Source: Paradesertivirga mongoliensis | GTDB lineage: Bacteria > Bacteroidota > Bacteroidia > Sphingobacteriales > Sphingobacteriaceae | Assembly: GCF_024436395.1 (NCBI RefSeq) | Contig: NZ_JAFMZO010000001.1 | Coordinates: forward strand, 938,181 to 1,002,180 | Length of the DNA: 64,000 bases | Direction of reading: 5' to 3' | In this document: one piece after another, positions 1 to 64,000 of the stretch | How the letters are laid out: each line of letters begins with the position of its first letter | How positions within the stretch are numbered: the stretch's first letter is position 1 | Translations under genes and position numbers: made by a program | The notes under the pieces: generated by a model | What the model was told of the DNA's origin: nothing | Seen by the model: the letters and a program-made list of their open reading frames with translations, nothing else | Database searches by the model: none

Positions 1-324
1 GAAGAATTAACGAAAGAAGGAATCAAGGCAGAAGTGATCGACTTACGTACTGTTCGTCCGATTGATTATGATACCATTATCAACTCTGTTAAAAAGACTA
101 ACCGTTTGGTGATAGTTGAAGAAGCATGGCCATTAGGCTCAATTGCTACTGAAATCACCTTTAAAGTACAAAAAGATGCGTTCGATTACCTTGATGCTCC
201 GGTATTGAGAGTAGTTTGCGCAGACGTTCCTCTTCCATATGCTCCAACCCTGATCAAAGAAGCTTTGCCAAGTGCAGAGAAAGTGATCAAAGCGGTGAAG
301 AGTGTTTTGTACCAGGAGAAATAG
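1..324 (+). CDS. pdhB: Pyruvate dehydrogenase E1 beta subunit, C-terminal part (5' cut by window edge)
   Basis: The reading frame is open from base 1 and ends in TAG, so this is the last ~107 residues of a protein that starts outside the window. The text matches the C-terminal transketolase domain of alpha-keto acid dehydrogenase E1 beta subunits: a VIDLRTVRPID segment, then VEEAWPLGSIATEI and CADVPLPYAPTLIKEALPS. In the family this subunit pairs with E1 alpha to decarboxylate pyruvate with thiamine diphosphate and to acetylate the E2 lipoyl group. Assignment to pyruvate rather than a branched-chain substrate rests on these motifs and is fairly safe. A T-rich hairpin follows directly. Confidence 0.85.
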   Translation, partial: EELTKEGIKAEVIDLRTVRPIDYDTIINSVKKTNRLVIVEEAWPLGSIATEITFKVQKDAFDYLDAPVLRVVCADVPLPYAPTLIKEALPSAEKVIKAVKSVLYQEK

Positions 325-345
325 TATTAGCTTTTAAGCGAAGTG

Positions 346-375
346 AAAGGTCAATCGAATAGGTTGACCTTTTTT
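346..375 (+). terminator. Intrinsic terminator after pdhB
   Basis: A 9-bp perfect stem (346-354 with 364-372) with a 9-nt loop runs into a T tract. It lies 22 bases after the pdhB stop. Its AGGTCAA core is shared with the hairpin at 535-569. Confidence 0.8.
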
Positions 376-534
376 GTGAATGCTGCCCTTGGATTGCAGC
401 GCCCTTTGTCATCCTGGGATTTTGTGCTATGACGCCGGTAACTTTCCCAAAAGTTCCAAATTTTTGGAAAGTTTAAACATCCAGTATTTCGAGAGCTCTT
501 CGACTCCGCTCAGAGTAACACAATTTTAGTATAC
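376..534. repeat. Degenerate intergenic repeat fragments
   Basis: This non-coding stretch holds phrases typical of dispersed Bacteroidetes intergenic repeats: GTCATCCTGGG near 408 and CTTCGACTCCGCTCAGAGTAACA near 499-521. It also has an 8-bp inverted repeat (440-447 with 466-473). I recognise the phrases from general experience of such genomes; copy number cannot be checked within this window. Confidence 0.4.
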
Positions 535-569
535 AAAAAAAGGTCAATCTGGTTAGATTGACCTTTTTT
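535..569. terminator. Bidirectional terminator between pdhB and the Lrp gene
   Basis: A 10-bp perfect stem (541-550 with 555-564) with a GGTT loop is flanked by an A tract on the left and a T tract on the right. It can stop transcripts from either side, in particular the minus-strand Lrp/AsnC gene that ends at 586. Confidence 0.8.
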
Positions 570-585
570 AATGATTCAAATTTTT

Positions 586-1062
586 TTACGACTCCAGGCT
601 TATTTGCCGTTTAATGCTTTCCTCCAGAGAAATAAATGTTTCGGTTCTCTGTATCCCTTCAACCGCCTGAATACTGTCGTTCAGTACTTCACGTAAATGG
701 TTGGTATCTCTGCAAATTATCTTGGCAAACATACTGTAAGCTCCTGTACAATAATGAAGCTCGACAATTTCTTTTACTTTTTTAAGCTTCTCTACAGCAT
801 CTTTATATATAGAGCCCTTCTCCAGAAAAATCCCCAGGAAGGCACAAACATCATAACCTATTTTTTGTGCATCAATTAACAGGTTTGAACCTTTTATGAT
901 ACCGAGGTCCTGCATTTTCTTCATCCTGACGTGTATGGTACCGCCGGATACTATTAAACGCTTGGCAATCTCTGTATAAGGAATGGTCGCATCTTCCATT
1001 AACAGAGCAAGAATCTGCATGTCCAGATTATCAATTTCTAAATTTGGGCTTCTTTTTTCCAT
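586..1062 (-). CDS. Lrp/AsnC family transcriptional regulator
   Basis: A 158-residue protein of normal family length. Residues ~10-60 form the winged HTH of Lrp/AsnC regulators (LDMQILALLMEDATIPYTEIAKRL, then the recognition helix region GGTIHVRMKKMQDLGIIKG). Residues ~70-150 fit the RAM ligand-binding domain, with the usual YCTGAYSMFAKIICRD strand. Family members form dimers and higher oligomers that sense amino acids and control amino-acid metabolism genes; the ligand cannot be told from sequence. It is transcribed away from the tRNA-like gene and ends at a bidirectional terminator. The ATG at 1062 gives a natural N-terminus just before the HTH. Confidence 0.9.
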   Translation of the reverse strand: MEKRSPNLEIDNLDMQILALLMEDATIPYTEIAKRLIVSGGTIHVRMKKMQDLGIIKGSNLLIDAQKIGYDVCAFLGIFLEKGSIYKDAVEKLKKVKEIVELHYCTGAYSMFAKIICRDTNHLREVLNDSIQAVEGIQRTETFISLEESIKRQISLES

Positions 1063-1138
1063 ACAAATTTTAAAAGATATTAATTAAGCGTCTAAGTAAA
1101 TAAAAAGTTAACAAAAATTAAAATATATTGTTGGAATA

Positions 1139-1171
1139 TTTGCAACAAAGATGCATTTTATTTTAAATTTG
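1139..1171 (+). promoter_or_regulatory. Bacteroidetes-type promoter for the tRNA-like gene
   Basis: A TTTG at 1139-1142 and a perfect TAnnTTTG match (TAAATTTG, 1164-1171) are separated by 21 bases, near the usual 19. Predicted transcription start is about 1177, some 27 bases before the mature tRNA-like 5' end at 1204. Confidence 0.55.
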
Positions 1172-1203
1172 TACTAAGTAACGTAAAAATAGTTACAAAA
1201 CAC

Positions 1204-1312
1204 TGTAGGGTGGTGAAACAGGCAGACACACCTCCTTGTCTCGGTGGCGGAGATTCTGGGAACGCCTTAACGGTTCAACCACTCCTTGAAGGTTCGATTC
1301 CTTCCCCTACAG
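1204..1312 (+). tRNA. Unusual tRNA-like gene: class II body, very long variable arm, GTC anticodon by geometry
   Basis: A full cloverleaf can be drawn. The acceptor stem is 1204-1210 with 1305-1311 (7 bp, T1-A72), and the discriminator is G1312. The D stem GTG/CAC has A14, A15, G18 and G19 in place. The T stem GAAGG/CCTTC carries the canonical TTCGATT loop, and T8 and T48 can make the usual tertiary pairs. By position the anticodon loop is 1236-1242, reading TTGTCTC, so the anticodon would be GTC (Asp codons) with an odd T at position 37. The anticodon stem 1231-1235/1243-1247 has a central T-T mismatch. The variable region is ~40 nt and folds as GGAG/CTCC, TGG/CCA and GAAC/GTTC, far longer than normal class II arms. 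The D arm is leucine-type. No CCA is encoded. A functional tRNA-Asp is doubtful; it may be a specialised or recoding tRNA, or a divergent tRNA-Leu relic. Confidence 0.6.
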
Positions 1313-1352
1313 CTCCTTTCGTTTAATTTAGGTTTATAATTGGTTAGTTTTT

Positions 1353-1382
1353 AAGCTCCTGCACACCAGGGGCTTTGTTTTT
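1353..1382 (+). terminator. Terminator after the tRNA-like gene
   Basis: A 9-bp stem (1353-1361 with 1367-1375, one G-T pair) and a CACAC loop are followed by a T-rich run to 1382. It closes a discrete transcription unit around the tRNA-like gene. Confidence 0.65.
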
Positions 1383-1428
1383 GGGGATTGGCCGGGAAAG
1401 CTTACCTTTAAGAATCAATGTAATTCTT

Positions 1429-1929
1429 ATGAACCAGTCACGACAGCTTTCTCAAACTCCCGCAAAGTTCTTAATGACCATGTCTATTATATTCTTTGCG
1501 ATGCTTGCCGCTCAGATTCTTTTTGCCCTGGTGGTTAGCTACCTTAATAGTAACCGGGATATGGAAGCTCAGGCGTCTGACCGGCCCTTTTTATACGTAG
1601 TGCCCATAATGGCTGTAGTTTGCTTCATCTTATCTAAAGTGATGTTTGATCAGATTCTGAAGCAGGCTAAGCTTAAGGAGGCTTTAAACGAAAAAGCAAT
1701 GGTATACCAGGCCGCTTTTCTTACACGTCTCGCCCTTCTTGAAGGAGCATCGCTCTTCGGCATAGTTACGTATTTTCTAACCGGGAATATCTTTCTCTTG
1801 AGTGTTTCTGCCTTAGTGATATTATATTTTTTAACGCTGCGCCCCACAAAAGAACGTGTCAGCAGTAATCTTGCCCTCGACTATCATCAGCAAAAGCAGT
1901 TCGACAATGCTGATGAAATAATGCAATAG
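1429..1929 (+). CDS. Small integral membrane protein, unknown function
   Basis: 166 residues from the ATG at 1429. An upstream TTG in the same frame at 1375 lies inside the terminator hairpin and is rejected. Four hydrophobic segments are visible: about residues 15-40 (IIFFAMLAAQILFALVVSYL), 55-75 (FLYVVPIMAVVCFILSKVMF), 95-125 (FLTRLALLEGASLFGIVTYFL) and 128-145 (FLLSVSALVILYFLTL). The C-terminus is polar (QQKQFDNADEIMQ). I recognise the general shape of short conserved Bacteroidetes membrane proteins but no named family. It stands alone between the tRNA-like gene and the XRE regulator, so context gives no function. Confidence 0.7.
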   Translation: MNQSRQLSQTPAKFLMTMSIIFFAMLAAQILFALVVSYLNSNRDMEAQASDRPFLYVVPIMAVVCFILSKVMFDQILKQAKLKEALNEKAMVYQAAFLTRLALLEGASLFGIVTYFLTGNIFLLSVSALVILYFLTLRPTKERVSSNLALDYHQQKQFDNADEIMQ

Positions 1930-2100
1930 GCTTAATTTTTCCGTCAATTGAGTTTTAAAGGAGCTTCTTAGCGGGTATTCTTATATCTAATTCGTATTCG
2001 GCTTAAAAACAGCCGTTTGGGAAACCAAGGATAATAGTTAATTTTGAGTTAGAGTTTTAGATGATATAACACTTGCTGATTTTTAATTCAGCGCTCTTAA

Positions 2101-2373
2101 ATGGAAAGATATTTCAGTAAGAAAATAAAAACCGTTCGGCTAAAGCTGGGATACAGTCAGTTTGATTTTGCGAAATTGCTCCAGATGAGCCAGATCGAAT
2201 TGCATAAAATCGAAAGTGGCCAAATAGCACCCAGAATAGAAATATTAAGCAAGTTTGCCGAGGTAGCTTTTTATGAAATTATATCTCCTTTTAGAAAAAA
2301 GGGGAAAGGGAAGGAGGATGAGCCGGAGCCGTTTACTGTCATCCCGGGTGAGGAAGAAGATATAAACAAATAA
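2101..2373 (+). CDS. XRE-family helix-turn-helix protein
   Basis: 90 residues. An HTH_3-type domain covers about residues 6-62: KIKTVRLKLGYSQFDFAKLLQMSQIELHKIESGQIAPRIEIL. This has the family's pattern of helix 2 (SQFDFAKLL), recognition helix (SQIELHKIESG) and the closing APR turn. The C-terminal tail is acidic and low complexity (KGKGKEDEPEPF to the end), without an effector domain. Such short proteins act as DNA-binding repressors or antitoxins, but no toxin partner is adjacent, so a stand-alone regulator is more likely. It is followed at once by an intrinsic terminator, hence monocistronic. Confidence 0.85.
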   Translation: MERYFSKKIKTVRLKLGYSQFDFAKLLQMSQIELHKIESGQIAPRIEILSKFAEVAFYEIISPFRKKGKGKEDEPEPFTVIPGEEEDINK

Positions 2374-2376
2374 AAA

Positions 2377-2400
2377 AAGCCAGGTAATACCTGGCTTCTT
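2377..2400 (+). terminator. Terminator after the XRE gene
   Basis: A 9-bp perfect stem (2377-2385 with 2389-2397) with an AAT loop has an A tract on the left and a weak T/C run on the right. Confidence 0.7.
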
Positions 2401-2498
2401 ACTTATGAAAACATCCCGTTTGAGAAGGATAGTCTGAGATAATAACTCCGTACCAAAGGAAAAAGTATATCAAGTATGGCTGATTGTGAAATTATTTT

Positions 2499-2561
2499 TT
2501 ACCCTGCCATGCTATCCCTGTCCAAACTCCTGTAATGGATAGCCTCTGCCAGATGCTCCAG
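2499..2561 (-). pseudogene. 63-bp remnant of a second comM/yifB 3' end
   Basis: Read on the minus strand, these 21 codons give the last 20 residues of ComM plus the stop (LEHLAEAIHYRSLDRDSMAG). The intact comM tail at 4468-4530 encodes the same residues except W to M. The two DNA stretches differ at about 10 of 63 positions, almost all synonymous. Similarity stops abruptly at 2561, ten bases from the tlpA-like stop codon. The pattern suggests that the tlpA-like gene entered next to comM with a foreign or duplicated comM end. Confidence 0.85.
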
Positions 2562-2570
2562 TTTAGAATT

Positions 2571-4406
2571 TTACTTTTGAGTAAACAGTTTAGGTAATTC
2601 TTTTTCCAGGTTGGACATCGGAAAATCATCATTTAAGACCTGCCCCTCCTGATTAATTACAACGTATCTCGGTATTCCGTTAAATCTGAACAATTGACGG
2701 AGATATAAAAAGTCATCTGATTTTAGGCGATAGGTATTCACAAGCTCCTGGTCGCTTACAAAAGCGTTATAGGCCTTCAGCGGAGATTCATTATCTGTTG
2801 TGATGAAAATAAACTCCAAATCCTTTTTTCCTTTATATGTCTGACGTGTGATTTTGTGATGTTTTATAGATGCTATGCAAGGCGCACAAGTGGTGGCCCA
2901 AAAATCAACTATAAGCACTTTACCCTTGAAAGGGTCAATGATTTTTCGAAATATTTCTGTGCCTTTTTGATTAGGCAATTCGTATGCTTGTTTTGCGTTT
3001 TCGGGGTATGACTTATGGAAAAATATTTCTGCTTCCTGAATGATAGACTGATGACTAAATCCCTTTTCAAGCTGTGTTAAATAGGTACGGGCCATATCTT
3101 TTTGCCCTTTCATCTGTCCGAAATTGAAATTCAGGGATCGCACTTTAATGATATCGTACACCAGATTCGGCTTTAGCTGAAAGATATTCGCCATGATGGA
3201 ATCTTTGTATTTCCATCCTTTATGAAGGGAAGCTACACGCGCTTCATTTGCCATATTTTGATATTTACGGTTGTATTGATCAAAATACGTGCTGTATTTT
3301 TTTTGGAGCGCAAAGTTATTGATATTCATCTGTTTAAGCAACTCGTCTTTTTCTGTTTTTTCTTTGCTTGCATCATATTTAACTCCCAGTGCTTGATTCG
3401 CTTTAATATACACGGAGTCATCTTCAGAGAGCACTATCTTTATATCGGTCGATAAAAAGTGGTGGAAGGGTTTTTTCCTTACTTCAGAGCTTCTTCTAAA
3501 ATGCAGCGGATTACTAAATTCGAACCGGTTGACGAATGTGGAAAATCCCGAGGTCACTAACAGAGCCGGATCGTTTAAAGAAAAGTTTTGTAGGAAGTTA
3601 AAAAACGACTTCTCAACGGGAGCTTTCAAAATCTTAGATGCAGTGTCGTTTCTCGCACTCGACTCTCTGTATGAAAGGTAGTTAAAAAAAGAGGTAGCAT
3701 ACATCAAAACGATTTCTTTCCGTAGTATATTTTCGGCCTGGGGACTGAAATGCTGCTTTCTGAAATCTTGTTCAAGTTGTTTTTCACTTTCTTTCCAGGA
3801 GGCGAGCAAGCTTTCCTTAAACTCTGCAGGGCTAAGTTTATTGGCGCTTCGTACTAGGTCGCGGTCGGGGGTTTTTAATGTGATTTTAGATAATCCTTCG
3901 CTGATTTCGGCGGATGGCCCTCTGTATTGGGTAGTCCGGAATTTAGAATTGTCTTCGGTCAATGGACCATTCCAATCTAATATTACGGCAAGTGTTTGCC
4001 CTGGTTCCACATAAAAGTTGAACATCCTGCCTTGAAAGAGAGCATGCGTATGTTTAGGGTGGTTCATCTGTATTTTGGCTTCAAATCGACCATCCTCCTT
4101 AACTATTATAGCAATCGGGGTATCTTCATTTGTAATATTGTTACCGGCGTAGCTAATACCGGTTGTGAATAACTTGCGGTCGTAATTTTTGATATAGCCT
4201 ATGATTCTTGCAGTATCCCTTGTGAAAAAAGCCGAAGAATTATAATCAACCAACGTCTTAACTTTTCCCTTTGCAAGTTCAGCGTCCAGCCAATTTTGGA
4301 TGCTGTCAGGAATCTCATTTGCGATTACGATGCGGGAGGCTTTCGCCGAATGGGCTAGCGACAATTGGGTGAAAATTATCAGTGCGGTAAGTAAATATTT
4401 GCTCAT
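2571..4406 (-). CDS. TlpA-like thioredoxin-fold protein, exported
   Basis: 611 residues. A signal peptide is clear at 1-23 (YLLTALIIFTQLSLAHSAKA). Residues ~24-440 are a long N-terminal region with no motif I can name, as in many Bacteroidetes thioredoxin-like proteins. From ~470 on there is a TlpA/ResA-like thioredoxin domain: FKGKVLIVDFWATTCAPC, with active-site Cys507 and Cys510 in a CAPC motif, and the cis-Pro region NGIPRYVVIN. It probably reduces or rearranges disulfides in the periplasm; the partner is unknown. The gene lies between intact comM (62 bases upstream) and a comM 3' remnant (just downstream), which marks it as an insertion relative to an ancestral arrangement. Confidence 0.85.
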   Translation of the reverse strand: MSKYLLTALIIFTQLSLAHSAKASRIVIANEIPDSIQNWLDAELAKGKVKTLVDYNSSAFFTRDTARIIGYIKNYDRKLFTTGISYAGNNITNEDTPIAIIVKEDGRFEAKIQMNHPKHTHALFQGRMFNFYVEPGQTLAVILDWNGPLTEDNSKFRTTQYRGPSAEISEGLSKITLKTPDRDLVRSANKLSPAEFKESLLASWKESEKQLEQDFRKQHFSPQAENILRKEIVLMYATSFFNYLSYRESSARNDTASKILKAPVEKSFFNFLQNFSLNDPALLVTSGFSTFVNRFEFSNPLHFRRSSEVRKKPFHHFLSTDIKIVLSEDDSVYIKANQALGVKYDASKEKTEKDELLKQMNINNFALQKKYSTYFDQYNRKYQNMANEARVASLHKGWKYKDSIMANIFQLKPNLVYDIIKVRSLNFNFGQMKGQKDMARTYLTQLEKGFSHQSIIQEAEIFFHKSYPENAKQAYELPNQKGTEIFRKIIDPFKGKVLIVDFWATTCAPCIASIKHHKITRQTYKGKKDLEFIFITTDNESPLKAYNAFVSDQELVNTYRLKSDDFLYLRQLFRFNGIPRYVVINQEGQVLNDDFPMSNLEKELPKLFTQK

Positions 4407-4467
4407 GTGATTAGTTGGGTGGTTGTTAATTAAGTGATATGATGAAATGGTATTATGCTATGACGTA

Positions 4468-6006
4468 TTACCCTGCCCAACTATCTCTGTCTAAACTCCT
4501 GTAATGTATCGCTTCTGCCAAATGTTCCAGCGTAATCTCATCGCTCGAATCCAGATCGGCAATCGTTCTTGATACTTTTAAGATCCTGTCGTATGCTCTG
4601 GCCGAAAGCCCTAGTTTCTCCATTGCTTTTTTAAGGAGTTGCTGCCCGGCATCGCTGATCCTGCAGATCTCTCTCACCGTTTTTGGGCTCATCTGGGCGT
4701 TAGCGTAAACATCAGCCTTGTCTTTAAAGCGTTCTGTTTGAATTTCGCGGGCTCTGATAACACGTTCGCGGATTAGCACACTGGCTTCCGCCTTTCTGTC
4801 GGAGGATAACTCATTAAAATCTACGGGAGTGACTTCCACATGCAGATCTATTCTGTCTAAAAGTGGTCCTGATACTTTACTAAGGTACCGCTGCACTACC
4901 CCTGGTCCGCAAACACATTCTTTTTCGGGATGATTATAGAACCCGCAGGGGCATGGGTTCATCGAAGCCACCAGCATAAAACTTGCGGGATAATCCACGC
5001 TAAATTTAGCCCGGGATATTGTTACCCGCCGCTCTTCGAGCGGTTGCCGCATCACTTCGAGCACGGTACGTTTAAACTCAGGTAATTCATCCAGAAACAG
5101 AACACCATTATGTGCCAGTGAGATTTCTCCGGGTTGTGGATGTGCGCCGCCGCCAACCAGCGCGACATCACTTATGGTGTGATGCGGCGAACGAAATGGC
5201 CGGATCGTCATCAGCGAATCTGCAGCTGCAAGTTTACCGGCAACCGAATGGATTTTGGTGGTTTCGAGGGCTTCATGCAGATTCAGGGGAGGAAGCACCG
5301 TTGGCAGTCTCTTGGCAAGCATAGTTTTTCCAGCGCCGGGCGGACCGATCAGAATGACGTTATGGCCGCCCGCTGCAGCAATTTCTAATGCCCGTTTGAT
5401 ATTTTCCTGGCCTTTTACATCCGAGAAATCGCTTTCATAATTGTTGATGTTATATAAAAACTCATCACGGGCATCTACTACGGTAGTGCTAAGTGAGGTA
5501 TCGCCGTTAAAAAACTCTACTACTTCTTTGAGGTTTGTTACTCCGTAAACCTGCAGATCTTTAACAATTGCTGCCTCGCGGGCGTTGGCTTTCGGAATAA
5601 TTAATCCCTCAAAGCCATCTCTCTTTGCCTGGATAGAAATGGGCAGAGCGCCTTTTACCGACTGGATATCGCCATCGAGCGAAAGCTCTCCAAGGATGAG
5701 ATATTTGTCCAGCCGAGCGTTTTCAATCTGGCCCGATTCAGCAAGTATCCCGATTGCAATAGCAAGATCGTAAGACGAGCCTTCTTTGCGAATGTCGGCC
5801 GGGGCCAGGTTTACTACTATTTTCTGGCGCGGCATGCGATAGCCGCAGTTGGTGATGGCGCTTTCAACCCGCAGCAAGCTTTCCCGCACGGCGTTATCGG
5901 GTAATCCTACTATGAAATATTTCGTACCGCTGCTGATATTAACTTCAACGGTGATGGTAGTGGCTTCAACTCCATAGACAGAGCTTCCAAAGGTTTTAAC
6001 TGGCAT
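4468..6006 (-). CDS. comM: YifB/ComM family Mg-chelatase-like AAA+ ATPase
   Basis: 512 residues, normal length. The N-terminal ChlI domain (residues ~20-145; VGLPDNAVRESLLRVESAI, NLAPADIRKEGSSYDLAIA) is a Lon-like fold. It is followed by an AAA+ module with Walker A GPPGAGKT at 221-228, an FRSPHHTISDVALVGGG segment, Walker B-like LFLDELPEF, and a C-terminal Mg-chelatase subunit region. In naturally competent bacteria ComM is a helicase aiding branch migration during uptake of divergent DNA; that role here is by homology. A 63-bp copy of its 3' end lies beyond the neighbouring tlpA-like gene. Confidence 0.93.
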   Translation of the reverse strand: MPVKTFGSSVYGVEATTITVEVNISSGTKYFIVGLPDNAVRESLLRVESAITNCGYRMPRQKIVVNLAPADIRKEGSSYDLAIAIGILAESGQIENARLDKYLILGELSLDGDIQSVKGALPISIQAKRDGFEGLIIPKANAREAAIVKDLQVYGVTNLKEVVEFFNGDTSLSTTVVDARDEFLYNINNYESDFSDVKGQENIKRALEIAAAGGHNVILIGPPGAGKTMLAKRLPTVLPPLNLHEALETTKIHSVAGKLAAADSLMTIRPFRSPHHTISDVALVGGGAHPQPGEISLAHNGVLFLDELPEFKRTVLEVMRQPLEERRVTISRAKFSVDYPASFMLVASMNPCPCGFYNHPEKECVCGPGVVQRYLSKVSGPLLDRIDLHVEVTPVDFNELSSDRKAEASVLIRERVIRAREIQTERFKDKADVYANAQMSPKTVREICRISDAGQQLLKKAMEKLGLSARAYDRILKVSRTIADLDSSDEITLEHLAEAIHYRSLDRDSWAG

Positions 6007-6182
6007 ATAAGGCAGGTTTCAGTTGCCCGAATATACATTTAAATATAAAATCAAGAAAATCTGGACTTTACTGCCGGGTAATACATACGCCGGCGGGTAT
6101 AGGCATAAAACAATCCTGCGCCCGTATCATTATAATCAAAGATACTCTCTCGTTTGACGCATTTGTTATTACTTTTGAAACC

Positions 6183-6821
6183 ATGATAGAAGTCAGATCC
6201 TTTGTTTGCAATCCCTACCAGGAAAATACTTACCTGTTATTTGATGAAACAAAAGAATGTGTGATTATAGATCCCGGAATGTATACCGGGGCAGAGCAAA
6301 ATGCTGTTTTGAATTTTATAAAAGAAAAGCAACTCAAACCGGTATTGTTGTTGAACACACACTGTCATATCGACCATGTATTGGGTAATAAGTTTGTTCA
6401 TGATACTTTTGGACTTTTGCCTCAATTTCATCAAGGAGAATTGCCTGTATTAACTGCGGTACCAGCATATGCGCCTCAAATGGGAATCCGTTATGATGTT
6501 TCTCCAATGCCTCAAACCTTTCTCGAAGAAAGCGGATCCATCACCTTCGGCCACAGTACTCTCGAACTGATATTTGCGCCAGGCCATTCTCCTGCACATT
6601 TATGCTTTTACAGCAAAGCTGATGCGTTTTTAATAGGTGGCGATGTACTCTTTTACGGGTCTATCGGGAGAACCGATCTGCCCGGAGGCAACTTCGATAC
6701 TCTTATGAAAAGCATTAAGGAAAAACTGCTGGCCCTTCCGGATGATTGTGTCGTTTATCCGGGGCACGGAGGCGAGACAAGCATAGGGTTTGAAAGAGTT
6801 AACAATTATTATTTAAGATAA
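6183..6821 (+). CDS. MBL-fold metallo-hydrolase (glyoxalase II-like)
   Basis: 212 residues. The metallo-beta-lactamase zinc motif HxHxDH is at residues 60-65 (NTHCHIDHVLGN). Further family motifs are FAPGHSPAHLCFY (third metal-site His), IGGDVLFYGSIGRTDLPGG (bridging Asp) and VYPGHGGETSIG. The YcbL/GloB-like group hydrolyses thioesters such as S-lactoylglutathione or related thiols; the substrate is not determined here. It is followed after one base by an FtsX-like permease, so the two are probably co-transcribed. A TACTTTTG box at 6170-6177 lies five bases before the ATG. Confidence 0.88.
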   Translation: MIEVRSFVCNPYQENTYLLFDETKECVIIDPGMYTGAEQNAVLNFIKEKQLKPVLLLNTHCHIDHVLGNKFVHDTFGLLPQFHQGELPVLTAVPAYAPQMGIRYDVSPMPQTFLEESGSITFGHSTLELIFAPGHSPAHLCFYSKADAFLIGGDVLFYGSIGRTDLPGGNFDTLMKSIKEKLLALPDDCVVYPGHGGETSIGFERVNNYYLR

Positions 6822-6822
6822 T

Positions 6823-8052
6823 TTGAGTACCTCCTTTTACATAGCCAAACGATATCTCTTTTCAAAGAAGTCGCTTAACGCGATAAACTTTATTTCAAGC
6901 ATCTCTATGCTTGGCGTTTTTGTGGGAAGCGCTGCACTGGTGATCATTTTATCTGTTTTTAATGGTTTTGAGAGCGTGGTGCTATCGATGTACAACAATT
7001 TCACACCCGAGATAAGAATTGAACCAGCAACGGGAAAGACCTTTAATCCCCAGACAGCGGCCTTCAAACAGCTCAGGGCAGATAAGCGAATTGAAAACTA
7101 CACCGAAGTATTGCAGGAACGAGCCTTGTTGAGATACGGGGATGCACAGTATATAGGTTTAGTAAAAGGGGTGAGCGAGGATTTTTTTAAACGAAAACGC
7201 CTGGACAGCACCCTGGTGGAAGGGGATTATCGTCTAAAAGAGAACGACAGCACCTTCTATGCGGCAATCGGCTCCGCAGTGAAGCTTTACCTCACAGTAA
7301 ATATTCACGACGACTTTTTGGATTTGCAGATTTTTTCGCCCAGGAAGAATGCAGGGAATTCTATAAACCCGGCCGACGAATTTATGGCAAAAGCGATTCA
7401 CCCGGTAGGTGTTTTTCAGATACAGCAGGCTTTCGATGAATCGGTACTGGTACCCATCGAGTTTGCCCGCAACTTGCTGGAGGAAGAAACCAACGTATCA
7501 TCCATCGAAATCTATTCCAAACCAGGCGAAGACATCGACGATCTGCAGGAAGACATTGTGGAAACGCTTGGTAAAGATTTCTTAGTTAAAAATCGTATTG
7601 AACAAGATCAGCAGCTCTATAAAACGTTGAATATGGAGCGTTGGGCAATATTCTTTATCCTCACGTTCGTGGTAGTTATTGCCATCTTCAATATTGTGGG
7701 CACATTGACCATGCTGGTGATCGACAAAAAGAAAGACATAGCAATACTGAGCAGTATCGGCGCCAGCACCGCATTGATACGCAAAATATTTTTCCTGGAA
7801 GGAATGATGATTGCGCTTGTGGGTTGTATTGCAGGTATGCTTACGGGGCTGATATTTTGTTTAGCACAAAGGGAGTTCGGCTTTATAAAAATGGGCCAGG
7901 ACTCTTTCATTACGGATGCTTACCCTGTCGGATTAAATATCAGCGACTTTATCCTGGTATTTTTAACGGTTACCCTGATCTCTATCATCGCTTCGGGAAT
8001 TTCATCGCGTTTAAGCGTAAATAAGATCTACGACCTGAAGGAGGATCTGTAA
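6823..8052 (+). CDS. LolC/LolE-like ABC transporter permease (FtsX family)
   Basis: 409 residues from a TTG start one base after the preceding stop; the N-terminus STSFYIAKRYLFSKKSLNAIN is the usual beginning of this family, supporting TTG. TM1 is at ~20-45 (ISMLGVFVGSAALVIILSVF), then a large periplasmic domain to ~265. Three more TM segments follow at about 270-295, 325-347 and 367-392, each with FtsX-family sequence (IGASTALIRKIFFLEGMMIALVG). In Gram-negatives such permeases pair with a LolD ATPase to release lipoproteins from the inner membrane. No ATPase gene is adjacent. Confidence 0.87.
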   Translation: MSTSFYIAKRYLFSKKSLNAINFISSISMLGVFVGSAALVIILSVFNGFESVVLSMYNNFTPEIRIEPATGKTFNPQTAAFKQLRADKRIENYTEVLQERALLRYGDAQYIGLVKGVSEDFFKRKRLDSTLVEGDYRLKENDSTFYAAIGSAVKLYLTVNIHDDFLDLQIFSPRKNAGNSINPADEFMAKAIHPVGVFQIQQAFDESVLVPIEFARNLLEEETNVSSIEIYSKPGEDIDDLQEDIVETLGKDFLVKNRIEQDQQLYKTLNMERWAIFFILTFVVVIAIFNIVGTLTMLVIDKKKDIAILSSIGASTALIRKIFFLEGMMIALVGCIAGMLTGLIFCLAQREFGFIKMGQDSFITDAYPVGLNISDFILVFLTVTLISIIASGISSRLSVNKIYDLKEDL

Positions 8053-8065
8053 AGACCAGCTCCTT

Positions 8066-9031
8066 CTATAAATATTCGCCTTTGCTCAGGTAATTCTGTA
8101 CGTAATCCTCTACCCCTTCTTCAAGTGAGTGGAAAGGCTTATGGTAACCGATAGATTTCAGTTTATCCATTTTGGCCTCTGTAAAATACTGGTATTTGTC
8201 GCGGATGTCCTCAGGCGTTGGAACAAAACTGATTTTAGGCTCTTTTCCTAAAGCTTTAAACGTGTTTGTTGCCAGGTCGAGGAAGGTTCTGGCCGTACCC
8301 GAGCCGAGATTGTAGATTCCGGAATCCTTACGGTGATGCATCAGAAAATACATTACTTCAGTAACGTCCTTCACATACACGAAATCGCGCATTTGTTCGC
8401 CGTCTTTAAAATCAGGGTTGTGCGATTGGAAAAGCTTCATCTCGCCTGATTTCATGATCTGATTATAGGTATGGAAAATCACCGAGGCCATCCTTCCTTT
8501 GTGATATTCATTCGGGCCGTATACGTTGAAGAATTTTAATCCAGCCCAAAAGAAAGGCTTCCGATCTTGTTTTAACGCCCAGATATCGAAATCATTTTTA
8601 GATTCTCCGTAAGGATTCAGAGGCTTTAATTGTTCAAGCCTGGTTTCATCGTCATCGTAGCCCACCTCACCAAGGCCGTAAGTAGCGGCCGAGGAAGCGT
8701 ACACCAGCGGCAGCCCGAACTCAACACAAGTGTTCCAAACATCTTTAGAATAGTCGAGATTGAGACGGTTAAGCAAAGCATAGTCAAATTCGGTGGTATC
8801 GGTTCTCGCACCTAAATGAAAGACAAATTGCACATGAAGCTGATTTTCTCTTAACCAGCTAACAAAATCCTCGCGATCAACCTGTTTGGTGAAGCGTTTG
8901 CCTGCGAAATTTTTATTCTGTCCGGCGTCTGAAAAGTCGTCGACCAATACCAGATCGTGATAACCTTCACTATTAAGTTTCTGTACTAAACAACTTGCTA
9001 TAAACCCTGCTGCACCTGTAATAACGATCAT
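8066..9031 (-). CDS. hldD: ADP-L-glycero-D-manno-heptose 6-epimerase
   Basis: 321 residues, usual length. This is an extended short-chain dehydrogenase: the NAD(P)-binding GxxGxxA motif at residues 6-12 (TGAAGFIA), YASSAATYG with Ser113/114, and catalytic Tyr141-x3-Lys145 (YGESK). The FFNVYGPNEYHKGRMASV and GEQMRDFVYVKDV segments are characteristic of HldD/RfaD, which epimerises the heptose used in the LPS inner core. The ATG overlaps the mqnD stop by four bases, placing it third in an mqnB-mqnD-hldD operon. It converges on the FtsX-like permease with only 13 bases between. Confidence 0.92.
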   Translation of the reverse strand: MIVITGAAGFIASCLVQKLNSEGYHDLVLVDDFSDAGQNKNFAGKRFTKQVDREDFVSWLRENQLHVQFVFHLGARTDTTEFDYALLNRLNLDYSKDVWNTCVEFGLPLVYASSAATYGLGEVGYDDDETRLEQLKPLNPYGESKNDFDIWALKQDRKPFFWAGLKFFNVYGPNEYHKGRMASVIFHTYNQIMKSGEMKLFQSHNPDFKDGEQMRDFVYVKDVTEVMYFLMHHRKDSGIYNLGSGTARTFLDLATNTFKALGKEPKISFVPTPEDIRDKYQYFTEAKMDKLKSIGYHKPFHSLEEGVEDYVQNYLSKGEYL

Positions 9032-9894
9032 AATTTGAATAGCCCTTTAAAAGGCGAATGATTTAAAAATAAGTCTTCTTTAATTTCGGGAATCACACCC
9101 AGGCTCCGGGCTTTTTCAAAAAGCGTTTCAATCGCCTTCCTGCCTTCCTGCCCCAAATCTATAGAATATTTGTTTACGTAAAGCTCAATATGTTGATACA
9201 TCACTGCTTCATCCATGGTTTGTGCATGCGAGCGGATGTAGGCAATTCCAGATTTTGGGTTGGCAAATGCAAATTCAACACTTCGTTGTAAAACACGATT
9301 AACTTTGAGCTTAACCTCTTCGGGGAGTTCCCGTTTGATCACTATTCCGCCGAGAGGGATTGCTGCACCTGTTTCTTTTTCCCAATATTCGCCCAGGTCA
9401 ATTACTTTATGCAGTCCTTTATCCTGATAAGTAAAGCGGTTCTCGTGAATAATCAAGCCTAAATCAATTTCGTCTTTTAGCAATGCATCTTCAATTTCTG
9501 AAAATCGCATTTCAATTTTATTCTGGAGACTGGGGTAGGCAAGACTTAACAGGAAGTTAGCCGTAGTATATTTTCCGGGGATGCCTACACGAAGGTTTGA
9601 CGCATGTTCGGCAGGAGATGTGTCGGGGTGCTTGCTTATTAAAAGCGGCCCCACTCCGAAACCCAGTGCGCTTCCCGAATCGAGCAGGGCATAGTGGTCT
9701 GCTACGTAGGCAAAAGCATGAAAACTAAGTTTGGTGATATCAAGTTCTGAGCGAAAAGCTTTTTGATTAAGCGTTTCCACATCATCGTAAAAAACTTCAA
9801 ATTCCAAACCTTCTGTATCTATTTTATGATGGATTAAGGCATCAAAAATAAAGGTGTCATTGGGGCATGGAGAAAATCCTAAAGTCAGTTTCAT
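9028..9894 (-). CDS. mqnD: 1,4-dihydroxy-6-naphthoate synthase (futalosine menaquinone pathway)
   Basis: 288 residues. The N-terminal signature LGFSPCPNDTFIFDAL and the LSFHAFAYVADHYALLDSGSALGFGVGPLL segment are diagnostic of MqnD, a periplasmic-binding-protein fold enzyme. It turns cyclic dehypoxanthine futalosine into 1,4-dihydroxy-6-naphthoate in menaquinone synthesis. Its start overlaps the mqnB stop by four bases (ATGA) and its stop overlaps the hldD start in the same way, so translation is likely coupled. Together with MqnB it shows that this organism makes menaquinone through futalosine rather than the classical Men route. Confidence 0.93.
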   Translation of the reverse strand: MKLTLGFSPCPNDTFIFDALIHHKIDTEGLEFEVFYDDVETLNQKAFRSELDITKLSFHAFAYVADHYALLDSGSALGFGVGPLLISKHPDTSPAEHASNLRVGIPGKYTTANFLLSLAYPSLQNKIEMRFSEIEDALLKDEIDLGLIIHENRFTYQDKGLHKVIDLGEYWEKETGAAIPLGGIVIKRELPEEVKLKVNRVLQRSVEFAFANPKSGIAYIRSHAQTMDEAVMYQHIELYVNKYSIDLGQEGRKAIETLFEKARSLGVIPEIKEDLFLNHSPFKGLFKL

Positions 9895-10532
9895 GGCAGA
9901 TCGTTTAATAGTTCTATCAATACGGCGTTTAAGTTCTGTATGGCTAAAGGTATTTTCCAGGTATCGCGGTTACGCCGCTCGACATAATTGGATATAGCTC
10001 TTACTTGCAGGCAGGGAAGGTTAGACTGGTTGCAGGCATAAAAAAAAGCTGCGCCTTCCATACTTTCCACCTGCGGATTTAGCCGTGTAACGGTTGTATA
10101 AATGCTTTCATCGTTCCCGTGAACTTTGTTAACCGTTATTCCTTTTGCTTTTTTTAAAGCGTCGATGTTGCGGTGTTCAAAGGTATGTTCGGGTTTCACG
10201 CTTGATCTGCCAAAGCCCAATTCATCTATCGTTAAAAAATCTTCGCCATCTTCTGCTCCGAGTTCTGCAAAGCAATCGAGGGTAACCGCTACAACCTCGG
10301 CTGTCTTTAGTGAGCGGTCGAAAGCGCCTGCTATACCTGCATTAATGGCCAGATCGTATTGGTTTAAACCAAGGGCTCTGCCCATTGCGAAGGCTGTGGC
10401 AGTCATACCCACGCCCGTAACAAGGATGTCCAGGCTATTTCCTTTAATGGTTCCGCCATTCTCAATGATATTGAAATGCGATAGAAGAGGTTCAATTTCT
10501 GATGCAGTTGCCGCTACCAGCAAGATTTTCAT
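9891..10532 (-). CDS. mqnB: Futalosine hydrolase
   Basis: 213 residues from the ATG at 10532; the frame stays open upstream to 10655, but the family N-terminus is MKILLVAATASEIEPL, so the later start is chosen. It is a nucleoside phosphorylase-like fold (MTN/PNP family) with LVTGVGMTATAFAMGRAL, INAGIAGAFD and the active-site VESMEGAAFFYAC segment. In the pathway MqnB cleaves hypoxanthine from futalosine to give dehypoxanthine futalosine. It heads an operon with mqnD and hldD and is divergent from queD, with 81 bases between. Confidence 0.9.
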   Translation of the reverse strand: MKILLVAATASEIEPLLSHFNIIENGGTIKGNSLDILVTGVGMTATAFAMGRALGLNQYDLAINAGIAGAFDRSLKTAEVVAVTLDCFAELGAEDGEDFLTIDELGFGRSSVKPEHTFEHRNIDALKKAKGITVNKVHGNDESIYTTVTRLNPQVESMEGAAFFYACNQSNLPCLQVRAISNYVERRNRDTWKIPLAIQNLNAVLIELLNDLP

Positions 10533-10562
10533 GGCGCAATTTACAAAATGCAGATATTTGAA

Positions 10563-10595
10563 TTGCCATGCTTGGGTACAGTTTAAGTATATTTG
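10563..10595 (+). promoter_or_regulatory. Candidate promoter for queD-folE
   Basis: A perfect -7 element TATATTTG (10588-10595) has a TTG 22 bases upstream (10563-10565). The start codon of the pterin synthase gene is 18 bases downstream. Confidence 0.45.
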
Positions 10596-10613
10596 CGTCC
10601 TTAACTGTAAAAA

Positions 10614-11027
10614 ATGATATACATTACACGCAGAGAGCGGTTTAGTTCTGCGCACAAATTATTCAGACAGGAATGGAGCAATGAAGAAAACCTGGAGGTT
10701 TTTGGAAAATGTTCAAACCCCAACTGGCACGGACACAATTACGAACTTTTTGTAACTGTGAAAGGTGAGATTAACCCGGAAACCGGATTTGTGATTGATT
10801 TGAAAGTTCTTAAACAGATTATCTTAACCTACGTTACCGATAAGCTTGACCATAAAAATGTAAACCTCGACGTGGATTTTATGAAGGATAAAATGGCTTC
10901 TACAGAGGTACTTGCCGTAGAGATATTTAATCAGCTAAAACCACATGTAGAGGCGCTTGGGGCACAATTGCATAAAATTAAACTATGCGAGACCGAAAAT
11001 AATTATGTTGAATATTTTGGCGAGTAA
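10614..11027 (+). CDS. queD: 6-pyruvoyl-tetrahydropterin synthase / QueD family protein
   Basis: 137 residues. The zinc ligands are His14 (FSSAHKL) and His39/His41 (NWHGHNYEL), with catalytic Cys33 in GKCSNPNWHGH. The spacing between Cys and HGH and the CSNPN text are closer to eukaryote-like PTPS than to typical short bacterial QueD. The product acts on 7,8-dihydroneopterin triphosphate, giving either 6-carboxy-tetrahydropterin (queuosine route) or 6-pyruvoyl-tetrahydropterin. It lies 10 bases before folE, whose product makes that substrate, so the two are a functional pair. No queC/queE genes are nearby to decide between the two routes. Confidence 0.87.
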   Translation: MIYITRRERFSSAHKLFRQEWSNEENLEVFGKCSNPNWHGHNYELFVTVKGEINPETGFVIDLKVLKQIILTYVTDKLDHKNVNLDVDFMKDKMASTEVLAVEIFNQLKPHVEALGAQLHKIKLCETENNYVEYFGE

Positions 11028-11037
11028 ATCTTAAAAT

Positions 11038-11679
11038 ATGGACGAAGACCAGATACACCAAATTGCTAAAGGAAACGAACTTGACGGTTATTCAAAAATA
11101 GACAGATATAATCAGGAGAAGATCGACCGGATTTCTAGCCATTACGGTGGAATTTTATCAGATCTGGGTGAGGACCCATCCCGTGAAGGACTTCTTAAAA
11201 CACCAGAGCGCGTGGCTAAGGCACTGCAGTTTCTAACCCATGGCTATGATCTAAAGCCGGAAGAAATTTTGCGTAGCGCGATGTTTCGGGAAGAGTACAG
11301 CCAGATGGTTGTTGTAAAGGATATTGAAGTGTATTCTATGTGCGAACACCATATGCTCCCTTTTTTCGGTAAAGCTCATGTTGCGTACATCCCCAATGGA
11401 CATATTGTGGGTTTAAGTAAGATTCCAAGAGTAGTGGACGCTTATGCGAGAAGATTACAGGTACAGGAACGCCTGACCAATGAGATAAGAGATTGTATCC
11501 AAAGCACGCTCGAGCCTATGGGAGTTGCCGTTGTAATTGAATGTAAACATCTTTGCATGTCGATGCGTGGTATTCAGAAGCAGAACTCGGTTACTACAAC
11601 ATCAGCTTTTACGGGTGCTTTTGTGAACGAAAAAACAAGAGCAGAGTTTTTAAGATTGATAACGGCTAGTTTAGATTAG
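11038..11679 (+). CDS. folE: GTP cyclohydrolase I
   Basis: 213 residues. The catalytic core is fully recognisable: [16 protein letters not shown], zinc ligands Cys102 and His105 in [14 protein letters not shown], Cys173 in [11 protein letters not shown], plus [19 protein letters not shown] and the C-terminal TTSAFTGAF. It converts GTP to 7,8-dihydroneopterin triphosphate for folate and pterin synthesis. It is the type I zinc enzyme (FolE) and follows queD closely, suggesting one transcript. Confidence 0.95.
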
Positions 11680-11684
11680 TCCTG

Positions 11685-11771
11685 GCCACAAAGGCACAGG
11701 CAAAGTATCATTATAAGAATAAACCACCACATCGATAGAGGGCATACTTGGCGCCTTTGACTCTTTGTGGC
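11685..11771. repeat. Inverted repeat of a dispersed intergenic type
   Basis: Perfect 9-bp arms GCCACAAAG (11685-11693) and CTTTGTGGC (11763-11771) bound the folE-fabD gap. The arms resemble the widespread CCACAAAG...CTTTGTGG intergenic palindromes of Bacteroidetes. The inner part has no gene. Confidence 0.5.
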
Positions 11772-11783
11772 AACAAAAAATAC

Positions 11784-12668
11784 ATGAACGCATACATTTT
11801 TCCGGGACAAGGAGCACAATTTCCAGGCATGGGCAAAGATCTTTACGAAAGTTCTGACCGTGCAAAAGAACTGTTTGAACAAGCCAATTCTATTCTTGGC
11901 TTTAGGATCACCGACGTGATGTTCAATGGAACCGAAGAGGATTTAAAGCAAACGAATGTTACTCAGCCAGCCATCTTTCTTCATTCTGTAATTCTTGCAG
12001 ACTCGCTCGGTAAGGATTTTAAGCCCGATATGGTTGCAGGCCATTCCTTAGGTGAATTCTCGGCATTAGTTGCTGCAGGGGCCCTGTCTTTTGAAGATGG
12101 TTTGAAACTGGTTGCAGCAAGGGCAAATGCCATGCAGAAAGCTTGCGAAATTCAACCTTCTACCATGGCTGCAATTTTAGGCCTGGATGATTATACGGTA
12201 GAAGAAGTTTGCCAGCTGGTGAGTGAGATTGTAGTTCCCGCGAATTATAATTGCCCCGGCCAGCTCGTTATATCAGGAAGTATTGAAGGTGTTGATAAAG
12301 CCTGTGCTCTTTTAACCGAACGCGGAGCTAAGCGTGCATTAAAACTCAACGTGGGTGGCGCATTTCACTCGCCTTTAATGGAAGCCGCCAGAGCTGATCT
12401 CGAATCCGCTATCGAAGCTACGCAAATAAAAGAGCCGGTTTGTCCTGTGTATCAGAATATTGATGCAAAGCCTTATCGCGATCCGGCAAGTATAAAGCAT
12501 AATCTTACCGCGCAATTAACAGGTGCAGTTCGTTGGACACAAACGGTTAAAAAAATGCTTGAAGACGGTGCAACGTCGTTTACAGAAGTAGGACCTGGAA
12601 ACGTTTTACAAGGATTGGTGAAAAAAGTTGACCGGGCAGTTGAAACTAAAAGCGCTACGTTGAGTTAA
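11784..12668 (+). CDS. fabD: Malonyl-CoA:ACP transacylase
   Basis: 294 residues from the ATG at 11784; the frame continues upstream into the intergenic repeat, but MNAYIFPGQGAQFPGMG is the standard N-terminus. The nucleophile is Ser88 in GHSLGEF, and the catalytic His lies in VGGAFHSPLM near residue 195. The GTEEDLKQTNVTQPAIFL segment and Q/R substrate-binding positions fit the family. It loads malonyl groups onto acyl carrier protein for fatty-acid synthesis. No other fab genes are adjacent. Confidence 0.95.
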   Translation: MNAYIFPGQGAQFPGMGKDLYESSDRAKELFEQANSILGFRITDVMFNGTEEDLKQTNVTQPAIFLHSVILADSLGKDFKPDMVAGHSLGEFSALVAAGALSFEDGLKLVAARANAMQKACEIQPSTMAAILGLDDYTVEEVCQLVSEIVVPANYNCPGQLVISGSIEGVDKACALLTERGAKRALKLNVGGAFHSPLMEAARADLESAIEATQIKEPVCPVYQNIDAKPYRDPASIKHNLTAQLTGAVRWTQTVKKMLEDGATSFTEVGPGNVLQGLVKKVDRAVETKSATLS

Positions 12669-12724
12669 GCAGTGTAAAGGATAGAGCCAAACGCAGGCTC
12701 AGTTACCTATTAACCTAATCATTT

Positions 12725-15700
12725 GTGAGTGCTACCTTTAAAATAAGGCTTTTGCTTTTTATGCTTACGGTGAGTTTTGCCGTAACTGCTATCACTATAA
12801 ATTTCACCTTTAACAAGGAGGAAATTTTAGAGTTCGATGCTAAAATTATCGAGAGCAATCTTCATAAAAAGGAAAGATTCGTAAAAGACTATTTGAGCGG
12901 TCCGCTTTTCGACTCTTTACGTAACATTCATAATAATCCCGGATATGCGGTAAAGATCATTTCTGAATTCAGAGATGAGAGGATAATTTATCTGCATACC
13001 TATAACAATCATCAGCTTGCATTTTGGGGGGGCATTAGAATTGCCCCTGTTACGGACGCTGGTTTGAGGGAAGGAAGCAATCTGCTTAGTACCCAAAACG
13101 GCTATTATGAGGCTATTAAAAGAACTTCCGGAAAGTTTTCGGTAGTGGCAATTATCCCCCTCAAAGCTCATTACAGTTATCAGAACAAGCATCTTCGCAA
13201 CGAATTTTCGAGGGATTTAATTACCGAAAATAATCTCGACATAGCCACCATCAATGATGAAGACACTTATAACATCCGGAACATTGATGGAATCTACCTC
13301 TTCTCTGTTAAGCTAAAATCCGCTATTACCAATTCATTCTATTCAAAGCTTGAGTTGTGGATGTGGATCTTCGCCGTTTTTCTGGGTACCATTTTTATCA
13401 ACTACCTCTGTATCTCTTTAGCCAATAAAGGCTTTGTAAAGTGGTCTATTCTAGTCTTTTTTCTATATTTTCTGGGCCTCAGAATACTTACTCTTGAGTA
13501 TGCCTGGATCGATACTTATTTCAACCTGCCAATTTTCGACACCAGACATTTTAGCGCCGGTTATTTTTTTCCTTCACTGGGAGACTTTTTACTGAACGCT
13601 ATTATGGTAAGCTGGTTTATCGGGTTTATACACAGTTACCGGTACGACATTGAGCTATCAAAAGGGCGGGTAAATAAAACCGGAGCGTCTCTGATTTTCA
13701 TCCTGTTAGGTGCGATCATTTATCTGGTAGCTTTTCAGCAGAATGAAATCTTTTTTCAGCTGATCACCATGTCGGATATTAATTTCGACGTTACCAATAT
13801 TTTATATCTTAACTCTTACAGCTGGCTTGGCATCCTTTTAATGTGCGTGGCTATCCTCAATATTTACCTTCTCATAGAAATTACGCTGGTAGTTGGCGAA
13901 CAGCTGCCCCTGAGTAACCAGTTGCGATTCAGGATATTTATTACCTGCACAGCAGTTTTGTTTCTCCTGGCCTCAGCACTTGGGGGTGCCAGTATTTTTA
14001 TCCTGTTATTTGCAATAATCATAGCCCTGCGAGGCTGGGCTTTCTATTACAAAAACCACAGCTATAAACTTGCGATCTTTCTGTTCAGTTTATTACTTTT
14101 CTCTATAATTTCCTCTATCAAGCTGTCTACCTTTCAGTTTATCAAAGAACGCGAAGACAGAAAGCAGATCGCTTTTCAACTTCAGTCGGCAGACGATCCC
14201 AACGCGGTACTTCTGTTCTTCTCGCTTGAACAGGAAATATTGAAGGAAGAGTTTATCCGCCAGTTTTTTAAGGCCGGCTCCACCGATCGAAATGCCCTTA
14301 AGCAAAAATTGCGGAATCTGTATTTCGATGGGTATTTGTCCAAGTATGAGATTACTGCACTGCCTTTTAATCCCGACGAAAAATCTTTTTTCAACGATAG
14401 CACCAGTTTGCAGTCAGTTAAGAATCTTGTCGTAAACGGGTCTATTAAGGTTTCTGAAAGTTTTTACAGGGTGGCTAACACCTTTGGCTTTCAACACTAT
14501 TTTGCCATTTTACCGGTCAGGGAGGGCGACAGAAATCTGGGTACTCTGGTTGTTCAGCTAAAAGCTAAAACCTTCGAAGACCCCGCTTCCTTTCCCGAAA
14601 TATTAGCGGATGGCAAAGTAACTCCAAATCCTAAATTAAACGATTACTCCTTTGCCTTTTATCGCGCAGGCCGGCTAATCAGTCAGAAAGGCGACTATAA
14701 CTACACTCTTGCCAACCTCCATTTTAAAGGTGAGAAGAGCCAGTTTATTTTCACAGAACGAAATGGCTATAATCATGTGATCTACCAGCCAAATGACAGC
14801 AAACTGATTGTTGTAAGTAAACCCTCAACAACCTGGATAATGAAACTGGCGTCGGTTTCGTTCTTGTTTCTTGTTCTTATTACTTTTTCGGTTATTATCG
14901 TAATTGTTTACCAGCTGTGGGTGGTGTTTCACGACGACAATTTCCGCCTTAATAATTACAGCTGGGATTATCTTTTGTCCAGAAACCGGATACTATATAA
15001 AACCCGTATTCAGGCCTCGATGGTTATAGCCATTATTTTTACCCTGTTAGTGGTTGGAGCTATTACTTATTTCAGTATAGGTAATCAGTTTAGAATGCAG
15101 CAGGAGGACGACTTGCTGACTCATGCATCCCGGATAAATGAAGCACTGGAGAACAACGATGCTTATGCAAATATTCAGTTAACAACAAACGAGTCTCTTT
15201 TAAATTCCTTTGCAAACATTAACGCTACCGATTTAAACCTGTATGCGTTAAACGGGGCGCTCATCTATTCAACACATCCGAAAATATACGAGCAGCATTT
15301 GATTGAAAGACGGATGAACACGATGGCTTACGTATATCTCAATAAATACCTGCGCTCTGAATACCTTAACTACGAGCGTATAGGTGATATGGAATACATA
15401 GCCGCTTATAAACCGGTTCGGAATAACAACAACGAAACGGTAGCTTATATGAGTTTACCTCATTTCTCGAACGAACAGGAATACGAGCAACGGATAGGAT
15501 CGTTTTTAAATGCGCTTATTAACGTATATGCTCTGGTGCTTCTTATTATAGCGTTGTTCGGCGTTTTTCTGGCAAACCAGATTACCCACCCTCTTACTAT
15601 TGTGGCTAAGAACCTGAGCGAAATAGCGATTGGCAGCAAACATGAGCCTATCCAGTGGAAGAGTAACGATGAAATAGGTTCTCTGATTCAGGAATACAAT

Positions 15701-16426
15701 AAAATGATTGCCGCTCTGGAAGAGAGCGCTCAAAAACTTGCCCGGTCTGAACGTGAAAGTGCCTGGCGCGAGATGGCGAAGCAGGTTGCTCACGAAATCA
15801 AAAATCCGTTAACTCCTTTGAAGCTCGGAGTACAACTCCTGGATAAGTCATGGCGCGAGAAAGACGTTAACTTTGATAAGAAATTCGAGAAGTTCAGTAA
15901 ATCGTTTATCGAACAGATCGATAGTTTGAGCCTGATTGCGTCAGAGTTTTCGAACTTTGCTAAAATGCCTGATACCCCTTTCGAGAATGTAGATTTAGGT
16001 AAGCTGATCGAAAAAACGATCAACGTTTTCGATCAGACAGAAGATCTGGAGATTATCTATACCGTAAATGCCGATAGGGACGTAATTGTTAGAGGCGGCA
16101 AAGACCACCTGCTGCGAATCTTTAATAACCTGGTTAAAAACGCCATCGAAGCTATTCCCGATTTTAGAAAAGGGGTAATTAGGATCAAACTCGAGACAAA
16201 AGGTAATAATGCTTTGATTGAAATCTCAGATAATGGTAAAGGTATTCCTGATAAGCTTCAAACAAGCATCTTTAACCATAATTTCACTACCAAAAGTTCG
16301 GGTACCGGATTAGGGCTTGCGTTTGTTAAACAGGCGATAGAAAATATGTATGGCTCGATAAGTTTTGAAACAGAAACAAACAAGGGAACCACATTTTATA
16401 TTGTGCTTCCCCTGGCTAAATCGTGA
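12725..16426 (+). CDS. Large multi-pass sensor histidine kinase, NtrY-like
   Basis: 1233 residues from a GTG start. The N-terminal TM is at 7-25, followed by a periplasmic region to ~205. A block of about seven to eight hydrophobic segments lies at ~210-460, then a soluble extracytoplasmic region (~470-700), TM ~710-730, TM ~765-785, another sensory stretch, and TM ~930-950. HAMP follows (NQITHPLTIVAKNLSEIAIG), then HisKA with phospho-acceptor His1023 in AKQVAHEIKNPLTPLK, and HATPase_c with NNLVKNAIEAI, DNGKGIPD and GTGLGLAFVK. The KNPLTPLK H-box is typical of NtrY-type kinases. No response regulator is adjacent. The unusual length comes from two extra membrane/sensory sections before the last sensor. 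Confidence 0.88.
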   Translation: MSATFKIRLLLFMLTVSFAVTAITINFTFNKEEILEFDAKIIESNLHKKERFVKDYLSGPLFDSLRNIHNNPGYAVKIISEFRDERIIYLHTYNNHQLAFWGGIRIAPVTDAGLREGSNLLSTQNGYYEAIKRTSGKFSVVAIIPLKAHYSYQNKHLRNEFSRDLITENNLDIATINDEDTYNIRNIDGIYLFSVKLKSAITNSFYSKLELWMWIFAVFLGTIFINYLCISLANKGFVKWSILVFFLYFLGLRILTLEYAWIDTYFNLPIFDTRHFSAGYFFPSLGDFLLNAIMVSWFIGFIHSYRYDIELSKGRVNKTGASLIFILLGAIIYLVAFQQNEIFFQLITMSDINFDVTNILYLNSYSWLGILLMCVAILNIYLLIEITLVVGEQLPLSNQLRFRIFITCTAVLFLLASALGGASIFILLFAIIIALRGWAFYYKNHSYKLAIFLFSLLLFSIISSIKLSTFQFIKEREDRKQIAFQLQSADDPNAVLLFFSLEQEILKEEFIRQFFKAGSTDRNALKQKLRNLYFDGYLSKYEITALPFNPDEKSFFNDSTSLQSVKNLVVNGSIKVSESFYRVANTFGFQHYFAILPVREGDRNLGTLVVQLKAKTFEDPASFPEILADGKVTPNPKLNDYSFAFYRAGRLISQKGDYNYTLANLHFKGEKSQFIFTERNGYNHVIYQPNDSKLIVVSKPSTTWIMKLASVSFLFLVLITFSVIIVIVYQLWVVFHDDNFRLNNYSWDYLLSRNRILYKTRIQASMVIAIIFTLLVVGAITYFSIGNQFRMQQEDDLLTHASRINEALENNDAYANIQLTTNESLLNSFANINATDLNLYALNGALIYSTHPKIYEQHLIERRMNTMAYVYLNKYLRSEYLNYERIGDMEYIAAYKPVRNNNNETVAYMSLPHFSNEQEYEQRIGSFLNALINVYALVLLIIALFGVFLANQITHPLTIVAKNLSEIAIGSKHEPIQWKSNDEIGSLIQEYNKMIAALEESAQKLARSERESAWREMAKQVAHEIKNPLTPLKLGVQLLDKSWREKDVNFDKKFEKFSKSFIEQIDSLSLIASEFSNFAKMPDTPFENVDLGKLIEKTINVFDQTEDLEIIYTVNADRDVIVRGGKDHLLRIFNNLVKNAIEAIPDFRKGVIRIKLETKGNNALIEISDNGKGIPDKLQTSIFNHNFTTKSSGTGLGLAFVKQAIENMYGSISFETETNKGTTFYIVLPLAKS

Positions 16427-16441
16427 TATTTATTTTTTAGA

Positions 16442-17356
16442 TTATTTCAAAGTAAGAGTGCTCTTTCCCATGGTATACCCATCGGCATAAAGTACAATGG
16501 TGTAAGTGCCTTTTTGAAATTTGTATGGATTAGTCCAGTCAATATTATAAACCTTTCCATCGTTCGCAAACTCAATTGCGGTTTTATAAGTGTACTGTAG
16601 TTCCTCGCCATCGGCAGAAAAAAGGCTGCTATTGTCTGAGATTACAAGGTTTCCGCTTGGATCAACAATGCGCATGTAAATGTCATGCATTCCTTTTTCG
16701 GCAATCGGATTGTCTGCTGCCGTAAAACTTACACGTAGTTTTTTTGCTGTGCTCGCCTTGCTTACATCAGTTTCTTTCCCGCTGTTGCGTATTCTTAACG
16801 GAGTTACGCCGATGTTCGCCACTTTAAGCGCTGAAGCTACTTTTACCTTCGAGCTAAGTTCTGTGTTTTTCTGCTCAAGTTCGGTTGCTCTGGCCGATAC
16901 GTTGCCCACGGTAGTTTTGAGACTGTCGCGTTCAAACGATAACGCTCTGTTTTCCTTTTTTAAAGCGTCTATATCGGCGGTGTATCGGTTCACCAGGTAT
17001 TTTAACTGTGTTACGTCCTTTTTCGCTTTTGCAAGTTCGCCCTGAGTTAACTGTCCCTTTTGGAGCTGGTCGCGCAGTTCAGAGATTTTTTGGCGGGCCA
17101 GATCCTGTTCTTCCTGCATGCTGGCAGTAAGTTGGATATTAGCGTTGGTAGCTTTATCAAGTTCAGCTTCGATCTTGTCGATCTCTACTTCCATCTTTGA
17201 TTTTTCGTCGGTTATCGTAACTACCAGATCGTCTTTTTTTCGGTCGCGGTAAGCCATATAGACATTGGTTCCCAATAAGGCAGCGATCACAACGATCAGG
17301 AAGTAAATTTTATTCGAGTCTTTTTTTGGAGTTTGTTCTGGATATGTATTTTCCAT
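16442..17356 (-). CDS. Membrane-anchored coiled-coil protein, unknown function
   Basis: 304 residues. A short cytoplasmic N-terminus is followed by one TM segment at ~22-40 (IYFLIVVIAALLGTNVYMAY). A long charged coiled coil runs over ~45-180, rich in E/K/Q heptads (KMEVEIDKIEAELDKATNAN, KKENRALSFERDSLK). A C-terminal beta-rich domain (~190-304) contains ADNPIAEKGMHDIYMRIVDPSGNLV and YTIVLYADGYTMGKSTLTLK. Similar proteins are common in Sphingobacteriaceae but have no experimental role I know of. It converges on the NtrY-like kinase with 15 bases between. Confidence 0.8.
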   Translation of the reverse strand: MENTYPEQTPKKDSNKIYFLIVVIAALLGTNVYMAYRDRKKDDLVVTITDEKSKMEVEIDKIEAELDKATNANIQLTASMQEEQDLARQKISELRDQLQKGQLTQGELAKAKKDVTQLKYLVNRYTADIDALKKENRALSFERDSLKTTVGNVSARATELEQKNTELSSKVKVASALKVANIGVTPLRIRNSGKETDVSKASTAKKLRVSFTAADNPIAEKGMHDIYMRIVDPSGNLVISDNSSLFSADGEELQYTYKTAIEFANDGKVYNIDWTNPYKFQKGTYTIVLYADGYTMGKSTLTLK

Positions 17357-17565
17357 GTTGTAACAAAGTTAATGTCGGTCTGGCAAATAGATTTATGCTT
17401 TTATAACTTTCAAAAGAGCCGATTATTGCATAATAATTACAAACCCCGCTAAAGTTATCAGCAAAGATAATATTTTATCTATACGCAGATGCTGATTTCA
17501 ACGCCGGAGGATGCACAAAATGTGATTTTAGATAATAAAACTCGGTTCTGGTTGTTTCATAAGTA

Positions 17566-17573
17566 TATCTTTG
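17566..17573 (+). promoter_or_regulatory. -7 promoter element of the GH10-like gene
   Basis: TATCTTTG matches TAnnTTTG and lies 13 bases before the ATG; no good TTG is found 19 bases upstream, so only the -7 half is supported. Confidence 0.35.
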
Positions 17574-17586
17574 TACACTTTAAATT

Positions 17587-19155
17587 ATGTCAAAAAGCGT
17601 CTTTTCTGCAATACTGTTTGTTTTTTTTGTGGCCAATTCTTCATTTGTATATACGCCATCAGAGAGCATTCAGCGAACTTTAACATCGCCCGAGGTTTCA
17701 CAAAAGAGAGAGTTCAGAGGGGTTTGGGTAGCTACCGTGGTTAACATAGACTGGCCGTCAAAAGCCGGTTTGAGTTCTGACATGCAACAGCAGGAAATGA
17801 TTGATCTGCTCGACGCACATCAGCGCTCGGGCTTAAATGCAGTGATGTTCCAGGTTAGGCCAAGTGCTGACGCTTTTTACGGAAAAAGCCGTGAGGTTTG
17901 GAGTAAATGGCTCACTGGCGATCAGGGACGTGCTCCTTTACCATACTATGATCCTTTAGAATTTGCGATAACTGAAGCGCATAAACGTGGTATGGAACTG
18001 CATGCATGGTTTAACCCTTATCGTGCAGCTTTTAGTTTATCGGATAAAGTACATCCCGACCACATCAGCAGGAAGAAGCCCGAATGGTTTTTCAACTACG
18101 CCGGTAAGAAGCTTTTTAATCCGGGTTTACCCGAAGTGAGGGCCTATATCGTGCAGGTTATCCTGGATGTTGTAAAAAATTATGATATAGACGGAGTTCA
18201 TTTTGACGATTATTTCTATCCGGGTCAGGAAGGTGGTCGGCCAATACCCGATACCGAAGCGTACATCGCATATGGACGGGATTATAAGAACATCAAAGAA
18301 TGGCGTCTTAGTAATGTGGATACGCTGATCCATACTTTAAGCGATAGTATAAGATTTGCTAAAAAACATGTAAAGTTCGGAATTAGCCCGTTTGGTATCT
18401 GGCAAAACAGAAGCCAGCATCCGGAGGGATCTTTAACAAATGGAGGCTCGTCTTACGTGGAGATGTATGCTGATACCAGGAAATGGTTGCAAAAAGGTTG
18501 GATAGACTATATCAATCCTCAGTTATACTGGCCTTTTGAGCATCGGCTTGCAGCGTTTGAAATTCTGCTCGAATGGTGGAGCAACAATGCTTACGGACGA
18601 CATTTATATATAGGGCAGGCTGCTTACCGGACAATGGAGAACGTGCAGGGCTTCAGAAATAAAAGAGAGCTTCCGAGCCAGGTACGTGCCATAAGAAATA
18701 ACCCCCGGGCTCAGGGAAGCGTCTATTTCAGTTCAAAGTCTTTAACTAATAACCTTGCCGGATTCCAGGATTCATTAAGGAACGATCTTTACCGTTACCC
18801 GGCTTTGCCTCCTCAGATGCTTTGGAAAGACGATATCGCTCCCCAGTCGCCTACGCAGCTAAAAGCTTATTTGGCCAGTCCGAATACAGCTCAATTAACC
18901 TGGGAAGAACCTTTAAAAGCCCGTGATGGAGAAACCGCTTACGGCTATGTAATTTACAGGTTTGATCAGGGTGAAGAAGTAAATTTGGGTGATGCTTCAA
19001 AGATTCTGAAGATCAGTTTCGATAATACAATCAGGTCGTACCGCGATAATACTCTAAAAAAAGGTGTTGGTTATCAGTATATTGTAACTGCTATAGACAG
19101 GTTAAAGAATGAAAGTTTACCATCTAACTCAGTGGCGGTTCAAACTTTTAACTGA
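17587..19155 (+). CDS. GH10-like (DUF187/YngK-type) glycoside hydrolase, secreted
   Basis: 522 residues. A signal peptide spans ~1-22 (SVFSAILFVFFVANSSFVY). The GHL10 domain (~40-360) begins with REFRGVWVATVVNIDWPSK and contains MFQVRPSADAFY, HAWFNPYRA, YDIDGVHFDDYFYP (probable acidic catalytic region), FGISPFGIW and DYINPQLYWPF. A fibronectin type III-like domain is at ~430-520 (LTWEEPLKARDGETAYGYVIYR). Family members are thought to act on cell-surface or peptidoglycan-related polysaccharides; the substrate is unproven. Confidence 0.88.
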   Translation: MSKSVFSAILFVFFVANSSFVYTPSESIQRTLTSPEVSQKREFRGVWVATVVNIDWPSKAGLSSDMQQQEMIDLLDAHQRSGLNAVMFQVRPSADAFYGKSREVWSKWLTGDQGRAPLPYYDPLEFAITEAHKRGMELHAWFNPYRAAFSLSDKVHPDHISRKKPEWFFNYAGKKLFNPGLPEVRAYIVQVILDVVKNYDIDGVHFDDYFYPGQEGGRPIPDTEAYIAYGRDYKNIKEWRLSNVDTLIHTLSDSIRFAKKHVKFGISPFGIWQNRSQHPEGSLTNGGSSYVEMYADTRKWLQKGWIDYINPQLYWPFEHRLAAFEILLEWWSNNAYGRHLYIGQAAYRTMENVQGFRNKRELPSQVRAIRNNPRAQGSVYFSSKSLTNNLAGFQDSLRNDLYRYPALPPQMLWKDDIAPQSPTQLKAYLASPNTAQLTWEEPLKARDGETAYGYVIYRFDQGEEVNLGDASKILKISFDNTIRSYRDNTLKKGVGYQYIVTAIDRLKNESLPSNSVAVQTFN

Positions 19156-19254
19156 TGTTTCAACTTCTGAGGTTGATGTTTCGTAAATAGAACAAGAAGG
19201 TTAGTTGTGGTTAATAAAATTTAAAACCTAATTTATTTTTCAATATTTGGTGTA

Positions 19255-19273
19255 AAACGTCAAACGTTTTTTT
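19255..19273 (+). terminator. Weak candidate terminator after the GH10-like gene
   Basis: A 6-bp AAACGT/ACGTTT stem with a CAA loop leads into a T run; the stem is short and AT-rich. Confidence 0.35.
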
Positions 19274-19311
19274 GCGATTCGTGTTAAATCTCTTACAAAA
19301 ACAATGAATCA

Positions 19312-20451
19312 ATGAAACGTGTACCTGAAAACCTACTTGTATTTTCTCATTTAAGATGGGATTTTGTTTTCCAGCGCCCACAACATCTATTGACTCGCTT
19401 CTCAAAAGAATTTAATGTCTACTTCCTTGAAGAACCGATTCACGATGTTCCGGAAAATGAGGATAGCTACCTATCTGTCAGTAAACGCGCTGATAAATTA
19501 TGGGTCTTAGTGCCACATCTACCTCAGGGTATAGATAAAAAGCAAAGTTTAAAGATCCAGAAAGAAACTTTAAAAACGTTTTTAACAAATAAATCCTTAT
19601 CCGATTTCATTTTCTGGTACTATACACCAATGGCTTTGGAGTTTTCGGGCGACTACAACCCTGACATCACCATTTACGATTGCATGGATGAGTTATCTGC
19701 ATTCAAGTTCGCACCTCCAGAGCTGATACATCTTGAAAAAGAATTGCTAACCCGTGCCGATGTGGTGTTTACCGGCGGGCACTCTTTATACGAAGCAAAA
19801 AAACATCAGCATCAAAATATACATCCTTTCCCAAGTAGTATAGATAAGGCACATTTTGGCCAGGCCCGTAAGAATATGGAGCAGCCGGCTGATCAGAAAA
19901 ATATAGCGGGACCTAAGTTTGGGTTCTATGGCGTAATCGATGAGCGCTTCGATTATGAACTAATTGGAGAGGCAGCGAACTTGCGTCCCGACTGGCAGTT
20001 TGTTTTAATTGGTCCAACCGTAAAAATTGACCCTGCAGTTCTTCCTAAAAATAAAAACATTCATTATTTAGGCGGTAAATCATACGATGAACTCCCTGCT
20101 TATCTGGCAGGATGGGATATTGCTATGATTCCGTTCCTGTTGAATGAATCCACCCGCTTTATCAGCCCTACAAAAACCCCGGAGTATCTATGTGCCGGAA
20201 TTCCTGTCATTTCAACACCAATTCGTGATGTGGTTAATCCTTACGGCAAAAAGAACCTGGTGAGTATTGTAAGCAATGCCAGCGAGTTTGTTGCTGCAGC
20301 AGAAAATGCCTTAACGGGACCTAAACAAGAGTGGCTTCAAAACGTAGATGCTTTCCTTGCAAAACGTTCATGGGATCAAACTGCATCAGATATGATGGAG
20401 ATGATTCGCAAAGCGATGGGCAGAAAAGTATCTGTGCCGCTTAGTGCTTAA
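19312..20451 (+). CDS. Glycosyltransferase (GT-B fold, group 1-like)
   Basis: 379 residues, no signal peptide. The N-terminal half holds LLVFSHLRWDFVFQRPQHLLTRFSKEF, typical of proteins annotated as glycosyltransferases that begin with a WDFVFQRPQH motif. The C-terminal Rossmann half has FGFYGVIDERFDYELI, WQFVLIGP, IHYLGGKSYDELPAYLAGWDIAMIPF and the donor-site PTKTPEYLCAGIPVISTP. It sits 14 bases before the GH1-RmlD fusion and is very likely co-transcribed with it, suggesting one sugar-processing or exopolysaccharide step. The donor and acceptor are not known. Confidence 0.85.
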   Translation: MKRVPENLLVFSHLRWDFVFQRPQHLLTRFSKEFNVYFLEEPIHDVPENEDSYLSVSKRADKLWVLVPHLPQGIDKKQSLKIQKETLKTFLTNKSLSDFIFWYYTPMALEFSGDYNPDITIYDCMDELSAFKFAPPELIHLEKELLTRADVVFTGGHSLYEAKKHQHQNIHPFPSSIDKAHFGQARKNMEQPADQKNIAGPKFGFYGVIDERFDYELIGEAANLRPDWQFVLIGPTVKIDPAVLPKNKNIHYLGGKSYDELPAYLAGWDIAMIPFLLNESTRFISPTKTPEYLCAGIPVISTPIRDVVNPYGKKNLVSIVSNASEFVAAAENALTGPKQEWLQNVDAFLAKRSWDQTASDMMEMIRKAMGRKVSVPLSA

Positions 20452-20465
20452 CTAAACTGAAATCT

Positions 20466-22673
20466 ATGAGTATAACATCAGATGTAGAGGTCTGGGCAGG
20501 AATCGAATGTACGATTAACCGGGTACGAGACTCTTATTTTGATCAACTCAACTATGCTGATCATTATAAACGCCAGTCAGATCTTGATCTGTTTGCCGAT
20601 CTGGGAATTAAGAAAATCAGATATCCCATTTTATGGGAAAGGCATAAGCCAGAGGCAGATACAAATATCAGCTGGGATGCAACCGATAGATCTTTAAATA
20701 GATTGAAGGAATTGGGCATTCAACCAATTGCCGGGCTTGTGCACCATGGAAGCGGCCCGTCGTATGCGTCGATAGAAACAGAGCAGTTTGCTACCGGGCT
20801 GGCCGAATTTGCCTTGCAAGTAGCACAAAAGTTTCCCTGGATCGAATATTATACACCGATTAATGAACCGCTCACTACTGCGCGGTTCTGCGGCTTATAT
20901 GGGTTTTGGTATCCGCATCAAAATACCGATAAAGACTTTATCAGGTTACTGATGCACGAAACGAAAGCTACTGTGCTGGCAATGCGTGCTATCCGAACCA
21001 TTAATCCCCAAGCAAAACTAATACAGACCGAAGATCTGGGAAAGACATACAGCACCCCATTATTGAAATATCAGGCTAGCTTCGAAAACAAGCGTCGCTG
21101 GCTGAGCTTCGATTTATTATTGGGCAGAGTAGATAAGGAGCACCCTTTGTACCGCTATATCACAGTGAAATGTGGTGTGAAACCCGAGGAGTTGCAGTTT
21201 TTTATCGATAATCCTTGTCCTCCGGACATTCTCGGATTTAATCACTATCTGACGTCCGAAAGGTATATTGATGAGAATCTAAAGAAATATCCCCGACATA
21301 CCCGTGGGGGCAATGGCCGTCATAAGTATGCCGATGTTGAAGCCGTTCGTGTTGACCTGGATGAGAAAACCGGAGCTTATCAATTGCTTCGAGAAGCCTG
21401 GGATCATTTTAAACTTCCTATGGCTATAACGGAGGTTCATCTGGGTTGTACCCGCGAGGAACAACTTCGATGGGTAAAGGAGATGTGGGATACCGGCAAC
21501 CAGTTGAAATCAGAAGGTGTGGATATGCGGGCCATCACTGCCTGGGCGGTTTTGGGTTCTTACGGATGGAACAAGTTACTTACAAAGCGTAAAGGGAAAT
21601 ATGAACCTGGAGTATTTGATCTGAGGGCCAGCCAGCCGCGGCCTACTGCACTTGCGAAATTAATAAAATCTTTATCAACGGGCGCCGAGTTCAGCCACCC
21701 TGTGCTCGAAAGCAAAGGATGGTGGCGAAAGGATTTTAGAGTGCTGTACTTCCTTAATAATATCCGAAAAATTAGTAATGAATCGAAAACATCGCAACCG
21801 CTGTTGATTCTGGGTAAAACCGGCACTTTGGGCAATGCATTCGCCAGGGTCTGCGAATTGAGGGGAATTCATTATCAGTTGCTGGATAGAAAGGATTTTA
21901 ACCTGGTCGATCTGGCTGAAATGGAAAGTGTGATAAAAGAAAAGCGACCCTGGGCCATTGTAAATGCAGCAGGTTATGTTCGCGTAGACGATGCTGAAAC
22001 CGAATGCAGCAATTGTTATACCGCGAATACTCATGGACCCGCAAATCTGGCCATCTTATCGTCACGCTATCATTTCAAGCTGTTAACATTTTCGTCTGAC
22101 CTGGTTTTTGACGGATCGAAAAACCAGTCGTACCTGGAAAGCGATCCGGTAGCTCCTTTAAATATTTATGGGATTAGCAAAGCACGGGCCGAGCAATTTG
22201 TTTTAGAACGCGATCCTTCTGCGTTGATCATACGGACAAGTGCTTTTTTCGGTCCATGGGACAAGTATAACTTCGTTACAAATGTCTTGTCGTCGTTAAA
22301 AAACCAGCAATTTGTGAAGGCTGCTAGTGATGTCCTTATTTCGCCAACCTACGTACCCGACCTGGTGAACACCAGTCTTGATCTTTTGTTAGATGATGAA
22401 TCTGGCATTTGGCACCTGGCCAACCGCGGCGAAACCACCTGGGCCTCACTTGCAACGCAGGTTGCCAAACTTGGCGGATTTGATTCAAATCTGGTGACGC
22501 AAACGCCGCTGGCAGACTTTAACTACCCGGCCAAACGGCCAAGATATAGTGTGCTGAGCAGCGAGCGGGCGCTTCTTATGCCCGATTTAAGCGACTCGCT
22601 TACCCGATACTTTTACGAAAGAAAGGTTAATAGCAGTGCCGATGACTTGGTGATTAGTACAAAAGCGGGTTAA
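20466..22673 (+). CDS. Two-domain fusion: GH1 glycosidase plus RmlD-type sugar-nucleotide reductase
   Basis: 735 residues. Residues 1-~415 are a glycoside hydrolase family 1 domain with the acid/base Glu134 in TPINEP and the nucleophile candidate Glu323 in AITEVHLG. Residues ~444-725 are an extended SDR resembling dTDP-4-dehydrorhamnose reductase: LILGKTGTLG (Rossmann motif 447-456), VNAAGYVRVDDAE, TFSSDLVFDG (Ser543/544) and YGISK (Tyr568, Lys572). Both halves keep their catalytic residues, so neither looks decayed. Coupling a glycosidase to a nucleotide-sugar reductase is an uncommon architecture. The preceding glycosyltransferase completes a two-gene unit. A terminator hairpin overlaps the stop codon. 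Confidence 0.88.
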   Translation: MSITSDVEVWAGIECTINRVRDSYFDQLNYADHYKRQSDLDLFADLGIKKIRYPILWERHKPEADTNISWDATDRSLNRLKELGIQPIAGLVHHGSGPSYASIETEQFATGLAEFALQVAQKFPWIEYYTPINEPLTTARFCGLYGFWYPHQNTDKDFIRLLMHETKATVLAMRAIRTINPQAKLIQTEDLGKTYSTPLLKYQASFENKRRWLSFDLLLGRVDKEHPLYRYITVKCGVKPEELQFFIDNPCPPDILGFNHYLTSERYIDENLKKYPRHTRGGNGRHKYADVEAVRVDLDEKTGAYQLLREAWDHFKLPMAITEVHLGCTREEQLRWVKEMWDTGNQLKSEGVDMRAITAWAVLGSYGWNKLLTKRKGKYEPGVFDLRASQPRPTALAKLIKSLSTGAEFSHPVLESKGWWRKDFRVLYFLNNIRKISNESKTSQPLLILGKTGTLGNAFARVCELRGIHYQLLDRKDFNLVDLAEMESVIKEKRPWAIVNAAGYVRVDDAETECSNCYTANTHGPANLAILSSRYHFKLLTFSSDLVFDGSKNQSYLESDPVAPLNIYGISKARAEQFVLERDPSALIIRTSAFFGPWDKYNFVTNVLSSLKNQQFVKAASDVLISPTYVPDLVNTSLDLLLDDESGIWHLANRGETTWASLATQVAKLGGFDSNLVTQTPLADFNYPAKRPRYSVLSSERALLMPDLSDSLTRYFYERKVNSSADDLVISTKAG

Positions 22674-22685
22674 ATCCCCGCTTTT
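22661..22685 (+). terminator. Terminator overlapping the fusion gene's stop codon
   Basis: A 9-bp stem AAAAGCGGG/CCCGCTTTT (22661-22669 with 22677-22685) has the TAA stop in its loop. The right arm supplies the T run. Confidence 0.7.
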
Positions 22686-23214
22686 ACCTCATTTTCCTCT
22701 CAGGAAGATAAATGTTCAAAAAAGTCTGTTCCGATCAAATAATAGGGTTCTTTACAGCAACTTCTTAAACGGTATTGGACCGGAAGATTGGGAAACATCT
22801 CGCTAACTTACAAGACTATCAGATTCTTTAGCGATACATGATTTTTAATTAGGTCTTGTGTGTTTAGTTTTTTTTGCCTATAAAATCTGTCTCGTTCAAA
22901 CAGAACTTCCCTTTAATGGTTATATAAGTACATTAAGTTTATGGAAAAAACTCTACAACAAACCCGTTTGACGTTGACGTACAAAGGCTTATAACCCATA
23001 GCGTTGACGTAAACAGTATAAGTTAAGGAAGGTTACATTTTTATCTCATCGCTCTCAGATAAAAATTCCTTATTCAATGCTGTTTAGCAAAAACTTCTAA
23101 GTTATTGCCTGAATAAGGCCGGTATGCATTGCAGCGAACGTTGTATTGGGATTCTTGTGAGCAAATTCCAGCGAAATGTTTATTAATCTATTTACAAACA
23201 CTTAAAAAAAACAC
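22686..23214. other. Gene-free stretch of about 530 bases with a direct-repeat pair
   Basis: No reading frame worth calling. The one visible structure is a perfect 10-base direct repeat, CGTTGACGTA at 22972-22981 and 23002-23011, spaced 30 bases apart (about three helical turns). It may be a regulator site for the lipoprotein gene downstream, or chance. Confidence 0.35.
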
Positions 23215-23658
23215 ATGAAACGATTAAAACTTCTACTATTAGCAACTACCATTGTAGCTATTGGGCTAACAACCAGCTGCCGGAAGAAAAAGAATGAAGA
23301 AGCGCCAAAAGTTGACACTCAGGCTCAGATTGAAGCCAAGTCTAAGATTACCGGAAAATGGTTTATAAAGAAAGCCGTATTCACTTATCCAAACACGCCG
23401 GAGCCGGTAATTTATGATCACTACGACGCGACGCAGTTTTACCAATTTAGCTCGGATGGGAACCTATTAATATCATATGAGGAGAAGCAAGGCACTTTCA
23501 CTTATAAATTTAGCGAGGATGCCAGCACCTTAAGTATTTTTAATCCTCATCCAAATGATGTCTATAAGGTGAAAGTGTTGACTGCAACAAATCTGGTTAT
23601 CGAGAAGGAACACACTATAGATCCTATAATGACCGAAGAGATCACCCTAAGCAAATAA
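23215..23658 (+). CDS. Small lipoprotein, lipocalin-like
   Basis: 147 residues. A lipoprotein signal is clear: KRLKLLLLATTIVAIGLTTSC with the lipidated Cys near residue 22, followed by a basic RKKKNEE stretch. The mature part (SKITGKWFIKKAVFTYP, YQFSSDGNLLISYEEKQGTFTYKF, YKVKVLTATNLVIEKEH) has the order of strands and the GKW motif of the lipocalin-like domains common in Bacteroidetes lipoproteins. Ligand and role are unknown. It has a long upstream non-coding region and an inverted-repeat element just after the stop. Confidence 0.75.
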   Translation: MKRLKLLLLATTIVAIGLTTSCRKKKNEEAPKVDTQAQIEAKSKITGKWFIKKAVFTYPNTPEPVIYDHYDATQFYQFSSDGNLLISYEEKQGTFTYKFSEDASTLSIFNPHPNDVYKVKVLTATNLVIEKEHTIDPIMTEEITLSK

Positions 23659-23663
23659 GTTAA

Positions 23664-23770
23664 AAATAAGAGGCTGACTTAAATTCATTCAGTTACTGTG
23701 CTGACCTATCGGGAATTAGTTTGGCGAAAAAGTCAAAGTCATAGCTGGTTTTTAAGACAGCCCCTTATTT
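23664..23770. repeat. Palindromic element with 21-bp imperfect inverted ends
   Basis: The left arm (23664-23684) and right arm (23750-23770) match at 19 of 21 positions when inverted, around a GGCTG core, with a 65-base middle. The right arm runs into the ffh stop codon. It may act as a bidirectional terminator or be a MITE-like relic of insertion-sequence ends. Confidence 0.55.
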
Positions 23771-25112
23771 ATCTTTTTCCGAATGGCATTTTCGGCATGC
23801 CCTTCATCATCTTAGCCATTTGCGCCGGGTTGCTAAACTGCTTCATCACCTTCCGCATATCCTCAAATTGCTTGATTAATTTATTTACTTCAGTCAGGTT
23901 GCTTCCAGATCCTTTGGCAATTCTGGCTCTGCGGCTTTGATTAATGGTATCGGGATTTTCACGCTCAAACGGCGTCATAGAGCGGATAATAGCTTCAATA
24001 GGCTTAAAAGCATTATCATCGATATCCATGTCCTTAACCGCTTTTCCCACTCCGGGAATCATGCCCACCAGATCTTTCATATTACCCATTTTCTTAATCT
24101 GCTGGATCTGACCAAGAAAATCGTTAAAATCGAATTTATTCTTCCTTATTTTTTTCTGAAGTTCGGCAGCTTCTTTTTCGTCGAACTGCTGTTGAGCACG
24201 TTCCACAAGGGATACAACATCACCCATTCCCAGAATTCTGGAGGCCATCCTGTCCGGATAGAACACGTCGAGAGCGTCCATTTTTTCGCCGGTACCAATA
24301 AACTTGATGGGTTTATTTACAACAGATTTGATTGATAGAGCAGCTCCACCACGGGTATCACCATCAAGCTTCGTTAACACGACACCAGAAAAGTCGAGTC
24401 TGTCATTAAATGCTTTAGCCGTGTTTACCGCATCCTGACCGGTCATCGAATCTACTACGAATAGAATTTCGTGAGGATTGGTACTTTGTTTAACCGCAGC
24501 AATTTCATTCATCATTGCCTCATCGATGGCAAGGCGGCCCGCGGTATCAATAATCACCACATTGTTCCCGTTGCGTTTAGCTTCGGCAATTCCTTCCTGT
24601 GCAATCCCGACAGGATCTTTTGATTCAAGGTTAACATAAACTGGCACATCGATCTGGCCGCCTAACACCTGTAATTGGTCTATGGCAGCCGGGCGGTATA
24701 CGTCGCCTGCTACTAAAAGTGGTTTTTTCCCTTTTTTCGTTTTTAAGAAATTGGCCAGTTTTCCGCTAAAAGTTGTCTTACCGGCTCCGTTTAAACCTGC
24801 TATTAATATGATGGTGGGATTTGCATTGGTTTCCAGTTCGCTGGCCGAGCCGCCCATAAGTTCGGCAAGCTCATCGTTCATTATTTTAGTAAGAAGCTGA
24901 CCAGGAGAGACCGCAGTCAATACGTTTTGCCCTAAAGCTTTTTGTCTTACATCATCAGTAAAAGCTTTGGCGGTTTTATAATTTACGTCGGCATCAAGAA
25001 GGGCTTTTCTAATTTCCTTCATGGTTTCGGCCACGTTAATCTCGGTAATTGTTCCCTGCCCTTTTAGAACCTTAAATGCTCTGTCGAGTTTATCCTGTAA
25101 GTTTTCAAACAT
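23769..25112 (-). CDS. ffh: Signal recognition particle protein Ffh
   Basis: 447 residues, full length. The N domain is at 1-~90 and the G domain has LIAGLNGAGKTTFSGKLANFL, DVYRPAAIDQL, VVIIDTAGRLAID, VLTKLDGDTRGGAAL and FIGTGEKMDALDVF. The methionine-rich M domain (~300-447) ends in MAKMMKGMPKMPFGKR and holds the RNA-binding segment (MTPFERENPDTINQSRRARIAKGSG). It binds 4.5S RNA and targets nascent membrane proteins to FtsY. The stop lies within an inverted-repeat element shared with the convergent lipoprotein gene. Confidence 0.97.
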   Translation of the reverse strand: MFENLQDKLDRAFKVLKGQGTITEINVAETMKEIRKALLDADVNYKTAKAFTDDVRQKALGQNVLTAVSPGQLLTKIMNDELAELMGGSASELETNANPTIILIAGLNGAGKTTFSGKLANFLKTKKGKKPLLVAGDVYRPAAIDQLQVLGGQIDVPVYVNLESKDPVGIAQEGIAEAKRNGNNVVIIDTAGRLAIDEAMMNEIAAVKQSTNPHEILFVVDSMTGQDAVNTAKAFNDRLDFSGVVLTKLDGDTRGGAALSIKSVVNKPIKFIGTGEKMDALDVFYPDRMASRILGMGDVVSLVERAQQQFDEKEAAELQKKIRKNKFDFNDFLGQIQQIKKMGNMKDLVGMIPGVGKAVKDMDIDDNAFKPIEAIIRSMTPFERENPDTINQSRRARIAKGSGSNLTEVNKLIKQFEDMRKVMKQFSNPAQMAKMMKGMPKMPFGKR

Positions 25113-25257
25113 GTTTTTTCTGCTTTAAACAGCCGGCAAATTTAACGATTTTTAACCTCCTAACTAATTTATTTGTTGCAGATTGGGCTAAAATGCATAC
25201 CGGGCTTTTATATCAATTAAGTTTTGGATTTCTGCCGCTCTGGCAGCGCACAAACTG

Positions 25258-26247
25258 TTATTTCGGAATTTTATACATGATGCCAAGAGAGAATGTCTGG
25301 CTTGCCTGAATCCGCGTGCTGGCATCATCATCATACACGGCAATTCCGGCTACGGTTACATTTACCACTTTATTGATTTTGGCCAAAAGTGTAACGTCGA
25401 GGCGCTGATCGATGCGTCGGAGCTGTTCGTAATTCGCAAACATGGAGTAACGGCTCTTTAAGCTCATATTTGTCGCAATGTCGCGTTCAAAATTGGTCAC
25501 CAGCTGAAAGGCGAGCTCATTTCTGAAATTTTGTCCGGGAGTAACCCCAAAGTTTTTGGGATTGGTAAGATATAGATCTTTATCAAGTACAAACGTTTGT
25601 CTGGCTGTTCCGGTACCGATCCGCAGCCAGAATGATTTGGATGTCTTATACTCGAAACCAATGGATTCTGTGAGATACCCCGGCGACATAAACCGCGAAA
25701 TAATGGTTTGTATTTCCTCACCCTCTTTATCTTTTTTGAACGAATAGCCGAGATCAAATTGGGATTCGAAATTCAGGGAACCGAAAAACGACCAGTGCTT
25801 GGAAAGCTTCAGGGCGACTTTGTTATCCCAAAAAATCCTGTCGTTGGTTTTTCGTTGTAATTGCCCTTTGTTCTTGAGTTTACCATATTGCAAGATCACT
25901 TCAGTCACAAAGTTTTTATCGTCTTTTGTGTAGTCTGCTTTAAAATTGCTTTGCGCACCAAACGCAATAGAGTTAACCCCCCCGCCCCGCCAATTTTCGC
26001 TAAAGGCCGCCTGGTTCATATTGATGCCAAAGGCTGTCCAGTTCTTCCAGTAATTAATTTTGAGTTTCAGGTCCGATTCGGCAGATTGAACTGGCAGGAG
26101 CTGTAAAGTCGGTCTTCTAACCGGAAGGATATTCTTTTTGGGATACAGCCTCAGATTCTCAAGACCGCTGGTATCAGCTTCTGTTTTCTGGGCAAGCGCT
26201 TGAAGAGATAAACAACTTAACAGGAAAAAGATCAGAATACGACACAT
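25258..26247 (-). CDS. DUF3078 domain-containing exported protein
   Basis: 329 residues from the ATG at 26247, chosen because it starts a clean signal peptide (CRILIFFLLSCLSLQALAQ); a TTG six codons upstream is possible. The mature part has the DUF3078 hallmark WKNWTAFGINMNQAAFSENWRGGGVNSIAFG. It then shows alternating beta strands ending in FSLGIMYKIPK, as in outer-membrane-associated beta-barrel-like proteins. The function of the family is not established. Transcribed on the minus strand ahead of ffh with a ~145-base gap. Confidence 0.85.
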   Translation of the reverse strand: MCRILIFFLLSCLSLQALAQKTEADTSGLENLRLYPKKNILPVRRPTLQLLPVQSAESDLKLKINYWKNWTAFGINMNQAAFSENWRGGGVNSIAFGAQSNFKADYTKDDKNFVTEVILQYGKLKNKGQLQRKTNDRIFWDNKVALKLSKHWSFFGSLNFESQFDLGYSFKKDKEGEEIQTIISRFMSPGYLTESIGFEYKTSKSFWLRIGTGTARQTFVLDKDLYLTNPKNFGVTPGQNFRNELAFQLVTNFERDIATNMSLKSRYSMFANYEQLRRIDQRLDVTLLAKINKVVNVTVAGIAVYDDDASTRIQASQTFSLGIMYKIPK

Positions 26248-26293
26248 TGTGACAAAGAAACTCAAAAATTGCGAATTTTGAAAGTTTGACCGA

Positions 26294-26617
26294 CTAGAAG
26301 AACCTGATCCACTGGCAGTAGCTTCTTTGTGTCAGATACTCAAGGTCGGATTCTTTTGAATAAGCTTCCTTCTCAAATACGATATTGCGATATGCGCGGT
26401 CGTGGTTCAAGTAGCGCATGAGATTGTAAAAATAATGTAACAGGTAAAGAAGGTAAAAAACAACGAAAAGTAATTCGATCTGCTGGACCAGATGTATCTT
26501 TTCATGGTTAATGAATACCTTATCTTGCTTATACCGGCCTTTTTTGATCAATATAAACGGGAAAATTGCCATGCCTGCGATTGGCAGAAACGAAATACGT
26601 ACGATTGGAAACTTCAT
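26294..26617 (-). CDS. Small membrane protein with an HExxH zincin-like motif
   Basis: 107 residues. A hydrophobic stretch lies at ~8-25 (ISFLPIAGMAIFPFILI). Then comes FINHEKIHLVQQIELL with HEKIH matching the HExxH zinc-protease motif. A strongly hydrophobic helix follows (LLFVVFYLLYLLHYFYNLM), then FEKEAYSKESDLEYL, where the EKEAY could give the third glutamate ligand as in gluzincins. If real this is one of the smallest membrane metallopeptidase-like proteins. Its ATG overlaps the preceding gene's stop by four bases, so the two are translationally coupled. No family name is claimed. Confidence 0.75.
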   Translation of the reverse strand: MKFPIVRISFLPIAGMAIFPFILIKKGRYKQDKVFINHEKIHLVQQIELLFVVFYLLYLLHYFYNLMRYLNHDRAYRNIVFEKEAYSKESDLEYLTQRSYCQWIRFF

Positions 26618-27375
26618 TGCCCGGGTTGTGGTACCAAAGGGGGGAGTCTGTTCGCCTCCGGGTCTTTCTTATAGCGCTGAAACGTCGATTTAATATATTC
26701 AATCAAGGCGTAATCGTTTGCTGCCATTATAAAATTATACGAAGGCCGGTACTGTTGCATAAAATCCTTCAGGGATGGGCCGCTGAGGCCGGTAGTACTA
26801 CCAACCAATCGGGCCGAATAGCGATAGTTAATCAACTGGTCGTGATAATCGCGTTCAATAATTTTTTGAAGATATCTTGCGTTCCTTCCTTCGCGGCTGA
26901 GCAAACTCCAAAGGGCATCAATACCTAAACCTGCGCCTCCGGTACCATTGGCGCCACCTATCTGCAGAATGTCTTTGGTACTACCCTTCCGGTATGCGTC
27001 TTTATTTTCTTCCCGGTTCCGGGCCAGTCGTTCTTGCGGGCTTAATAACGTGGTATCTGTTATCGTTACCTGGTCAAGCAAAATGCTGTTTCGCTTTAAG
27101 TAAAAGAGGATTGTCGATTCTGACCTTACCTTTATGGTGTCTACGAGGTAGCCAGGCAGTGCGGCTATTAATATATCGCCCGGAGAGGCGATGGTGGTAA
27201 ATTCACCTTTACTGTTATTATAAAAACCCTTGTCGGTATTGGTATTGTAAATGTATACGCGAGACAGACGTTGCTTGCTATTTGCATCAAATACAATTCC
27301 CTGCACCTGGTTTTCCTGCGAAGAAACCTGGTAGACGTTGCAAAGAAAAATTATAAAAAGAAATGCGCGTTTCAA
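26614..27375 (-). CDS. Exported protein with a carboxypeptidase-like regulatory domain
   Basis: 253 residues from a TTG start directly preceding a signal peptide (KRAFLFIIFLCNVYQVSSQ); no in-frame ATG would keep the signal. Residues ~22-100 form a CarboxypepD_reg-like beta-sandwich (VQGIVFDANSKQRLSRVYIYNTNTDKGFYNN, TIASPGDILIAALPGYLVDTIKV). The C-terminal part is a helical region (LWSLLSREGRNARYLQKIIERDYHD) ending in a polar tail. Proteins of this layout are numerous in Bacteroidetes envelopes and lack a proven function. It overlaps the start of the HExxH membrane protein. Confidence 0.78.
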   Translation of the reverse strand: MKRAFLFIIFLCNVYQVSSQENQVQGIVFDANSKQRLSRVYIYNTNTDKGFYNNSKGEFTTIASPGDILIAALPGYLVDTIKVRSESTILFYLKRNSILLDQVTITDTTLLSPQERLARNREENKDAYRKGSTKDILQIGGANGTGGAGLGIDALWSLLSREGRNARYLQKIIERDYHDQLINYRYSARLVGSTTGLSGPSLKDFMQQYRPSYNFIMAANDYALIEYIKSTFQRYKKDPEANRLPPLVPQPGQ

Positions 27376-27429
27376 GCCTTAAAGCTAAGTTTCTTTGCAG
27401 AGAAAAACTGCGGTTTAACAAAAATTAAC

Positions 27430-28260
27430 TTATTTTGAAACCAGTAAAAGCTGCCCTAGTTTTACCTCGGCGACCTGTAATGAGTTCAAAATTTTGATAT
27501 CGTCAACTGTTAAACCAAAACGGCGGCTGATGGAATAAAGTGTATCACCTTGCTTCACCTCGTAGATTTTCATGGCAAGTGGTGTTTTTTCCGCATCAGT
27601 TATTGGCTTTTTAGGCTCTTCTTTTATAATCTCGGTTATTACTTTCTCCTCGCGTGTCGATTGCGCTAAGACGTTCTTTTCTGCTCTGTCATATTGATCA
27701 AGCTGATAGCGCTCGATCAGATCGATCAAAAGCTGCGCATATTTTGGATTGGTAGCATAACCAGCCTGTTTCAGACCGTGTGCCCAGCCTCTGTAGTCAT
27801 TGCGGTCAAGCTGAAACAATGAAGTATAGCGGGCGCGCTTAAGAAATTCGGTATGGTCCCGATAAGACTCTTCGGCACTTTGGTACACTCTGAAACATTC
27901 GCCTGCAGCATCATCATCTTTAAGAATCGTTGGACCCGTCCAGGTAGTGTTACACTTTATACCGAAATGGTTATTGGCTTCGGTGGCAAGCGTGCTGTTG
28001 CCGCTGGCCGATTCAAGCAGGCCCTGGGCAAGTGTAATGCTGGCAGGGATACCGCTTTTTAGCATTTCTTCGATTGCGATTCCTTTATACTGCTCTATGT
28101 ATTGGAGCGATGTAAGGTTTTTAGTTAGTGTGTTTGTTTTGAAAACCTTAACCGGCTCCCTGGTGGGCTTACTGGTTTCTTTCTTTACAATTACTGCTTT
28201 GGTTGTTGTACAGGACATTGAGAGCGCCGCACAAGCTATTAAAATATAAATCCTCATCAA
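27430..28260 (-). CDS. Lipoprotein peptidoglycan glucosaminidase with LysM
   Basis: 276 residues. The lipoprotein signal is IYILIACAALSMSC with the lipobox Cys near residue 17. A glucosaminidase domain is at ~50-200 (AIEEMLKSGIPASITLAQGLLESASGNSTLATEANNHFGIKC, YRDHTEFLKRARYTSLFQLD). The Glu in LLESASGN is the expected catalytic residue. A C-terminal LysM is at ~230-275 (YEVKQGDTLYSISRRFGLTVDDIKILN). It should cleave GlcNAc-MurNAc bonds while anchored in the outer membrane. Four bases separate it from a second, non-lipidated copy upstream, so they form a tandem pair. Confidence 0.9.
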   Translation of the reverse strand: MMRIYILIACAALSMSCTTTKAVIVKKETSKPTREPVKVFKTNTLTKNLTSLQYIEQYKGIAIEEMLKSGIPASITLAQGLLESASGNSTLATEANNHFGIKCNTTWTGPTILKDDDAAGECFRVYQSAEESYRDHTEFLKRARYTSLFQLDRNDYRGWAHGLKQAGYATNPKYAQLLIDLIERYQLDQYDRAEKNVLAQSTREEKVITEIIKEEPKKPITDAEKTPLAMKIYEVKQGDTLYSISRRFGLTVDDIKILNSLQVAEVKLGQLLLVSK

Positions 28261-28264
28261 ATCT

Positions 28265-28939
28265 TTAAAAATACAATTGCTGCCCTATCGAGAGCATCGA
28301 TGTTTTTAATCCGTTTTTTTGTTTAATCGCTTCTACAGATGTTTTAAAGCGTTTAGCTATAAGTTGCAGAGTGTCGCCTTTTTTTACGGAGTACACTACC
28401 GTTTTGTTTCCTTTATTATCCTCATTCTGAGACGTTTTTTGTTCTGCAAAGATCATTGGACTGCCTGCCGAATCAAATTCGTACAGCTTATATGTTTTTA
28501 TGATGGCCATTACCTGACTTGCCCAGGTTCCGCTGGCGGCGTACCCGCCTCTTTGAATGCCGTAAACCCAGCTTTTATAGTCGTTTATGGGGTATCGTGT
28601 AAACAAACCCGAAAATCTTCTTTTTAACAGGCCGGCGAAGTCTGTGTATGACTGATCTACGCTTTCATATCCTTTGTAGGCCGATTTGATGGGTTTGGGG
28701 CCACTTTTGCCTTTCATTCCAAAGTGATTGTTCAAATTTCGGGCTATTTTACTGTTTCCACTGGCAGATTCGTGTATGGCTATGCCAAGTACAATGCTTG
28801 CTGGAATTCCATATTCATTCATTGTACGTATAGCAGCTTCTTTGTATAACTCAACGTATTTTCTTGCTGCCGACTGTGCTGATGCTGTTATGCTGATGCA
28901 TAATACTGATAAGCAAATGATTAGAGTTTTTTTAATCAT
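28265..28939 (-). CDS. Secreted peptidoglycan glucosaminidase with LysM
   Basis: 224 residues. A Sec signal peptide spans 1-21 (KTLIICLSVLCISITASAQ), without a lipobox. The glucosaminidase domain (YKEAAIRTMNEYGIPASIVLGIAIHESASGNSKIARNLNNHFGMKG) has the catalytic Glu in HESASGN. A C-terminal LysM ends the protein (VVYSVKKGDTLQLIAKRFKTSVEAIKQKNGL). It is clearly a paralogue of the following lipoprotein enzyme and probably arose by tandem duplication, one copy keeping soluble export. It lies four bases after the O-methyltransferase stop, in one operon. Confidence 0.9.
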   Translation of the reverse strand: MIKKTLIICLSVLCISITASAQSAARKYVELYKEAAIRTMNEYGIPASIVLGIAIHESASGNSKIARNLNNHFGMKGKSGPKPIKSAYKGYESVDQSYTDFAGLLKRRFSGLFTRYPINDYKSWVYGIQRGGYAASGTWASQVMAIIKTYKLYEFDSAGSPMIFAEQKTSQNEDNKGNKTVVYSVKKGDTLQLIAKRFKTSVEAIKQKNGLKTSMLSIGQQLYF

Positions 28940-28943
28940 GATT

Positions 28944-29579
28944 TTACAGTTTACGGATTATGAATAAACCATCGCGCACTGGAAGAATTAACTTTTCTGT
29001 ACGGTGGTCGTTAGTTACTCTGTGGTTAAATTGGCGAATGTTTTCAGTGTCTTTGTCATTCGCATCCGAAGTGATCTTTCCACTCCATAGTACATTGTCT
29101 ACTATGATGAGGCCGCCCTTTCTTACTTTATCAAATACTAAATCATAATAAGTCTGATTGTTCTTTTTGTCTGCATCGATAAATACAATATCGAAGGTTT
29201 CGTCTAATTCCGGAATGATTTTTGTCGCATTCCCGATGTGATATTTTATTTTGGTGTTGAAACGTGAAGTGTTGAAAAATTGTTTCACACGGTCTTCAAG
29301 TTCCTCGTTGATGTCTATTGTGTGGATGATGCCTTCTTCGCTTAATCCTTCAGCAAGACACAAGGTGGCGTATCCCGTGTAGGTTCCGATTTCAAGTATA
29401 CGGGAAGGAGAGGTGATTTTGCTTAAAAAACTTAGGACACGACCCTGGTAATGCCCTGAAAGCATTCTCGGCATAGGTACCTTTAAATGCGTTTCACGGT
29501 TTATGTATCTCAGCAGCTCCGGTTCGGGTTCACAATTCTGCTCGAGATAGGTCTGCAGTCCCTCGGTAAGCAGTTCCAT
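28944..29579 (-). CDS. SAM-dependent O-methyltransferase
   Basis: 211 residues from the ATG at 29579; an in-frame TTG at 29588 overlaps the promoter's -7 box and is rejected. It is a class I methyltransferase of the caffeoyl-CoA/TrmR-like group: RILEIGTYTGYATLCLAEGL (SAM-binding), IHTIDINEEL, FDIVFIDADKKNNQTYYDL and GGLIIVDNVLWSGKI. Family members act on catechol-type small molecules or on a tRNA wobble uridine; the substrate here is unknown. It is the first gene of a three-gene operon with two glucosaminidases. Confidence 0.88.
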   Translation of the reverse strand: MELLTEGLQTYLEQNCEPEPELLRYINRETHLKVPMPRMLSGHYQGRVLSFLSKITSPSRILEIGTYTGYATLCLAEGLSEEGIIHTIDINEELEDRVKQFFNTSRFNTKIKYHIGNATKIIPELDETFDIVFIDADKKNNQTYYDLVFDKVRKGGLIIVDNVLWSGKITSDANDKDTENIRQFNHRVTNDHRTEKLILPVRDGLFIIRKL

Positions 29580-29585
29580 CGGCCG

Positions 29586-29615
29586 CAAATATATGACTTT
29601 TCACCTCGCGACCAA
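29586..29615 (-). promoter_or_regulatory. Promoter of the methyltransferase-glucosaminidase operon
   Basis: On the minus strand TTG (29615-29613), exactly 19 bases, then TATATTTG (29593-29586): a perfect Bacteroidetes promoter. The ATG is only six bases after the -7 box, so the mRNA should start almost at the start codon. Confidence 0.65.
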
Positions 29616-29673
29616 GTAAAAATTTTACAAAACGCTGATTATCAAGCTAGAACGAAAATTGCTTTCTTCTGAA

Positions 29674-30093
29674 TTAAGAACTTTGTTTTATCTGAAGGTA
29701 GTATTGGAGGATGATAGTAGCCGAAATGGTATCAATACGTTCCTTGTTTTGCCGGTCAGATTTTTTAAAGCCGCTTTGAGCGATAGTAGCGGAGGCCATT
29801 TTGGAAGTGAATCGCTCGTCTACAAGTTCAATCTTAATTTGGGGGAAGTTTTTTTTCAAGGTTGTAACAAATCCCTTTACGTGCTGAGCTGATTGCGAGG
29901 GACTTCCGTCCATTTGCTTTGGTTCACCCACCACAAAGCACTCCAGCTCTTCTGCCGCCAGATATTTTTTTAAAAATTCAACGATATCTTTTGGATGAAT
30001 AGTAGTGAGGCCGGTGGCTATAATCTGAAGGGGATCGGTGACGGCTATACCAATTCGCTTAGTGCCATAATCAAAAGCCATTATTCTGGACAT
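29674..30093 (-). CDS. ruvX: Holliday junction resolvase-like RuvX/YqgF
   Basis: 139 residues, family size. The RNase H-like fold is shown by MAFDYGTKRIGIAVTDPL (catalytic Asp8), CFVVGEPKQMDGSPSQSA and ELVDERFTSKMASATIAQSG (second acidic group DER), with a further Asp in RIDTISATIILQYYL. YqgF proteins process pre-16S rRNA ends and resemble junction resolvases. Single gene, divergent from holB across a hairpin repeat. Confidence 0.93.
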   Translation of the reverse strand: MSRIMAFDYGTKRIGIAVTDPLQIIATGLTTIHPKDIVEFLKKYLAAEELECFVVGEPKQMDGSPSQSAQHVKGFVTTLKKNFPQIKIELVDERFTSKMASATIAQSGFKKSDRQNKERIDTISATIILQYYLQIKQSS

Positions 30094-30099
30094 GGAGTG

Positions 30100-30189
30100 A
30101 GATATGAGATTTGAGACATTAGATTTGAGAGAATCAGAGTATAGCTAGAATGCGTGAGTCTCACATCTCAAATCTAACATCTCATATCT
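30100..30189. repeat. Large imperfect palindrome between ruvX and holB
   Basis: Outer arms AGATATGAGAT (30100-30110) and inverse (30179-30189) and inner arms of 12 bases (30119-30130 with 30166-30177) pair perfectly, with an 8-base bulge on the left. Each arm is itself built from GAGAT/TTGAGA units. This is the style of dispersed Bacteroidetes intergenic repeats. Confidence 0.6.
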
Positions 30190-30222
30190 ATTTCCTCAAA
30201 TCTATTTCCTATTTTGCAACCT

Positions 30223-31374
30223 ATGCAGTTTTCTGAGATTGTAGGCCAGCACGCGGTGAAACAACATCTTATTCAGTCGGTTCTTGAGAACAGGGTTAGT
30301 CATGCTCAACTGTTTTTATCACCCGAAGGTTCGGGTGGCTTACCTCTGGCATTGGCTTATGCGCAATTCATTTCCTGCCAGAACCGTTTGCCGGATGATA
30401 GCTGCGGGGAATGTTCGTCTTGCAGAAAATATAAAAAGCTCATCCATCCCGATTTACATTTTTCATATCCTTTCTTCGCTAAACATAAGGATGATACTTC
30501 CTTAAGCTTTATCGAAGAATGGCGTGAGGCATTTCTTTCCAACCCTTATCTAAGTCTTGACGAGTGGCGAAGCCAGGTCGAAGCAGAAAATAAGCAAGCC
30601 AATATCAATATTGCCGAATGCCATCAGATTATAAAAAAACTTAGTATGAAGCAATTTGAAGCTGAGTACAAAGTTTTGATTATGTGGCTGCCCGAATATC
30701 TGGATAAAGCTGGTAACACCTTGTTGAAGCTGATTGAAGAGCCACCACACAAGACATTGTTCTTATTAGTTGCCCAAAATCAGGATCAGATTCTCAATAC
30801 AATTTTATCCAGAACTCAGCTTGTTAAGGTTCAGCGCTTGTCTGATAAAGATATTACAGAGTATTTGGTAGAAAAAAAGGGGTTTAGTGAAGAGCAGGCA
30901 GCCAGGATCGCTTATTTAAGTGAAGGAAATCTTCAAACAGCGTTGACCTTAAGTGCTGAAGAGGGCAACAACAACTTTGGTGTTTTTTCGGATTGGCTGA
31001 GGATGTGTTTTTCTAATAAGGGTATGCAGGTGATTGATTTTGCAGAGAATGCGGCCCGATTTGGGCGCGAAAATCAAAAAAACCTGCTTAAGTATGGCAT
31101 CAAACTTCTGCGCGAGTCGATGATGGTTTTATCAGGTGCAGAACATCTTGTGCATCTTCCTGGTAATGAAAAGGAATTTGTTGTTAACTTTAGTGCCACG
31201 CTAACTATGGCAAAAGCCGAATCAATTATCAACGAGCTCGAAAAAGCTCACTATCATATAGAGAGGAATGCAAATCCTAAAATCTTATTTTTAGATGTAT
31301 CTTTGCAGTTTATAAAGATTTTAAAGTTTAATACGCTTCCGCTGGTTGGCGGAACTCAACATATATATAACTAA
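30223..31374 (+). CDS. holB: DNA polymerase III delta' subunit
   Basis: 383 residues from the ATG at 30223; an upstream in-frame TTG at 30214 is less likely. It is a clamp-loader AAA+ type protein: FSEIVGQHAVKQHLIQSVLENRVSHAQLFLSPEGSGGLPLALAYAQFI, zinc-binding cysteines in CGECSSCRKYKK, WLPEYLDKAGNTLLKLIEEPPHKTLFLLVAQN and ILSRTQLVKV (sensor/SRC-like). The Walker A loop is degenerate (PEGSGGLPLA), as usual in delta'. The stop is immediately followed by the ricT start, so the two are co-transcribed. Confidence 0.88.
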   Translation: MQFSEIVGQHAVKQHLIQSVLENRVSHAQLFLSPEGSGGLPLALAYAQFISCQNRLPDDSCGECSSCRKYKKLIHPDLHFSYPFFAKHKDDTSLSFIEEWREAFLSNPYLSLDEWRSQVEAENKQANINIAECHQIIKKLSMKQFEAEYKVLIMWLPEYLDKAGNTLLKLIEEPPHKTLFLLVAQNQDQILNTILSRTQLVKVQRLSDKDITEYLVEKKGFSEEQAARIAYLSEGNLQTALTLSAEEGNNNFGVFSDWLRMCFSNKGMQVIDFAENAARFGRENQKNLLKYGIKLLRESMMVLSGAEHLVHLPGNEKEFVVNFSATLTMAKAESIINELEKAHYHIERNANPKILFLDVSLQFIKILKFNTLPLVGGTQHIYN

Positions 31375-32688
31375 ATGGGATGTGGTTCATGTTCAACGGG
31401 CGGATGTACGCCTGCTGGCTGCAAAAGTAACGGCTCGTGCCTTACTAACGGTTGCAGCAAACTAGATGTTTACGACTGGCTGTCGCATATGGACATGCCA
31501 TCTAACTATAAAGCTTTCAACATCGTTGAAGTCAAATTTAAAGGTTCAAGGAAGGATTTTTATATCAATCATGAGAACCTGTACCTCGAAAACGGCGAGC
31601 TGGTAGTTACCGAAACGGCTACCGGGGGTTATGATATCGGCCATATTTCTCTTACCGGAGAGCTGGTCCGTATACAGATCAAGAAGAAGCATATGCGACT
31701 GGATGATATCGCCAAAAAAATAATTCGCCGTGCTACCCCTGCCGACGTAGATAAGTGGAAAGCAGCAAAGGATCTGGAATGGGAAACCATGCACAAGGCT
31801 CGTACCCTGGCTATAGCGCTGGGACTTTCTATGAAACTAAGCGACGTGGATTATCAAGGCGATAAAACCAAAGCTACCTTCTATTATACCGCCGAAGGTC
31901 GCGTTGATTTTCGCGAGCTGATCAAGAAGATGGCTGAAACCTTCCGGATAAGGATTGAGATGCGCCAGATTGGAATGCGCCAGGAAGCCAGCCGCTTAGG
32001 CGGAATTGGATCCTGCGGGCGCGAGTTATGCTGTTCTACCTGGTTAACCGATTTTAAAACAGTGTCAACTTCTGCGGCCCGGTATCAGAATCTATCGCTT
32101 AACACACTGAAATTAGCCGGACAATGCGGGAAGCTGAAATGCTGCCTTAATTACGAGCTCGACACTTATATGGATGCTCTGAGGGACATCCCTGATGAAG
32201 TGGAAAGGCTTGAAACCGTTAAGGGTACTGCAAGGCTGCAAAAAACTGATATTTTCAAACGTTTAATGTGGTTTAGTTATCCGAAGGAAGAGAACTGGAT
32301 TCCGGTAGAGATTAAACGGGTTAAAGAAATTCAAAAGCTGAACCGGGAGGGTATAAAGCCCGAGGATTTGCGCGACGAAGCGGTTGACTTACAGGCAGCG
32401 CCAGTGTCTAAAGTTCTGGATTATGAGAACGTGGTGGGGCAGGATAGTATTACCCGGCTGGATGAAAGAAGGAATAATAATAACCGCAAGAAAAAGAAAA
32501 AGAGCGGAGGAGGCGGCCGGCCACAGCCTGAAGGTGCACCAGCGGCAAAATCGGCTGATACAAATGTGGTAGCCGAAGGTGTGGTGAAGGCAGAAGGAAC
32601 CAATCAGCCGAATCAACAAAATAGAAACCGTAATCGTAATAAACGCCGATTTAACAACAATAACAACAAGCCGAAGCCGAATGAATAG
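31375..32688 (+). CDS. ricT: RicT/YaaT-like PSP1 domain protein with a cysteine-rich N-terminus
   Basis: 437 residues. The start is the base after the holB stop. The N-terminus is strikingly cysteine-rich (GCGSCSTGGCTPAGCKSNGS), with six Cys within 27 residues. The PSP1 C-terminal domain covers ~100-290: IIRRATPADVDKWKAAKDLEWETM, YYTAEGRVDFRELIKKMAETFRIRIEMRQIGMRQEA, GGIGSCGRELCCSTWL and AGQCGKLKCCLNYE. The tail is low complexity, rich in N, R, K and Q. In Bacillus RicT belongs to an Fe-S-containing RNA-processing complex; in Bacteroidetes the role is unstudied as far as I know. It overlaps gldH by eight bases. Confidence 0.88.
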   Translation: MGCGSCSTGGCTPAGCKSNGSCLTNGCSKLDVYDWLSHMDMPSNYKAFNIVEVKFKGSRKDFYINHENLYLENGELVVTETATGGYDIGHISLTGELVRIQIKKKHMRLDDIAKKIIRRATPADVDKWKAAKDLEWETMHKARTLAIALGLSMKLSDVDYQGDKTKATFYYTAEGRVDFRELIKKMAETFRIRIEMRQIGMRQEASRLGGIGSCGRELCCSTWLTDFKTVSTSAARYQNLSLNTLKLAGQCGKLKCCLNYELDTYMDALRDIPDEVERLETVKGTARLQKTDIFKRLMWFSYPKEENWIPVEIKRVKEIQKLNREGIKPEDLRDEAVDLQAAPVSKVLDYENVVGQDSITRLDERRNNNNRKKKKKSGGGGRPQPEGAPAAKSADTNVVAEGVVKAEGTNQPNQQNRNRNRNKRRFNNNNNKPKPNE

Positions 32689-33160
32689 GTCGATTGCTGT
32701 TTTAAGGTTAATGATTTCTTTATTTGTGGTCGCGGCTCTTCAGGGCTGCACAGATAATGCTGTAATAGACGTTAATCATGAGATTAGCAACCGGAGGTGG
32801 AGTTATATCAAGAAAGTGTCTATCCCGGTTAAGATCGAGGACAATAGTAAGGCCTACAACGTTTATATGAATTTGCGCCATACTGCAGATTACCGATATT
32901 CCAACATCTTTGTATTGATTCATCAGAGATCGCCCGACGGGAAGAAAGTTACCGAGCGTAAAGAATTTCAGTTGGCCTATCCCGACGGTGAATGGCTGGG
33001 TAGCGGATCGGGTAATCTCTATACCTACCAGTTGCTGTTTAAAGAGCGATATCGTTTCCCTTCTCCCGGAACTTATATTTTTGAGTTTGAGCAAAATATG
33101 AGGGATAATCCTTTGCGGGAAGTGCGGGATGTTGGGATACGGGTGGAGCCAGCGGAATAG
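32681..33160 (+). CDS. gldH: Gliding motility lipoprotein GldH
   Basis: 159 residues. The lipoprotein signal is LMISLFVVAALQGC with the lipidated Cys near residue 23. The mature part matches GldH: IDVNHEISNRRWSYIKKVSIPVKIEDNSKAYNVYMNLRHTADYRYSNIFVLIHQRSPDGK, then GEWLGSGSGNLYTYQLLFKERYRFPSPGTYIFEFEQNMRDNPL. GldH is one of the lipoproteins needed for flavobacterial gliding and type IX secretion function; in non-gliding relatives it is still retained. Its start lies within the end of ricT. Confidence 0.9.
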   Translation: MNRSIAVLRLMISLFVVAALQGCTDNAVIDVNHEISNRRWSYIKKVSIPVKIEDNSKAYNVYMNLRHTADYRYSNIFVLIHQRSPDGKKVTERKEFQLAYPDGEWLGSGSGNLYTYQLLFKERYRFPSPGTYIFEFEQNMRDNPLREVRDVGIRVEPAE

Positions 33161-33194
33161 TAAAAGATTCCTTCTCAACAAGGCTGAAAAAAAC

Positions 33195-33776
33195 TCAATT
33201 CTTCCACCTAAAAGACTTGATCAAAACATCAATATCCTTCTTTACAAAATCCAAAACTGGTTGTATCGAATCCTGGCGGGGCTGCTCATGAAAGTACAGT
33301 GCGCCACGTAAATAGTTTTTGGTACTATCCGTTAGAAAGAATTGGATAGACGAGGCGGTGTTTCCCTTGATGGTATAATAGATGCCGTAAACCCTGTGGT
33401 CGGGGTAATTAATATAGGCTTCATCAATCGCGGTAGCTTTAACGGTATGTGTAAAGGCAAGTTTTCGGGCGTCTTCCACAAGAGCATTAAAAGTCTCTGT
33501 CGACGTAAATGGCTGGTAGCTTAAATGAATCCGGCTATTAAACTGCGGGAAGGCTACATTTAACCAGCACGGCCGGGCATTTTTTGAACTATCGGCAAAT
33601 ACGGAGGCATAAACGGGGTAGTCAAACGTGTAGTTACAGGTCCCCTCATATTTCTGATAGGCCTTTTCCGGCAGGTCTATTTTAAAGTATCCTCTCGGTT
33701 TCGGCGTATAATCTCCACCAGAAAAACATCCCGTAAGGATGATAGCTATCAGGCATATGGAGAAAATATATTTCAT
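33195..33776 (-). CDS. gldD: Gliding motility lipoprotein GldD
   Basis: 193 residues. The lipobox is IFSICLIAIILTGC, with Cys near residue 17. The mature part DYTPKPRGYFKIDLPEKAYQKYEGTCNYTFDYPVYASV is the GldD signature, followed by CWLNVAFPQFNSRIHLSYQPF and the C-terminal GALYFHEQPRQDSIQPVLDFVKKDIDVLIKSFRW. It shares one base with aroE and is downstream in that operon, converging on gldH. The separation of gldD and gldH onto opposite strands is as seen in related genomes. Confidence 0.92.
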   Translation of the reverse strand: MKYIFSICLIAIILTGCFSGGDYTPKPRGYFKIDLPEKAYQKYEGTCNYTFDYPVYASVFADSSKNARPCWLNVAFPQFNSRIHLSYQPFTSTETFNALVEDARKLAFTHTVKATAIDEAYINYPDHRVYGIYYTIKGNTASSIQFFLTDSTKNYLRGALYFHEQPRQDSIQPVLDFVKKDIDVLIKSFRWKN

Positions 33777-34555
33777 TAGTTATTCCAGATTTCCCAGGCT
33801 TTTTCTGCCTGAAGATAAAGCATTTCCTCGCCATTTTTTATGGTGGCTCCGCTTTCTCTGCCCCGTTTTAAGAATTCAGTCTCGGCAGGGTTATAAACCA
33901 GGTCGTATAATACATGCCGGTCTGTGATGTATTCATAAGGAATTGCCGGACAGGATGAAATATCTGGTGCCATCCCAAGCGGAGTGGTATTTATGATCAA
34001 CAGGCTCTCTTTCATCAACTGCTGGTTGAGCTGCGCATAGTTGATTTGTCTGCGGGTAGCTTTCCTGGATACGATGGTGAAATCAATGTTTAATTTATCC
34101 AGCACATAGGTTACTGCTCTGGCTGCTCCGCCATTTCCGAGCACCAGGGCTTTGTTGTGATACTTTTTAAGCAGTGGCTTTAACGAAGCTTCGAAGCCAT
34201 ATGCATCTGTGTTATGACCCTCAAGTCTAACCTTCATCGAGGTAATTTCACCTGTAAAAAAAGATTCGACCGGCTTTTGCTTGATTATCTTTATGCAGTT
34301 AACGGCATCAATAGCTTTGGCTTCGGGTGTAACTTTATCAAGATAATACATTATCCCGATTTTATGAGGAATAGTTACGTTTAGTCCGCATAAATCTGGA
34401 TTGGCCGTGATTAAGCTTTGAACATCGCTAATATTTTCAAGCGGAAAAAGCTCATATGAGCAATCTGTCAAGCCCTCACGTTCAAACTTCTCGGTAAAAT
34501 ATTTTTTCGAAAATGAATGTCCTAATGGGAATCCGATCAATCCAAACTTCTTCAT
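33776..34555 (-). CDS. aroE: Shikimate dehydrogenase
   Basis: 259 residues. The N-terminal substrate domain holds FGLIGFPLGHSFSKKYFTEKF, LNVTIPHKIGIMYYLDKV (catalytic Lys in VTIPHK) and GHNTDAYGF (Asp). The Rossmann domain has ALVLGNGGAARAVTYVL and LIINTTPLGMAPD. The C-terminal QAEKAWEIW matches AroE. It reduces 3-dehydroshikimate with NADPH. Its stop shares one base with the gldD start, and comA ends 17 bases upstream. Confidence 0.94.
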   Translation of the reverse strand: MKKFGLIGFPLGHSFSKKYFTEKFEREGLTDCSYELFPLENISDVQSLITANPDLCGLNVTIPHKIGIMYYLDKVTPEAKAIDAVNCIKIIKQKPVESFFTGEITSMKVRLEGHNTDAYGFEASLKPLLKKYHNKALVLGNGGAARAVTYVLDKLNIDFTIVSRKATRRQINYAQLNQQLMKESLLIINTTPLGMAPDISSCPAIPYEYITDRHVLYDLVYNPAETEFLKRGRESGATIKNGEEMLYLQAEKAWEIWNN

Positions 34556-34572
34556 TGCCTTTCCGGATAAAA

Positions 34573-35337
34573 TTATAATGTACCGAGGAAGTGATTAAAT
34601 GTGTCGCCCCGCAAACCTAAACGAATAGTTTCCAATGGAATAACCTCTGCCGGGGCAATATTTCCCAGATTAACGTTAGCACCTATTAATTTGATGAACC
34701 AAACCTGCTGGTCTTTCTGAGGTGCTTCCCAGATAATCTTCTCTTGTGGAATCTGGGTTAAAATTTCGTCGATCAATCCCTCTCTTACTTCCCCGGAATC
34801 GCGGTAGATACCAACGTTCCCACCCTCTCTTGATTCTGCGATCAATTTCCATGAACCCGCTTCAAGTTCGGCATTCATCAGCTTGATCCATTTATATGGA
34901 GCAAATATCTTTTGCGCATCCTTAGACCCTACTTCCGATATTACAGTAACTTGCTCGCTCAGTTTGCTGATATATTCACATTTCACCTCGTGTGGGATAT
35001 CAATAGATCCATCTGATACTTCGGCGAACTTCATACCAAACTTATCCAGCGTACGGCGGTAATCGTCAAATTGATTGCGAATTATAAATGCTTCAAAAAG
35101 TGTCCCGCCGAAATATACGGGGATATTAGCGTCGTTATAGACCTTAAGCTTATCAACAAGATTTGGTGTAACAAAGGAAGTAGACCATCCTAGCTTAACA
35201 ATATCGCTGTGCGGGCCTGCGACTTCTAAAAAATTTTCAACTTCCCTGATACTTAAGCCCTTGTCCATAACCATGGTTATCCCATTATCACGTGGCTTTA
35301 ACGTACGCTGAGGAATGTCGTTTAAACTATAATTCAT
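34573..35337 (-). CDS. comA: Phosphosulfolactate synthase-like protein (ComA family)
   Basis: 254 residues from the ATG at 35337 (MNYSLNDIPQRTLKPRDNGITMVMDKGLS), preferred over a longer frame starting at 35385 that overlaps a hairpin. It is a TIM-barrel of the ComA/PSL family: FLEVAGPHSDIVKLGWSTSF, VYFGGTLFEAFI, FAEVSDGSIDIP, VISEVGSKDA and ESREGGNVGIYRD. In methanogens and some bacteria the enzyme adds sulfite to phosphoenolpyruvate, making phosphosulfolactate. In Bacteroidetes its product could feed sulfonate metabolism, but this is not shown. It is followed by aroE and gldD on the same strand. Confidence 0.88.
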   Translation of the reverse strand: MNYSLNDIPQRTLKPRDNGITMVMDKGLSIREVENFLEVAGPHSDIVKLGWSTSFVTPNLVDKLKVYNDANIPVYFGGTLFEAFIIRNQFDDYRRTLDKFGMKFAEVSDGSIDIPHEVKCEYISKLSEQVTVISEVGSKDAQKIFAPYKWIKLMNAELEAGSWKLIAESREGGNVGIYRDSGEVREGLIDEILTQIPQEKIIWEAPQKDQQVWFIKLIGANVNLGNIAPAEVIPLETIRLGLRGDTFNHFLGTL

Positions 35338-35353
35338 ATTTATCGCGAATCTC

Positions 35354-35398
35354 AAAAAAAAATCCAATCCCGGATTTGCGCCCAAAGGTATTGGATTT
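35354..35398 (-). terminator. Terminator after the TPR gene
   Basis: On the minus strand, AAATCCAAT (35398-35390) pairs perfectly with ATTGGATTT (35368-35360) around a 21-base loop and then runs into a T tract (35359-35354). A TACCTTTG -7-like box for comA lies within the loop (35383-35390). Confidence 0.5.
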
Positions 35399-35426
35399 CT
35401 TTTATACTTTAAATATTAATGCTCAA

Positions 35427-36830
35427 TCAGAGCAAGTACTTGTTAATTACATCAACAATTATTTTGTTGTTCTGTAGTTGCGGTAAATATTCAAAAAGGA
35501 TCTCGTGTTTCGACGGATCGATCTTTAATGCCAGTTCCAGAAAGTTCAGCGCTTCTTTGGACTGGCCGTCAGCAAATAAGTAAGCTACCATTCGATAATA
35601 GAGCTCGGCTGCATCGGGATTGTTTTTTATCGCGTCAGAAATGGTTTCGATAGCGCCGATAAGATTATTTTGCTCATATAAAATAGAGGAGTAATCAAGC
35701 CAGGCCTCTACGTCAAGAGGATTGAACTCTAACACCTTTTCATAAGCTTTTTCGGATTCTTCGAGTTTTCCTAATTTATATTGTGCATCCGCGATAGCAA
35801 ACCAGTAATCAGGGTTTTTGTCGTCAAGAGCCAGTGCTTTTTTGTAAAAATGTAAGGCCTCAAAGTTCCTGTCTTCGAAATCGAGCGTAACGCCAATACC
35901 AAACCACGCGTCTGCAAGCTTAGGATCAAGCTTTACAGCTTTTTTGTAATAAGAGCGGGCTTCTTCCATCTGTTCAAGCTTCTCATAACATTCGCCAATA
36001 GCGCAATATGTGTCTGCGTTAGGCGGTTCGTATTCAAAAGTTTGTTTATAGACTTCAATAGCTTCGGTAAATTTATCCAAATGCACCAGGCAGTTTCCTT
36101 TATTGAAGTAAGCCGATGAAAAGTTTTCCTTTATTAGGATAGCATAATCGTAGGCATCAATTCCTTTCTCGTAAAGGCCCATTTTATGATAGGCATTCCC
36201 AAGGTTGTACCAGGCAGCATACGAATAAGGCTCCGTGTCGATATACTGGTGGTAAAACTGGATGCTTTCTTCCTGCTTATCCAATACATCATAACAAAAA
36301 GCAAGTTCGTACAACGCGTCCTGGTTTTCCATGTTTTGCTCCAGGCATTTTTTAAGGTAAGAGATAGCGTTCTCATACTCACCCATATTCTGGAAAACAA
36401 GTGCAATTTGCAGCAAGATATCATCTGTGTGCTCGGCTAATTCCAGTGCTTTCTGGTAATTCTGCAGTGCCTCCTCATGGCGCTCGAGTGCTTCGAAAAT
36501 ATTTCCCCTGATAATATAAATATCCGCTTCAGAGGGTTCGAGTGTTTCGGCCTTCCGAAGTGCTTCGAAAGCTGTGTCGAGCTGGTTGGTAACTACAAAA
36601 AGCTGTGCCTGCTTTATAAAGAAAACTGCAGCAAAAGGGTGCTGATTGACCGCATATTCTACCACCTGAAGTGCTTTAATAGGGTCGTTTTTCTCTATAT
36701 AATAATCGATTATATTTTCAAAGGCCTGTGCATCAAAAAAATACTGATCCTGATTCCGGATCATTTCCTCATATCTTTCTACTGAAAATTTAGGATCTTC
36801 AGAGAACTCAAATTCAAAATCTTCTTCCAT
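35427..36830 (-). CDS. Tetratricopeptide repeat protein
   Basis: 467 residues, made almost entirely of TPR units of ~34 residues from ~25 to 450. Examples are DIYIIRGNIFEALERHEEALQNYQKALELA, AAWYNLGNAYHKMGLYEKGIDAYDYAI and DAWFGIGVTLDFEDRNFEALHFYKKAL. There is no signal peptide; the N-terminus is acidic (EEDFEFEFSEDPKFSVERYEEM). It is probably a cytoplasmic scaffold. Orthologues seem conserved in Bacteroidetes, but no partner is known to me. A terminator separates it from comA. Confidence 0.88.
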   Translation of the reverse strand: MEEDFEFEFSEDPKFSVERYEEMIRNQDQYFFDAQAFENIIDYYIEKNDPIKALQVVEYAVNQHPFAAVFFIKQAQLFVVTNQLDTAFEALRKAETLEPSEADIYIIRGNIFEALERHEEALQNYQKALELAEHTDDILLQIALVFQNMGEYENAISYLKKCLEQNMENQDALYELAFCYDVLDKQEESIQFYHQYIDTEPYSYAAWYNLGNAYHKMGLYEKGIDAYDYAILIKENFSSAYFNKGNCLVHLDKFTEAIEVYKQTFEYEPPNADTYCAIGECYEKLEQMEEARSYYKKAVKLDPKLADAWFGIGVTLDFEDRNFEALHFYKKALALDDKNPDYWFAIADAQYKLGKLEESEKAYEKVLEFNPLDVEAWLDYSSILYEQNNLIGAIETISDAIKNNPDAAELYYRMVAYLFADGQSKEALNFLELALKIDPSKHEILFEYLPQLQNNKIIVDVINKYLL

Positions 36831-37096
36831 TCAACAAAAGTTAAGAACAATCCTGAGAGCAGGTAATAAAAGAACCCCAAAACTTAGGCTCGGTTTTTAA
36901 ACCACTATTAAATTAGCTTTTAACCTAATTAAGCATTTAATTATTTATCAACATATTCCGAACTGTTAGATAAAATAATTGAAACACTATTAATAGCGAT
37001 ATAATTTAAAGTGAATAAGTTTTCTGTTACCAGTGTGTTCTTTAAATTAAATATACAAAAACTCAGCCAAGAATCCTACTTAAGAATCTGCTTAAG

Positions 37097-37104
37097 TATC
37101 TTTG
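37097..37104 (+). promoter_or_regulatory. -7 promoter element before the 113-residue gene
   Basis: TATCTTTG matches TAnnTTTG, seven bases before the ATG at 37112. No TTG at the right distance upstream. Confidence 0.35.
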
Positions 37105-37111
37105 CAGAATT

Positions 37112-37453
37112 ATGACGCCAGCAGAAATAAATATTAAATGGAAAGCCTTACAAGAGCAAATCGCGAGGGATTTTGATTCTGAAGAACCCGACTTAAAAGT
37201 GATGCTGTTTTTGATTGGTGTACAGGAACTGGGAAAAGGGCCCCGCAAATTTTCAAAACGTCAGAAAGAAGAGCTGATGCACATTGCTAACTGCCGGTTA
37301 TTTAGTGAAATGGGCTTTTATGAGCTTGAGGGCCTTGATCAAGATGGCTGGCCACACTGGAAACTGGCTAAACCAATTCCTAATTATACCTTACTTGAAC
37401 AAGAGATGATCCTGAAGTCGCTGGTTATAAACTACTTTGAAGAAAATACCTGA
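37112..37453 (+). CDS. Conserved small protein, unknown function
   Basis: 113 residues, soluble, no signal peptide. The text WKALQEQIARDFDSEEPDLKVMLFLIGVQELGKGPRKFSKRQKEELMHIANCRLFSEMGFYELEGLDQDGWPHW reads like a compact, conserved helical protein. I think orthologues are widespread in Bacteroidetes, but I know no function. It precedes the peptidylprolyl isomerase gene on the same strand with a 42-base gap. Confidence 0.75.
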   Translation: MTPAEINIKWKALQEQIARDFDSEEPDLKVMLFLIGVQELGKGPRKFSKRQKEELMHIANCRLFSEMGFYELEGLDQDGWPHWKLAKPIPNYTLLEQEMILKSLVINYFEENT

Positions 37454-37495
37454 TCCCGGATTTTTACGTTTCTAATCCACACACAATAAATACAA

Positions 37496-38212
37496 ATGAA
37501 AAGGCTTTTATTACTGATTTTATTTTTTTCTGCCACTTTAGCATATGCTGCCAAACCAAAGACGTACTACGTTCGGATTAAATCTGATAAAGGTGAATCA
37601 ATTGTGCGGCTGTATAACGAAACACCGAAACATCGCGACAACTTCGTAAAGCTGGTTAAGAGGGGGTTTTATAACGGCACATTATTCCATCGGGTGATTA
37701 AAGATTTCATGATTCAGGGTGGCGACCCGGATTCAAAAGGAGCCGCTCCGGGCGTAATGCTTGGCAACGGAGGTTTGCCTTATACTGTTCAAGCTGAGTT
37801 TAACCCGTCGTTATTTCATAAAAAGGGAGTATTGGCCGCAGCCAGAGATGATAATCCAGCTAAAGCGTCGAGTTCAACACAGTTCTATTTAGTTCAGGGG
37901 CAGGTGTTCAGCGATGCCAAGCTGGATGAGATAGAGAAGTTTAGGCTCCAGGGAAGAAAGATACCTCAAAGTCACCGGGAGGCGTACAAAACCATCGGCG
38001 GCACTCCTCATCTGGATCAGAATTATACCGTTTTTGGCGAAATTGTGAAAGGCGTTGAACAATTGGATGCTATTACCGCTGTTGCTACCGATTCAAATAA
38101 CCGGCCGGTTTCTGATGTGAAAATGCAAATCACTCTGTTAAAAAAACGCGAAGTGAAAAAACTCGAGAAAGAGCTGATTAAGGCATCTTTCAAGAAAAAA
38201 CTTATCATGTAG
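37496..38212 (+). CDS. Exported cyclophilin-type peptidylprolyl isomerase
   Basis: 238 residues. A signal peptide is at ~1-19 (RLLLLILFFSATLAYA). The cyclophilin core is VRLYNETPKHRDNFVKLVKRGFYNGTLFHRVIKDFMIQGGDPDSKG, YTVQAEFNPSLFHKKGVLAAAR, STQFYLVQG and LDQNYTVFGEIVKGVEQLDAI. An extra ~35-residue insert (FSDAKLDEIEKFRLQGRKIPQSHREAYKTIGG) between the QFYLV and FGEI strands is common in Bacteroidetes homologues. It helps fold periplasmic proteins by isomerising prolyl bonds. xth starts five bases after its stop. Confidence 0.92.
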   Translation: MKRLLLLILFFSATLAYAAKPKTYYVRIKSDKGESIVRLYNETPKHRDNFVKLVKRGFYNGTLFHRVIKDFMIQGGDPDSKGAAPGVMLGNGGLPYTVQAEFNPSLFHKKGVLAAARDDNPAKASSSTQFYLVQGQVFSDAKLDEIEKFRLQGRKIPQSHREAYKTIGGTPHLDQNYTVFGEIVKGVEQLDAITAVATDSNNRPVSDVKMQITLLKKREVKKLEKELIKASFKKKLIM

Positions 38213-38216
38213 GCAG

Positions 38217-38987
38217 ATGAAGATTGTAACCTATAATGTAAATGGAATTCGCTCTGCATTTAGTAAAAACTGGCTTTTATGGCTCCAGACGGTAGATGCT
38301 GATGTAGTTTGTCTGCAGGAAATCAAAGCAAATCCGGATCAGCTGGCTGAGCTTTTAACCCATATAGAGCTTATGGGATACGAGCATTACTGGTATCCGG
38401 CACAGAAGAAGGGATATAGTGGTACCGCAATTTTAACCAGGCAAACGCCGCTAAAAGTGGAATATGGCTGTGGACACTGCGATTACGACTTCGAGGGTCG
38501 TATTTTGCGCGCCGATTTCGAAGGGCTTTCGGTAATGAGCACCTATTTTCCGTCCGGCTCAAGTGGTGATATCCGTCAGGATTTTAAATATCGTTTTCTC
38601 GAAGACTTTCAGCAATATATCGACACGCTGAAACAGGAGCGTCCAAAAATGGTTATCTCTGGTGACTATAATATTTGCCACAAACCTATTGATATTCACA
38701 ATCCGAAATCAAATGCCAACTCGTCTGGTTTTCTACCAGCCGAGAGAGAATGGATGGAGAATTTTGTAAGTACAGGTTTTATCGATTCGTTCCGGTATTT
38801 TAACCAGGACCCGCACCATTATACCTGGTGGAGTTTCAGAGCGGGAGCGAGAAAGAAGAACCTGGGCTGGCGTATTGATTATAATATGGTAAGCAAAGAG
38901 CTTGAGCCTCATCTAAAACGTTCGGCTATTCTGTGTGAGGCGGTACATTCTGACCATTGCCCGGTTTTGCTCGAATTAAATATCTAA
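38217..38987 (+). CDS. xth: Exodeoxyribonuclease III family AP endonuclease
   Basis: 256 residues. All exonuclease III motifs are visible: ITVNG-type VTYNVNGIRSAF, VVCLQEIKANPDQL (metal Glu), YFPSGSSGDIRQDFKYRFLEDF, VISGDYNICHKPIDIHNPKSN (Asp/Asn), the WWSFRAGARKKNLGWRIDYNMVS helix-loop and SDHCPV with catalytic His at the C-terminus. It nicks DNA at abasic sites. It lies between the PPIase and the M28 peptidase on the same strand. Confidence 0.94.
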   Translation: MKIVTYNVNGIRSAFSKNWLLWLQTVDADVVCLQEIKANPDQLAELLTHIELMGYEHYWYPAQKKGYSGTAILTRQTPLKVEYGCGHCDYDFEGRILRADFEGLSVMSTYFPSGSSGDIRQDFKYRFLEDFQQYIDTLKQERPKMVISGDYNICHKPIDIHNPKSNANSSGFLPAEREWMENFVSTGFIDSFRYFNQDPHHYTWWSFRAGARKKNLGWRIDYNMVSKELEPHLKRSAILCEAVHSDHCPVLLELNI

Positions 38988-38989
38988 AC

Positions 38990-40294
38990 ATGAAAGTATT
39001 TTCTCTGATGGTTTTCGTGCTTTTTCTGTCTTCCTGCGTTTTGCAGAAAGATGTTGAACGCCTGGTGAACCAGAAAGATGTAGAAAGAATTATTCGCACG
39101 CTTGCGGCCGATGATATGCAGGGCAGGGCCGTATTCTCGCCAGGTATTGAAAAGGCAGCAAAGTTTATCGAGACTGAATTTCAGGCTATTGGTTTACAGC
39201 CGCTGGATGGATTAAGCGATTTCAGGCAGGATTTTTCTATGCTGAATATCTCGCCTTCTTTGATTAGCGCCACTGTGAATGCTGAGCCTGTAGAAGAAGA
39301 TAATATTGTAGTGGTTACCGATCAGCCTGCATTGAACTGGACGCAGGCTAGCGGAGTCGCGGTTCATTATATCAAAGAAGGAGAATCTTTTACATCCCGG
39401 TACGGAGATATTATGAAGCAGGGCAAACCTGCGGTTGTTTTTGTTGCCAACGAGTTTGTGAGTTCTTTTAAGCAGATGCACCGTTATTTTATGGGCGACA
39501 GAGTAGTAAAAGAGCAGGTTAAAAAGCCTGAGATGGTTTTTATTTTGGGTGCTCCGGATGTAAGCGAATTTAATATCCAATTTGCCAATAAAATAGAGAA
39601 GTCGCCTCTTTTTAATGTAGCGGGGGTAATTCCAGGAAAGACAAATCCTGATGAATACGTGATCTTCTCTGGTCATTATGATCATATAGGGATTATCGAA
39701 GAAGCAGCCGGAGACTCGATTGCTAATGGTGCCGACGATGACGCATCTGGAGTGACTGCGGTTATCACGCTGGCGCGTTATTTCAAAAAGTTAAACAATA
39801 ATGCACGCACTTTAATATTTGTGGCCTTTACGGGAGAAGAGTCTGGAATGCTCGGTTCACAATATTTCTCAACCCAACTTAAGCCCGAGCAGGTTACGGC
39901 CATGTTTAATATAGAAATGATAGGCAAGCAGTCTAAATTCGGCCCCAACACCGCATTTATTACAGGCTTCGAGCGATCGGACTTCGGAGCTATTTTACAA
40001 AGAAATCTCAGCGGCACCGGCTTTGCTTTTCATCCCGATCCTTATCAGGCGCAAAACTTATTTTACCGCAGTGATAATGCATCCCTGGCAGAACTCGGCG
40101 TTCCTGCCCATACCATTTCGACGGTTCAAATAGATCAGGACAAATATTATCACACTGTAGATGACGAAGTAGAAACTCTCGATATCGGCAATATAACGGC
40201 AACGATAAAAGCCATTGCATTGAGTTCCAGGTCGATTGTGGATGCTGTAGAAACACCGAAGCGGGTTGCATTAAGGGAAAGAAAGACTCCCTAA
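38990..40294 (+). CDS. M28-family metallopeptidase lipoprotein
   Basis: 434 residues from the ATG at 38990, two bases after the xth stop. The lipobox is FSLMVFVLFLSSC, with the lipidated Cys near residue 16. The zinc ligands of family M28 are in place: FSGHYDHIG (His, Asp), NGADDDASG (bridging Asp), AFTGEESGMLGSQYF (Glu-Glu), NIEMIG and YYHTVDDEVETLD (His). These are aminopeptidase-like enzymes attached to the envelope. Its 3' end overlaps the convergent GNAT gene by four bases. Confidence 0.92.
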   Translation: MKVFSLMVFVLFLSSCVLQKDVERLVNQKDVERIIRTLAADDMQGRAVFSPGIEKAAKFIETEFQAIGLQPLDGLSDFRQDFSMLNISPSLISATVNAEPVEEDNIVVVTDQPALNWTQASGVAVHYIKEGESFTSRYGDIMKQGKPAVVFVANEFVSSFKQMHRYFMGDRVVKEQVKKPEMVFILGAPDVSEFNIQFANKIEKSPLFNVAGVIPGKTNPDEYVIFSGHYDHIGIIEEAAGDSIANGADDDASGVTAVITLARYFKKLNNNARTLIFVAFTGEESGMLGSQYFSTQLKPEQVTAMFNIEMIGKQSKFGPNTAFITGFERSDFGAILQRNLSGTGFAFHPDPYQAQNLFYRSDNASLAELGVPAHTISTVQIDQDKYYHTVDDEVETLDIGNITATIKAIALSSRSIVDAVETPKRVALRERKTP

Positions 40295-40779
40295 ACAGGC
40301 ATTCTCATAATATAATCGTTGAGGAAAAACGTGTGATAAGGGATATCTACTTCCTTCACAATTGAGAATCCATACTTTTTATAAAATTCCAATGCGGGAT
40401 TGGCGCGGTTAACATTGAGCTCCATTATCTCTCCGGCTCGATCGATAATTTCTTCCCTGATATAGTTCAGCAACTTTTTGCCAGTGCCTTTCCCTTGTTC
40501 CTGAGGTAAAATATATAGCTTGTGGATTTTATAAACCGCAGGATTCGATTCAACTAAGGAATAAGAAGCGAACGCCACAGCCTGCTCTTCTTTCTCGGCA
40601 AGGAGAAAATGTACATCCTGATCAAACTGTTCGCTCAGACTTTCAAGAGAATACATGTCATTTAACATGAATTCTATCTGAGATGCCGAGAGGATTTCGC
40701 GGTAGGTGTTTTTCCAGATAGTGTTGGCGAGGCGATTAATTGCAGGGATGTCGGTTTTTATTGCAGTGCGAATTATCAT
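40291..40779 (-). CDS. GNAT-family N-acetyltransferase
   Basis: 162 residues. The GNAT fold is evident from IIRTAIKTDIPAINRLANTIWKNTY at the N-terminus, the central FASYSLVESNPAVYKIHKLYILPQEQGKGTGKKLLNYIREEI with the acetyl-CoA loop Q-x-x-G-K-G-x-G, and LNVNRANPALEFYKKYGFSIVKEVDIPY. The substrate is unknown. It is the last gene of a minus-strand cluster with pafA, thiE and the TPK-like gene, sharing one base with the latter. Confidence 0.9.
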   Translation of the reverse strand: MIIRTAIKTDIPAINRLANTIWKNTYREILSASQIEFMLNDMYSLESLSEQFDQDVHFLLAEKEEQAVAFASYSLVESNPAVYKIHKLYILPQEQGKGTGKKLLNYIREEIIDRAGEIMELNVNRANPALEFYKKYGFSIVKEVDIPYHTFFLNDYIMRMPV

Positions 40780-41345
40780 TACAACGTTTCGGCAATAAAA
40801 GTAAAAGACTGGTCGAATGTCATGGTATAAAACCCTTCTTTTTCAGTTTCGAAAACATGTTCGGTGATCGGAATCAAACCATCAACTCTGAGGTTGTTGG
40901 CTTCGAGCAGGATTTCTATTTCTTCGCCTGCTGTTTGCCATTTACTAAATCCCGGTTTCACCGGAAAGATCTTTTTAAAGGGCGTAAACACAACAATATC
41001 GATCCTTTCGACATAGAGTGCATAATCTTTCGCAACAAATGTATCTGTAATGATATTGACCGCCGGGTATTGTTCACCAGTCAGAAATTTCAATGCATCC
41101 TGCAAGGGATTATCTTCGGTGTGGATAACAACTGTTTGGGGTTGGGCGATATACGACTGACTCTTGCTTATCACCCCATCTATTTTGATCCCCAGAGAAT
41201 CAACCGCTTCAAACATCGCCTCATCAACGATCACGGTAGGGCTCCACTCCAGCAACTGTCCCAGGTTTTCATGGTCAAAACCCTCGAAGTTCATGATGAG
41301 TAACGCAGGCTCCTGTTTCTCCCGTATGATATGGTGCGACGACAT
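40779..41345 (-). CDS. Degenerate thiamine pyrophosphokinase-like protein
   Basis: 188 residues. The N-terminal SSHHIIREKQEPALLIMNFEGFDHENLGQLLEWSPTVIVDEAMFEAVDSLGIKIDGVI follows the start of bacterial thiamine pyrophosphokinases. However, the metal-binding GDFDS-type motif is replaced by ISKSQS, the DKTD-type motif by EDNPLQD, and the usual R-x-DH region by TFVAKDYALY. It is shorter than active TPKs (about 210-220 residues). I infer a TPK-fold protein that has lost kinase activity but may still bind thiamine or a partner. Its place right after thiE supports a link to thiamine. Alternative: a repurposed enzyme with a new activity. Confidence 0.6.
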   Translation of the reverse strand: MSSHHIIREKQEPALLIMNFEGFDHENLGQLLEWSPTVIVDEAMFEAVDSLGIKIDGVISKSQSYIAQPQTVVIHTEDNPLQDALKFLTGEQYPAVNIITDTFVAKDYALYVERIDIVVFTPFKKIFPVKPGFSKWQTAGEEIEILLEANNLRVDGLIPITEHVFETEKEGFYTMTFDQSFTFIAETL

Positions 41346-41366
41346 AGAAGCTAAAGTACTGAAGTC

Positions 41367-42002
41367 TTAATATAGTTTTCGATAAATTTCTTTGAAAGCA
41401 GCAGCAGGATTTTCTGCTTTACTAACTGCGGCGGATATCGCTACGCCAAATACACCTGTTTCTGCTATTTTTTCCACGTCCTCTATTCGCACTCCGCCTA
41501 CCGCTAAAACAGGAATTTTGATGTTGTTTTTCGCCATACTTTCAGTGATAGATTTATATCCTTCGAGCCCTAACACAGGGTAATCGTTTGGCTTAGTATC
41601 CGTTAGGCTAAACGGCCCGCAACCAATATAGTCTACCGCCTGGCTGGCGGCTATTCGTAAAATGTCATCAAACGTATTGGCAGAAGCCCCCAGAGTTTTC
41701 TCTGTTCCAATGGCTTGCCTGATGGCTTTGAAATCAGCCTGCATATCTTCTATATGTACGCCTTGAATATCAGCCTTGTCGAGCAGATGGATATGATCTG
41801 TTATAATAAGTGTTGCTCCCCAGTCGTCGCAGATGGCAGCTATTTGATGTGCTTCGTCCAGAAGTTCGTCATCATTTTTTGTAAAACAGCGGTATTGCAC
41901 CCATTTGCAGCCCGCTTCGCAAGCTAATTGTGCCTGAGTTATATGGCTTCTGTTCTCTAAATCCTGGGTTAAGTAATGCAGTTTGGAAATGAATTTTTTC
42001 AA
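41367..42002 (-). CDS. thiE: Thiamine phosphate synthase
   Basis: 211 residues, TIM barrel. It starts SKLHYLTQDLENRSHITQAQLACEAGCKWVQYRCFTKNDDEL; the usual QLRxK reads QYRCFTK here. Then come TLIITDHIHLLDKADIQGVHIEDMQADF (diphosphate-binding Asp), LGASANTFDDILRIAASQAVDYIGCGPFSLTDTKPN and VLAVGGVRIEDVEKIAETGVFGVAI. ThiE couples the pyrimidine and thiazole halves to thiamine phosphate. The gene is five bases from pafA and 21 from the TPK-like gene. No thiamine riboswitch precedes this cluster directly. Confidence 0.9.
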   Translation of the reverse strand: MKKFISKLHYLTQDLENRSHITQAQLACEAGCKWVQYRCFTKNDDELLDEAHQIAAICDDWGATLIITDHIHLLDKADIQGVHIEDMQADFKAIRQAIGTEKTLGASANTFDDILRIAASQAVDYIGCGPFSLTDTKPNDYPVLGLEGYKSITESMAKNNIKIPVLAVGGVRIEDVEKIAETGVFGVAISAAVSKAENPAAAFKEIYRKLY

Positions 42003-42007
42003 TGCTG

Positions 42008-43666
42008 TTATTTTAATACTTCTGTGATAGGTTGTCCGATATTTCCGTTAGGTTCCTGGATATGTAGCAGCGCTGATAGAGTTGGCGCAACATCACTCAT
42101 GCTTACCAAACGATGCGTTTTTCCTTTTTTTACTCCCCAGCCCATAAAGATTAATGGAATGTGCGTGTCGTACGGATTCCAGGTGCCGTGAGTGGTGCCC
42201 GTTACCTCGGTGCCGTAGCCCTGATAGTAACCCGCATTCAAAATAATTTGAATTTCGCCGCTGCGCTTTTCGTTGTAACCGTTTATAATACGTTGCTTTA
42301 ACGCATCGGGAATAGGCTCATTACCGATGTTTTTCAGATCTACAACATACGTTACGGCTTTTTGGCTTTTATAATACGCAATAACATCCTTTTTTACGGC
42401 GCTTAAGTCGATCCCTTTTTCGCTTATTAGAGGATAATTGAAATGTACCTGATAATTAAAAAGGTTCCTGACGATTTTGTCGCTGCCATATTTCTTTGCT
42501 AACAAGTCGTTTAATTCGTTAAGGCCACGGCTGGAGTTGTTAGTTCCGTTCCACAATCCGCCGGGAATTTTATGGTCGTTTAAAAAGTTGGGATTGTGTG
42601 CTGCACCATGGTCAGCCGAAAGAAAAAGAGTATACTCACCCTTCCCAATAGCTTTGTCGAGATAGGTTAAAAAGTCGGCTACATCCTTATCAAGTCTCAA
42701 ATACATGTCTTCAACCTCCACCGAATTGGGACCGAACTGGTGTCCAAGATAATCTGTTGACGACAGGCTAACGGCCAGAAAATCGGTAAATCCGGATGCC
42801 CCTAATTTCTCATTTTGAACGGCTGCTTTCGCGAAATCCAGCGTAAGCGTATTGGCAAATGGTGTATTTCTGATGGTATTCCAGTCGCTGCTCCGGTTTA
42901 CCGGAATATCGTGAGGAAAAACAGGGGCCTCTTCGTTCTTGTATTTCCCTTCGTATCGCGGCGAATTGTCCGGCGAGCTTTGTTTATATGTTTCTATGGG
43001 ATATAAGGTGGTCCATTTTTGAGTAAGATATTTTTCGACCAGCTTCTGCCCGTTAAAGGCTTCCACCCATTGGGGAAGGTTGGCCCGGTAGTAGCTGCTG
43101 GTTATCCAGTTTCCTGTTAAGTCGTCGTACCAGTAGGCAGCATCAGCAGAGTGTCCGGCCGGCAAAATTCCGCCTCTGTCTTTCAATGCAATTCCAATAG
43201 CTTTTGAGCGGAAGTTGGTAGCCAGTTTAAGTTCATCTGCCACGGTTGAAGTAAGCATATTTCTGGGCGACATTTTTCCGGCGTTCGATGTGGTGCCGAC
43301 TGAAGTTACGGTAGAATCTGATGTGCAATACATGCGCTTGCCGGTATTTTGCTCTATCCAGTCGTTGCCTGCAATGCCGTTTATTGAAGGCACAGAGCCG
43401 GTATAAAGACTGGCATGGCCACATGCGGTGTAAGTAGGTATGTAAGTGATCTGGGTGTTTTCGCAATTGAATCCCTCAGCAATCAGGCGTTTAAATCCCC
43501 CCGAGCCGTAGCGATCGAAGTAGCGGTAAAGAAAGTCCCAGCGCATCTGGTCAACAACCAAACCCACCACAAGCTTTGGCCGGGGTACACTTGTTGATTT
43601 TTGTTGAGAATATGAGGCCGCGTAGAATGTTACTAAAAGGGCTAAAAGGCAATATTTCAATTTCAT
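42008..43666 (-). CDS. pafA: PafA-type alkaline phosphatase, periplasmic
   Basis: 552 residues. A signal peptide is at ~1-20 (YCLLALLVTFYAASYS). The family motifs are complete: VVGLVVDQMRWDFLYRY (metal Asp), ENTQITYIPTYTACGHASLYTG (nucleophile Thr before ACGH), INGIAGNDWI (Asn), SSTDYLGHQFGP, LFLSADHGAAHNP and GTTHGTWNPYDTHIPLIFMGWG. PafA hydrolyses phosphomonoesters in the periplasm. Its close coupling to thiE (five bases) hints at removing phosphate from imported thiamine phosphates, but pafA is also a general phosphate-scavenging enzyme. Confidence 0.93.
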   Translation of the reverse strand: MKLKYCLLALLVTFYAASYSQQKSTSVPRPKLVVGLVVDQMRWDFLYRYFDRYGSGGFKRLIAEGFNCENTQITYIPTYTACGHASLYTGSVPSINGIAGNDWIEQNTGKRMYCTSDSTVTSVGTTSNAGKMSPRNMLTSTVADELKLATNFRSKAIGIALKDRGGILPAGHSADAAYWYDDLTGNWITSSYYRANLPQWVEAFNGQKLVEKYLTQKWTTLYPIETYKQSSPDNSPRYEGKYKNEEAPVFPHDIPVNRSSDWNTIRNTPFANTLTLDFAKAAVQNEKLGASGFTDFLAVSLSSTDYLGHQFGPNSVEVEDMYLRLDKDVADFLTYLDKAIGKGEYTLFLSADHGAAHNPNFLNDHKIPGGLWNGTNNSSRGLNELNDLLAKKYGSDKIVRNLFNYQVHFNYPLISEKGIDLSAVKKDVIAYYKSQKAVTYVVDLKNIGNEPIPDALKQRIINGYNEKRSGEIQIILNAGYYQGYGTEVTGTTHGTWNPYDTHIPLIFMGWGVKKGKTHRLVSMSDVAPTLSALLHIQEPNGNIGQPITEVLK

Positions 43667-43767
43667 TGATTACAAATAACGTTAACACAAATCTCGGCTT
43701 TAAGATTTAATGTAGTGTTAATTTTGAGATATTATAATGATTCAGGCAGTTTATATCTTGAAGTTAG

Positions 43768-44046
43768 GCCTGTGAGACACAGGCGCCGGAATATCCGCAC
43801 GTCAAATCAGCGAAAGGACTGTTGTTTTTGCTTCCTATCCATATTCTGTGTTCACGAACATCCACGGTTCAATGGTCTGTGAGACACAGAACACGGGAGA
43901 GATACCTCCGCCCACGGTCTGTGTCTTCAAAGAACGTTTACAATGCGGATATAACAGCTATAGTGAGACACAGACCAGGATTATAGGAAAGCCACTTATG
44001 CATCCAGCTAACACGCTATCCTCCCCTCCTTTTTTCAAGGAGGGGA
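43768..44046. repeat. Cluster of intergenic hairpin repeats
   Basis: This gene-free gap (43667-44146) holds a hairpin GCCTGTG-AGA-CACAGGC (43768-43784), a second TCTGTG-AGA-CACAGA (43876-43890), an 11-bp inverted pair GGTCTGTGTCT/AGACACAGACC (43916-43926 with 43966-43976), and a 10-bp TCCCCTCCTT/AAGGAGGGGA hairpin (44022-44031 with 44037-44046) followed by CTAAGGGGTGG. The shared GTGAGACACAG phrase occurs three times. The last hairpin matches a phrase I know from many Bacteroidetes intergenic repeats. Confidence 0.65.
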
Positions 44047-44146
44047 CTAAGGGGTGGTTTCTTCGCTTGTGATTTGTGTCTTTCCTACGATTAACAAACA
44101 GGCTTCAGATCTACAAAACACGCATCATCCTGGTTGATCCTACCCA

Positions 44147-46603
44147 TTAAAACTTCACGCTCAACGATAACAGAAAGTTAGTCCCCGCCTGCGGGTAATA
44201 GTAATTCTCGGCAACCAACGTCCCTGCATAAATATAACTAAAAGCGTAGCCATTGCTCTCATAGCGCTCATTCAGAAAGTTGTTGATTAAAAGAGCCAAT
44301 CCAACATCCTTTAATCCTTTATACGCGGTATTATATCGCAGGCGAATATCATTCACAAAGAATGCATCGAGTCTCCGCGATTCATTTTGCGTATTATCCA
44401 GGTACTGCTTATCGACATATTTACTCAGGATTGCAATTTCTGCATTCCTGAAGGGTTTGTAAGCAAGTTCGCTTGAGCCGATAAAAGAGGGCGAGAAAGC
44501 AATATCCTTGTTTTCGAAAACATTGCGTTGTTCTGTTACCGTGCCATCCTCGTTATATACCGGAATCGCTTCTACGAAATTTTCGTTCTTGTTTCTGCTC
44601 AGAGCCGCGCTAAAATTCCATTGCAGCGCCGGTATTATCCTCCACTGTCCGTCAAATTCCAGACCCAATCTGTAGCTCTTGTCAACATTCTGACGGATGG
44701 GTTCACCCACATCATTTATTTTTCCGGTGAGTACCAGCTGGTCGTTATAGAACATACCATATGCATTTAAACCGGCGCTATAGTTTCCGCTGTTGCGACG
44801 ATAGCCGAGCTCTATGTTTTTGAGATTTTCAGATTTCAAACGGGTTGCCGAGTAGATATAATCATCACGGTTGGGCTCTTTGTTGGCTACCGCGATAGAA
44901 GCATACACATTGCTAAGTTGATCGATTTGATACGTTAATCCAGCTTTCGGGTTAAAAAAGTGAAGCTTATCTTTTTGATTTAACTCCCGGCGATATTTGT
45001 CGGTCCCCGTTATGGTATAGCGCACGCTGCGGGTTTGAAGGTCGGCATACAGATTGAACTTGTTCAGCTGATAATTTACCCTCCCATAAACATTAAAGTC
45101 AGTCTTAAATCCATTACCATCATAATATTTTTCACGAATGTTGCTGTTTGGGGAGTAGCTCGACCAGATTACTTCTCCAAAATGCTGGCCGTCGTATTCA
45201 TTATATGCTCCGCCAAGGCTTAAACTCAGATCGCTCGAAGGATTGTAATTTAAAGAATAGGTCACTCCATAAAAATCGTTATCCAGCCAGCGGCGACGGA
45301 TCAGGTCCGTTTCAGAAATGGTAGTACCACCGATAATCAGATCCGCCAGGCCATAACTTTCAAAGGCCTGCGAGTTTTTGAATTCTTCGAAATAGCCTCG
45401 TCCATAGGTATAATGAAGGGCGGTGTTTACGTTTAATTTATTTGAGAAGGTGTGGGTGTATAGAAGCTGATAATGGTCTTGAGTATAATTATCAGTCTGA
45501 TCATCGTACAGAAATTGGCTGTATTTTCTGGGGCCGGAGTCAAAAAGATTGATAGAATCGGCTATTGTATGATAAGCCGAGCCAAGATTATTGTAGTAAT
45601 GATTTAACAGGGCGTCCTTATCGCCTCGTAATTTCGCTTCGGGTACCCCATTCCAAACCTGGAAAGTTTTTTCTGAGCCCGAAAACACGTTTGCACGGAT
45701 CAAATCTTTCTTGCCATAGTATCCTCCGCTTAAAAAGTACGAACGTAGTTTTGACGAACCCCGGTCGATGTATCCGTCCGACAAAATCCGCGAAAGCCGG
45801 CCATCGAAGGTGAATTTTCCTTTTATCAAGCCGGTTCCCACCATTACGGTATTTTTAACTGTGCCGAATGAGCCGGCCGAATTATTCAGCTCGGCATATG
45901 CCGAGTCGCGCAGGGTAGTGGTTTGAATGTTCAAACTTCCGCCAAAGGCACCTGCGCCGTTCGTCGAAGTGCCCACGCCGCGTTGGATTTGAATGTTATC
46001 AACCGACGAAGCAAAATCAGGCATGTTTACCCAGAAGGTACCCTGACTTTCAGAGTCATTGTACGGAATTCCGTTCAGCGTAACGTTTATCCGGGTGGGG
46101 TCGCTTCCGCGGATACGGATTCCGCTGTAGCCGATACCGGCGCCTGCGTCTGAAGTCACTACAACAGAAGGAGTTTGATTTAGCAGGTAAGGCAGATCCT
46201 GTCCCAGATTGTTCTTTTCGAGTTCATTGCGGTCCACGTTGCGGTAAGTGGTGGCAGAATTACTTGTGGCCCGCGTAGAACGTACTATAACTTCGTCGGT
46301 TACTACGCCGCCGCGTTCTAAAGAAACCCTTAACTTCTCGTTAGAATTTAATACTACCTGCTGACTGAAAGTACGATATCCCAGGTATGAGATGGTTACT
46401 AAGTAGGTGCCTGCTTTAAGGTTCGGGATGTTAAAATCACCCGATGGGTTTGATACTGTTGTAAGGCCTCCCGCAGCAACACTTGCTCCGGCTAAAGCTT
46501 GTTGGGTCGACCGGTCAGTAACTGTTCCGCTGATAGAAAATTGGGCTAAAACCAGTTTTGGCAAAAGCATTGCCAGCATGGCGAAGATGTGAATAGTTTT
46601 CAA
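44147..46603 (-). CDS. TonB-dependent receptor, TPP-riboswitch regulated (thiamine uptake candidate)
   Basis: 818 residues. A signal peptide is at 1-20 (FAMLAMLLPKLVLAQ). A carboxypeptidase-regulatory-like domain is at ~22-105 (ISGTVTDRSTQQALAGASVAAGG). The plug is at ~115-235 (LPYLLNQTPSVVVTSDAGAGIGYSGIRIRGSDPTRINVTLNGIPYNDSESQGTFWVN, IQIQRGVGTSTNGAGAFGGSLNI). A long beta-barrel ends in NFLLSLSVKF with the terminal aromatic Phe. It is an active outer-membrane importer driven by TonB. Because its leader is a thiamine pyrophosphate riboswitch, thiamine or a precursor is the probable cargo. Monocistronic; the next minus-strand gene is 480 bases away. Confidence 0.92.
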   Translation of the reverse strand: MKTIHIFAMLAMLLPKLVLAQFSISGTVTDRSTQQALAGASVAAGGLTTVSNPSGDFNIPNLKAGTYLVTISYLGYRTFSQQVVLNSNEKLRVSLERGGVVTDEVIVRSTRATSNSATTYRNVDRNELEKNNLGQDLPYLLNQTPSVVVTSDAGAGIGYSGIRIRGSDPTRINVTLNGIPYNDSESQGTFWVNMPDFASSVDNIQIQRGVGTSTNGAGAFGGSLNIQTTTLRDSAYAELNNSAGSFGTVKNTVMVGTGLIKGKFTFDGRLSRILSDGYIDRGSSKLRSYFLSGGYYGKKDLIRANVFSGSEKTFQVWNGVPEAKLRGDKDALLNHYYNNLGSAYHTIADSINLFDSGPRKYSQFLYDDQTDNYTQDHYQLLYTHTFSNKLNVNTALHYTYGRGYFEEFKNSQAFESYGLADLIIGGTTISETDLIRRRWLDNDFYGVTYSLNYNPSSDLSLSLGGAYNEYDGQHFGEVIWSSYSPNSNIREKYYDGNGFKTDFNVYGRVNYQLNKFNLYADLQTRSVRYTITGTDKYRRELNQKDKLHFFNPKAGLTYQIDQLSNVYASIAVANKEPNRDDYIYSATRLKSENLKNIELGYRRNSGNYSAGLNAYGMFYNDQLVLTGKINDVGEPIRQNVDKSYRLGLEFDGQWRIIPALQWNFSAALSRNKNENFVEAIPVYNEDGTVTEQRNVFENKDIAFSPSFIGSSELAYKPFRNAEIAILSKYVDKQYLDNTQNESRRLDAFFVNDIRLRYNTAYKGLKDVGLALLINNFLNERYESNGYAFSYIYAGTLVAENYYYPQAGTNFLLSLSVKF

Positions 46604-46663
46604 TTGAATGTGTTTAAGTTAAACCTGATATACGGCGGGGTTCGCATATCTTAACTTGTTTTA

Positions 46664-46855
46664 CCTCCCTACGCCGGCATTACCCGGATCAGGTGCTCCT
46701 TGAAGGTCGAAGGGTTAAGGGCCAATGGTAAAGGGGATAACCTTTTACCTTTCAGCTTTTACCTTTTAGCTTCTTAGATGGGTGTAATCTCAGCCTGTTT
46801 TTGTGCTTGGGAATAATTGCAAGCAATCATTCTTTACAAACAAGGCACCCCTTAT
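46664..46855 (-). ncRNA. TPP (thiamine pyrophosphate) riboswitch
   Basis: On the minus strand the conserved THI-box parts are present in order: AGGGGTGCC (46852-46844), GGCTGAGATTACACCC (46795-46780), and ACCTGATCCGGGTAATGC with CGGCGTAGGGA (46694-46666). These include both TPP-contacting cores, CTGAGA and CCTGATC...TAATGC...GCGTAGGGA. Between the two halves lies an enlarged P3 arm of about 85 bases containing AAAGGTAAAAG-type short repeats. The 3' side, before the ATG at 46603, can form an AAGTTAA/TTAACTT stem, but no T tract is visible, so control may be translational. Confidence 0.93.
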
Positions 46856-46862
46856 GATGGGG

Positions 46863-46870
46863 CAAAGGTA
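46863..46870 (-). promoter_or_regulatory. -7 element of the riboswitch transcript
   Basis: TACCTTTG on the minus strand matches TAnnTTTG. A start about six bases downstream would fall at ~46857, right at the riboswitch 5' end. The -33 position carries TTCG rather than TTG. Confidence 0.5.
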
Positions 46871-46900
46871 GAAATTTCCTGCTTAGATACGAACTGGGTT

Positions 46901-47067
46901 CCGCACTTTTATCAATAGGCTTCTGTATTTTATCGGTAAGCCTCCGCGTTTTATCAATAAGCATCCGGGATTTATCAATAAGCTTCCGCACTTTATCATC
47001 AGGCGCCCGCGTTTTATCAGTAGCCCCCGCATTTCATCAATAGCCGCTCCTGGTTTGTGAGCAGGCC
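46901..47067. repeat. 21-bp minisatellite, about eight degenerate copies
   Basis: Units of 20-22 bases run head to tail, consensus CCGCgTTTTATCAATAAGCnT: starts at 46901, 46923, 46944, 46965, 46986 and three more, the last one weak. No spacers separate the units. It lies between the riboswitch promoter and the SNF2 gene. Read on the minus strand a heptapeptide repeat (xLIDKxR) is open for a few units, but a 20-base unit breaks the frame and no start is suitable. Confidence 0.8.
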
Positions 47068-47213
47068 GGGTTTTACCAGGTTAAGGTGCATAAGTTCACA
47101 ACTTTACAGTTCAGCTACAAACTTTGTAATCTCCTCTTTGCTTTTCACCATAATTCTCTTTAAGTTTATCATTTTTTATCTGCTTACTTAGACAACTTTT
47201 TCACCATTTGTCA

Positions 47214-50114
47214 ATGTTACGCGTAGATAGCTCCAAACCCTGTAAACTAGTTTATTCACTCTGTAAACACGATTTCTTAGGTTATTTAATCGAACCTCAC
47301 GTGGTGCAGCTCAATCAGGACGGAGATTTCTCTCTTACTCATCAACGTTTATTCTCTACTACTGCCAAAGAGTTTTCTAATATCCTCGACGAGACCGATA
47401 TTAAGCTAATTAAGATCCTGGAAGAAACAGAGCAGGGCCATATTATCCGCCGTTATCACAAAAAGCCGGTCAGGCCGGTTGAGTTTTTCAGTAAGACTTT
47501 TGATCAGAAACTTTACGATATCATCAGGCCCAAGATTGAAAAGCGAATGGTAGAAGCGTTCAGGCTTTTAACCGATAGAGCCTTGTTTTCTATGAGTAAG
47601 GAAGGCTGGCCGGTTGAGAGGAAGATTCAGATAGCCGATGAGGCTGCGTCCGTACTTTTCCATTTTAGAAAGGGTGAAGAAGAAACCCGGTACTTTCCAA
47701 CCATAAAGTTTAAAGGCATCAGGATCGAGTTTATGTTTAAAGATGCACAGGTGGTGTGTAACGAACCCGGCTGGCTGCTTTTAGAAGATGTTCTGTATTT
47801 CTTCGAGGGGGATATTGAAGGAAAGAAATTACAGCCCTTTCTGAATAAACGGTTTATATCTATCCCCAAATCGTCAGAAAAGGCGTACTTCCAAAAATTT
47901 GTAGGGCCTCTCATTGAAAAGCATCACGTGTACGCCGAAGGGTTTACCATCAATACTGAAAAGTTCGATGCTATCCCGGTGCTCAAGGTGATTTTTATCC
48001 CTGGCGGAATCTCTCAGCTTCAACTTTACTTTAAATACGGCAGTTACGTCTTCCCGGCTGGTAGCACTACTAAAGTTACGGTACGCCTGGAAATGGAAGG
48101 CGATAATTATGTTTTCCATCGCATAAAGCGCTCCCTGAGTTGGGAGAAGTCTAAACTTGATGAAATTATTGGCCTTGGTTTGGAAACCGCCAGTTCTTTA
48201 TTTCTCAACCTGGAAGTGAAAAAGGCTTTTGCAGAGGATGAAGACGCATCTTTTAGCGTGATCAACTGGTTAAACGAAAATCATGAAGAACTTAAGCAGA
48301 AAGGCTTTGAGATTGAACAGCCCGATGGTAATAAACGCTTCTTATTTGGAAGCAGTAAGGTAGATCTGGAGTTTAAGGAAGGTAACGACTGGTTCGACCT
48401 GAACGCCGTAGTGCATTTTGGGCCTTATCAAATTCCCTTCATGGATTTGCGTCATCACATTCTTCACAAGATCAGGGAATTTACTTTGCCTTCCGGCGAA
48501 GTTGCGGTCATCCCCGAAAAGTGGTTCGCTCAATTCGGTAACCTCCTTAATTTTACAGAAAAGGGCGAACAAGGGTTAAAGCTTAAAAAGCATCACATTG
48601 GCCTGATAAACGATTTCGCAAACAGCGACCTCGCATCTGTTACAATGGACAGGAAACTTCAGAAGCTGGCCGGTTTTGAGGAGATAGAGGATGTTGAAGT
48701 GCCGAAAAACTTTAAGGGACAGCTGCGCTCGTATCAAAAAGCAGGTTATAACTGGTTTCAGTTTTTGAGGAATTATAATTTTGGCGGCTGTCTGGCCGAT
48801 GATATGGGGTTGGGAAAAACCGTACAAACGCTGGCATTACTTCAAAAAATAAAAGAAGAGCATGCCGAAACCGGAACACCAAGTACTTCCTTAATCATTA
48901 TGCCAACCTCTCTGATCTATAACTGGGTGAAAGAGGCCGAGAAATTTGCGCCTTCCTTACGCATTCTGGAACATACCGGCACTTTCCGAAGTAAAGATGT
49001 AGAGCGTTTTATGCGTTATGATGTGGTTTTTACAACCTACGGAATTACCAGGGTGGATATTGATTATATTAAAAACCTGTATTTCAATTATATCATCCTC
49101 GACGAAAGTCAGAATATCAAAAATCCTGCATCAAAGGCATATAAAGCAGTAAAACAGCTTAAATCAAAAAATAAACTTATTCTGAGCGGTACTCCGGTAG
49201 AGAATTCGGTAAACGATCTGTGGACACAGATGTCGTTCATAAATCCTGGTTTGCTCGGCAACCAGCACTTCTTTCAGAATGATTTTGTAACGCCTATCGA
49301 AAAAAAGAGAGACGAAGAAGCCGCAAAAAAGTTGCAGGCGCTGATCAAGCCCTTCGTTTTACGGCGCACTAAAGATCAGGTAGCTACTGAGTTGCCACAA
49401 AAAACGGTGCAGTTATTTTACTGCCAGATGGGCGAGGAGCAGGCACAATATTATGAGGATGTAAAATCAGAGTACCGTAACGACTTATTGCGTTCACTTG
49501 AAGATGGAACCTTTGCAAAGTCTCAGATTCAGGTTTTGCAGGGATTAACCAAGCTACGGCAGATAGCTAACCATCCTTCCATGATTGATAAGGATTATGA
49601 GGGCGAGTCCGGAAAGTTTGAAAACGTTATTCATACGCTTCAAAACGTGTTGTCGCGAGGACATAAGGTATTAGTGTTTTCTCAGTTTGTAAAGCAGCTG
49701 GAAATTTACCGGAACCATTTTGATACAGAGAAAGTACGCTATGCTTATCTTGACGGCTCAACACAAAACCGGGGTCAGGTGGTCGAAGAATTCCAAACCA
49801 ACAATGAAATTAAGCTGTTTTTGATCTCATTAAAAGCCGGAGGCGTGGGATTAAATCTTACCGAAGCTGACTATGTATTTATGCTCGATCCCTGGTGGAA
49901 CCCGGCCGTTGAACAACAGGCGATCGATCGTACGCACCGTATCGGCCAGACCAAAAAAGTATTTATTTATAAGTTTATCACCAAGGATACTGTGGAAGAA
50001 AAGATCCTGGCGCTTCAAAACAGAAAACGTTCAGTTGCAGAGTCACTGATTACCACAGAGGAGAGTTTTGTAAAATCTTTAAGCGCCGAAGATATCAGAG
50101 AGATCCTGAATTAG
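47214..50114 (+). CDS. SNF2-family helicase-like ATPase
   Basis: 966 residues from the ATG at 47214; a TTG two codons upstream is possible. The N-terminal ~500 residues are a lineage-specific region without known motifs. The SNF2 core follows: RSYQKAGYNWFQFLRNYNFGGCLADDMGLGKTVQTLAL (motif I), LIIMPTSLIYNWVKEA, YIILDESQNIKNP (motif II as DESQ), LILSGTPVENSVNDLWTQMSF, KLFLISLKAGGVGLNLTEADYVFMLDPWWNPAVEQQAIDRTHRIGQ (motifs V-VI). These enzymes translocate on DNA and remodel protein-DNA contacts. It overlaps aat tail-to-tail by 20 bases. Confidence 0.93.
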   Translation: MLRVDSSKPCKLVYSLCKHDFLGYLIEPHVVQLNQDGDFSLTHQRLFSTTAKEFSNILDETDIKLIKILEETEQGHIIRRYHKKPVRPVEFFSKTFDQKLYDIIRPKIEKRMVEAFRLLTDRALFSMSKEGWPVERKIQIADEAASVLFHFRKGEEETRYFPTIKFKGIRIEFMFKDAQVVCNEPGWLLLEDVLYFFEGDIEGKKLQPFLNKRFISIPKSSEKAYFQKFVGPLIEKHHVYAEGFTINTEKFDAIPVLKVIFIPGGISQLQLYFKYGSYVFPAGSTTKVTVRLEMEGDNYVFHRIKRSLSWEKSKLDEIIGLGLETASSLFLNLEVKKAFAEDEDASFSVINWLNENHEELKQKGFEIEQPDGNKRFLFGSSKVDLEFKEGNDWFDLNAVVHFGPYQIPFMDLRHHILHKIREFTLPSGEVAVIPEKWFAQFGNLLNFTEKGEQGLKLKKHHIGLINDFANSDLASVTMDRKLQKLAGFEEIEDVEVPKNFKGQLRSYQKAGYNWFQFLRNYNFGGCLADDMGLGKTVQTLALLQKIKEEHAETGTPSTSLIIMPTSLIYNWVKEAEKFAPSLRILEHTGTFRSKDVERFMRYDVVFTTYGITRVDIDYIKNLYFNYIILDESQNIKNPASKAYKAVKQLKSKNKLILSGTPVENSVNDLWTQMSFINPGLLGNQHFFQNDFVTPIEKKRDEEAAKKLQALIKPFVLRRTKDQVATELPQKTVQLFYCQMGEEQAQYYEDVKSEYRNDLLRSLEDGTFAKSQIQVLQGLTKLRQIANHPSMIDKDYEGESGKFENVIHTLQNVLSRGHKVLVFSQFVKQLEIYRNHFDTEKVRYAYLDGSTQNRGQVVEEFQTNNEIKLFLISLKAGGVGLNLTEADYVFMLDPWWNPAVEQQAIDRTHRIGQTKKVFIYKFITKDTVEEKILALQNRKRSVAESLITTEESFVKSLSAEDIREILN

Positions 50115-50742
50115 GGCCCAATATCTGCATATATTCTTTTCGTGAGATAAATTCCGCACCCATGCTTTCCAGGTGCGGTGTGTGGAACTGACAGTCAATC
50201 AGGGAGTATTTTTTGTTTTGACAAAGCCAGGTAAGTGCTGCTTTCGAAGCATTGCTAACCCGGCTAAACATACTCTCACCACAAAATACATTTCCTGATT
50301 TTACGCCATAAAGCCCGCCAACCAACTCCTCATCCTCCCAAACCTCTATCGAGTGGGCAAAGCCTGTTTTATTTAAACGGATATATGCCTCTTGCATTTC
50401 TGGTATTATCCAGGTACCATCCTGATCTTTTCTCTTGGCCGCTGCACAATTTTTTATCACGTCCTTAAATGCAGTGTTTTCGGTGATCCTGAAAGTGCCT
50501 GACTCAAGTATCTTACGCATGCTCTTCGAAATTTTTACCTTTTCGGGGAACAATACAAACCGCTCGTGCGGAGAATACCAGAGGATTGGGGTATCTTCAG
50601 AGTACCAGGGAAAGATTCCGAGACTATAGGCCAGTTGCAGACGTTCTACCGAAAGATCGCCGCCAATGGCCAGAAGCCCGTCCTTTTCGGCCAGTTCGGG
50701 ATCGGGAAACAGGAGCAGTTTGTTTTCGAGTTTAAAAATCAC
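50095..50742 (-). CDS. aat: Leucyl/phenylalanyl-tRNA--protein transferase
   Basis: 215 residues. Family motifs: FPDPELAEKDGLLAIGGDLSVERLQLAYSLGIFPWYSEDTPILWYSPHERFVLFPE, WIIPEMQEAYIRLNKTGFAHSIEVWEDEELVGGLYGVKSGNVFCGESMFSRVSNASKAAL and LIDCQFHTPHLESMGAEFISRKEY. The enzyme adds Leu or Phe from tRNA to N-terminal Arg/Lys of proteins, marking them for ClpAP through the N-end rule. Its 3' end overlaps the SNF2 gene by 20 bases on the opposite strand. Confidence 0.95.
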   Translation of the reverse strand: MIFKLENKLLLFPDPELAEKDGLLAIGGDLSVERLQLAYSLGIFPWYSEDTPILWYSPHERFVLFPEKVKISKSMRKILESGTFRITENTAFKDVIKNCAAAKRKDQDGTWIIPEMQEAYIRLNKTGFAHSIEVWEDEELVGGLYGVKSGNVFCGESMFSRVSNASKAALTWLCQNKKYSLIDCQFHTPHLESMGAEFISRKEYMQILGPNSGSL

Positions 50743-50859
50743 AATTAAAATTGAACCGAAGTTAAACCATCAGCCGGATAAACAGTCAAAAATTAAAGTA
50801 GATTTTAGAGATACATTTAGAAAAGTTTTGGGGTTATAGTTTAGATTTAGTTTTAATGC

Positions 50860-50887
50860 AAAACGGCCGATGCGAATCGGCCGTTTT
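50860..50887. terminator. Strong bidirectional terminator with a GNRA loop
   Basis: A 12-bp perfect stem AAAACGGCCGAT/ATCGGCCGTTTT (50860-50871 with 50876-50887) is closed by a GCGA tetraloop. It lies just beyond the acyltransferase stop. Confidence 0.85.
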
Positions 50888-50904
50888 GTTTTCTTAAAGT
50901 TTTC

Positions 50905-52050
50905 TTACGCCGCCTCGGTCTCAACAGCAATCCTGCGCTCCTGAGCGGAGACCTGGATCGGTGGAAATGCTTCGGAAATCACTTTCTCCGGTTTCTTTAG
51001 TCCTATCATCCATGAAAGGTTGGAGCTTTGTAAGGCTTTAACAGCCACAAACGTCAACGTATACACCAGAAAGAATCTGGTAAACTGGTACTCATACATG
51101 TCCATGATGCTGAAACTGGCAAGTGTCCTGATATCGATCTCCCCCATCACTAAAGGAAGGAAACTAAATACCAGGATATAATGAATGAGTGAAATGCCAT
51201 AGGTGGTTTTCCGTGGTTGAAGAAAGCTCAGCCAGTTGAAGTTTTTAACTCTCAGGATCAACGCAAATGCTGACAGAGAAAAGATAATATTGCTGATACG
51301 TAAGGTGTTAATTGGGTCTATACTTTTTACAGAATATAAATATGCAGCTTCCTGAACTCCCAAAAACACAGTGATAGCTATAAGCAGTACGAACCAGCGG
51401 CGGGAAATTTTCGTTATGAATTCGTCGATTTTACTTAAATGGAGATTTATTTGTACTCCAAGCCAGTAGAAAAATACAAAGCCGAATATTGCCATGGTAT
51501 GTAGTGGCATAATCCATTCGGTGTACACATTAACGCTGTAAAAACTTGTCAGTAAAAAGAGTGCAAACCCAAATTTCCACGAACGTATCATGTTTTTGCT
51601 TAAAAGCAGTACGGCAGTGCAAAAAAGGAAGTTGATAATAAACCAATAATTAGAATGCAGATATACGGTTTTCGCTCCCCACCAAACAGTAGAGATAGCC
51701 AGCTTTAGAGAAGCACCCGAATTTAGATGGATTATAGCTGGGATAATGGCCAGTATGGACAGAAACGCCAGCGACCAGAAGAGCCATGGCTTGAAGATGT
51801 TATGAATCCGGCGCTTTAAATAGTCGGCAGCGCGATACCGTTCGCTATTCTCCGCAAACAGGAACCCCGCGATAATAAAAAAAGAAATAGTACCAAACTT
51901 TACCAGCTGAATGCTTGTCAGATAGGCCCAGAAGGTTGCTGAATCTGGTGTATATACATAAGAACCGATATAGGAAGTATGCTCTGTCACAATTGAGAGC
52001 ATTGCAATGCATCTGATATTATCAACGAACTGATAGGCCGGTTTTGCCAT
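50905..52050 (-). CDS. Acyltransferase 3 family membrane protein
   Basis: 381 residues with about ten TM segments, as in the OafA/WecH family. The N-terminus FVDNIRCIAMLSIVTEHTSYIG carries the family Arg and catalytic His (EHT). FFIIAGFLFAENSERYRAADYLKRRIHNIFKPWLFWS continues the match. Typical substrates are O-acetyl or acyl groups on surface polysaccharides or peptidoglycan; the target is unknown. Single gene between a strong terminator and the TonB-domain gene. The C-terminus (ERRIAVETEAA) is soluble. Confidence 0.9.
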   Translation of the reverse strand: MAKPAYQFVDNIRCIAMLSIVTEHTSYIGSYVYTPDSATFWAYLTSIQLVKFGTISFFIIAGFLFAENSERYRAADYLKRRIHNIFKPWLFWSLAFLSILAIIPAIIHLNSGASLKLAISTVWWGAKTVYLHSNYWFIINFLFCTAVLLLSKNMIRSWKFGFALFLLTSFYSVNVYTEWIMPLHTMAIFGFVFFYWLGVQINLHLSKIDEFITKISRRWFVLLIAITVFLGVQEAAYLYSVKSIDPINTLRISNIIFSLSAFALILRVKNFNWLSFLQPRKTTYGISLIHYILVFSFLPLVMGEIDIRTLASFSIMDMYEYQFTRFFLVYTLTFVAVKALQSSNLSWMIGLKKPEKVISEAFPPIQVSAQERRIAVETEAA

Positions 52051-52222
52051 TAAATTTTAAGATTGATCGAAAAACTAAAACAACTTGAGAGCGCTCTAGA
52101 TGTGATAAATCTGTAACTTGATGGTATACGCAGCCCGAAGCGGAAAAGTTTAGTTTTTAGTTAATATTCTTCTCATCTTTTTGGGTAAGCCACATTTAAA
52201 CGAAAACCATAGGAAGATGTGC

Positions 52223-52888
52223 TTATTGACAATGCTCAGCTAAGATTTGATCAGCTTTGTCGCTTCCTAATTTCCGAACAAGATTAAAATCCTCACAAGC
52301 AGATTCCTTGTCGCCCTGACGAAGTTTTTGTTGCGCCTGCCTGATCGTGCGGTCAAAAAAACGATCATCGTAACCTAATTGCTGTTTCAACTCGAGAATT
52401 CTTGCTTCGTCTTCGGCAGAATAGGATCCGCCGGATTTCTTATCGTAAAAGTTAATCACTGCTTTGGTGAGATCCTGCTTTGCCTTGTAAGCGACTATGG
52501 CATCCCTGATGTCTTCGGCCGACCGTTCGTTGCAATTATATTCTTTTAGTGCGAAGTTGATCGGAATAACGATGGATTGCGTGGTGTCGAATGCAGCCGG
52601 AACCTTCCATAAGCCAGACGTGAGCCGAACGATCCTTAAAGCCTCGATATCTAAGTCGACACCAAAGCCTTTTTGAACTTTAGATCCGAAAATTTCCCCT
52701 TTTTTTGTCAGTTTAAAACGGATATTCACCGTTCCTTGAAGGCAGTTTTGCTTTGCGTATTCGGGATAAAGCATATTCCTGGCGATAAAGAGGTTCAACC
52801 CTCTTTGGCCTCCCTTGAATTCGGGCACATTAGTAAAATTACCCGGGGTGGATAGCCAAAGAATCAGTGCCAGAATTAAATTCATCAC
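52223..52888 (-). CDS. TonB C-terminal-domain protein
   Basis: 221 residues. A weak signal is at ~1-17 (LILALILWLSTPG). Residues ~20-110 form a TonB-type C-terminal domain: VPEFKGGQRGLNLFIARNMLYPEYAKQNCLQGTVNIRFKLTKKGEIFGSKVQKGFGVDLDIEALRIVRLTSGLWKV. The rest is a helical, charged region (AYKAKQDLTKAVINFYDKK, LRQGDKESACEDFNLVRKLGSDKADQI) resembling one TPR-like motif. It lacks the Pro-rich spacer and N-terminal TM of energy-transducing TonB, so it is probably not an energy transducer. Confidence 0.82.
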   Translation of the reverse strand: MMNLILALILWLSTPGNFTNVPEFKGGQRGLNLFIARNMLYPEYAKQNCLQGTVNIRFKLTKKGEIFGSKVQKGFGVDLDIEALRIVRLTSGLWKVPAAFDTTQSIVIPINFALKEYNCNERSAEDIRDAIVAYKAKQDLTKAVINFYDKKSGGSYSAEDEARILELKQQLGYDDRFFDRTIRQAQQKLRQGDKESACEDFNLVRKLGSDKADQILAEHCQ

Positions 52889-52957
52889 CTAAAGATAACG
52901 AATAAGATGCGGCTTTAGTTGGAGATGTACCCAAGAATAATTTAGGCGTTCCCAATA

Positions 52958-53332
52958 TTATTCTTCCGTGTCGGGCTGTCGCGGCTCCTTGCTGATTTTA
53001 TCAAATATTTGATCCATCCGCTCTACGTACGAGTTAGTATCGTCTAGGAAAAATTCAAGCTGCGGTACAATCCTCGCCTGGTTTTTAATCCTGGCGCCTA
53101 GCTTATACCTGATCTCGCTTGCGTGAGCCTTGATAGTATTCAGAGCAAGCGTTGTATTGGCGTTATTAAAAAAACTTAAAAAAACCCGTGCAATGGCGAG
53201 GTCGGGTGTAATCCGAACTTTGGTTATCGTAACCAGGGTGTTCGGTAGAAAGTTCATCCCTTCGCGTTGAAATATTTCTGCTAAATCTTTTTGAATAACC
53301 CCTGCGAACTTCTGCTGACGTTTTGATTCCAT
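52958..53332 (-). CDS. rbfA: 30S ribosome-binding factor A
   Basis: 124 residues. The KH-like fold is RbfA: KRQQKFAGVIQKDLAEIFQREG, VTITKVRITPDLAIARVFLSFF, and NTIKAHASEIRYKLGARIKNQARIVPQLEFFLDDTNSYVERMDQIFDKI. It assists 16S rRNA 5'-end maturation in small-subunit assembly. It lies 16 bases after hflX on the same strand, a sensible pairing of two ribosome-associated factors. Confidence 0.92.
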   Translation of the reverse strand: MESKRQQKFAGVIQKDLAEIFQREGMNFLPNTLVTITKVRITPDLAIARVFLSFFNNANTTLALNTIKAHASEIRYKLGARIKNQARIVPQLEFFLDDTNSYVERMDQIFDKISKEPRQPDTEE

Positions 53333-53348
53333 AGTGTAATTCTTAATT

Positions 53349-54551
53349 TTAGTTTTCGCCTTCTATATCAGGATATAACAAGGCATCGTAAGGGTATCTT
53401 TCCTGATGGATAGCTTTTACTTTGGTATACAGTAAATTGCGGAACTCATCGATATTCTCTTTGTTGATCGCCGAGATAAATATTGCAGGACTATTATGTT
53501 TTCCCATCCAGCTATTCCGGAACTCGTCAAGACTTAGAGTTTCTCCGGTTTCCATATCCGGCTCGGGCCTGTAAGCATCTATTTTATTAAATACCGTAAT
53601 CACCTCCTTGTCTACCGCCCCGAGATCTTTTAAGGTTTCGTTCACCGTTGTAATCTGATCCTCAAAAGTCGGGTGCGAAACGTCCACTACATGTATCAGG
53701 ATATCAGCCTCGCGTACTTCGTCCAATGTTGATTTAAAGCATTCTACCAGGTGATGCGGCAATTTACGGATAAACCCTACAGTATCCGAAAGCAAAAAGG
53801 GAAGATTTTCGATCACCACTTTTCTAACAGTAGTATCCAGGGTTGCAAACAGCTTGTTTTCTGCAAATACATCCGACTTGGACAACATATTCATGATGGT
53901 AGACTTACCTACGTTTGTATAACCTACAAGCGCAACCCTAACCAATTGTCCGCGGTTTTTTCGCTGGGTTTCGTTCTGCCGGTCTATAATTTTCAAGCGT
54001 TCTTTAAGAAGCGCAATTTTATCCTGGATAATCCGCCTGTCCGTTTCAATCTGGCTTTCACCAGGTCCTCTCATTCCAATTCCACCTTTTTGGCGTTCAA
54101 GGTGAGTCCACATCCTGGTTAATCGCGGAAGCAGATATTGTAGTTGAGCCAATTCCACCTGCGTTCGGGCTTGAGAAGTTTGGGCCCTCGAAGCAAAAAT
54201 ATCGAGAATGAGATTACTTCTGTCAAGGATCTTAACCTGCAATTCACGTTCAATATTTCTAAGCTGCGACGGACTTAATTCATCATCAAACACCACAATG
54301 TCGATCTCCTCTGCCTTTACATATTCAGCAATTTCTTCCAGTTTACCGGTGCCTACAAAGGTCGCGCGGTCGGCTCGCTGCATTTTTTGTGTGAAAGTTT
54401 TCTCTGTTATCCCGCCCGCAGTGTCTACCAGAAATTCAAGCTCCTCCAGATACTCGCGCTCTTTCTCCTCCGTTTCGTTTGGGGTAATTATCCCAACCAA
54501 AACAGCTCTTTCGGGTTTTACTGCGGTATCAAAGAATTTTTGTTTGCCCAT
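53349..54551 (-). CDS. hflX: Ribosome-associated GTPase HflX
   Basis: 400 residues. The HflX N-terminal domain (LEELEFLVDTAGGITEKTFTQKMQRADRATFVGTGKLEEIAEYV, IVVFDDELSPSQLRNIERELQVKILDRSNLILDIFASRA) is followed by a coiled linker (RMWTHLERQKGGIGMRGPGESQIETDRR). The G domain has VALVGYTNVGKSTIMNML, LFATLDTTVRKV, LSDTVGFIRKLP and NKID. HflX splits stalled or stress-inactivated ribosomes. It is upstream of rbfA on the same strand and 73 bases from trpC, with no terminator seen between. Confidence 0.94.
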   Translation of the reverse strand: MGKQKFFDTAVKPERAVLVGIITPNETEEKEREYLEELEFLVDTAGGITEKTFTQKMQRADRATFVGTGKLEEIAEYVKAEEIDIVVFDDELSPSQLRNIERELQVKILDRSNLILDIFASRAQTSQARTQVELAQLQYLLPRLTRMWTHLERQKGGIGMRGPGESQIETDRRIIQDKIALLKERLKIIDRQNETQRKNRGQLVRVALVGYTNVGKSTIMNMLSKSDVFAENKLFATLDTTVRKVVIENLPFLLSDTVGFIRKLPHHLVECFKSTLDEVREADILIHVVDVSHPTFEDQITTVNETLKDLGAVDKEVITVFNKIDAYRPEPDMETGETLSLDEFRNSWMGKHNSPAIFISAINKENIDEFRNLLYTKVKAIHQERYPYDALLYPDIEGEN

Positions 54552-54624
54552 ATTTTATACATCTATTTGGTGATTGCTGCACATTAAGGTAACAACAAAA
54601 CGGGAATACTGATTTAGCTAATCG

Positions 54625-55431
54625 TTATGCGTTTATTTGTGCGACAAAATCTTTCATCGCCTCACCTGGATTTGCTTCTCTCATAAAGTTTTCGCCAATC
54701 AAAAATCCATTAAAGCCAGCCTGCTTCAGATCGCGAATGGTTTTAGGGTCACTGATTCCGCTCTCTGATATTTTCAAAAAATTGTCTGGAATAAGGTTCA
54801 CCAGGTCGTAAGAATGTTGTAAGGATACCGAGAAGTCGGCCAGATTCCTGTTGTTCACACCCACTGCGTCCAGGTCGTCGCAAACACTGCGCTCAAGCTC
54901 TTCCTGATTATGCACTTCGAGTAAAACACTTAGTCCCAGATTTTTAGCCGTATTCGCAAATTTCGCAATAGATTCAGGTGTTAAAATTGCTGCGATCAAC
55001 AAAATGATGTCTGCACCAATAGCTTTTGCTTCAATTATCTGGTACTCGTCCAGAATGAACTCCTTTCGCAAAATCGGTATTGTATTCGCTTCCCTTGCTT
55101 GGAGAAGATCATTTATCCGGCCTCCGAAGAACTGCGAGTCTGTTAAAACTGATAAGGCAGAAGCGCCCGCATCTGCATAGCCCTGAGTAACATTCGCTGC
55201 ACTGACCTGATCGTTTATTATTCCTTTTGACGGCGATGCACGTTTAAATTCAGCAATAATTCCTGTCTTCTCGGGCGATAAAACAAATTCCCTTAGTGAA
55301 TAGCATTCACGATGGAAAAGGTCTTCTTCTTCAAAACGGCTAATTGGAACTCGGGCCCGCGCTTCAGCTATCTCCGTTAATTTATGCTTTACGATTTTAT
55401 CGAGAATGGTTGCACCTGTTTTTTCTGCCAT
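54625..55431 (-). CDS. trpC: Indole-3-glycerol phosphate synthase
   Basis: 268 residues. TIM barrel with all motifs: ILDKIVKHKLTEIAEARARV, IIAEFKRASPSKGIIND (catalytic Lys), ALSVLTDSQFFGGRINDLLQ, IPILRKEFILDEYQIIEAKAIGADIILLIAA, AVGVNNRNLADF and KISESGISDPKTI. It closes the indole ring of the tryptophan precursor. Directly after trpG (two bases between), while trpD, which normally precedes trpC in this order, is missing here. Confidence 0.95.
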   Translation of the reverse strand: MAEKTGATILDKIVKHKLTEIAEARARVPISRFEEEDLFHRECYSLREFVLSPEKTGIIAEFKRASPSKGIINDQVSAANVTQGYADAGASALSVLTDSQFFGGRINDLLQAREANTIPILRKEFILDEYQIIEAKAIGADIILLIAAILTPESIAKFANTAKNLGLSVLLEVHNQEELERSVCDDLDAVGVNNRNLADFSVSLQHSYDLVNLIPDNFLKISESGISDPKTIRDLKQAGFNGFLIGENFMREANPGEAMKDFVAQINA

Positions 55432-55433
55432 GA

Positions 55434-56012
55434 TTAATTAGTTGCAGGGTTATCTAACCAGTTTTTTATCATTTGTTTACCGTTTTCGGTAAGTACAGAT
55501 TCGGGGTGAAATTGTACCCCGCGAACGTCGTATTTAAGGTGGCGAAGGCCCATGATAACTCCTTCAGTATCTTTTGCCGTTACCTTTAAATCGTCGGGTA
55601 AGCCCTCGCGGCTAACGGCCCAGGAGTGATATCTGCCCACATTAAAAGTATTCGGAAGCTGGTCAAATAAGCGTTCGCTCTGATCCAAAACCTGCATAGC
55701 GGTTGCCCTTCCGTGAACCGGGTACGAAAGGTTATAAAGGCTTCCCCCGAAAACTTCTGCTATGGCCTGTACCCCAAGGCAAACTCCCAGGATGCTTTTG
55801 GTGGTCGAATAGGTTTTTATAACATCAAGTAACAATCCAGCCTCTGACGGGATGCCTGGACCCGGAGATAAAACAATTTTATCAAAAGCTTCTATGTCTG
55901 CCAACTCAAATTTATCATTCCTCCAAACCGTAGGTTCATGGCCGCATTCATTTAGTAAATGAACCAGATTAAAGGTAAAGGAATCATAATTATCTATTAC
56001 TAATATCTTCAT
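55434..56012 (-). CDS. trpG: Anthranilate synthase component II (glutamine amidotransferase)
   Basis: 192 residues. Class I amidotransferase with oxyanion and nucleophile motifs LSPGPGIPSEAG and ILGVCLGVQAIAEVFGG (catalytic Cys), YHSWAVS, and VRGVQFHPESVL (catalytic His and Glu). Together with TrpE it makes anthranilate from chorismate and glutamine. One base separates it from trpE. It could also serve para-aminobenzoate synthesis, but its operon place favours tryptophan. Confidence 0.93.
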   Translation of the reverse strand: MKILVIDNYDSFTFNLVHLLNECGHEPTVWRNDKFELADIEAFDKIVLSPGPGIPSEAGLLLDVIKTYSTTKSILGVCLGVQAIAEVFGGSLYNLSYPVHGRATAMQVLDQSERLFDQLPNTFNVGRYHSWAVSREGLPDDLKVTAKDTEGVIMGLRHLKYDVRGVQFHPESVLTENGKQMIKNWLDNPATN

Positions 56013-56013
56013 T

Positions 56014-57441
56014 TTAAGCCTTTTCTAAAGATGGTACAATTGTCTCCGCCAGTTTAATGGCCATCCGGAGTGCCATGATCTTATTGTTTACTTCGGTTAG
56101 TTCACTTTGCGGGTCAGAATCTGCCACAATTCCCGCACCAGCCTGGTAGTGAAGTACATTGTTTCTGCTCATAAGCGACCGGATCATGATGGCATGATTG
56201 AAGTCGCCATTAAAGCCCATAAAACCGATGGCTCCGCTGTAAAAACCGCGTGGTCCTTTTTCGAACTTATCTATCAGGGTCATGGCCATATATTTCGGAG
56301 CCCCGCTCAAGGTGCCTGCCGGGAAAGTGTCGCCCACAACGTTAAAAGGATCCGAGCCGGGTTTAAGCTGCCCTGTAACTTTTGACACAAGGTGAATAAT
56401 ATGTGAATAATATTGAACCTCTTTGAAGGCTCTTACCTCTACGTTCCGGCAATGTCTGCTAAGGTCGTTTCGAGCCAAATCTACCAGCATTACATGTTCT
56501 GCACTTTCTTTCGGATCATTTTCCAGCTTTTCTGCCAGTTCGGCATCCATAATATCGTTGCCGGTACGCCTGAATGTACCTGCAATCGGGTAAATGGTAG
56601 CTTCGTTATTTTTTATAGTGAGCTGCGCCTCAGGAGAAGAGCCGAATAGCTTAAAATCTCCATAATCAAAGTAAAACAGATACGGCGAAGGGTTTATTGA
56701 GCGTAATGCCCGGTATACATTAAATTCATCCCCTAAAAACGATTGTGAAAACCCTCTCGAAGGAACGATCTGGAAGACATCACCACGATATATATGCTTC
56801 TTTAGGTCGTCAATAACCTTTAGAAATTCGTCATCTGTAAAGTTCGAACTCTCATCGCCCTTGCTCTCAAAACGATATTCGGGAAAGTTTTTATTTTGGA
56901 TAAGATACTGGATTTTTTCTATGCCCGAATCTTCATCGGCCGAGGTACGGTGTTCGAAAAGATAAAGTTCATTTTTGAAATGATCTATTGCAATTACATA
57001 TCGGTAAACATGATATTGCAGCAGCGGAATATTTCTTGGTCCCGAGCGGTCGGTTTGTAGTTTAATGTCTTCAAAATGTTCGATGCTCTCGAATGTAAAA
57101 TAGCCGAACAAACCATTCGAGATAAATTTAAAAGGTGTTTCTTCTGTCGACGTAAAACTGCTTCTGAACGAAGTCACCTCCTGCATTAAATCCAGTTCGG
57201 GGCTTGCCTGTTTGCTAACAGTGGTGCCGTCTGGATAGTAGCACGATAAGGTGCCCTCATTCATAGATATTCCGGCAATGGGGTCGCAGCAAACATAGCT
57301 CATGCTGTTTTCTCTGCTGTGATAATCAGAGCTTTCTAAAAGAATACTGTTCGGAAATACATCCCGCATCCGAAGATAGATACTCACCGGGGTGGTGGTA
57401 TCTGCCAGTAACTTTTTATAAGAGGTATGTAATTTGTACAT
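56014..57441 (-). CDS. trpE: Anthranilate synthase component I
   Basis: 475 residues. The chorismate-binding domain is complete: FLKVIDDLKKHIYRGDVFQIVPSRGFSQ, INPSPYLFYFDYGDFKLFGSSPEAQLTI, IYPIAGTFRRTG, VMLVDLARNDLSRHC, HLVSKVTGQL, DTFPAGTLSGAPKYMAM and GFYSGAIGFMGFNGDFNHAIMIRS. The N-terminal part has the LLESSDYHSRENSMSYVCCDPIAG region with the usual tryptophan feedback site. Its leader contains a transcription attenuator with a Trp-rich leader peptide. Confidence 0.95.
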   Translation of the reverse strand: MYKLHTSYKKLLADTTTPVSIYLRMRDVFPNSILLESSDYHSRENSMSYVCCDPIAGISMNEGTLSCYYPDGTTVSKQASPELDLMQEVTSFRSSFTSTEETPFKFISNGLFGYFTFESIEHFEDIKLQTDRSGPRNIPLLQYHVYRYVIAIDHFKNELYLFEHRTSADEDSGIEKIQYLIQNKNFPEYRFESKGDESSNFTDDEFLKVIDDLKKHIYRGDVFQIVPSRGFSQSFLGDEFNVYRALRSINPSPYLFYFDYGDFKLFGSSPEAQLTIKNNEATIYPIAGTFRRTGNDIMDAELAEKLENDPKESAEHVMLVDLARNDLSRHCRNVEVRAFKEVQYYSHIIHLVSKVTGQLKPGSDPFNVVGDTFPAGTLSGAPKYMAMTLIDKFEKGPRGFYSGAIGFMGFNGDFNHAIMIRSLMSRNNVLHYQAGAGIVADSDPQSELTEVNNKIMALRMAIKLAETIVPSLEKA

Positions 57442-57481
57442 AGTATTTAATTATTCCTTCCTTAACAGAATAGGATAGACC

Positions 57482-57510
57482 AAAAAAAACCCGACGGAAT
57501 TCGTCGGGTT
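57482..57510 (-). terminator. trp attenuator terminator hairpin
   Basis: On the minus strand AACCCGACG pairs perfectly with CGTCGGGTT (57510-57502 with 57496-57488, loop of five) and runs into six T's. It lies between the leader peptide and trpE. The strand CCCGACG can alternatively pair with CGTCTGG at 57561-57555, in the end of the leader peptide gene, giving an antiterminator. Confidence 0.88.
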
Positions 57511-57551
57511 GATATATAATGTCGTTTTAGTGCTTTTTACGAAACATATCT

Positions 57552-57611
57552 TTACCAGACGCGAGTTGCATCCTGCCACCACCAATTTCTGATATGTTTA
57601 AAATTCATCAT
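57552..57611 (-). CDS. trpL: trp operon leader peptide
   Basis: A 19-residue frame reading MMNFKHIRNWWWQDATRVW and TAA, with three consecutive Trp codons at residues 10-12 and a fourth as the last codon. It lies between the promoter and the attenuator hairpin in front of trpE. Such Trp runs are the hallmark of attenuation control: ribosomes stall there when charged tRNA-Trp is scarce. The segment around codons 17-19 (CGTCTGG) can pair with the left arm of the terminator. It starts six bases after the -7 promoter box, so the mRNA may be nearly leaderless. Confidence 0.9.
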   Translation of the reverse strand: MMNFKHIRNWWWQDATRVW

Positions 57612-57616
57612 GAGCA

Positions 57617-57646
57617 CAAAAATAGAAAGAAAAACAAAACTGTCAA
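57617..57646 (-). promoter_or_regulatory. trp operon promoter
   Basis: TTG (57646-57644 on the minus strand), exactly 19 bases, then TATTTTTG (57624-57617): a perfect TTG-N19-TAnnTTTG promoter. It lies immediately after the stop of the preceding minus-strand gene. Confidence 0.75.
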
Positions 57647-57658
57647 TAGTTTTCCCCA

Positions 57659-58111
57659 TTATCTTATTTGCCATGCTTCTCTGTCGCCTATCATGGTAAT
57701 GGCCACAAAAATAATGATTAGTGCGATGCTATAAAAAATGGCCACTTTTCGGTGTTTTGCAACACTATCCAGCAGTTTTTTCGATTTTGAATGTCCGATC
57801 GTGATTAACGCGATTGCAATGAGCATCATCACAGTATGCTCAACCGTCCAGTAACGCAGATTAGAATCTTTCATCGCTACAGACATATCGCCGGCTTTGG
57901 CAAGCGGACTCATGAAATACAATATCAAACCCAGAAGAAATTGGATATGTGCACTAATCAGCGCAAAGAGATTGATTTTTCTATTTCCAGGGCTGTAGTT
58001 TTTTTTGCCTAACCATCCGGCAAGGCTGGAAAGGATTGCAATAACCAAGGTTATCAGAACAACATATCTCCAACCCGAGTGAGCCTTTAAAAGCAAAGAG
58101 TAATATTCCAT
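57659..58111 (-). CDS. Small four-TM membrane protein
   Basis: 150 residues. Hydrophobic segments lie at about 16-34 (YVVLITLVIAILSSLAGWL), 47-65 (LFALISAHIQFLLGLILYF), 88-105 (VEHTVMMLIAIALITIGH) and 123-141 (VAIFYSIALIIIFVAITMI). Conserved-looking histidines flank or enter the membrane (LKAHSGWRY, ISAHIQF, VEHTVMM, TIGHSKS), which could bind haem as in small cytochrome b-like proteins. That is only a suggestion. No named family is claimed. The trp promoter begins at its stop. Confidence 0.7.
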   Translation of the reverse strand: MEYYSLLLKAHSGWRYVVLITLVIAILSSLAGWLGKKNYSPGNRKINLFALISAHIQFLLGLILYFMSPLAKAGDMSVAMKDSNLRYWTVEHTVMMLIAIALITIGHSKSKKLLDSVAKHRKVAIFYSIALIIIFVAITMIGDREAWQIR

Positions 58112-58243
58112 AGCTGTATTTTTTTTTCGAAATTAAGAAAAATGATCAGTTATTAAGACGTGATCCATAATTAACAAAGCCTTGATATCAACTTCGTTTT
58201 AATTTAAAAGACCGCGCATACTTTTGTGATAAATACGTCTGCT

Positions 58244-58447
58244 ATGTTAGTTTTCACACCATATAAAGATATTGAAGAAGTACTTAAGTATTTTATCGAC
58301 TTTCTCCCTGAGCCTCAATCCAAGGGAATTTCCTCAGTTGTAAAATATGCCAGAATCGACAACGAGAATGTGATTTTACGCGCAAAAAAAAGCAAATCGT
58401 ATCTTGGTTTTTCCTGGAACTTCGAAATCACAGTCGGCGGCGTCTAA
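58244..58447 (+). CDS. Small hypothetical protein
   Basis: 67 residues from the ATG at 58244. The longer frame from GTG 58226 overlaps a TACTTTTG -7 promoter box (58219-58226), so the ATG is favoured. The sequence LVFTPYKDIEEVLKYFIDFLPEPQSKGISSVVKYARIDNENVILRAKKSKSYLGFSWNFEITVGGV reads like a compact soluble protein, but I recognise no family. It ends 76 bases before the response regulator gene. Could be a spurious frame. Confidence 0.45.
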   Translation: MLVFTPYKDIEEVLKYFIDFLPEPQSKGISSVVKYARIDNENVILRAKKSKSYLGFSWNFEITVGGV

Positions 58448-58523
58448 GGTCTTTTTCCATTTCTTATTTTTACAAACAAGTGCTGCCGGCTATTGTATTA
58501 TAGATGCAACACTTAAGATAAAC

Positions 58524-58901
58524 ATGGACAAAAGAATACTAGTTATAGAGGATGAGGACAATGTGCGGGAAACGCTTGATCTGATTTTAACGAACGCCGG
58601 CTTTAGCGTACAAACCTCTGCTACGGGAATTAACATTTTTAATATCATTGAAGAATTTAAAGCGGATGTTATTCTGCTGGATGTAATGCTGGAAGAGCTT
58701 GACGGACGAGATATTTGTAAAGCCATCAAACAGAATCCCGCAACTACCCATATTCCCGTAATTATGCTTTCTGCTGTGCCAGATATTTACAATGCGATAT
58801 CGGATGTGGGAGCGAACGATGTGATATCAAAGCCATTTGACGAGAAAATACTTCTCAGCCGGATTGAAAGGCAGCTGACGAATTCAAATATTCATTTATA
58901 G
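58524..58901 (+). CDS. Single-domain response regulator (CheY-like)
   Basis: 125 residues from the ATG at 58524; the frame continues upstream but the family start is MDKRILVIEDEDNV. Receiver domain only: acidic pocket Glu9/Asp10, phospho-acceptor Asp53 (VILLDVMLEELDG), Ser83 (IMLSA) and Lys103 (VISKPFD). There is no output domain, so it must signal by protein contact or in a phosphorelay. No kinase gene is adjacent; the large NtrY-like kinase in the window is far away. Confidence 0.92.
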   Translation: MDKRILVIEDEDNVRETLDLILTNAGFSVQTSATGINIFNIIEEFKADVILLDVMLEELDGRDICKAIKQNPATTHIPVIMLSAVPDIYNAISDVGANDVISKPFDEKILLSRIERQLTNSNIHL

Positions 58902-58981
58902 GAGATTACCGATCTGTCAGGATTTTTTTTGCGTACTTAGGGAATATATTATTTTCTAAGATTTTTCGTTTTTAATCCGAT

Positions 58982-59605
58982 ATGAGATATTTTTTGATCA
59001 CTATTCTTTTTGCAGCATTATTTGCCTGCAATTCTACCGGTCAACCCACAAAACCTGTGCAACTGCCTCAGATGCAATCAAAAGCTGTTGCAGTTTTTGC
59101 TGAAGGATGTTTTTGGTGTTCAGAGCATATTTTTGAGGAGATTGCCGGGGTAGATTCGGCCGTTTCCGGGTATACAGGCGGCCGGACAAAAAATCCCACC
59201 TACGAAGAAGTGTGCACAGAGACCACCGGCCATGCAGAAGCTGTGATGGTATACTATGATCCTAAAAAAGTTTCCTACACTGATTTACTTGACGCTTTCT
59301 TTACATCGCACGATCCAACCACCAAAAATCGGCAGGGACCCGATGTTGGAACATCTTATCGTTCCGCCATATTTTACAATACACCTGCAGAAGAAGAGAT
59401 GGTTCGAAAGGCTATTATGAAATGGACTCCAGCATTTAAGAATCCTATAGTAACCGAGGTTTCGCCGCTGAAGGTATTTTACAGAGCAGAAGAGTATCAT
59501 CAAAATTATGCTGCGGTAAACCCCGGTAACTCATATATACAAAACGTATCGATGCCACGTTTCGAGGCGTTTAAGCGAGAATGTAAATTAAAGCTAAAGG
59601 AATAA
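58982..59605 (+). CDS. msrA: Peptide-methionine (S)-S-oxide reductase, lipoprotein form
   Basis: 207 residues. A lipoprotein signal is at the N-terminus (YFLITILFAALFAC, Cys16). MsrA core: AVFAEGCFWCSEHIFEEIAGVDSAVSGYTGGRTKNPTYEEVCTETTGHAEAVMVYYDPKKVSY with catalytic Cys43 in GCFWC, DAFFTSHDPTTKNRQGPDVGTSYRSAIFY, and EVSPLKVFYRAEEYHQNYAAVNPG. It repairs oxidised methionine; the lipobox suggests action in the periplasm, on envelope proteins. Confidence 0.93.
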   Translation: MRYFLITILFAALFACNSTGQPTKPVQLPQMQSKAVAVFAEGCFWCSEHIFEEIAGVDSAVSGYTGGRTKNPTYEEVCTETTGHAEAVMVYYDPKKVSYTDLLDAFFTSHDPTTKNRQGPDVGTSYRSAIFYNTPAEEEMVRKAIMKWTPAFKNPIVTEVSPLKVFYRAEEYHQNYAAVNPGNSYIQNVSMPRFEAFKRECKLKLKE

Positions 59606-59653
59606 ATAATATCGAACATCCATTACTCTGATATTATTTATCTTGCATCCCAC

Positions 59654-60901
59654 ATGGATTATCAGGTCTTCAGCCTGCCCAACGGCATCAGGCTTCTACA
59701 TAAATCAACCCCTTCGTTATTATCGCATGCGTGTATCATTATCAACGCAGGTTCGAGAGATGAGAAAGCCGGTAAAGACGGCCTGGCCCATTTTATTGAA
59801 CACCTTCTTTTTAAAAAAACAGAAAAGCGAAGTACAAATCAAATTCTCAACCGATTAGAGCTTGTAGGCGGCGATTTGAACGCCTATACGACCAAAGAAT
59901 ATACCTGCATACACGCCTCTTTTTTGAATGCTTACCTTGAAAGGGCAATAGAACTTTTTCAAGACCTTGTTTTTCACTCGGTATTTCCTGAAGAAGAATT
60001 AGTTAAGGAGAAAAGTGTAATTCTTGATGAAATTGCATCGTATCAGGACCAACCAGAGGAAGCTATTCAAGACGATTTTGAAGACCTCTTATTTGCCGGA
60101 CACGCCCTTGGCCGTAATATTTTGGGAACAAGTGAAACGGTAAAAAACCTTCAAAGGCCAGATATTCTGAACTTCATCGAAAGTAATTACAATACTCATG
60201 AGATTGTAGTGGGCGTGTTAGGTAATTACGATTTCAAAAAGCTTTGTAAAGTCTTTACTAAGCTGTATTCACACATTCCTGAAAACAAAGTGAGCCTGAC
60301 ACGGGCCCCTGTTGCTGGCTACCAGCCTCAATTACAACGCTTAGAAAAAACGATCACTCAAACGCATTGTATTATCGGTAACCAGGCCTATTCTATTCAC
60401 CATAAAAATAAAACCGGATTATTGTTGCTGAACAACCTTCTTGGAGGGACTGGAATGAGTTCGAGGCTAAACCTGCAGATCCGCGAAAAACATGGTATAG
60501 CCTACACTATTGAATCAAATTATACCGCTTTCACAGATACAGGAATATTCTCCATTTACTTTGGAACTGATGCAGAGAAGTCAAAAAAAGCCCATGCATT
60601 GGTGATGAAAGAGTTGAAGAAGCTTAGAGAGAACAAGCTGTCGGCCGTGGCTTTGCACCAGGCGAAGCAAAAGTTTACCGGGTTAATTGCTTTGGGCGAA
60701 GAAAACCGGATCGGCTTGATTATATCGATGAGTAAGAGCCTTACAGACTATGGGAAGGCCGATACGCTGGAAGAGATCTATGCTAAAGTTAACGCAGTTA
60801 CCTCAGATCAGGTCCTTGAAATTGCAAACGAAATATTTGATCCATCTAAACTAACCACCCTTGTATTCGAGCCTTCGGATGAAATGGCTTTGCAAGAGTG
60901 A
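59654..60901 (+). CDS. M16-family zinc peptidase
   Basis: 415 residues. The inverted zinc motif HxxEH is at 46-50 (AHFIEHLLFKKTEKR), and the third ligand Glu126 is in VILDEIASY. The C-terminal half has the usual GTGMSSRLNLQIREKHGIAYTIESNYTAFTDTGIFSIYFG segment. Unlike YMXG-type heterodimers it combines both halves in one chain. No signal peptide is evident. Probably a processing or degrading protease; substrates unknown. It lies between msrA and def on the same strand. Confidence 0.93.
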   Translation: MDYQVFSLPNGIRLLHKSTPSLLSHACIIINAGSRDEKAGKDGLAHFIEHLLFKKTEKRSTNQILNRLELVGGDLNAYTTKEYTCIHASFLNAYLERAIELFQDLVFHSVFPEEELVKEKSVILDEIASYQDQPEEAIQDDFEDLLFAGHALGRNILGTSETVKNLQRPDILNFIESNYNTHEIVVGVLGNYDFKKLCKVFTKLYSHIPENKVSLTRAPVAGYQPQLQRLEKTITQTHCIIGNQAYSIHHKNKTGLLLLNNLLGGTGMSSRLNLQIREKHGIAYTIESNYTAFTDTGIFSIYFGTDAEKSKKAHALVMKELKKLRENKLSAVALHQAKQKFTGLIALGEENRIGLIISMSKSLTDYGKADTLEEIYAKVNAVTSDQVLEIANEIFDPSKLTTLVFEPSDEMALQE

Positions 60902-60962
60902 TCTCAGCAAGGAAACATACTTTTTGAGATAGCCGCTTAGTGTCCAATCCACGCCGATTTAT

Positions 60963-60970
60963 TATTTTTG
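60963..60970 (+). promoter_or_regulatory. -7 promoter element of def
   Basis: TATTTTTG matches TAnnTTTG, four bases before the ATG at 60975. No clear TTG at the -33 position. Confidence 0.35.
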
Positions 60971-60974
60971 TATC

Positions 60975-61538
60975 ATGAAGTTACCGATTATCGCATTTGG
61001 AGATCCTGTATTGAGGAAAAAGGCTGTAGAAATTACAAAGGACTATCCCAATCTTAAGGAAGTGATCGACAATATGTTTGAGACCATGTATAATGCCAGC
61101 GGAGTTGGAATTGCGGCGCCCCAGGTAGGACTTTCCATAAGACTTTTTGTGATTGATTTAACAGATAAGGAAGAGCCTGATTTGAAAGACTTTAAGAAAG
61201 TCTTTATAAACGCACAGATCTTAAAGGAAGAAGGAGATAAGTGGAACTTCAATGAAGGATGTTTAAGTATACCGGACATCAGAGAAGATATTAGCAGGAA
61301 TCAGACGGTTACTATTTCATACTTCGATGAGAACTGGAATCAACATACGGAAACCTTCTCCGGGTTTAAAGCACGTGTAATTCAGCATGAGTATGATCAT
61401 ATAGAAGGGAAGCTCTTTACAGATAAATTGAGCCCTTTGCGTCGGGCGATGATTAAAAGTAAACTTGATGCAATTTCAAAGGGAGCTGTGAAAGTAGATT
61501 ATAAAATGAAATTTCCGGCAGCTTCTAAAAAGCGCTAG
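60975..61538 (+). CDS. def: Peptide deformylase
   Basis: 187 residues. All three motifs are present: GVGIAAPQVG at 43-52, EGCLSIP with metal-binding Cys96, and HEYDH at 138-142 (zincin HExxH). It removes the formyl group from nascent proteins. The C-terminal extension (LDAISKGAVKVDYKMKFPAASKKR) is short and basic. A -7 promoter box lies four bases before the start. Confidence 0.95.
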   Translation: MKLPIIAFGDPVLRKKAVEITKDYPNLKEVIDNMFETMYNASGVGIAAPQVGLSIRLFVIDLTDKEEPDLKDFKKVFINAQILKEEGDKWNFNEGCLSIPDIREDISRNQTVTISYFDENWNQHTETFSGFKARVIQHEYDHIEGKLFTDKLSPLRRAMIKSKLDAISKGAVKVDYKMKFPAASKKR

Positions 61539-61619
61539 TGTCAGCTCAATAATATATGACGTGTATTTTAAGTGTTACGTTAAAATTATTGAGTTTTGCC
61601 TTTTTTAATTTTGACTTAA

Positions 61620-62258
61620 CTAGTTGTTAGACCGGCTTTTATCACCACGCATTATCTGCTGGATTAATGCTCCCCATGCGAAAGGATTGGTAAGAGCGTT
61701 AGCGCCCTGCATATTCATATTCTTATTGCTCAGTGCAATATGGTTGTTTTGAAAGTTAAGGCCATTCATTTCAATCGCATCACGCGGAAGTGTTTTAGCC
61801 ATAGCCAATATTGAAGTGCGGGCTACATTCTTTTTGGCAATTTCCAGGTCATCGTCTGCAAATTTCATCGACATAAACGCTCTGTTAAAGTCGTCGAGAC
61901 TTGCCCAGGGTAATACCCGAACCATCGGAAGGTTAATGGCCTCCGCTTTCATTTTTATTATTACCGTATATCTTTTATCAGTATTTCTCGGAATCACGAG
62001 TGCTTCGCGGCGGTAACCAATAGCGCTAAATACTATAGTGTCGCCTTCGTGGGCAACAAAAGAAAAATATCCCTGGTGGTTGGCAGACACTACTTTTCGT
62101 TTATCGGTCATATTTGTTACCGAAACGTAAGGTACTACCACATTAGAGTCAACATTATATATCACGCCCGAAAACTGCACAATAGGGCGGTCCTGGCCTC
62201 TGGAAATTCCAGTAAGCGCGAAAAGAAAGATCAATATGGAAAGCAAGTGCTTCATCAA
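61620..62258 (-). CDS. Exported carboxypeptidase-regulatory-like domain protein
   Basis: 212 residues. A signal peptide is at ~1-21 (LLSILIFLFALTGISRG). The CarboxypepD_reg-like beta-sandwich spans ~28-105 (VQFSGVIYNVDSNVVVPYVSVTNMTDKRKVVSANHQGYFSFVAHEGDTIVFSAIGYRREALVIP). A helical tail follows (ASLDDFNRAFMSMKFADDDLEIAKKN) with a low-complexity N/M-rich stretch (NNHIALSNKNMNMQGANAL). The layout is like the protein at 26614-27375, though the tails differ. Function unknown; likely envelope-associated. Confidence 0.8.
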   Translation of the reverse strand: MMKHLLSILIFLFALTGISRGQDRPIVQFSGVIYNVDSNVVVPYVSVTNMTDKRKVVSANHQGYFSFVAHEGDTIVFSAIGYRREALVIPRNTDKRYTVIIKMKAEAINLPMVRVLPWASLDDFNRAFMSMKFADDDLEIAKKNVARTSILAMAKTLPRDAIEMNGLNFQNNHIALSNKNMNMQGANALTNPFAWGALIQQIMRGDKSRSNN

Positions 62259-62392
62259 TGTAAACCTAACAATAATTGTGCGAGAGTTATGTTAAAAACT
62301 GTTAAGATAAGCTTGCGGATGCCCGATAGAATGTCACATAAAAAAAGCGATACCGTTTTATAACGCGATCGCCTTTGCATTATTTTAAATAT

Positions 62393-62674
62393 TTAACTCA
62401 CCGTTTGAGGCATTACAGCATTTGGATCATCCATATCTGTAAGGTTCACAGCCTCTACACCTTCAATTTCGGGCACCGCTTTCTTAATTGCCTGTTCAAT
62501 ACCTGCCTTAAGGGTCATGATACTCATGGGGCATGAACCGCAGGCTCCAAGCAATTTAAGCTTTACTATATTTTCGGGAGTAATCTCCTCTACAGACACA
62601 TTGCCGCCATCAGCCTCTAAATAGGGGCGGATAGAATCCAGAGCACTTTCCACTTTTTGCAACAAATCCATCAT
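62393..62674 (-). CDS. NifU-like C-terminal domain protein (Fe-S scaffold or carrier)
   Basis: 93 residues. LQKVESALDSIRPYLEADGGNVSVEEI and LLGACGSCPMSIMTLKAGIEQAIKKAVPEI match the Nfu domain, with the cluster-binding CxxC at Cys45/Cys48. It holds or passes on a [4Fe-4S] cluster. It is 39 bases downstream of the Mrp ATPase, another Fe-S carrier, on the same strand, indicating a small Fe-S maturation unit. Confidence 0.92.
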   Translation of the reverse strand: MMDLLQKVESALDSIRPYLEADGGNVSVEEITPENIVKLKLLGACGSCPMSIMTLKAGIEQAIKKAVPEIEGVEAVNLTDMDDPNAVMPQTVS

Positions 62675-62713
62675 TAATCTTTTTATAAAATTACAAAAAT
62701 TTATTTTTTAAAC

Positions 62714-63784
62714 CTATTCTGCCGGCGCCTTGGCATTTACGATCGACACCTGTTGCGCTACCCTTTCTGCCAGATCTAAAAAGGCTGCCGACATAGGGTT
62801 ATGTTCATCTAAGATTACTGGACTTCCCGAGTCTCCAGCATCGCTGATGCTCTTAACCAAAGGTATTTCACCTAAAAATGCAGTGTGGTACATCTCCGCA
62901 AGCTTTCTTCCGCCGCCTTCACCAAAAATATAGTATTTGTTATCAGGAAGCTCGGCCGGCGTGAAATACGACATGTTTTCTACAATCCCCAATATAGGAA
63001 CATTAATCGCTTCCATTAAGAACATTCCAATGCCTTTTTTAGCGTCCGACAAGGCAACATTTTGCGGTGTTGTGACAATTACAGCCCCTGCAACCGGGTA
63101 GGTCTGTGTGAGTGTAATATGGATGTCCCCGGTGCCTGGAGGAAGATCGACTACCAGGTAATCAAGCTCACCCCAGTCTGCATCGTTGAATAACTGCTTA
63201 ATGGCGTTTGATGCCATTGGCCCGCGCCATGGTATTGGTTGATTAGGGTCAGTAAAAAAACCAATTGACAACAGCTTTATGCCGTATTTTTCAATAGGCT
63301 CAATTCTGGTTTTGCCTTCCGGGGTTTGAGTGGCATTAGGCCGGGCCGTTTCGAGTCCAAACATTATTGGAATGGAAGGCCCATAAATATCTGCATCTAT
63401 AAGCCCAACGCGGGCACCGCTTTTCGCAAGTCCAAGCGCCAGATTTGTCGAAACAGTAGATTTTCCCACGCCGCCCTTTCCTGATGCTACCACGATAATG
63501 TTTCGTATATTACTTAGCGGCTGATTCTTTTGAGTCGTGACCCTGGAAGTCATTTTTACATCTACTACTATCTCCTTGCTTATAAAATGACCAATAGCAT
63601 TTCGACAAGCGTTTTCAATTAAGGCCTTCAGCGGGCATGCCGGTGTTGTTAGAACCACCGAAAACGTGAGGTGATTGCCCTCGATAATAATATCTTCGAT
63701 CATGTTCAGGGTTACCAGGTCTTTCTTCAGGTCTGGCTCTTCAACATGGCTTAATGCGCTTAAAACTTGTTCTTTTGTAATCAT
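62714..63784 (-). CDS. Mrp/ApbC-type P-loop iron-sulfur carrier ATPase
   Basis: 356 residues. An N-terminal MIP18/DUF59 domain is at 1-~80 (EQVLSALSHVEEPDLKKDLVTLNMIEDIIIEGNHLTFSVVLTTPACPLKALIENAC). A ParA/MinD-like ATPase follows, with deviant Walker A GKGGVGKST at 102-110, GLIDADIYGPSIPIMFG, DYLVVDLPPGTGDIHITLTQ and ENMSYFTP. The usual C-terminal CxxC is not seen, as in some Mrp proteins. It probably transfers Fe-S clusters to apoproteins; the Nfu-type partner follows downstream. Confidence 0.93.
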   Translation of the reverse strand: MITKEQVLSALSHVEEPDLKKDLVTLNMIEDIIIEGNHLTFSVVLTTPACPLKALIENACRNAIGHFISKEIVVDVKMTSRVTTQKNQPLSNIRNIIVVASGKGGVGKSTVSTNLALGLAKSGARVGLIDADIYGPSIPIMFGLETARPNATQTPEGKTRIEPIEKYGIKLLSIGFFTDPNQPIPWRGPMASNAIKQLFNDADWGELDYLVVDLPPGTGDIHITLTQTYPVAGAVIVTTPQNVALSDAKKGIGMFLMEAINVPILGIVENMSYFTPAELPDNKYYIFGEGGGRKLAEMYHTAFLGEIPLVKSISDAGDSGSPVILDEHNPMSAAFLDLAERVAQQVSIVNAKAPAE

Positions 63785-63933
63785 TAAGGAGTTATGAGAT
63801 GCAAATTTATGAAACCTATGCCTATTATACTTGTTTGCATAATGATTTTGCAGATATTTACACTCTGGAAATAAAACTCTTCCTTAATCGTTTTTTAAGT
63901 TCTGTTTAATGAGATACAAAGGCTTGCTTATAC

Positions 63934-64000
63934 ATGCGTAACCGGATTTCCCCTAAATACATTAAGATCATTGTTATCTCTCTGTTATGCCTCCTGTTGT
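63934..64000 (+). CDS. Start of an unidentified gene (cut by window edge)
   Basis: ATG at 63934 opens a frame (RNRISPKYIKIIVISLLCLLL) that runs off the window: a basic N-terminus followed by a hydrophobic segment, as in a membrane anchor or signal sequence. It is divergent from the Mrp gene. Too little sequence for a family call. Confidence 0.5.
   Translation, partial: MRNRISPKYIKIIVISLLCLLL

Follow-up and report, generated by a model that had tools for sequence, protein, structure and literature searches.

The window, a stretch of 64,000 nucleotides from Paradesertivirga mongoliensis, contains a gene for a tRNA-like RNA that lies divergent from a gene encoding an AsnC-like regulator, with promoter-like elements between the two and a terminator behind the RNA (Table 1). 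Further along on the plus strand (2101-2373) a small helix-turn-helix protein of the XRE/HipB type is encoded. The RNA is a complete class II tRNA-like molecule, TGTAGGG TG GTG..CAC A CCTCC TTGTCTC GGTGG ... GAAGG TTCGATT CCTTC CCCTACA G. Position 37 is a T, T29 and T41 are mismatched (T29.T41) in the centre of the anticodon stem, the acceptor pairs include T1-A72 and G2-C71, and C38 and G73 are present. All of these, like the length of 109 nt and the GTC anticodon, agree with what an earlier sequence-only reading had claimed.

Table 1. Features of the locus, in coordinates of the window
Feature	Position	Strand	Remarks
AsnC-like transcriptional regulator	586..1062	-	divergent from the RNA; assigned by profile scores
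Palindrome TTGTTGGAATATTTGCAA	1128..1145		proposed AsnC operator; contains a TTTG -33 element
TAAATTTG	1164..1171	+	matches TAnnTTTG, which we take to be the Bacteroidota -7 promoter consensus
tRNA-like RNA gene	1204..1312	+	109 nt; acceptor stem 1204-1210/1305-1311; G73 at 1312
tRNA-Asp-like anticodon arm CCTCC TTGTCTC GGTGG	1231..1247	+	anticodon GTC at 1238-1240; central U.U mismatch
Giant variable arm	1249..1285	+	helices GGAG/CTCC and TGG/CCA, variable distal hairpin; compensatory changes
T arm GAAGG TTCGATT CCTTC	1288..1304	+	sequence reading and alignments
Intrinsic terminator	1353..1382	+

The general tRNA model of Rfam (RF00005) recognises the gene as a cloverleaf complete with its T, D and anticodon arms, at 34.4 bits against a gathering cut-off of 29, in scans of either a short stretch or the whole genome; the match is not returned in a 5-kb scan, and ARAGORN calls no tRNA at this position. 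Shuffled sequences fold about as stably (z = -0.16). Since minimum-energy folding is thus uninformative, the case for the RNA rests on conservation and covariation.

When the DNA of 201 genomes from the same bacterial family was searched, 128 yielded homologues, often several per genome (two in P. mongoliensis itself) and sometimes in tandem. A covariance model was built from 44 copies and run over 295 genomes of the class. Its matches fell into two groups: ordinary tRNA-Leu of 76-86 nt, scoring below about 60 bits, and a distinct set of RNAs, 105-171 nt long and scoring 60-135 bits, that is present in many families of the class. A DNA pattern matched at least 120 stretches in genome contigs; among the matches listed, all those named to a lower taxon belong to the Bacteroidota, apart from one metagenome-assembled genome labelled Ignavibacteriales. 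The same pattern matched 88 stretches in viral contigs, and the family occurs on about 80 such contigs. The covariance model confirmed nearly all pattern-found loci on which it was run. Annotated phage and plasmid records gave no match. The family is not listed separately by Rfam, and no mention of it was found in the openly accessible literature.

In the class-wide alignments 97.8-98.8% of the paired cells can pair, versus 89% in shuffles and 50-62% with slid partners, and 16-17 of the 27 pairs are compensated on both sides. The latter include GGAG/CTCC and TGG/CCA of the variable arm, so that the alignments support the helices, the variable arm included, and the covarying relatives that the sequence-only reading had asked for are at hand. 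The third pairing it had proposed for that arm, GAAC/GTTC, stands in this copy but not in the family, as most relatives from the same bacterial family carry a short hairpin with a GNRA loop at the distal end. Likewise, the G10 that it had listed as an Asp identity feature is found here but is not general, position 10 being G, A or T among relatives. The suggestion that the gene is a decaying tRNA-Leu was rejected: the family is widespread, strongly conserved and multi-copy, with compensatory changes. The RNA does share its class II body, its D arm and an A15-U48-type core with the tRNA-Leu of Bacteroidota, but it differs from these in its U1-A72 pair, the tRNA-Asp-like anticodon arm, a variable arm of about 40-90 nt and the presence of G73, where LeuRS needs A73.

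Several further forms were observed in the genomes. Three to five copies stand in tandem, 150 bp to about 700 bp apart, at L032:4005-4720, L034:3484-5101 and L033:3799-5327. A second form of 136-145 nt, with the acceptor stem TGTTGGG/CCCAACA, is located a short way downstream of the first RNA (L016:1637-1778, L011:1683-1826, L019:1696-1840, L028:1296-1439 and L030:1323-1458); it has no operator-like site of its own and is therefore probably part of one transcript with the first RNA. In genome G012 the copy adjacent to the AsnC-like gene (L350:290-398) is a perfect match to the family for the first 60 nt from the 5' end but diverges beyond that point; it is a broken or rearranged copy.

The pattern of conservation within the RNA separates two sets of positions. 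G73 is found in all 179 cellular copies and U1-A72 in 178 of them. Over cellular and viral copies together G34U35C36 is invariant (240/240) and C38 nearly so (239/240), a constancy that the search pattern itself partly imposes in A3 and A4; it holds also in A1 and A2, found without the pattern. The pairs C27-G43, C28-G42, C31-G39 and G2-C71 are kept as well. The AspRS identity set (G34, U35, C36, C38, G73 and G2-C71) is thus present. The suggestion of the sequence-only reading that this may be a functional non-canonical tRNA, with Asp identity features and a Gln-like first pair, was right and gave the key to the RNA; that reading had not noticed the variation of the decoding features, the role of T1-A72 as the pair recognised by GatCAB, the AsnC-like neighbour or the link between the presence of the RNA and GatCAB. 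Position 33, on the other hand, is T, G, C or A in 203, 21, 12 and 4 copies, respectively, and hence other than U in 37 of 240, and position 37 (T/C/G/A = 212/17/10/1) is a purine in only 11. The combination of U33 and a purine at 37 that marks a decoding elongator tRNA is not found in the window's copy, where position 37 is T.

The first pair sets the RNA apart from tRNA-Asp. The normal tRNA-Asp of P. mongoliensis has G1-C72 and the anticodon arm CCTGC CTGTCAC GCAGG, whereas its tRNA-Asn and tRNA-Gln both have U1-A72, in line with the earlier description of this pair as Gln-like. G1-C72 helps the charging of E. coli tRNA-Asp, and its absence from the RNA counts against the reading that we prefer below. 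U1-A72 is the pair that is recognised by bacterial GatCAB (PMC4206432), while G1-C72, strictly conserved in bacterial tRNA-Asp, and U20a of the same tRNA block amidation (PMC9976931). A reading of the D loop indicates that U20a, too, is absent from the RNA. The molecule therefore joins the anticodon arm of a tRNA-Asp to the first pair of the amidated tRNAs.

Next to cellular copies, no protein family other than the AsnC-like one turns up widely; of 106 cellular loci, 66 have its gene in divergent orientation to the RNA. The protein of the window scores 178.5 bits with the AsnC model versus 54 with Lrp, which is below the AsnC equivalog cut-off of 227. All 39 RNA-positive genomes encode the regulator (one copy being frameshifted), as do 8 of 41 RNA-negative ones, with scores in a comparable range. 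The divergent arrangement is that of asnC and asnA in E. coli. An asnA gene beside AsnC was not found in the RNA-negative genomes; asnA is located elsewhere in G016 and G037. Sequences resembling the palindrome TTGTTAAAATATTTGCAA, allowing up to four mismatches, are present in 30 of 37 AsnC-adjacent and 23 of 29 non-adjacent copies from the same bacterial family, versus 3% in shuffles, and mostly lie 72-101 nt upstream of the RNA. We propose that the palindrome is the AsnC operator, although part of its signal may be that of a promoter, because it overlaps the likely -33 element.

The presence of GatCAB, scored by the N-terminal domain of GatB alone, follows that of the RNA. In 80 genomes GatB was found in 39/39 RNA-positive and 26/41 RNA-negative ones, where RNA-negative status depends on the sensitivity of the model, and 19 of the 20 further RNA-positive genomes among 40 added from the same bacterial family have it too; the exception, G027, is a draft assembly in which no GatB was seen. 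GatB is needed to make Gln-tRNA where GlnRS is missing. When only genomes with GlnRS are counted, GatB is present in 38 of 39 RNA-positive genomes (including G012, with its broken AsnC-adjacent copy) versus 1 of 27 RNA-negative ones (Fisher 4e-16, uncorrected for kinship; the genomes are related and the counts therefore not independent). RNA-negative genomes with GatB thus otherwise lack GlnRS, whereas RNA-positive ones retain GatB even with GlnRS. A prediction in this sense was borne out by all six GatB-bearing RNA-negative genomes among the 40 added, which lack GlnRS, three assemblies being incomplete (76-85%). Within genus g21, G021 has neither the RNA nor GatB, while G041, G055 and G066 have both. 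The sole RNA-negative exception, G211, has GlnRS, a second AspRS and, directly after gatA, a GatB-AspRS fusion of 1106 aa (L352:1304-4624). Its AspRS half carries a His at the position of His31 of the P. aeruginosa AspRS, the site that we take to mark a non-discriminating enzyme; the AspRS of P. mongoliensis has a Leu there.

AsnRS is present in 79 of the 80 genomes and AsnA in only six, and most RNA-positive genomes encode an AsnB-like protein; five of the 39 (G011, G201, G356, G435 and G481) lack both AsnA and any AsnB-like match over the cut-off. The single AsnB-like protein of P. mongoliensis exceeds the general TIGR01536 cut-off but stays well under the AsnB equivalog cut-off. TIGR01536 matches in 74 of 80 genomes and was dropped as a discriminator for being too broad. 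As AsnB-like genes are common, the RNA is not obviously essential for asparagine supply, nor would it be the only possible source, and the need for it will vary.

Taking structure, conservation, identity elements, synteny, operator-like sites and co-occurrence together, we consider it reasonably probable, though well short of certain, that the RNA serves tRNA-dependent asparagine synthesis as a dedicated tRNA that does not decode, under AsnC-type control. We infer charging, amidation, release and regulation as follows. A discriminating AspRS would charge the RNA with Asp, because G34-U35-C36, C38, G2-C71 and G73 are present, and GatCAB would convert the bound Asp to Asn, because the molecule, in contrast to tRNA-Asp, carries U1-A72 and has no U20a. 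The Asn would then be released to AsnRS and metabolism, and an asparagine-type AsnC regulator would control the RNA; we know of no specific Asn-releasing enzyme. Since the AspRS of P. mongoliensis has the Leu of discriminating enzymes, it should not charge tRNA-Asn, and an RNA with a GUC anticodon would serve as the adaptor. A decoding version would put Asn at Asp codons, which would explain why decoding features decay while charging features stay; the loss of U33 and of a purine at 37, the giant variable arm and, in the copy of the window, the mismatched anticodon stem would prevent such insertion. The wider claim, of a widespread RNA cofactor on which Asp is esterified and amidated and from which it is released as Asn outside translation, AsnC-controlled and carried by phages too, we regard as evenly balanced between true and false.

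In the indirect pathway known from Bdellovibrio, Deinococcus, Thermus and Staphylococcus, Asn is made on tRNA-Asn by a non-discriminating AspRS and GatCAB (PMC4206432). The proposed route resembles it in offering Asp on a U1-A72 RNA to GatCAB, which is kept despite GlnRS and AsnRS, and differs in using a separate GUC RNA in place of a decoding tRNA-Asn, so that a discriminating AspRS would suffice. The known synthesis relies on a tRNA borrowed from decoding; with an RNA reserved for the purpose, a cell whose AspRS is of the ordinary, discriminating kind could use the pathway and yet avoid miscoding. Bifunctional AspRS/GatC proteins (NCBIfam NF009460) couple AspRS physically to the amidotransferase, as the fusion of G211 does; in P. 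mongoliensis the enzymes are separate, and the fusion-bearing G211 lacks the RNA. The non-decoding tRNA-Gly isoacceptors of staphylococcal cell-wall synthesis likewise come from tRNA genes that have been diverted from translation and have lost decoding features, but the RNA has (as proposed) another amino acid, a class II body, a giant variable arm and a link to AsnC and GatCAB. The gap between the divergent genes is 151 bp in E. coli asnC-asnA and 141 bp here, with the RNA gene in the position of the enzyme gene. If the reading is correct, an RNA would occupy the place of asnA, as a part dedicated to amino-acid making, and the retention of GatCAB in many Bacteroidota with both GlnRS and AsnRS would be explained.

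Other functions can be weighed against asparagine synthesis. Retained charging and lost decoding features would also be expected of an RNA that, charged with Asp (or with Asn via GatCAB), acts as donor in a tRNA-dependent transfer to a lipid, a peptide, the cell wall or a protein end, much as the staphylococcal tRNA-Gly isoacceptors do, and copies are numerous and in arrays; yet no transferase recurs beside the RNA, the sole widely shared cellular neighbour being AsnC-like, and AsnC and GatCAB point toward asparagine metabolism, which makes a donor role unlikely. We hold it to be improbable, too, that amino acid carriage is not the main job and that the RNA is a regulator or decoy binding AspRS or GatCAB, or a reporter of the asparagine state. 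The adjoining AsnC-like regulator, the shared operator-like site and the presence on viral contigs would suit such a role, but the acceptor stem, G73 and U1-A72 are conserved like the anticodon, which binding alone need not demand.

It is very improbable that the RNA works in translation as an Asp tRNA of unusual build, in spite of the GUC anticodon and of U33 in 85% of the copies: the genome has a normal tRNA-Asp, position 33 is variable, position 37 is seldom a purine, and once amidated the RNA would misread Asp codons as Asn. Hardly any credence is due to an anti-Shine-Dalgarno sponge acting through CACCTCCTT in the D/anticodon arm, seen here as CACCTCCTTGTC at 1229-1240, because other families show CCCTC, CCCAC, CCATC etc. 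at this place, with compensating partners. The motif is thus a lineage feature, not kept outside the bacterial family of P. mongoliensis, and as a general function the sponge was refuted.

Finally, the viral copies are located on contigs with phage packaging genes and as a rule lack an AsnC neighbour. In about 28 viral contigs (among loci L201-L280) the RNA lies upstream of the genes for the large terminase subunit and the portal protein, a fixed place in one phage group. Viral contigs also carry a second class of tRNA-like elements, several per contig, with near-constant ends AGTCAGGTGGCGGAATTGGTAGACGC ... ACAGGTTCGAATCCTGTCCTGACTA that enclose 50-80 nt of unrelated, non-cloverleaf sequence (L211:5130-9836, L216, L218, L219, L269 and L270).
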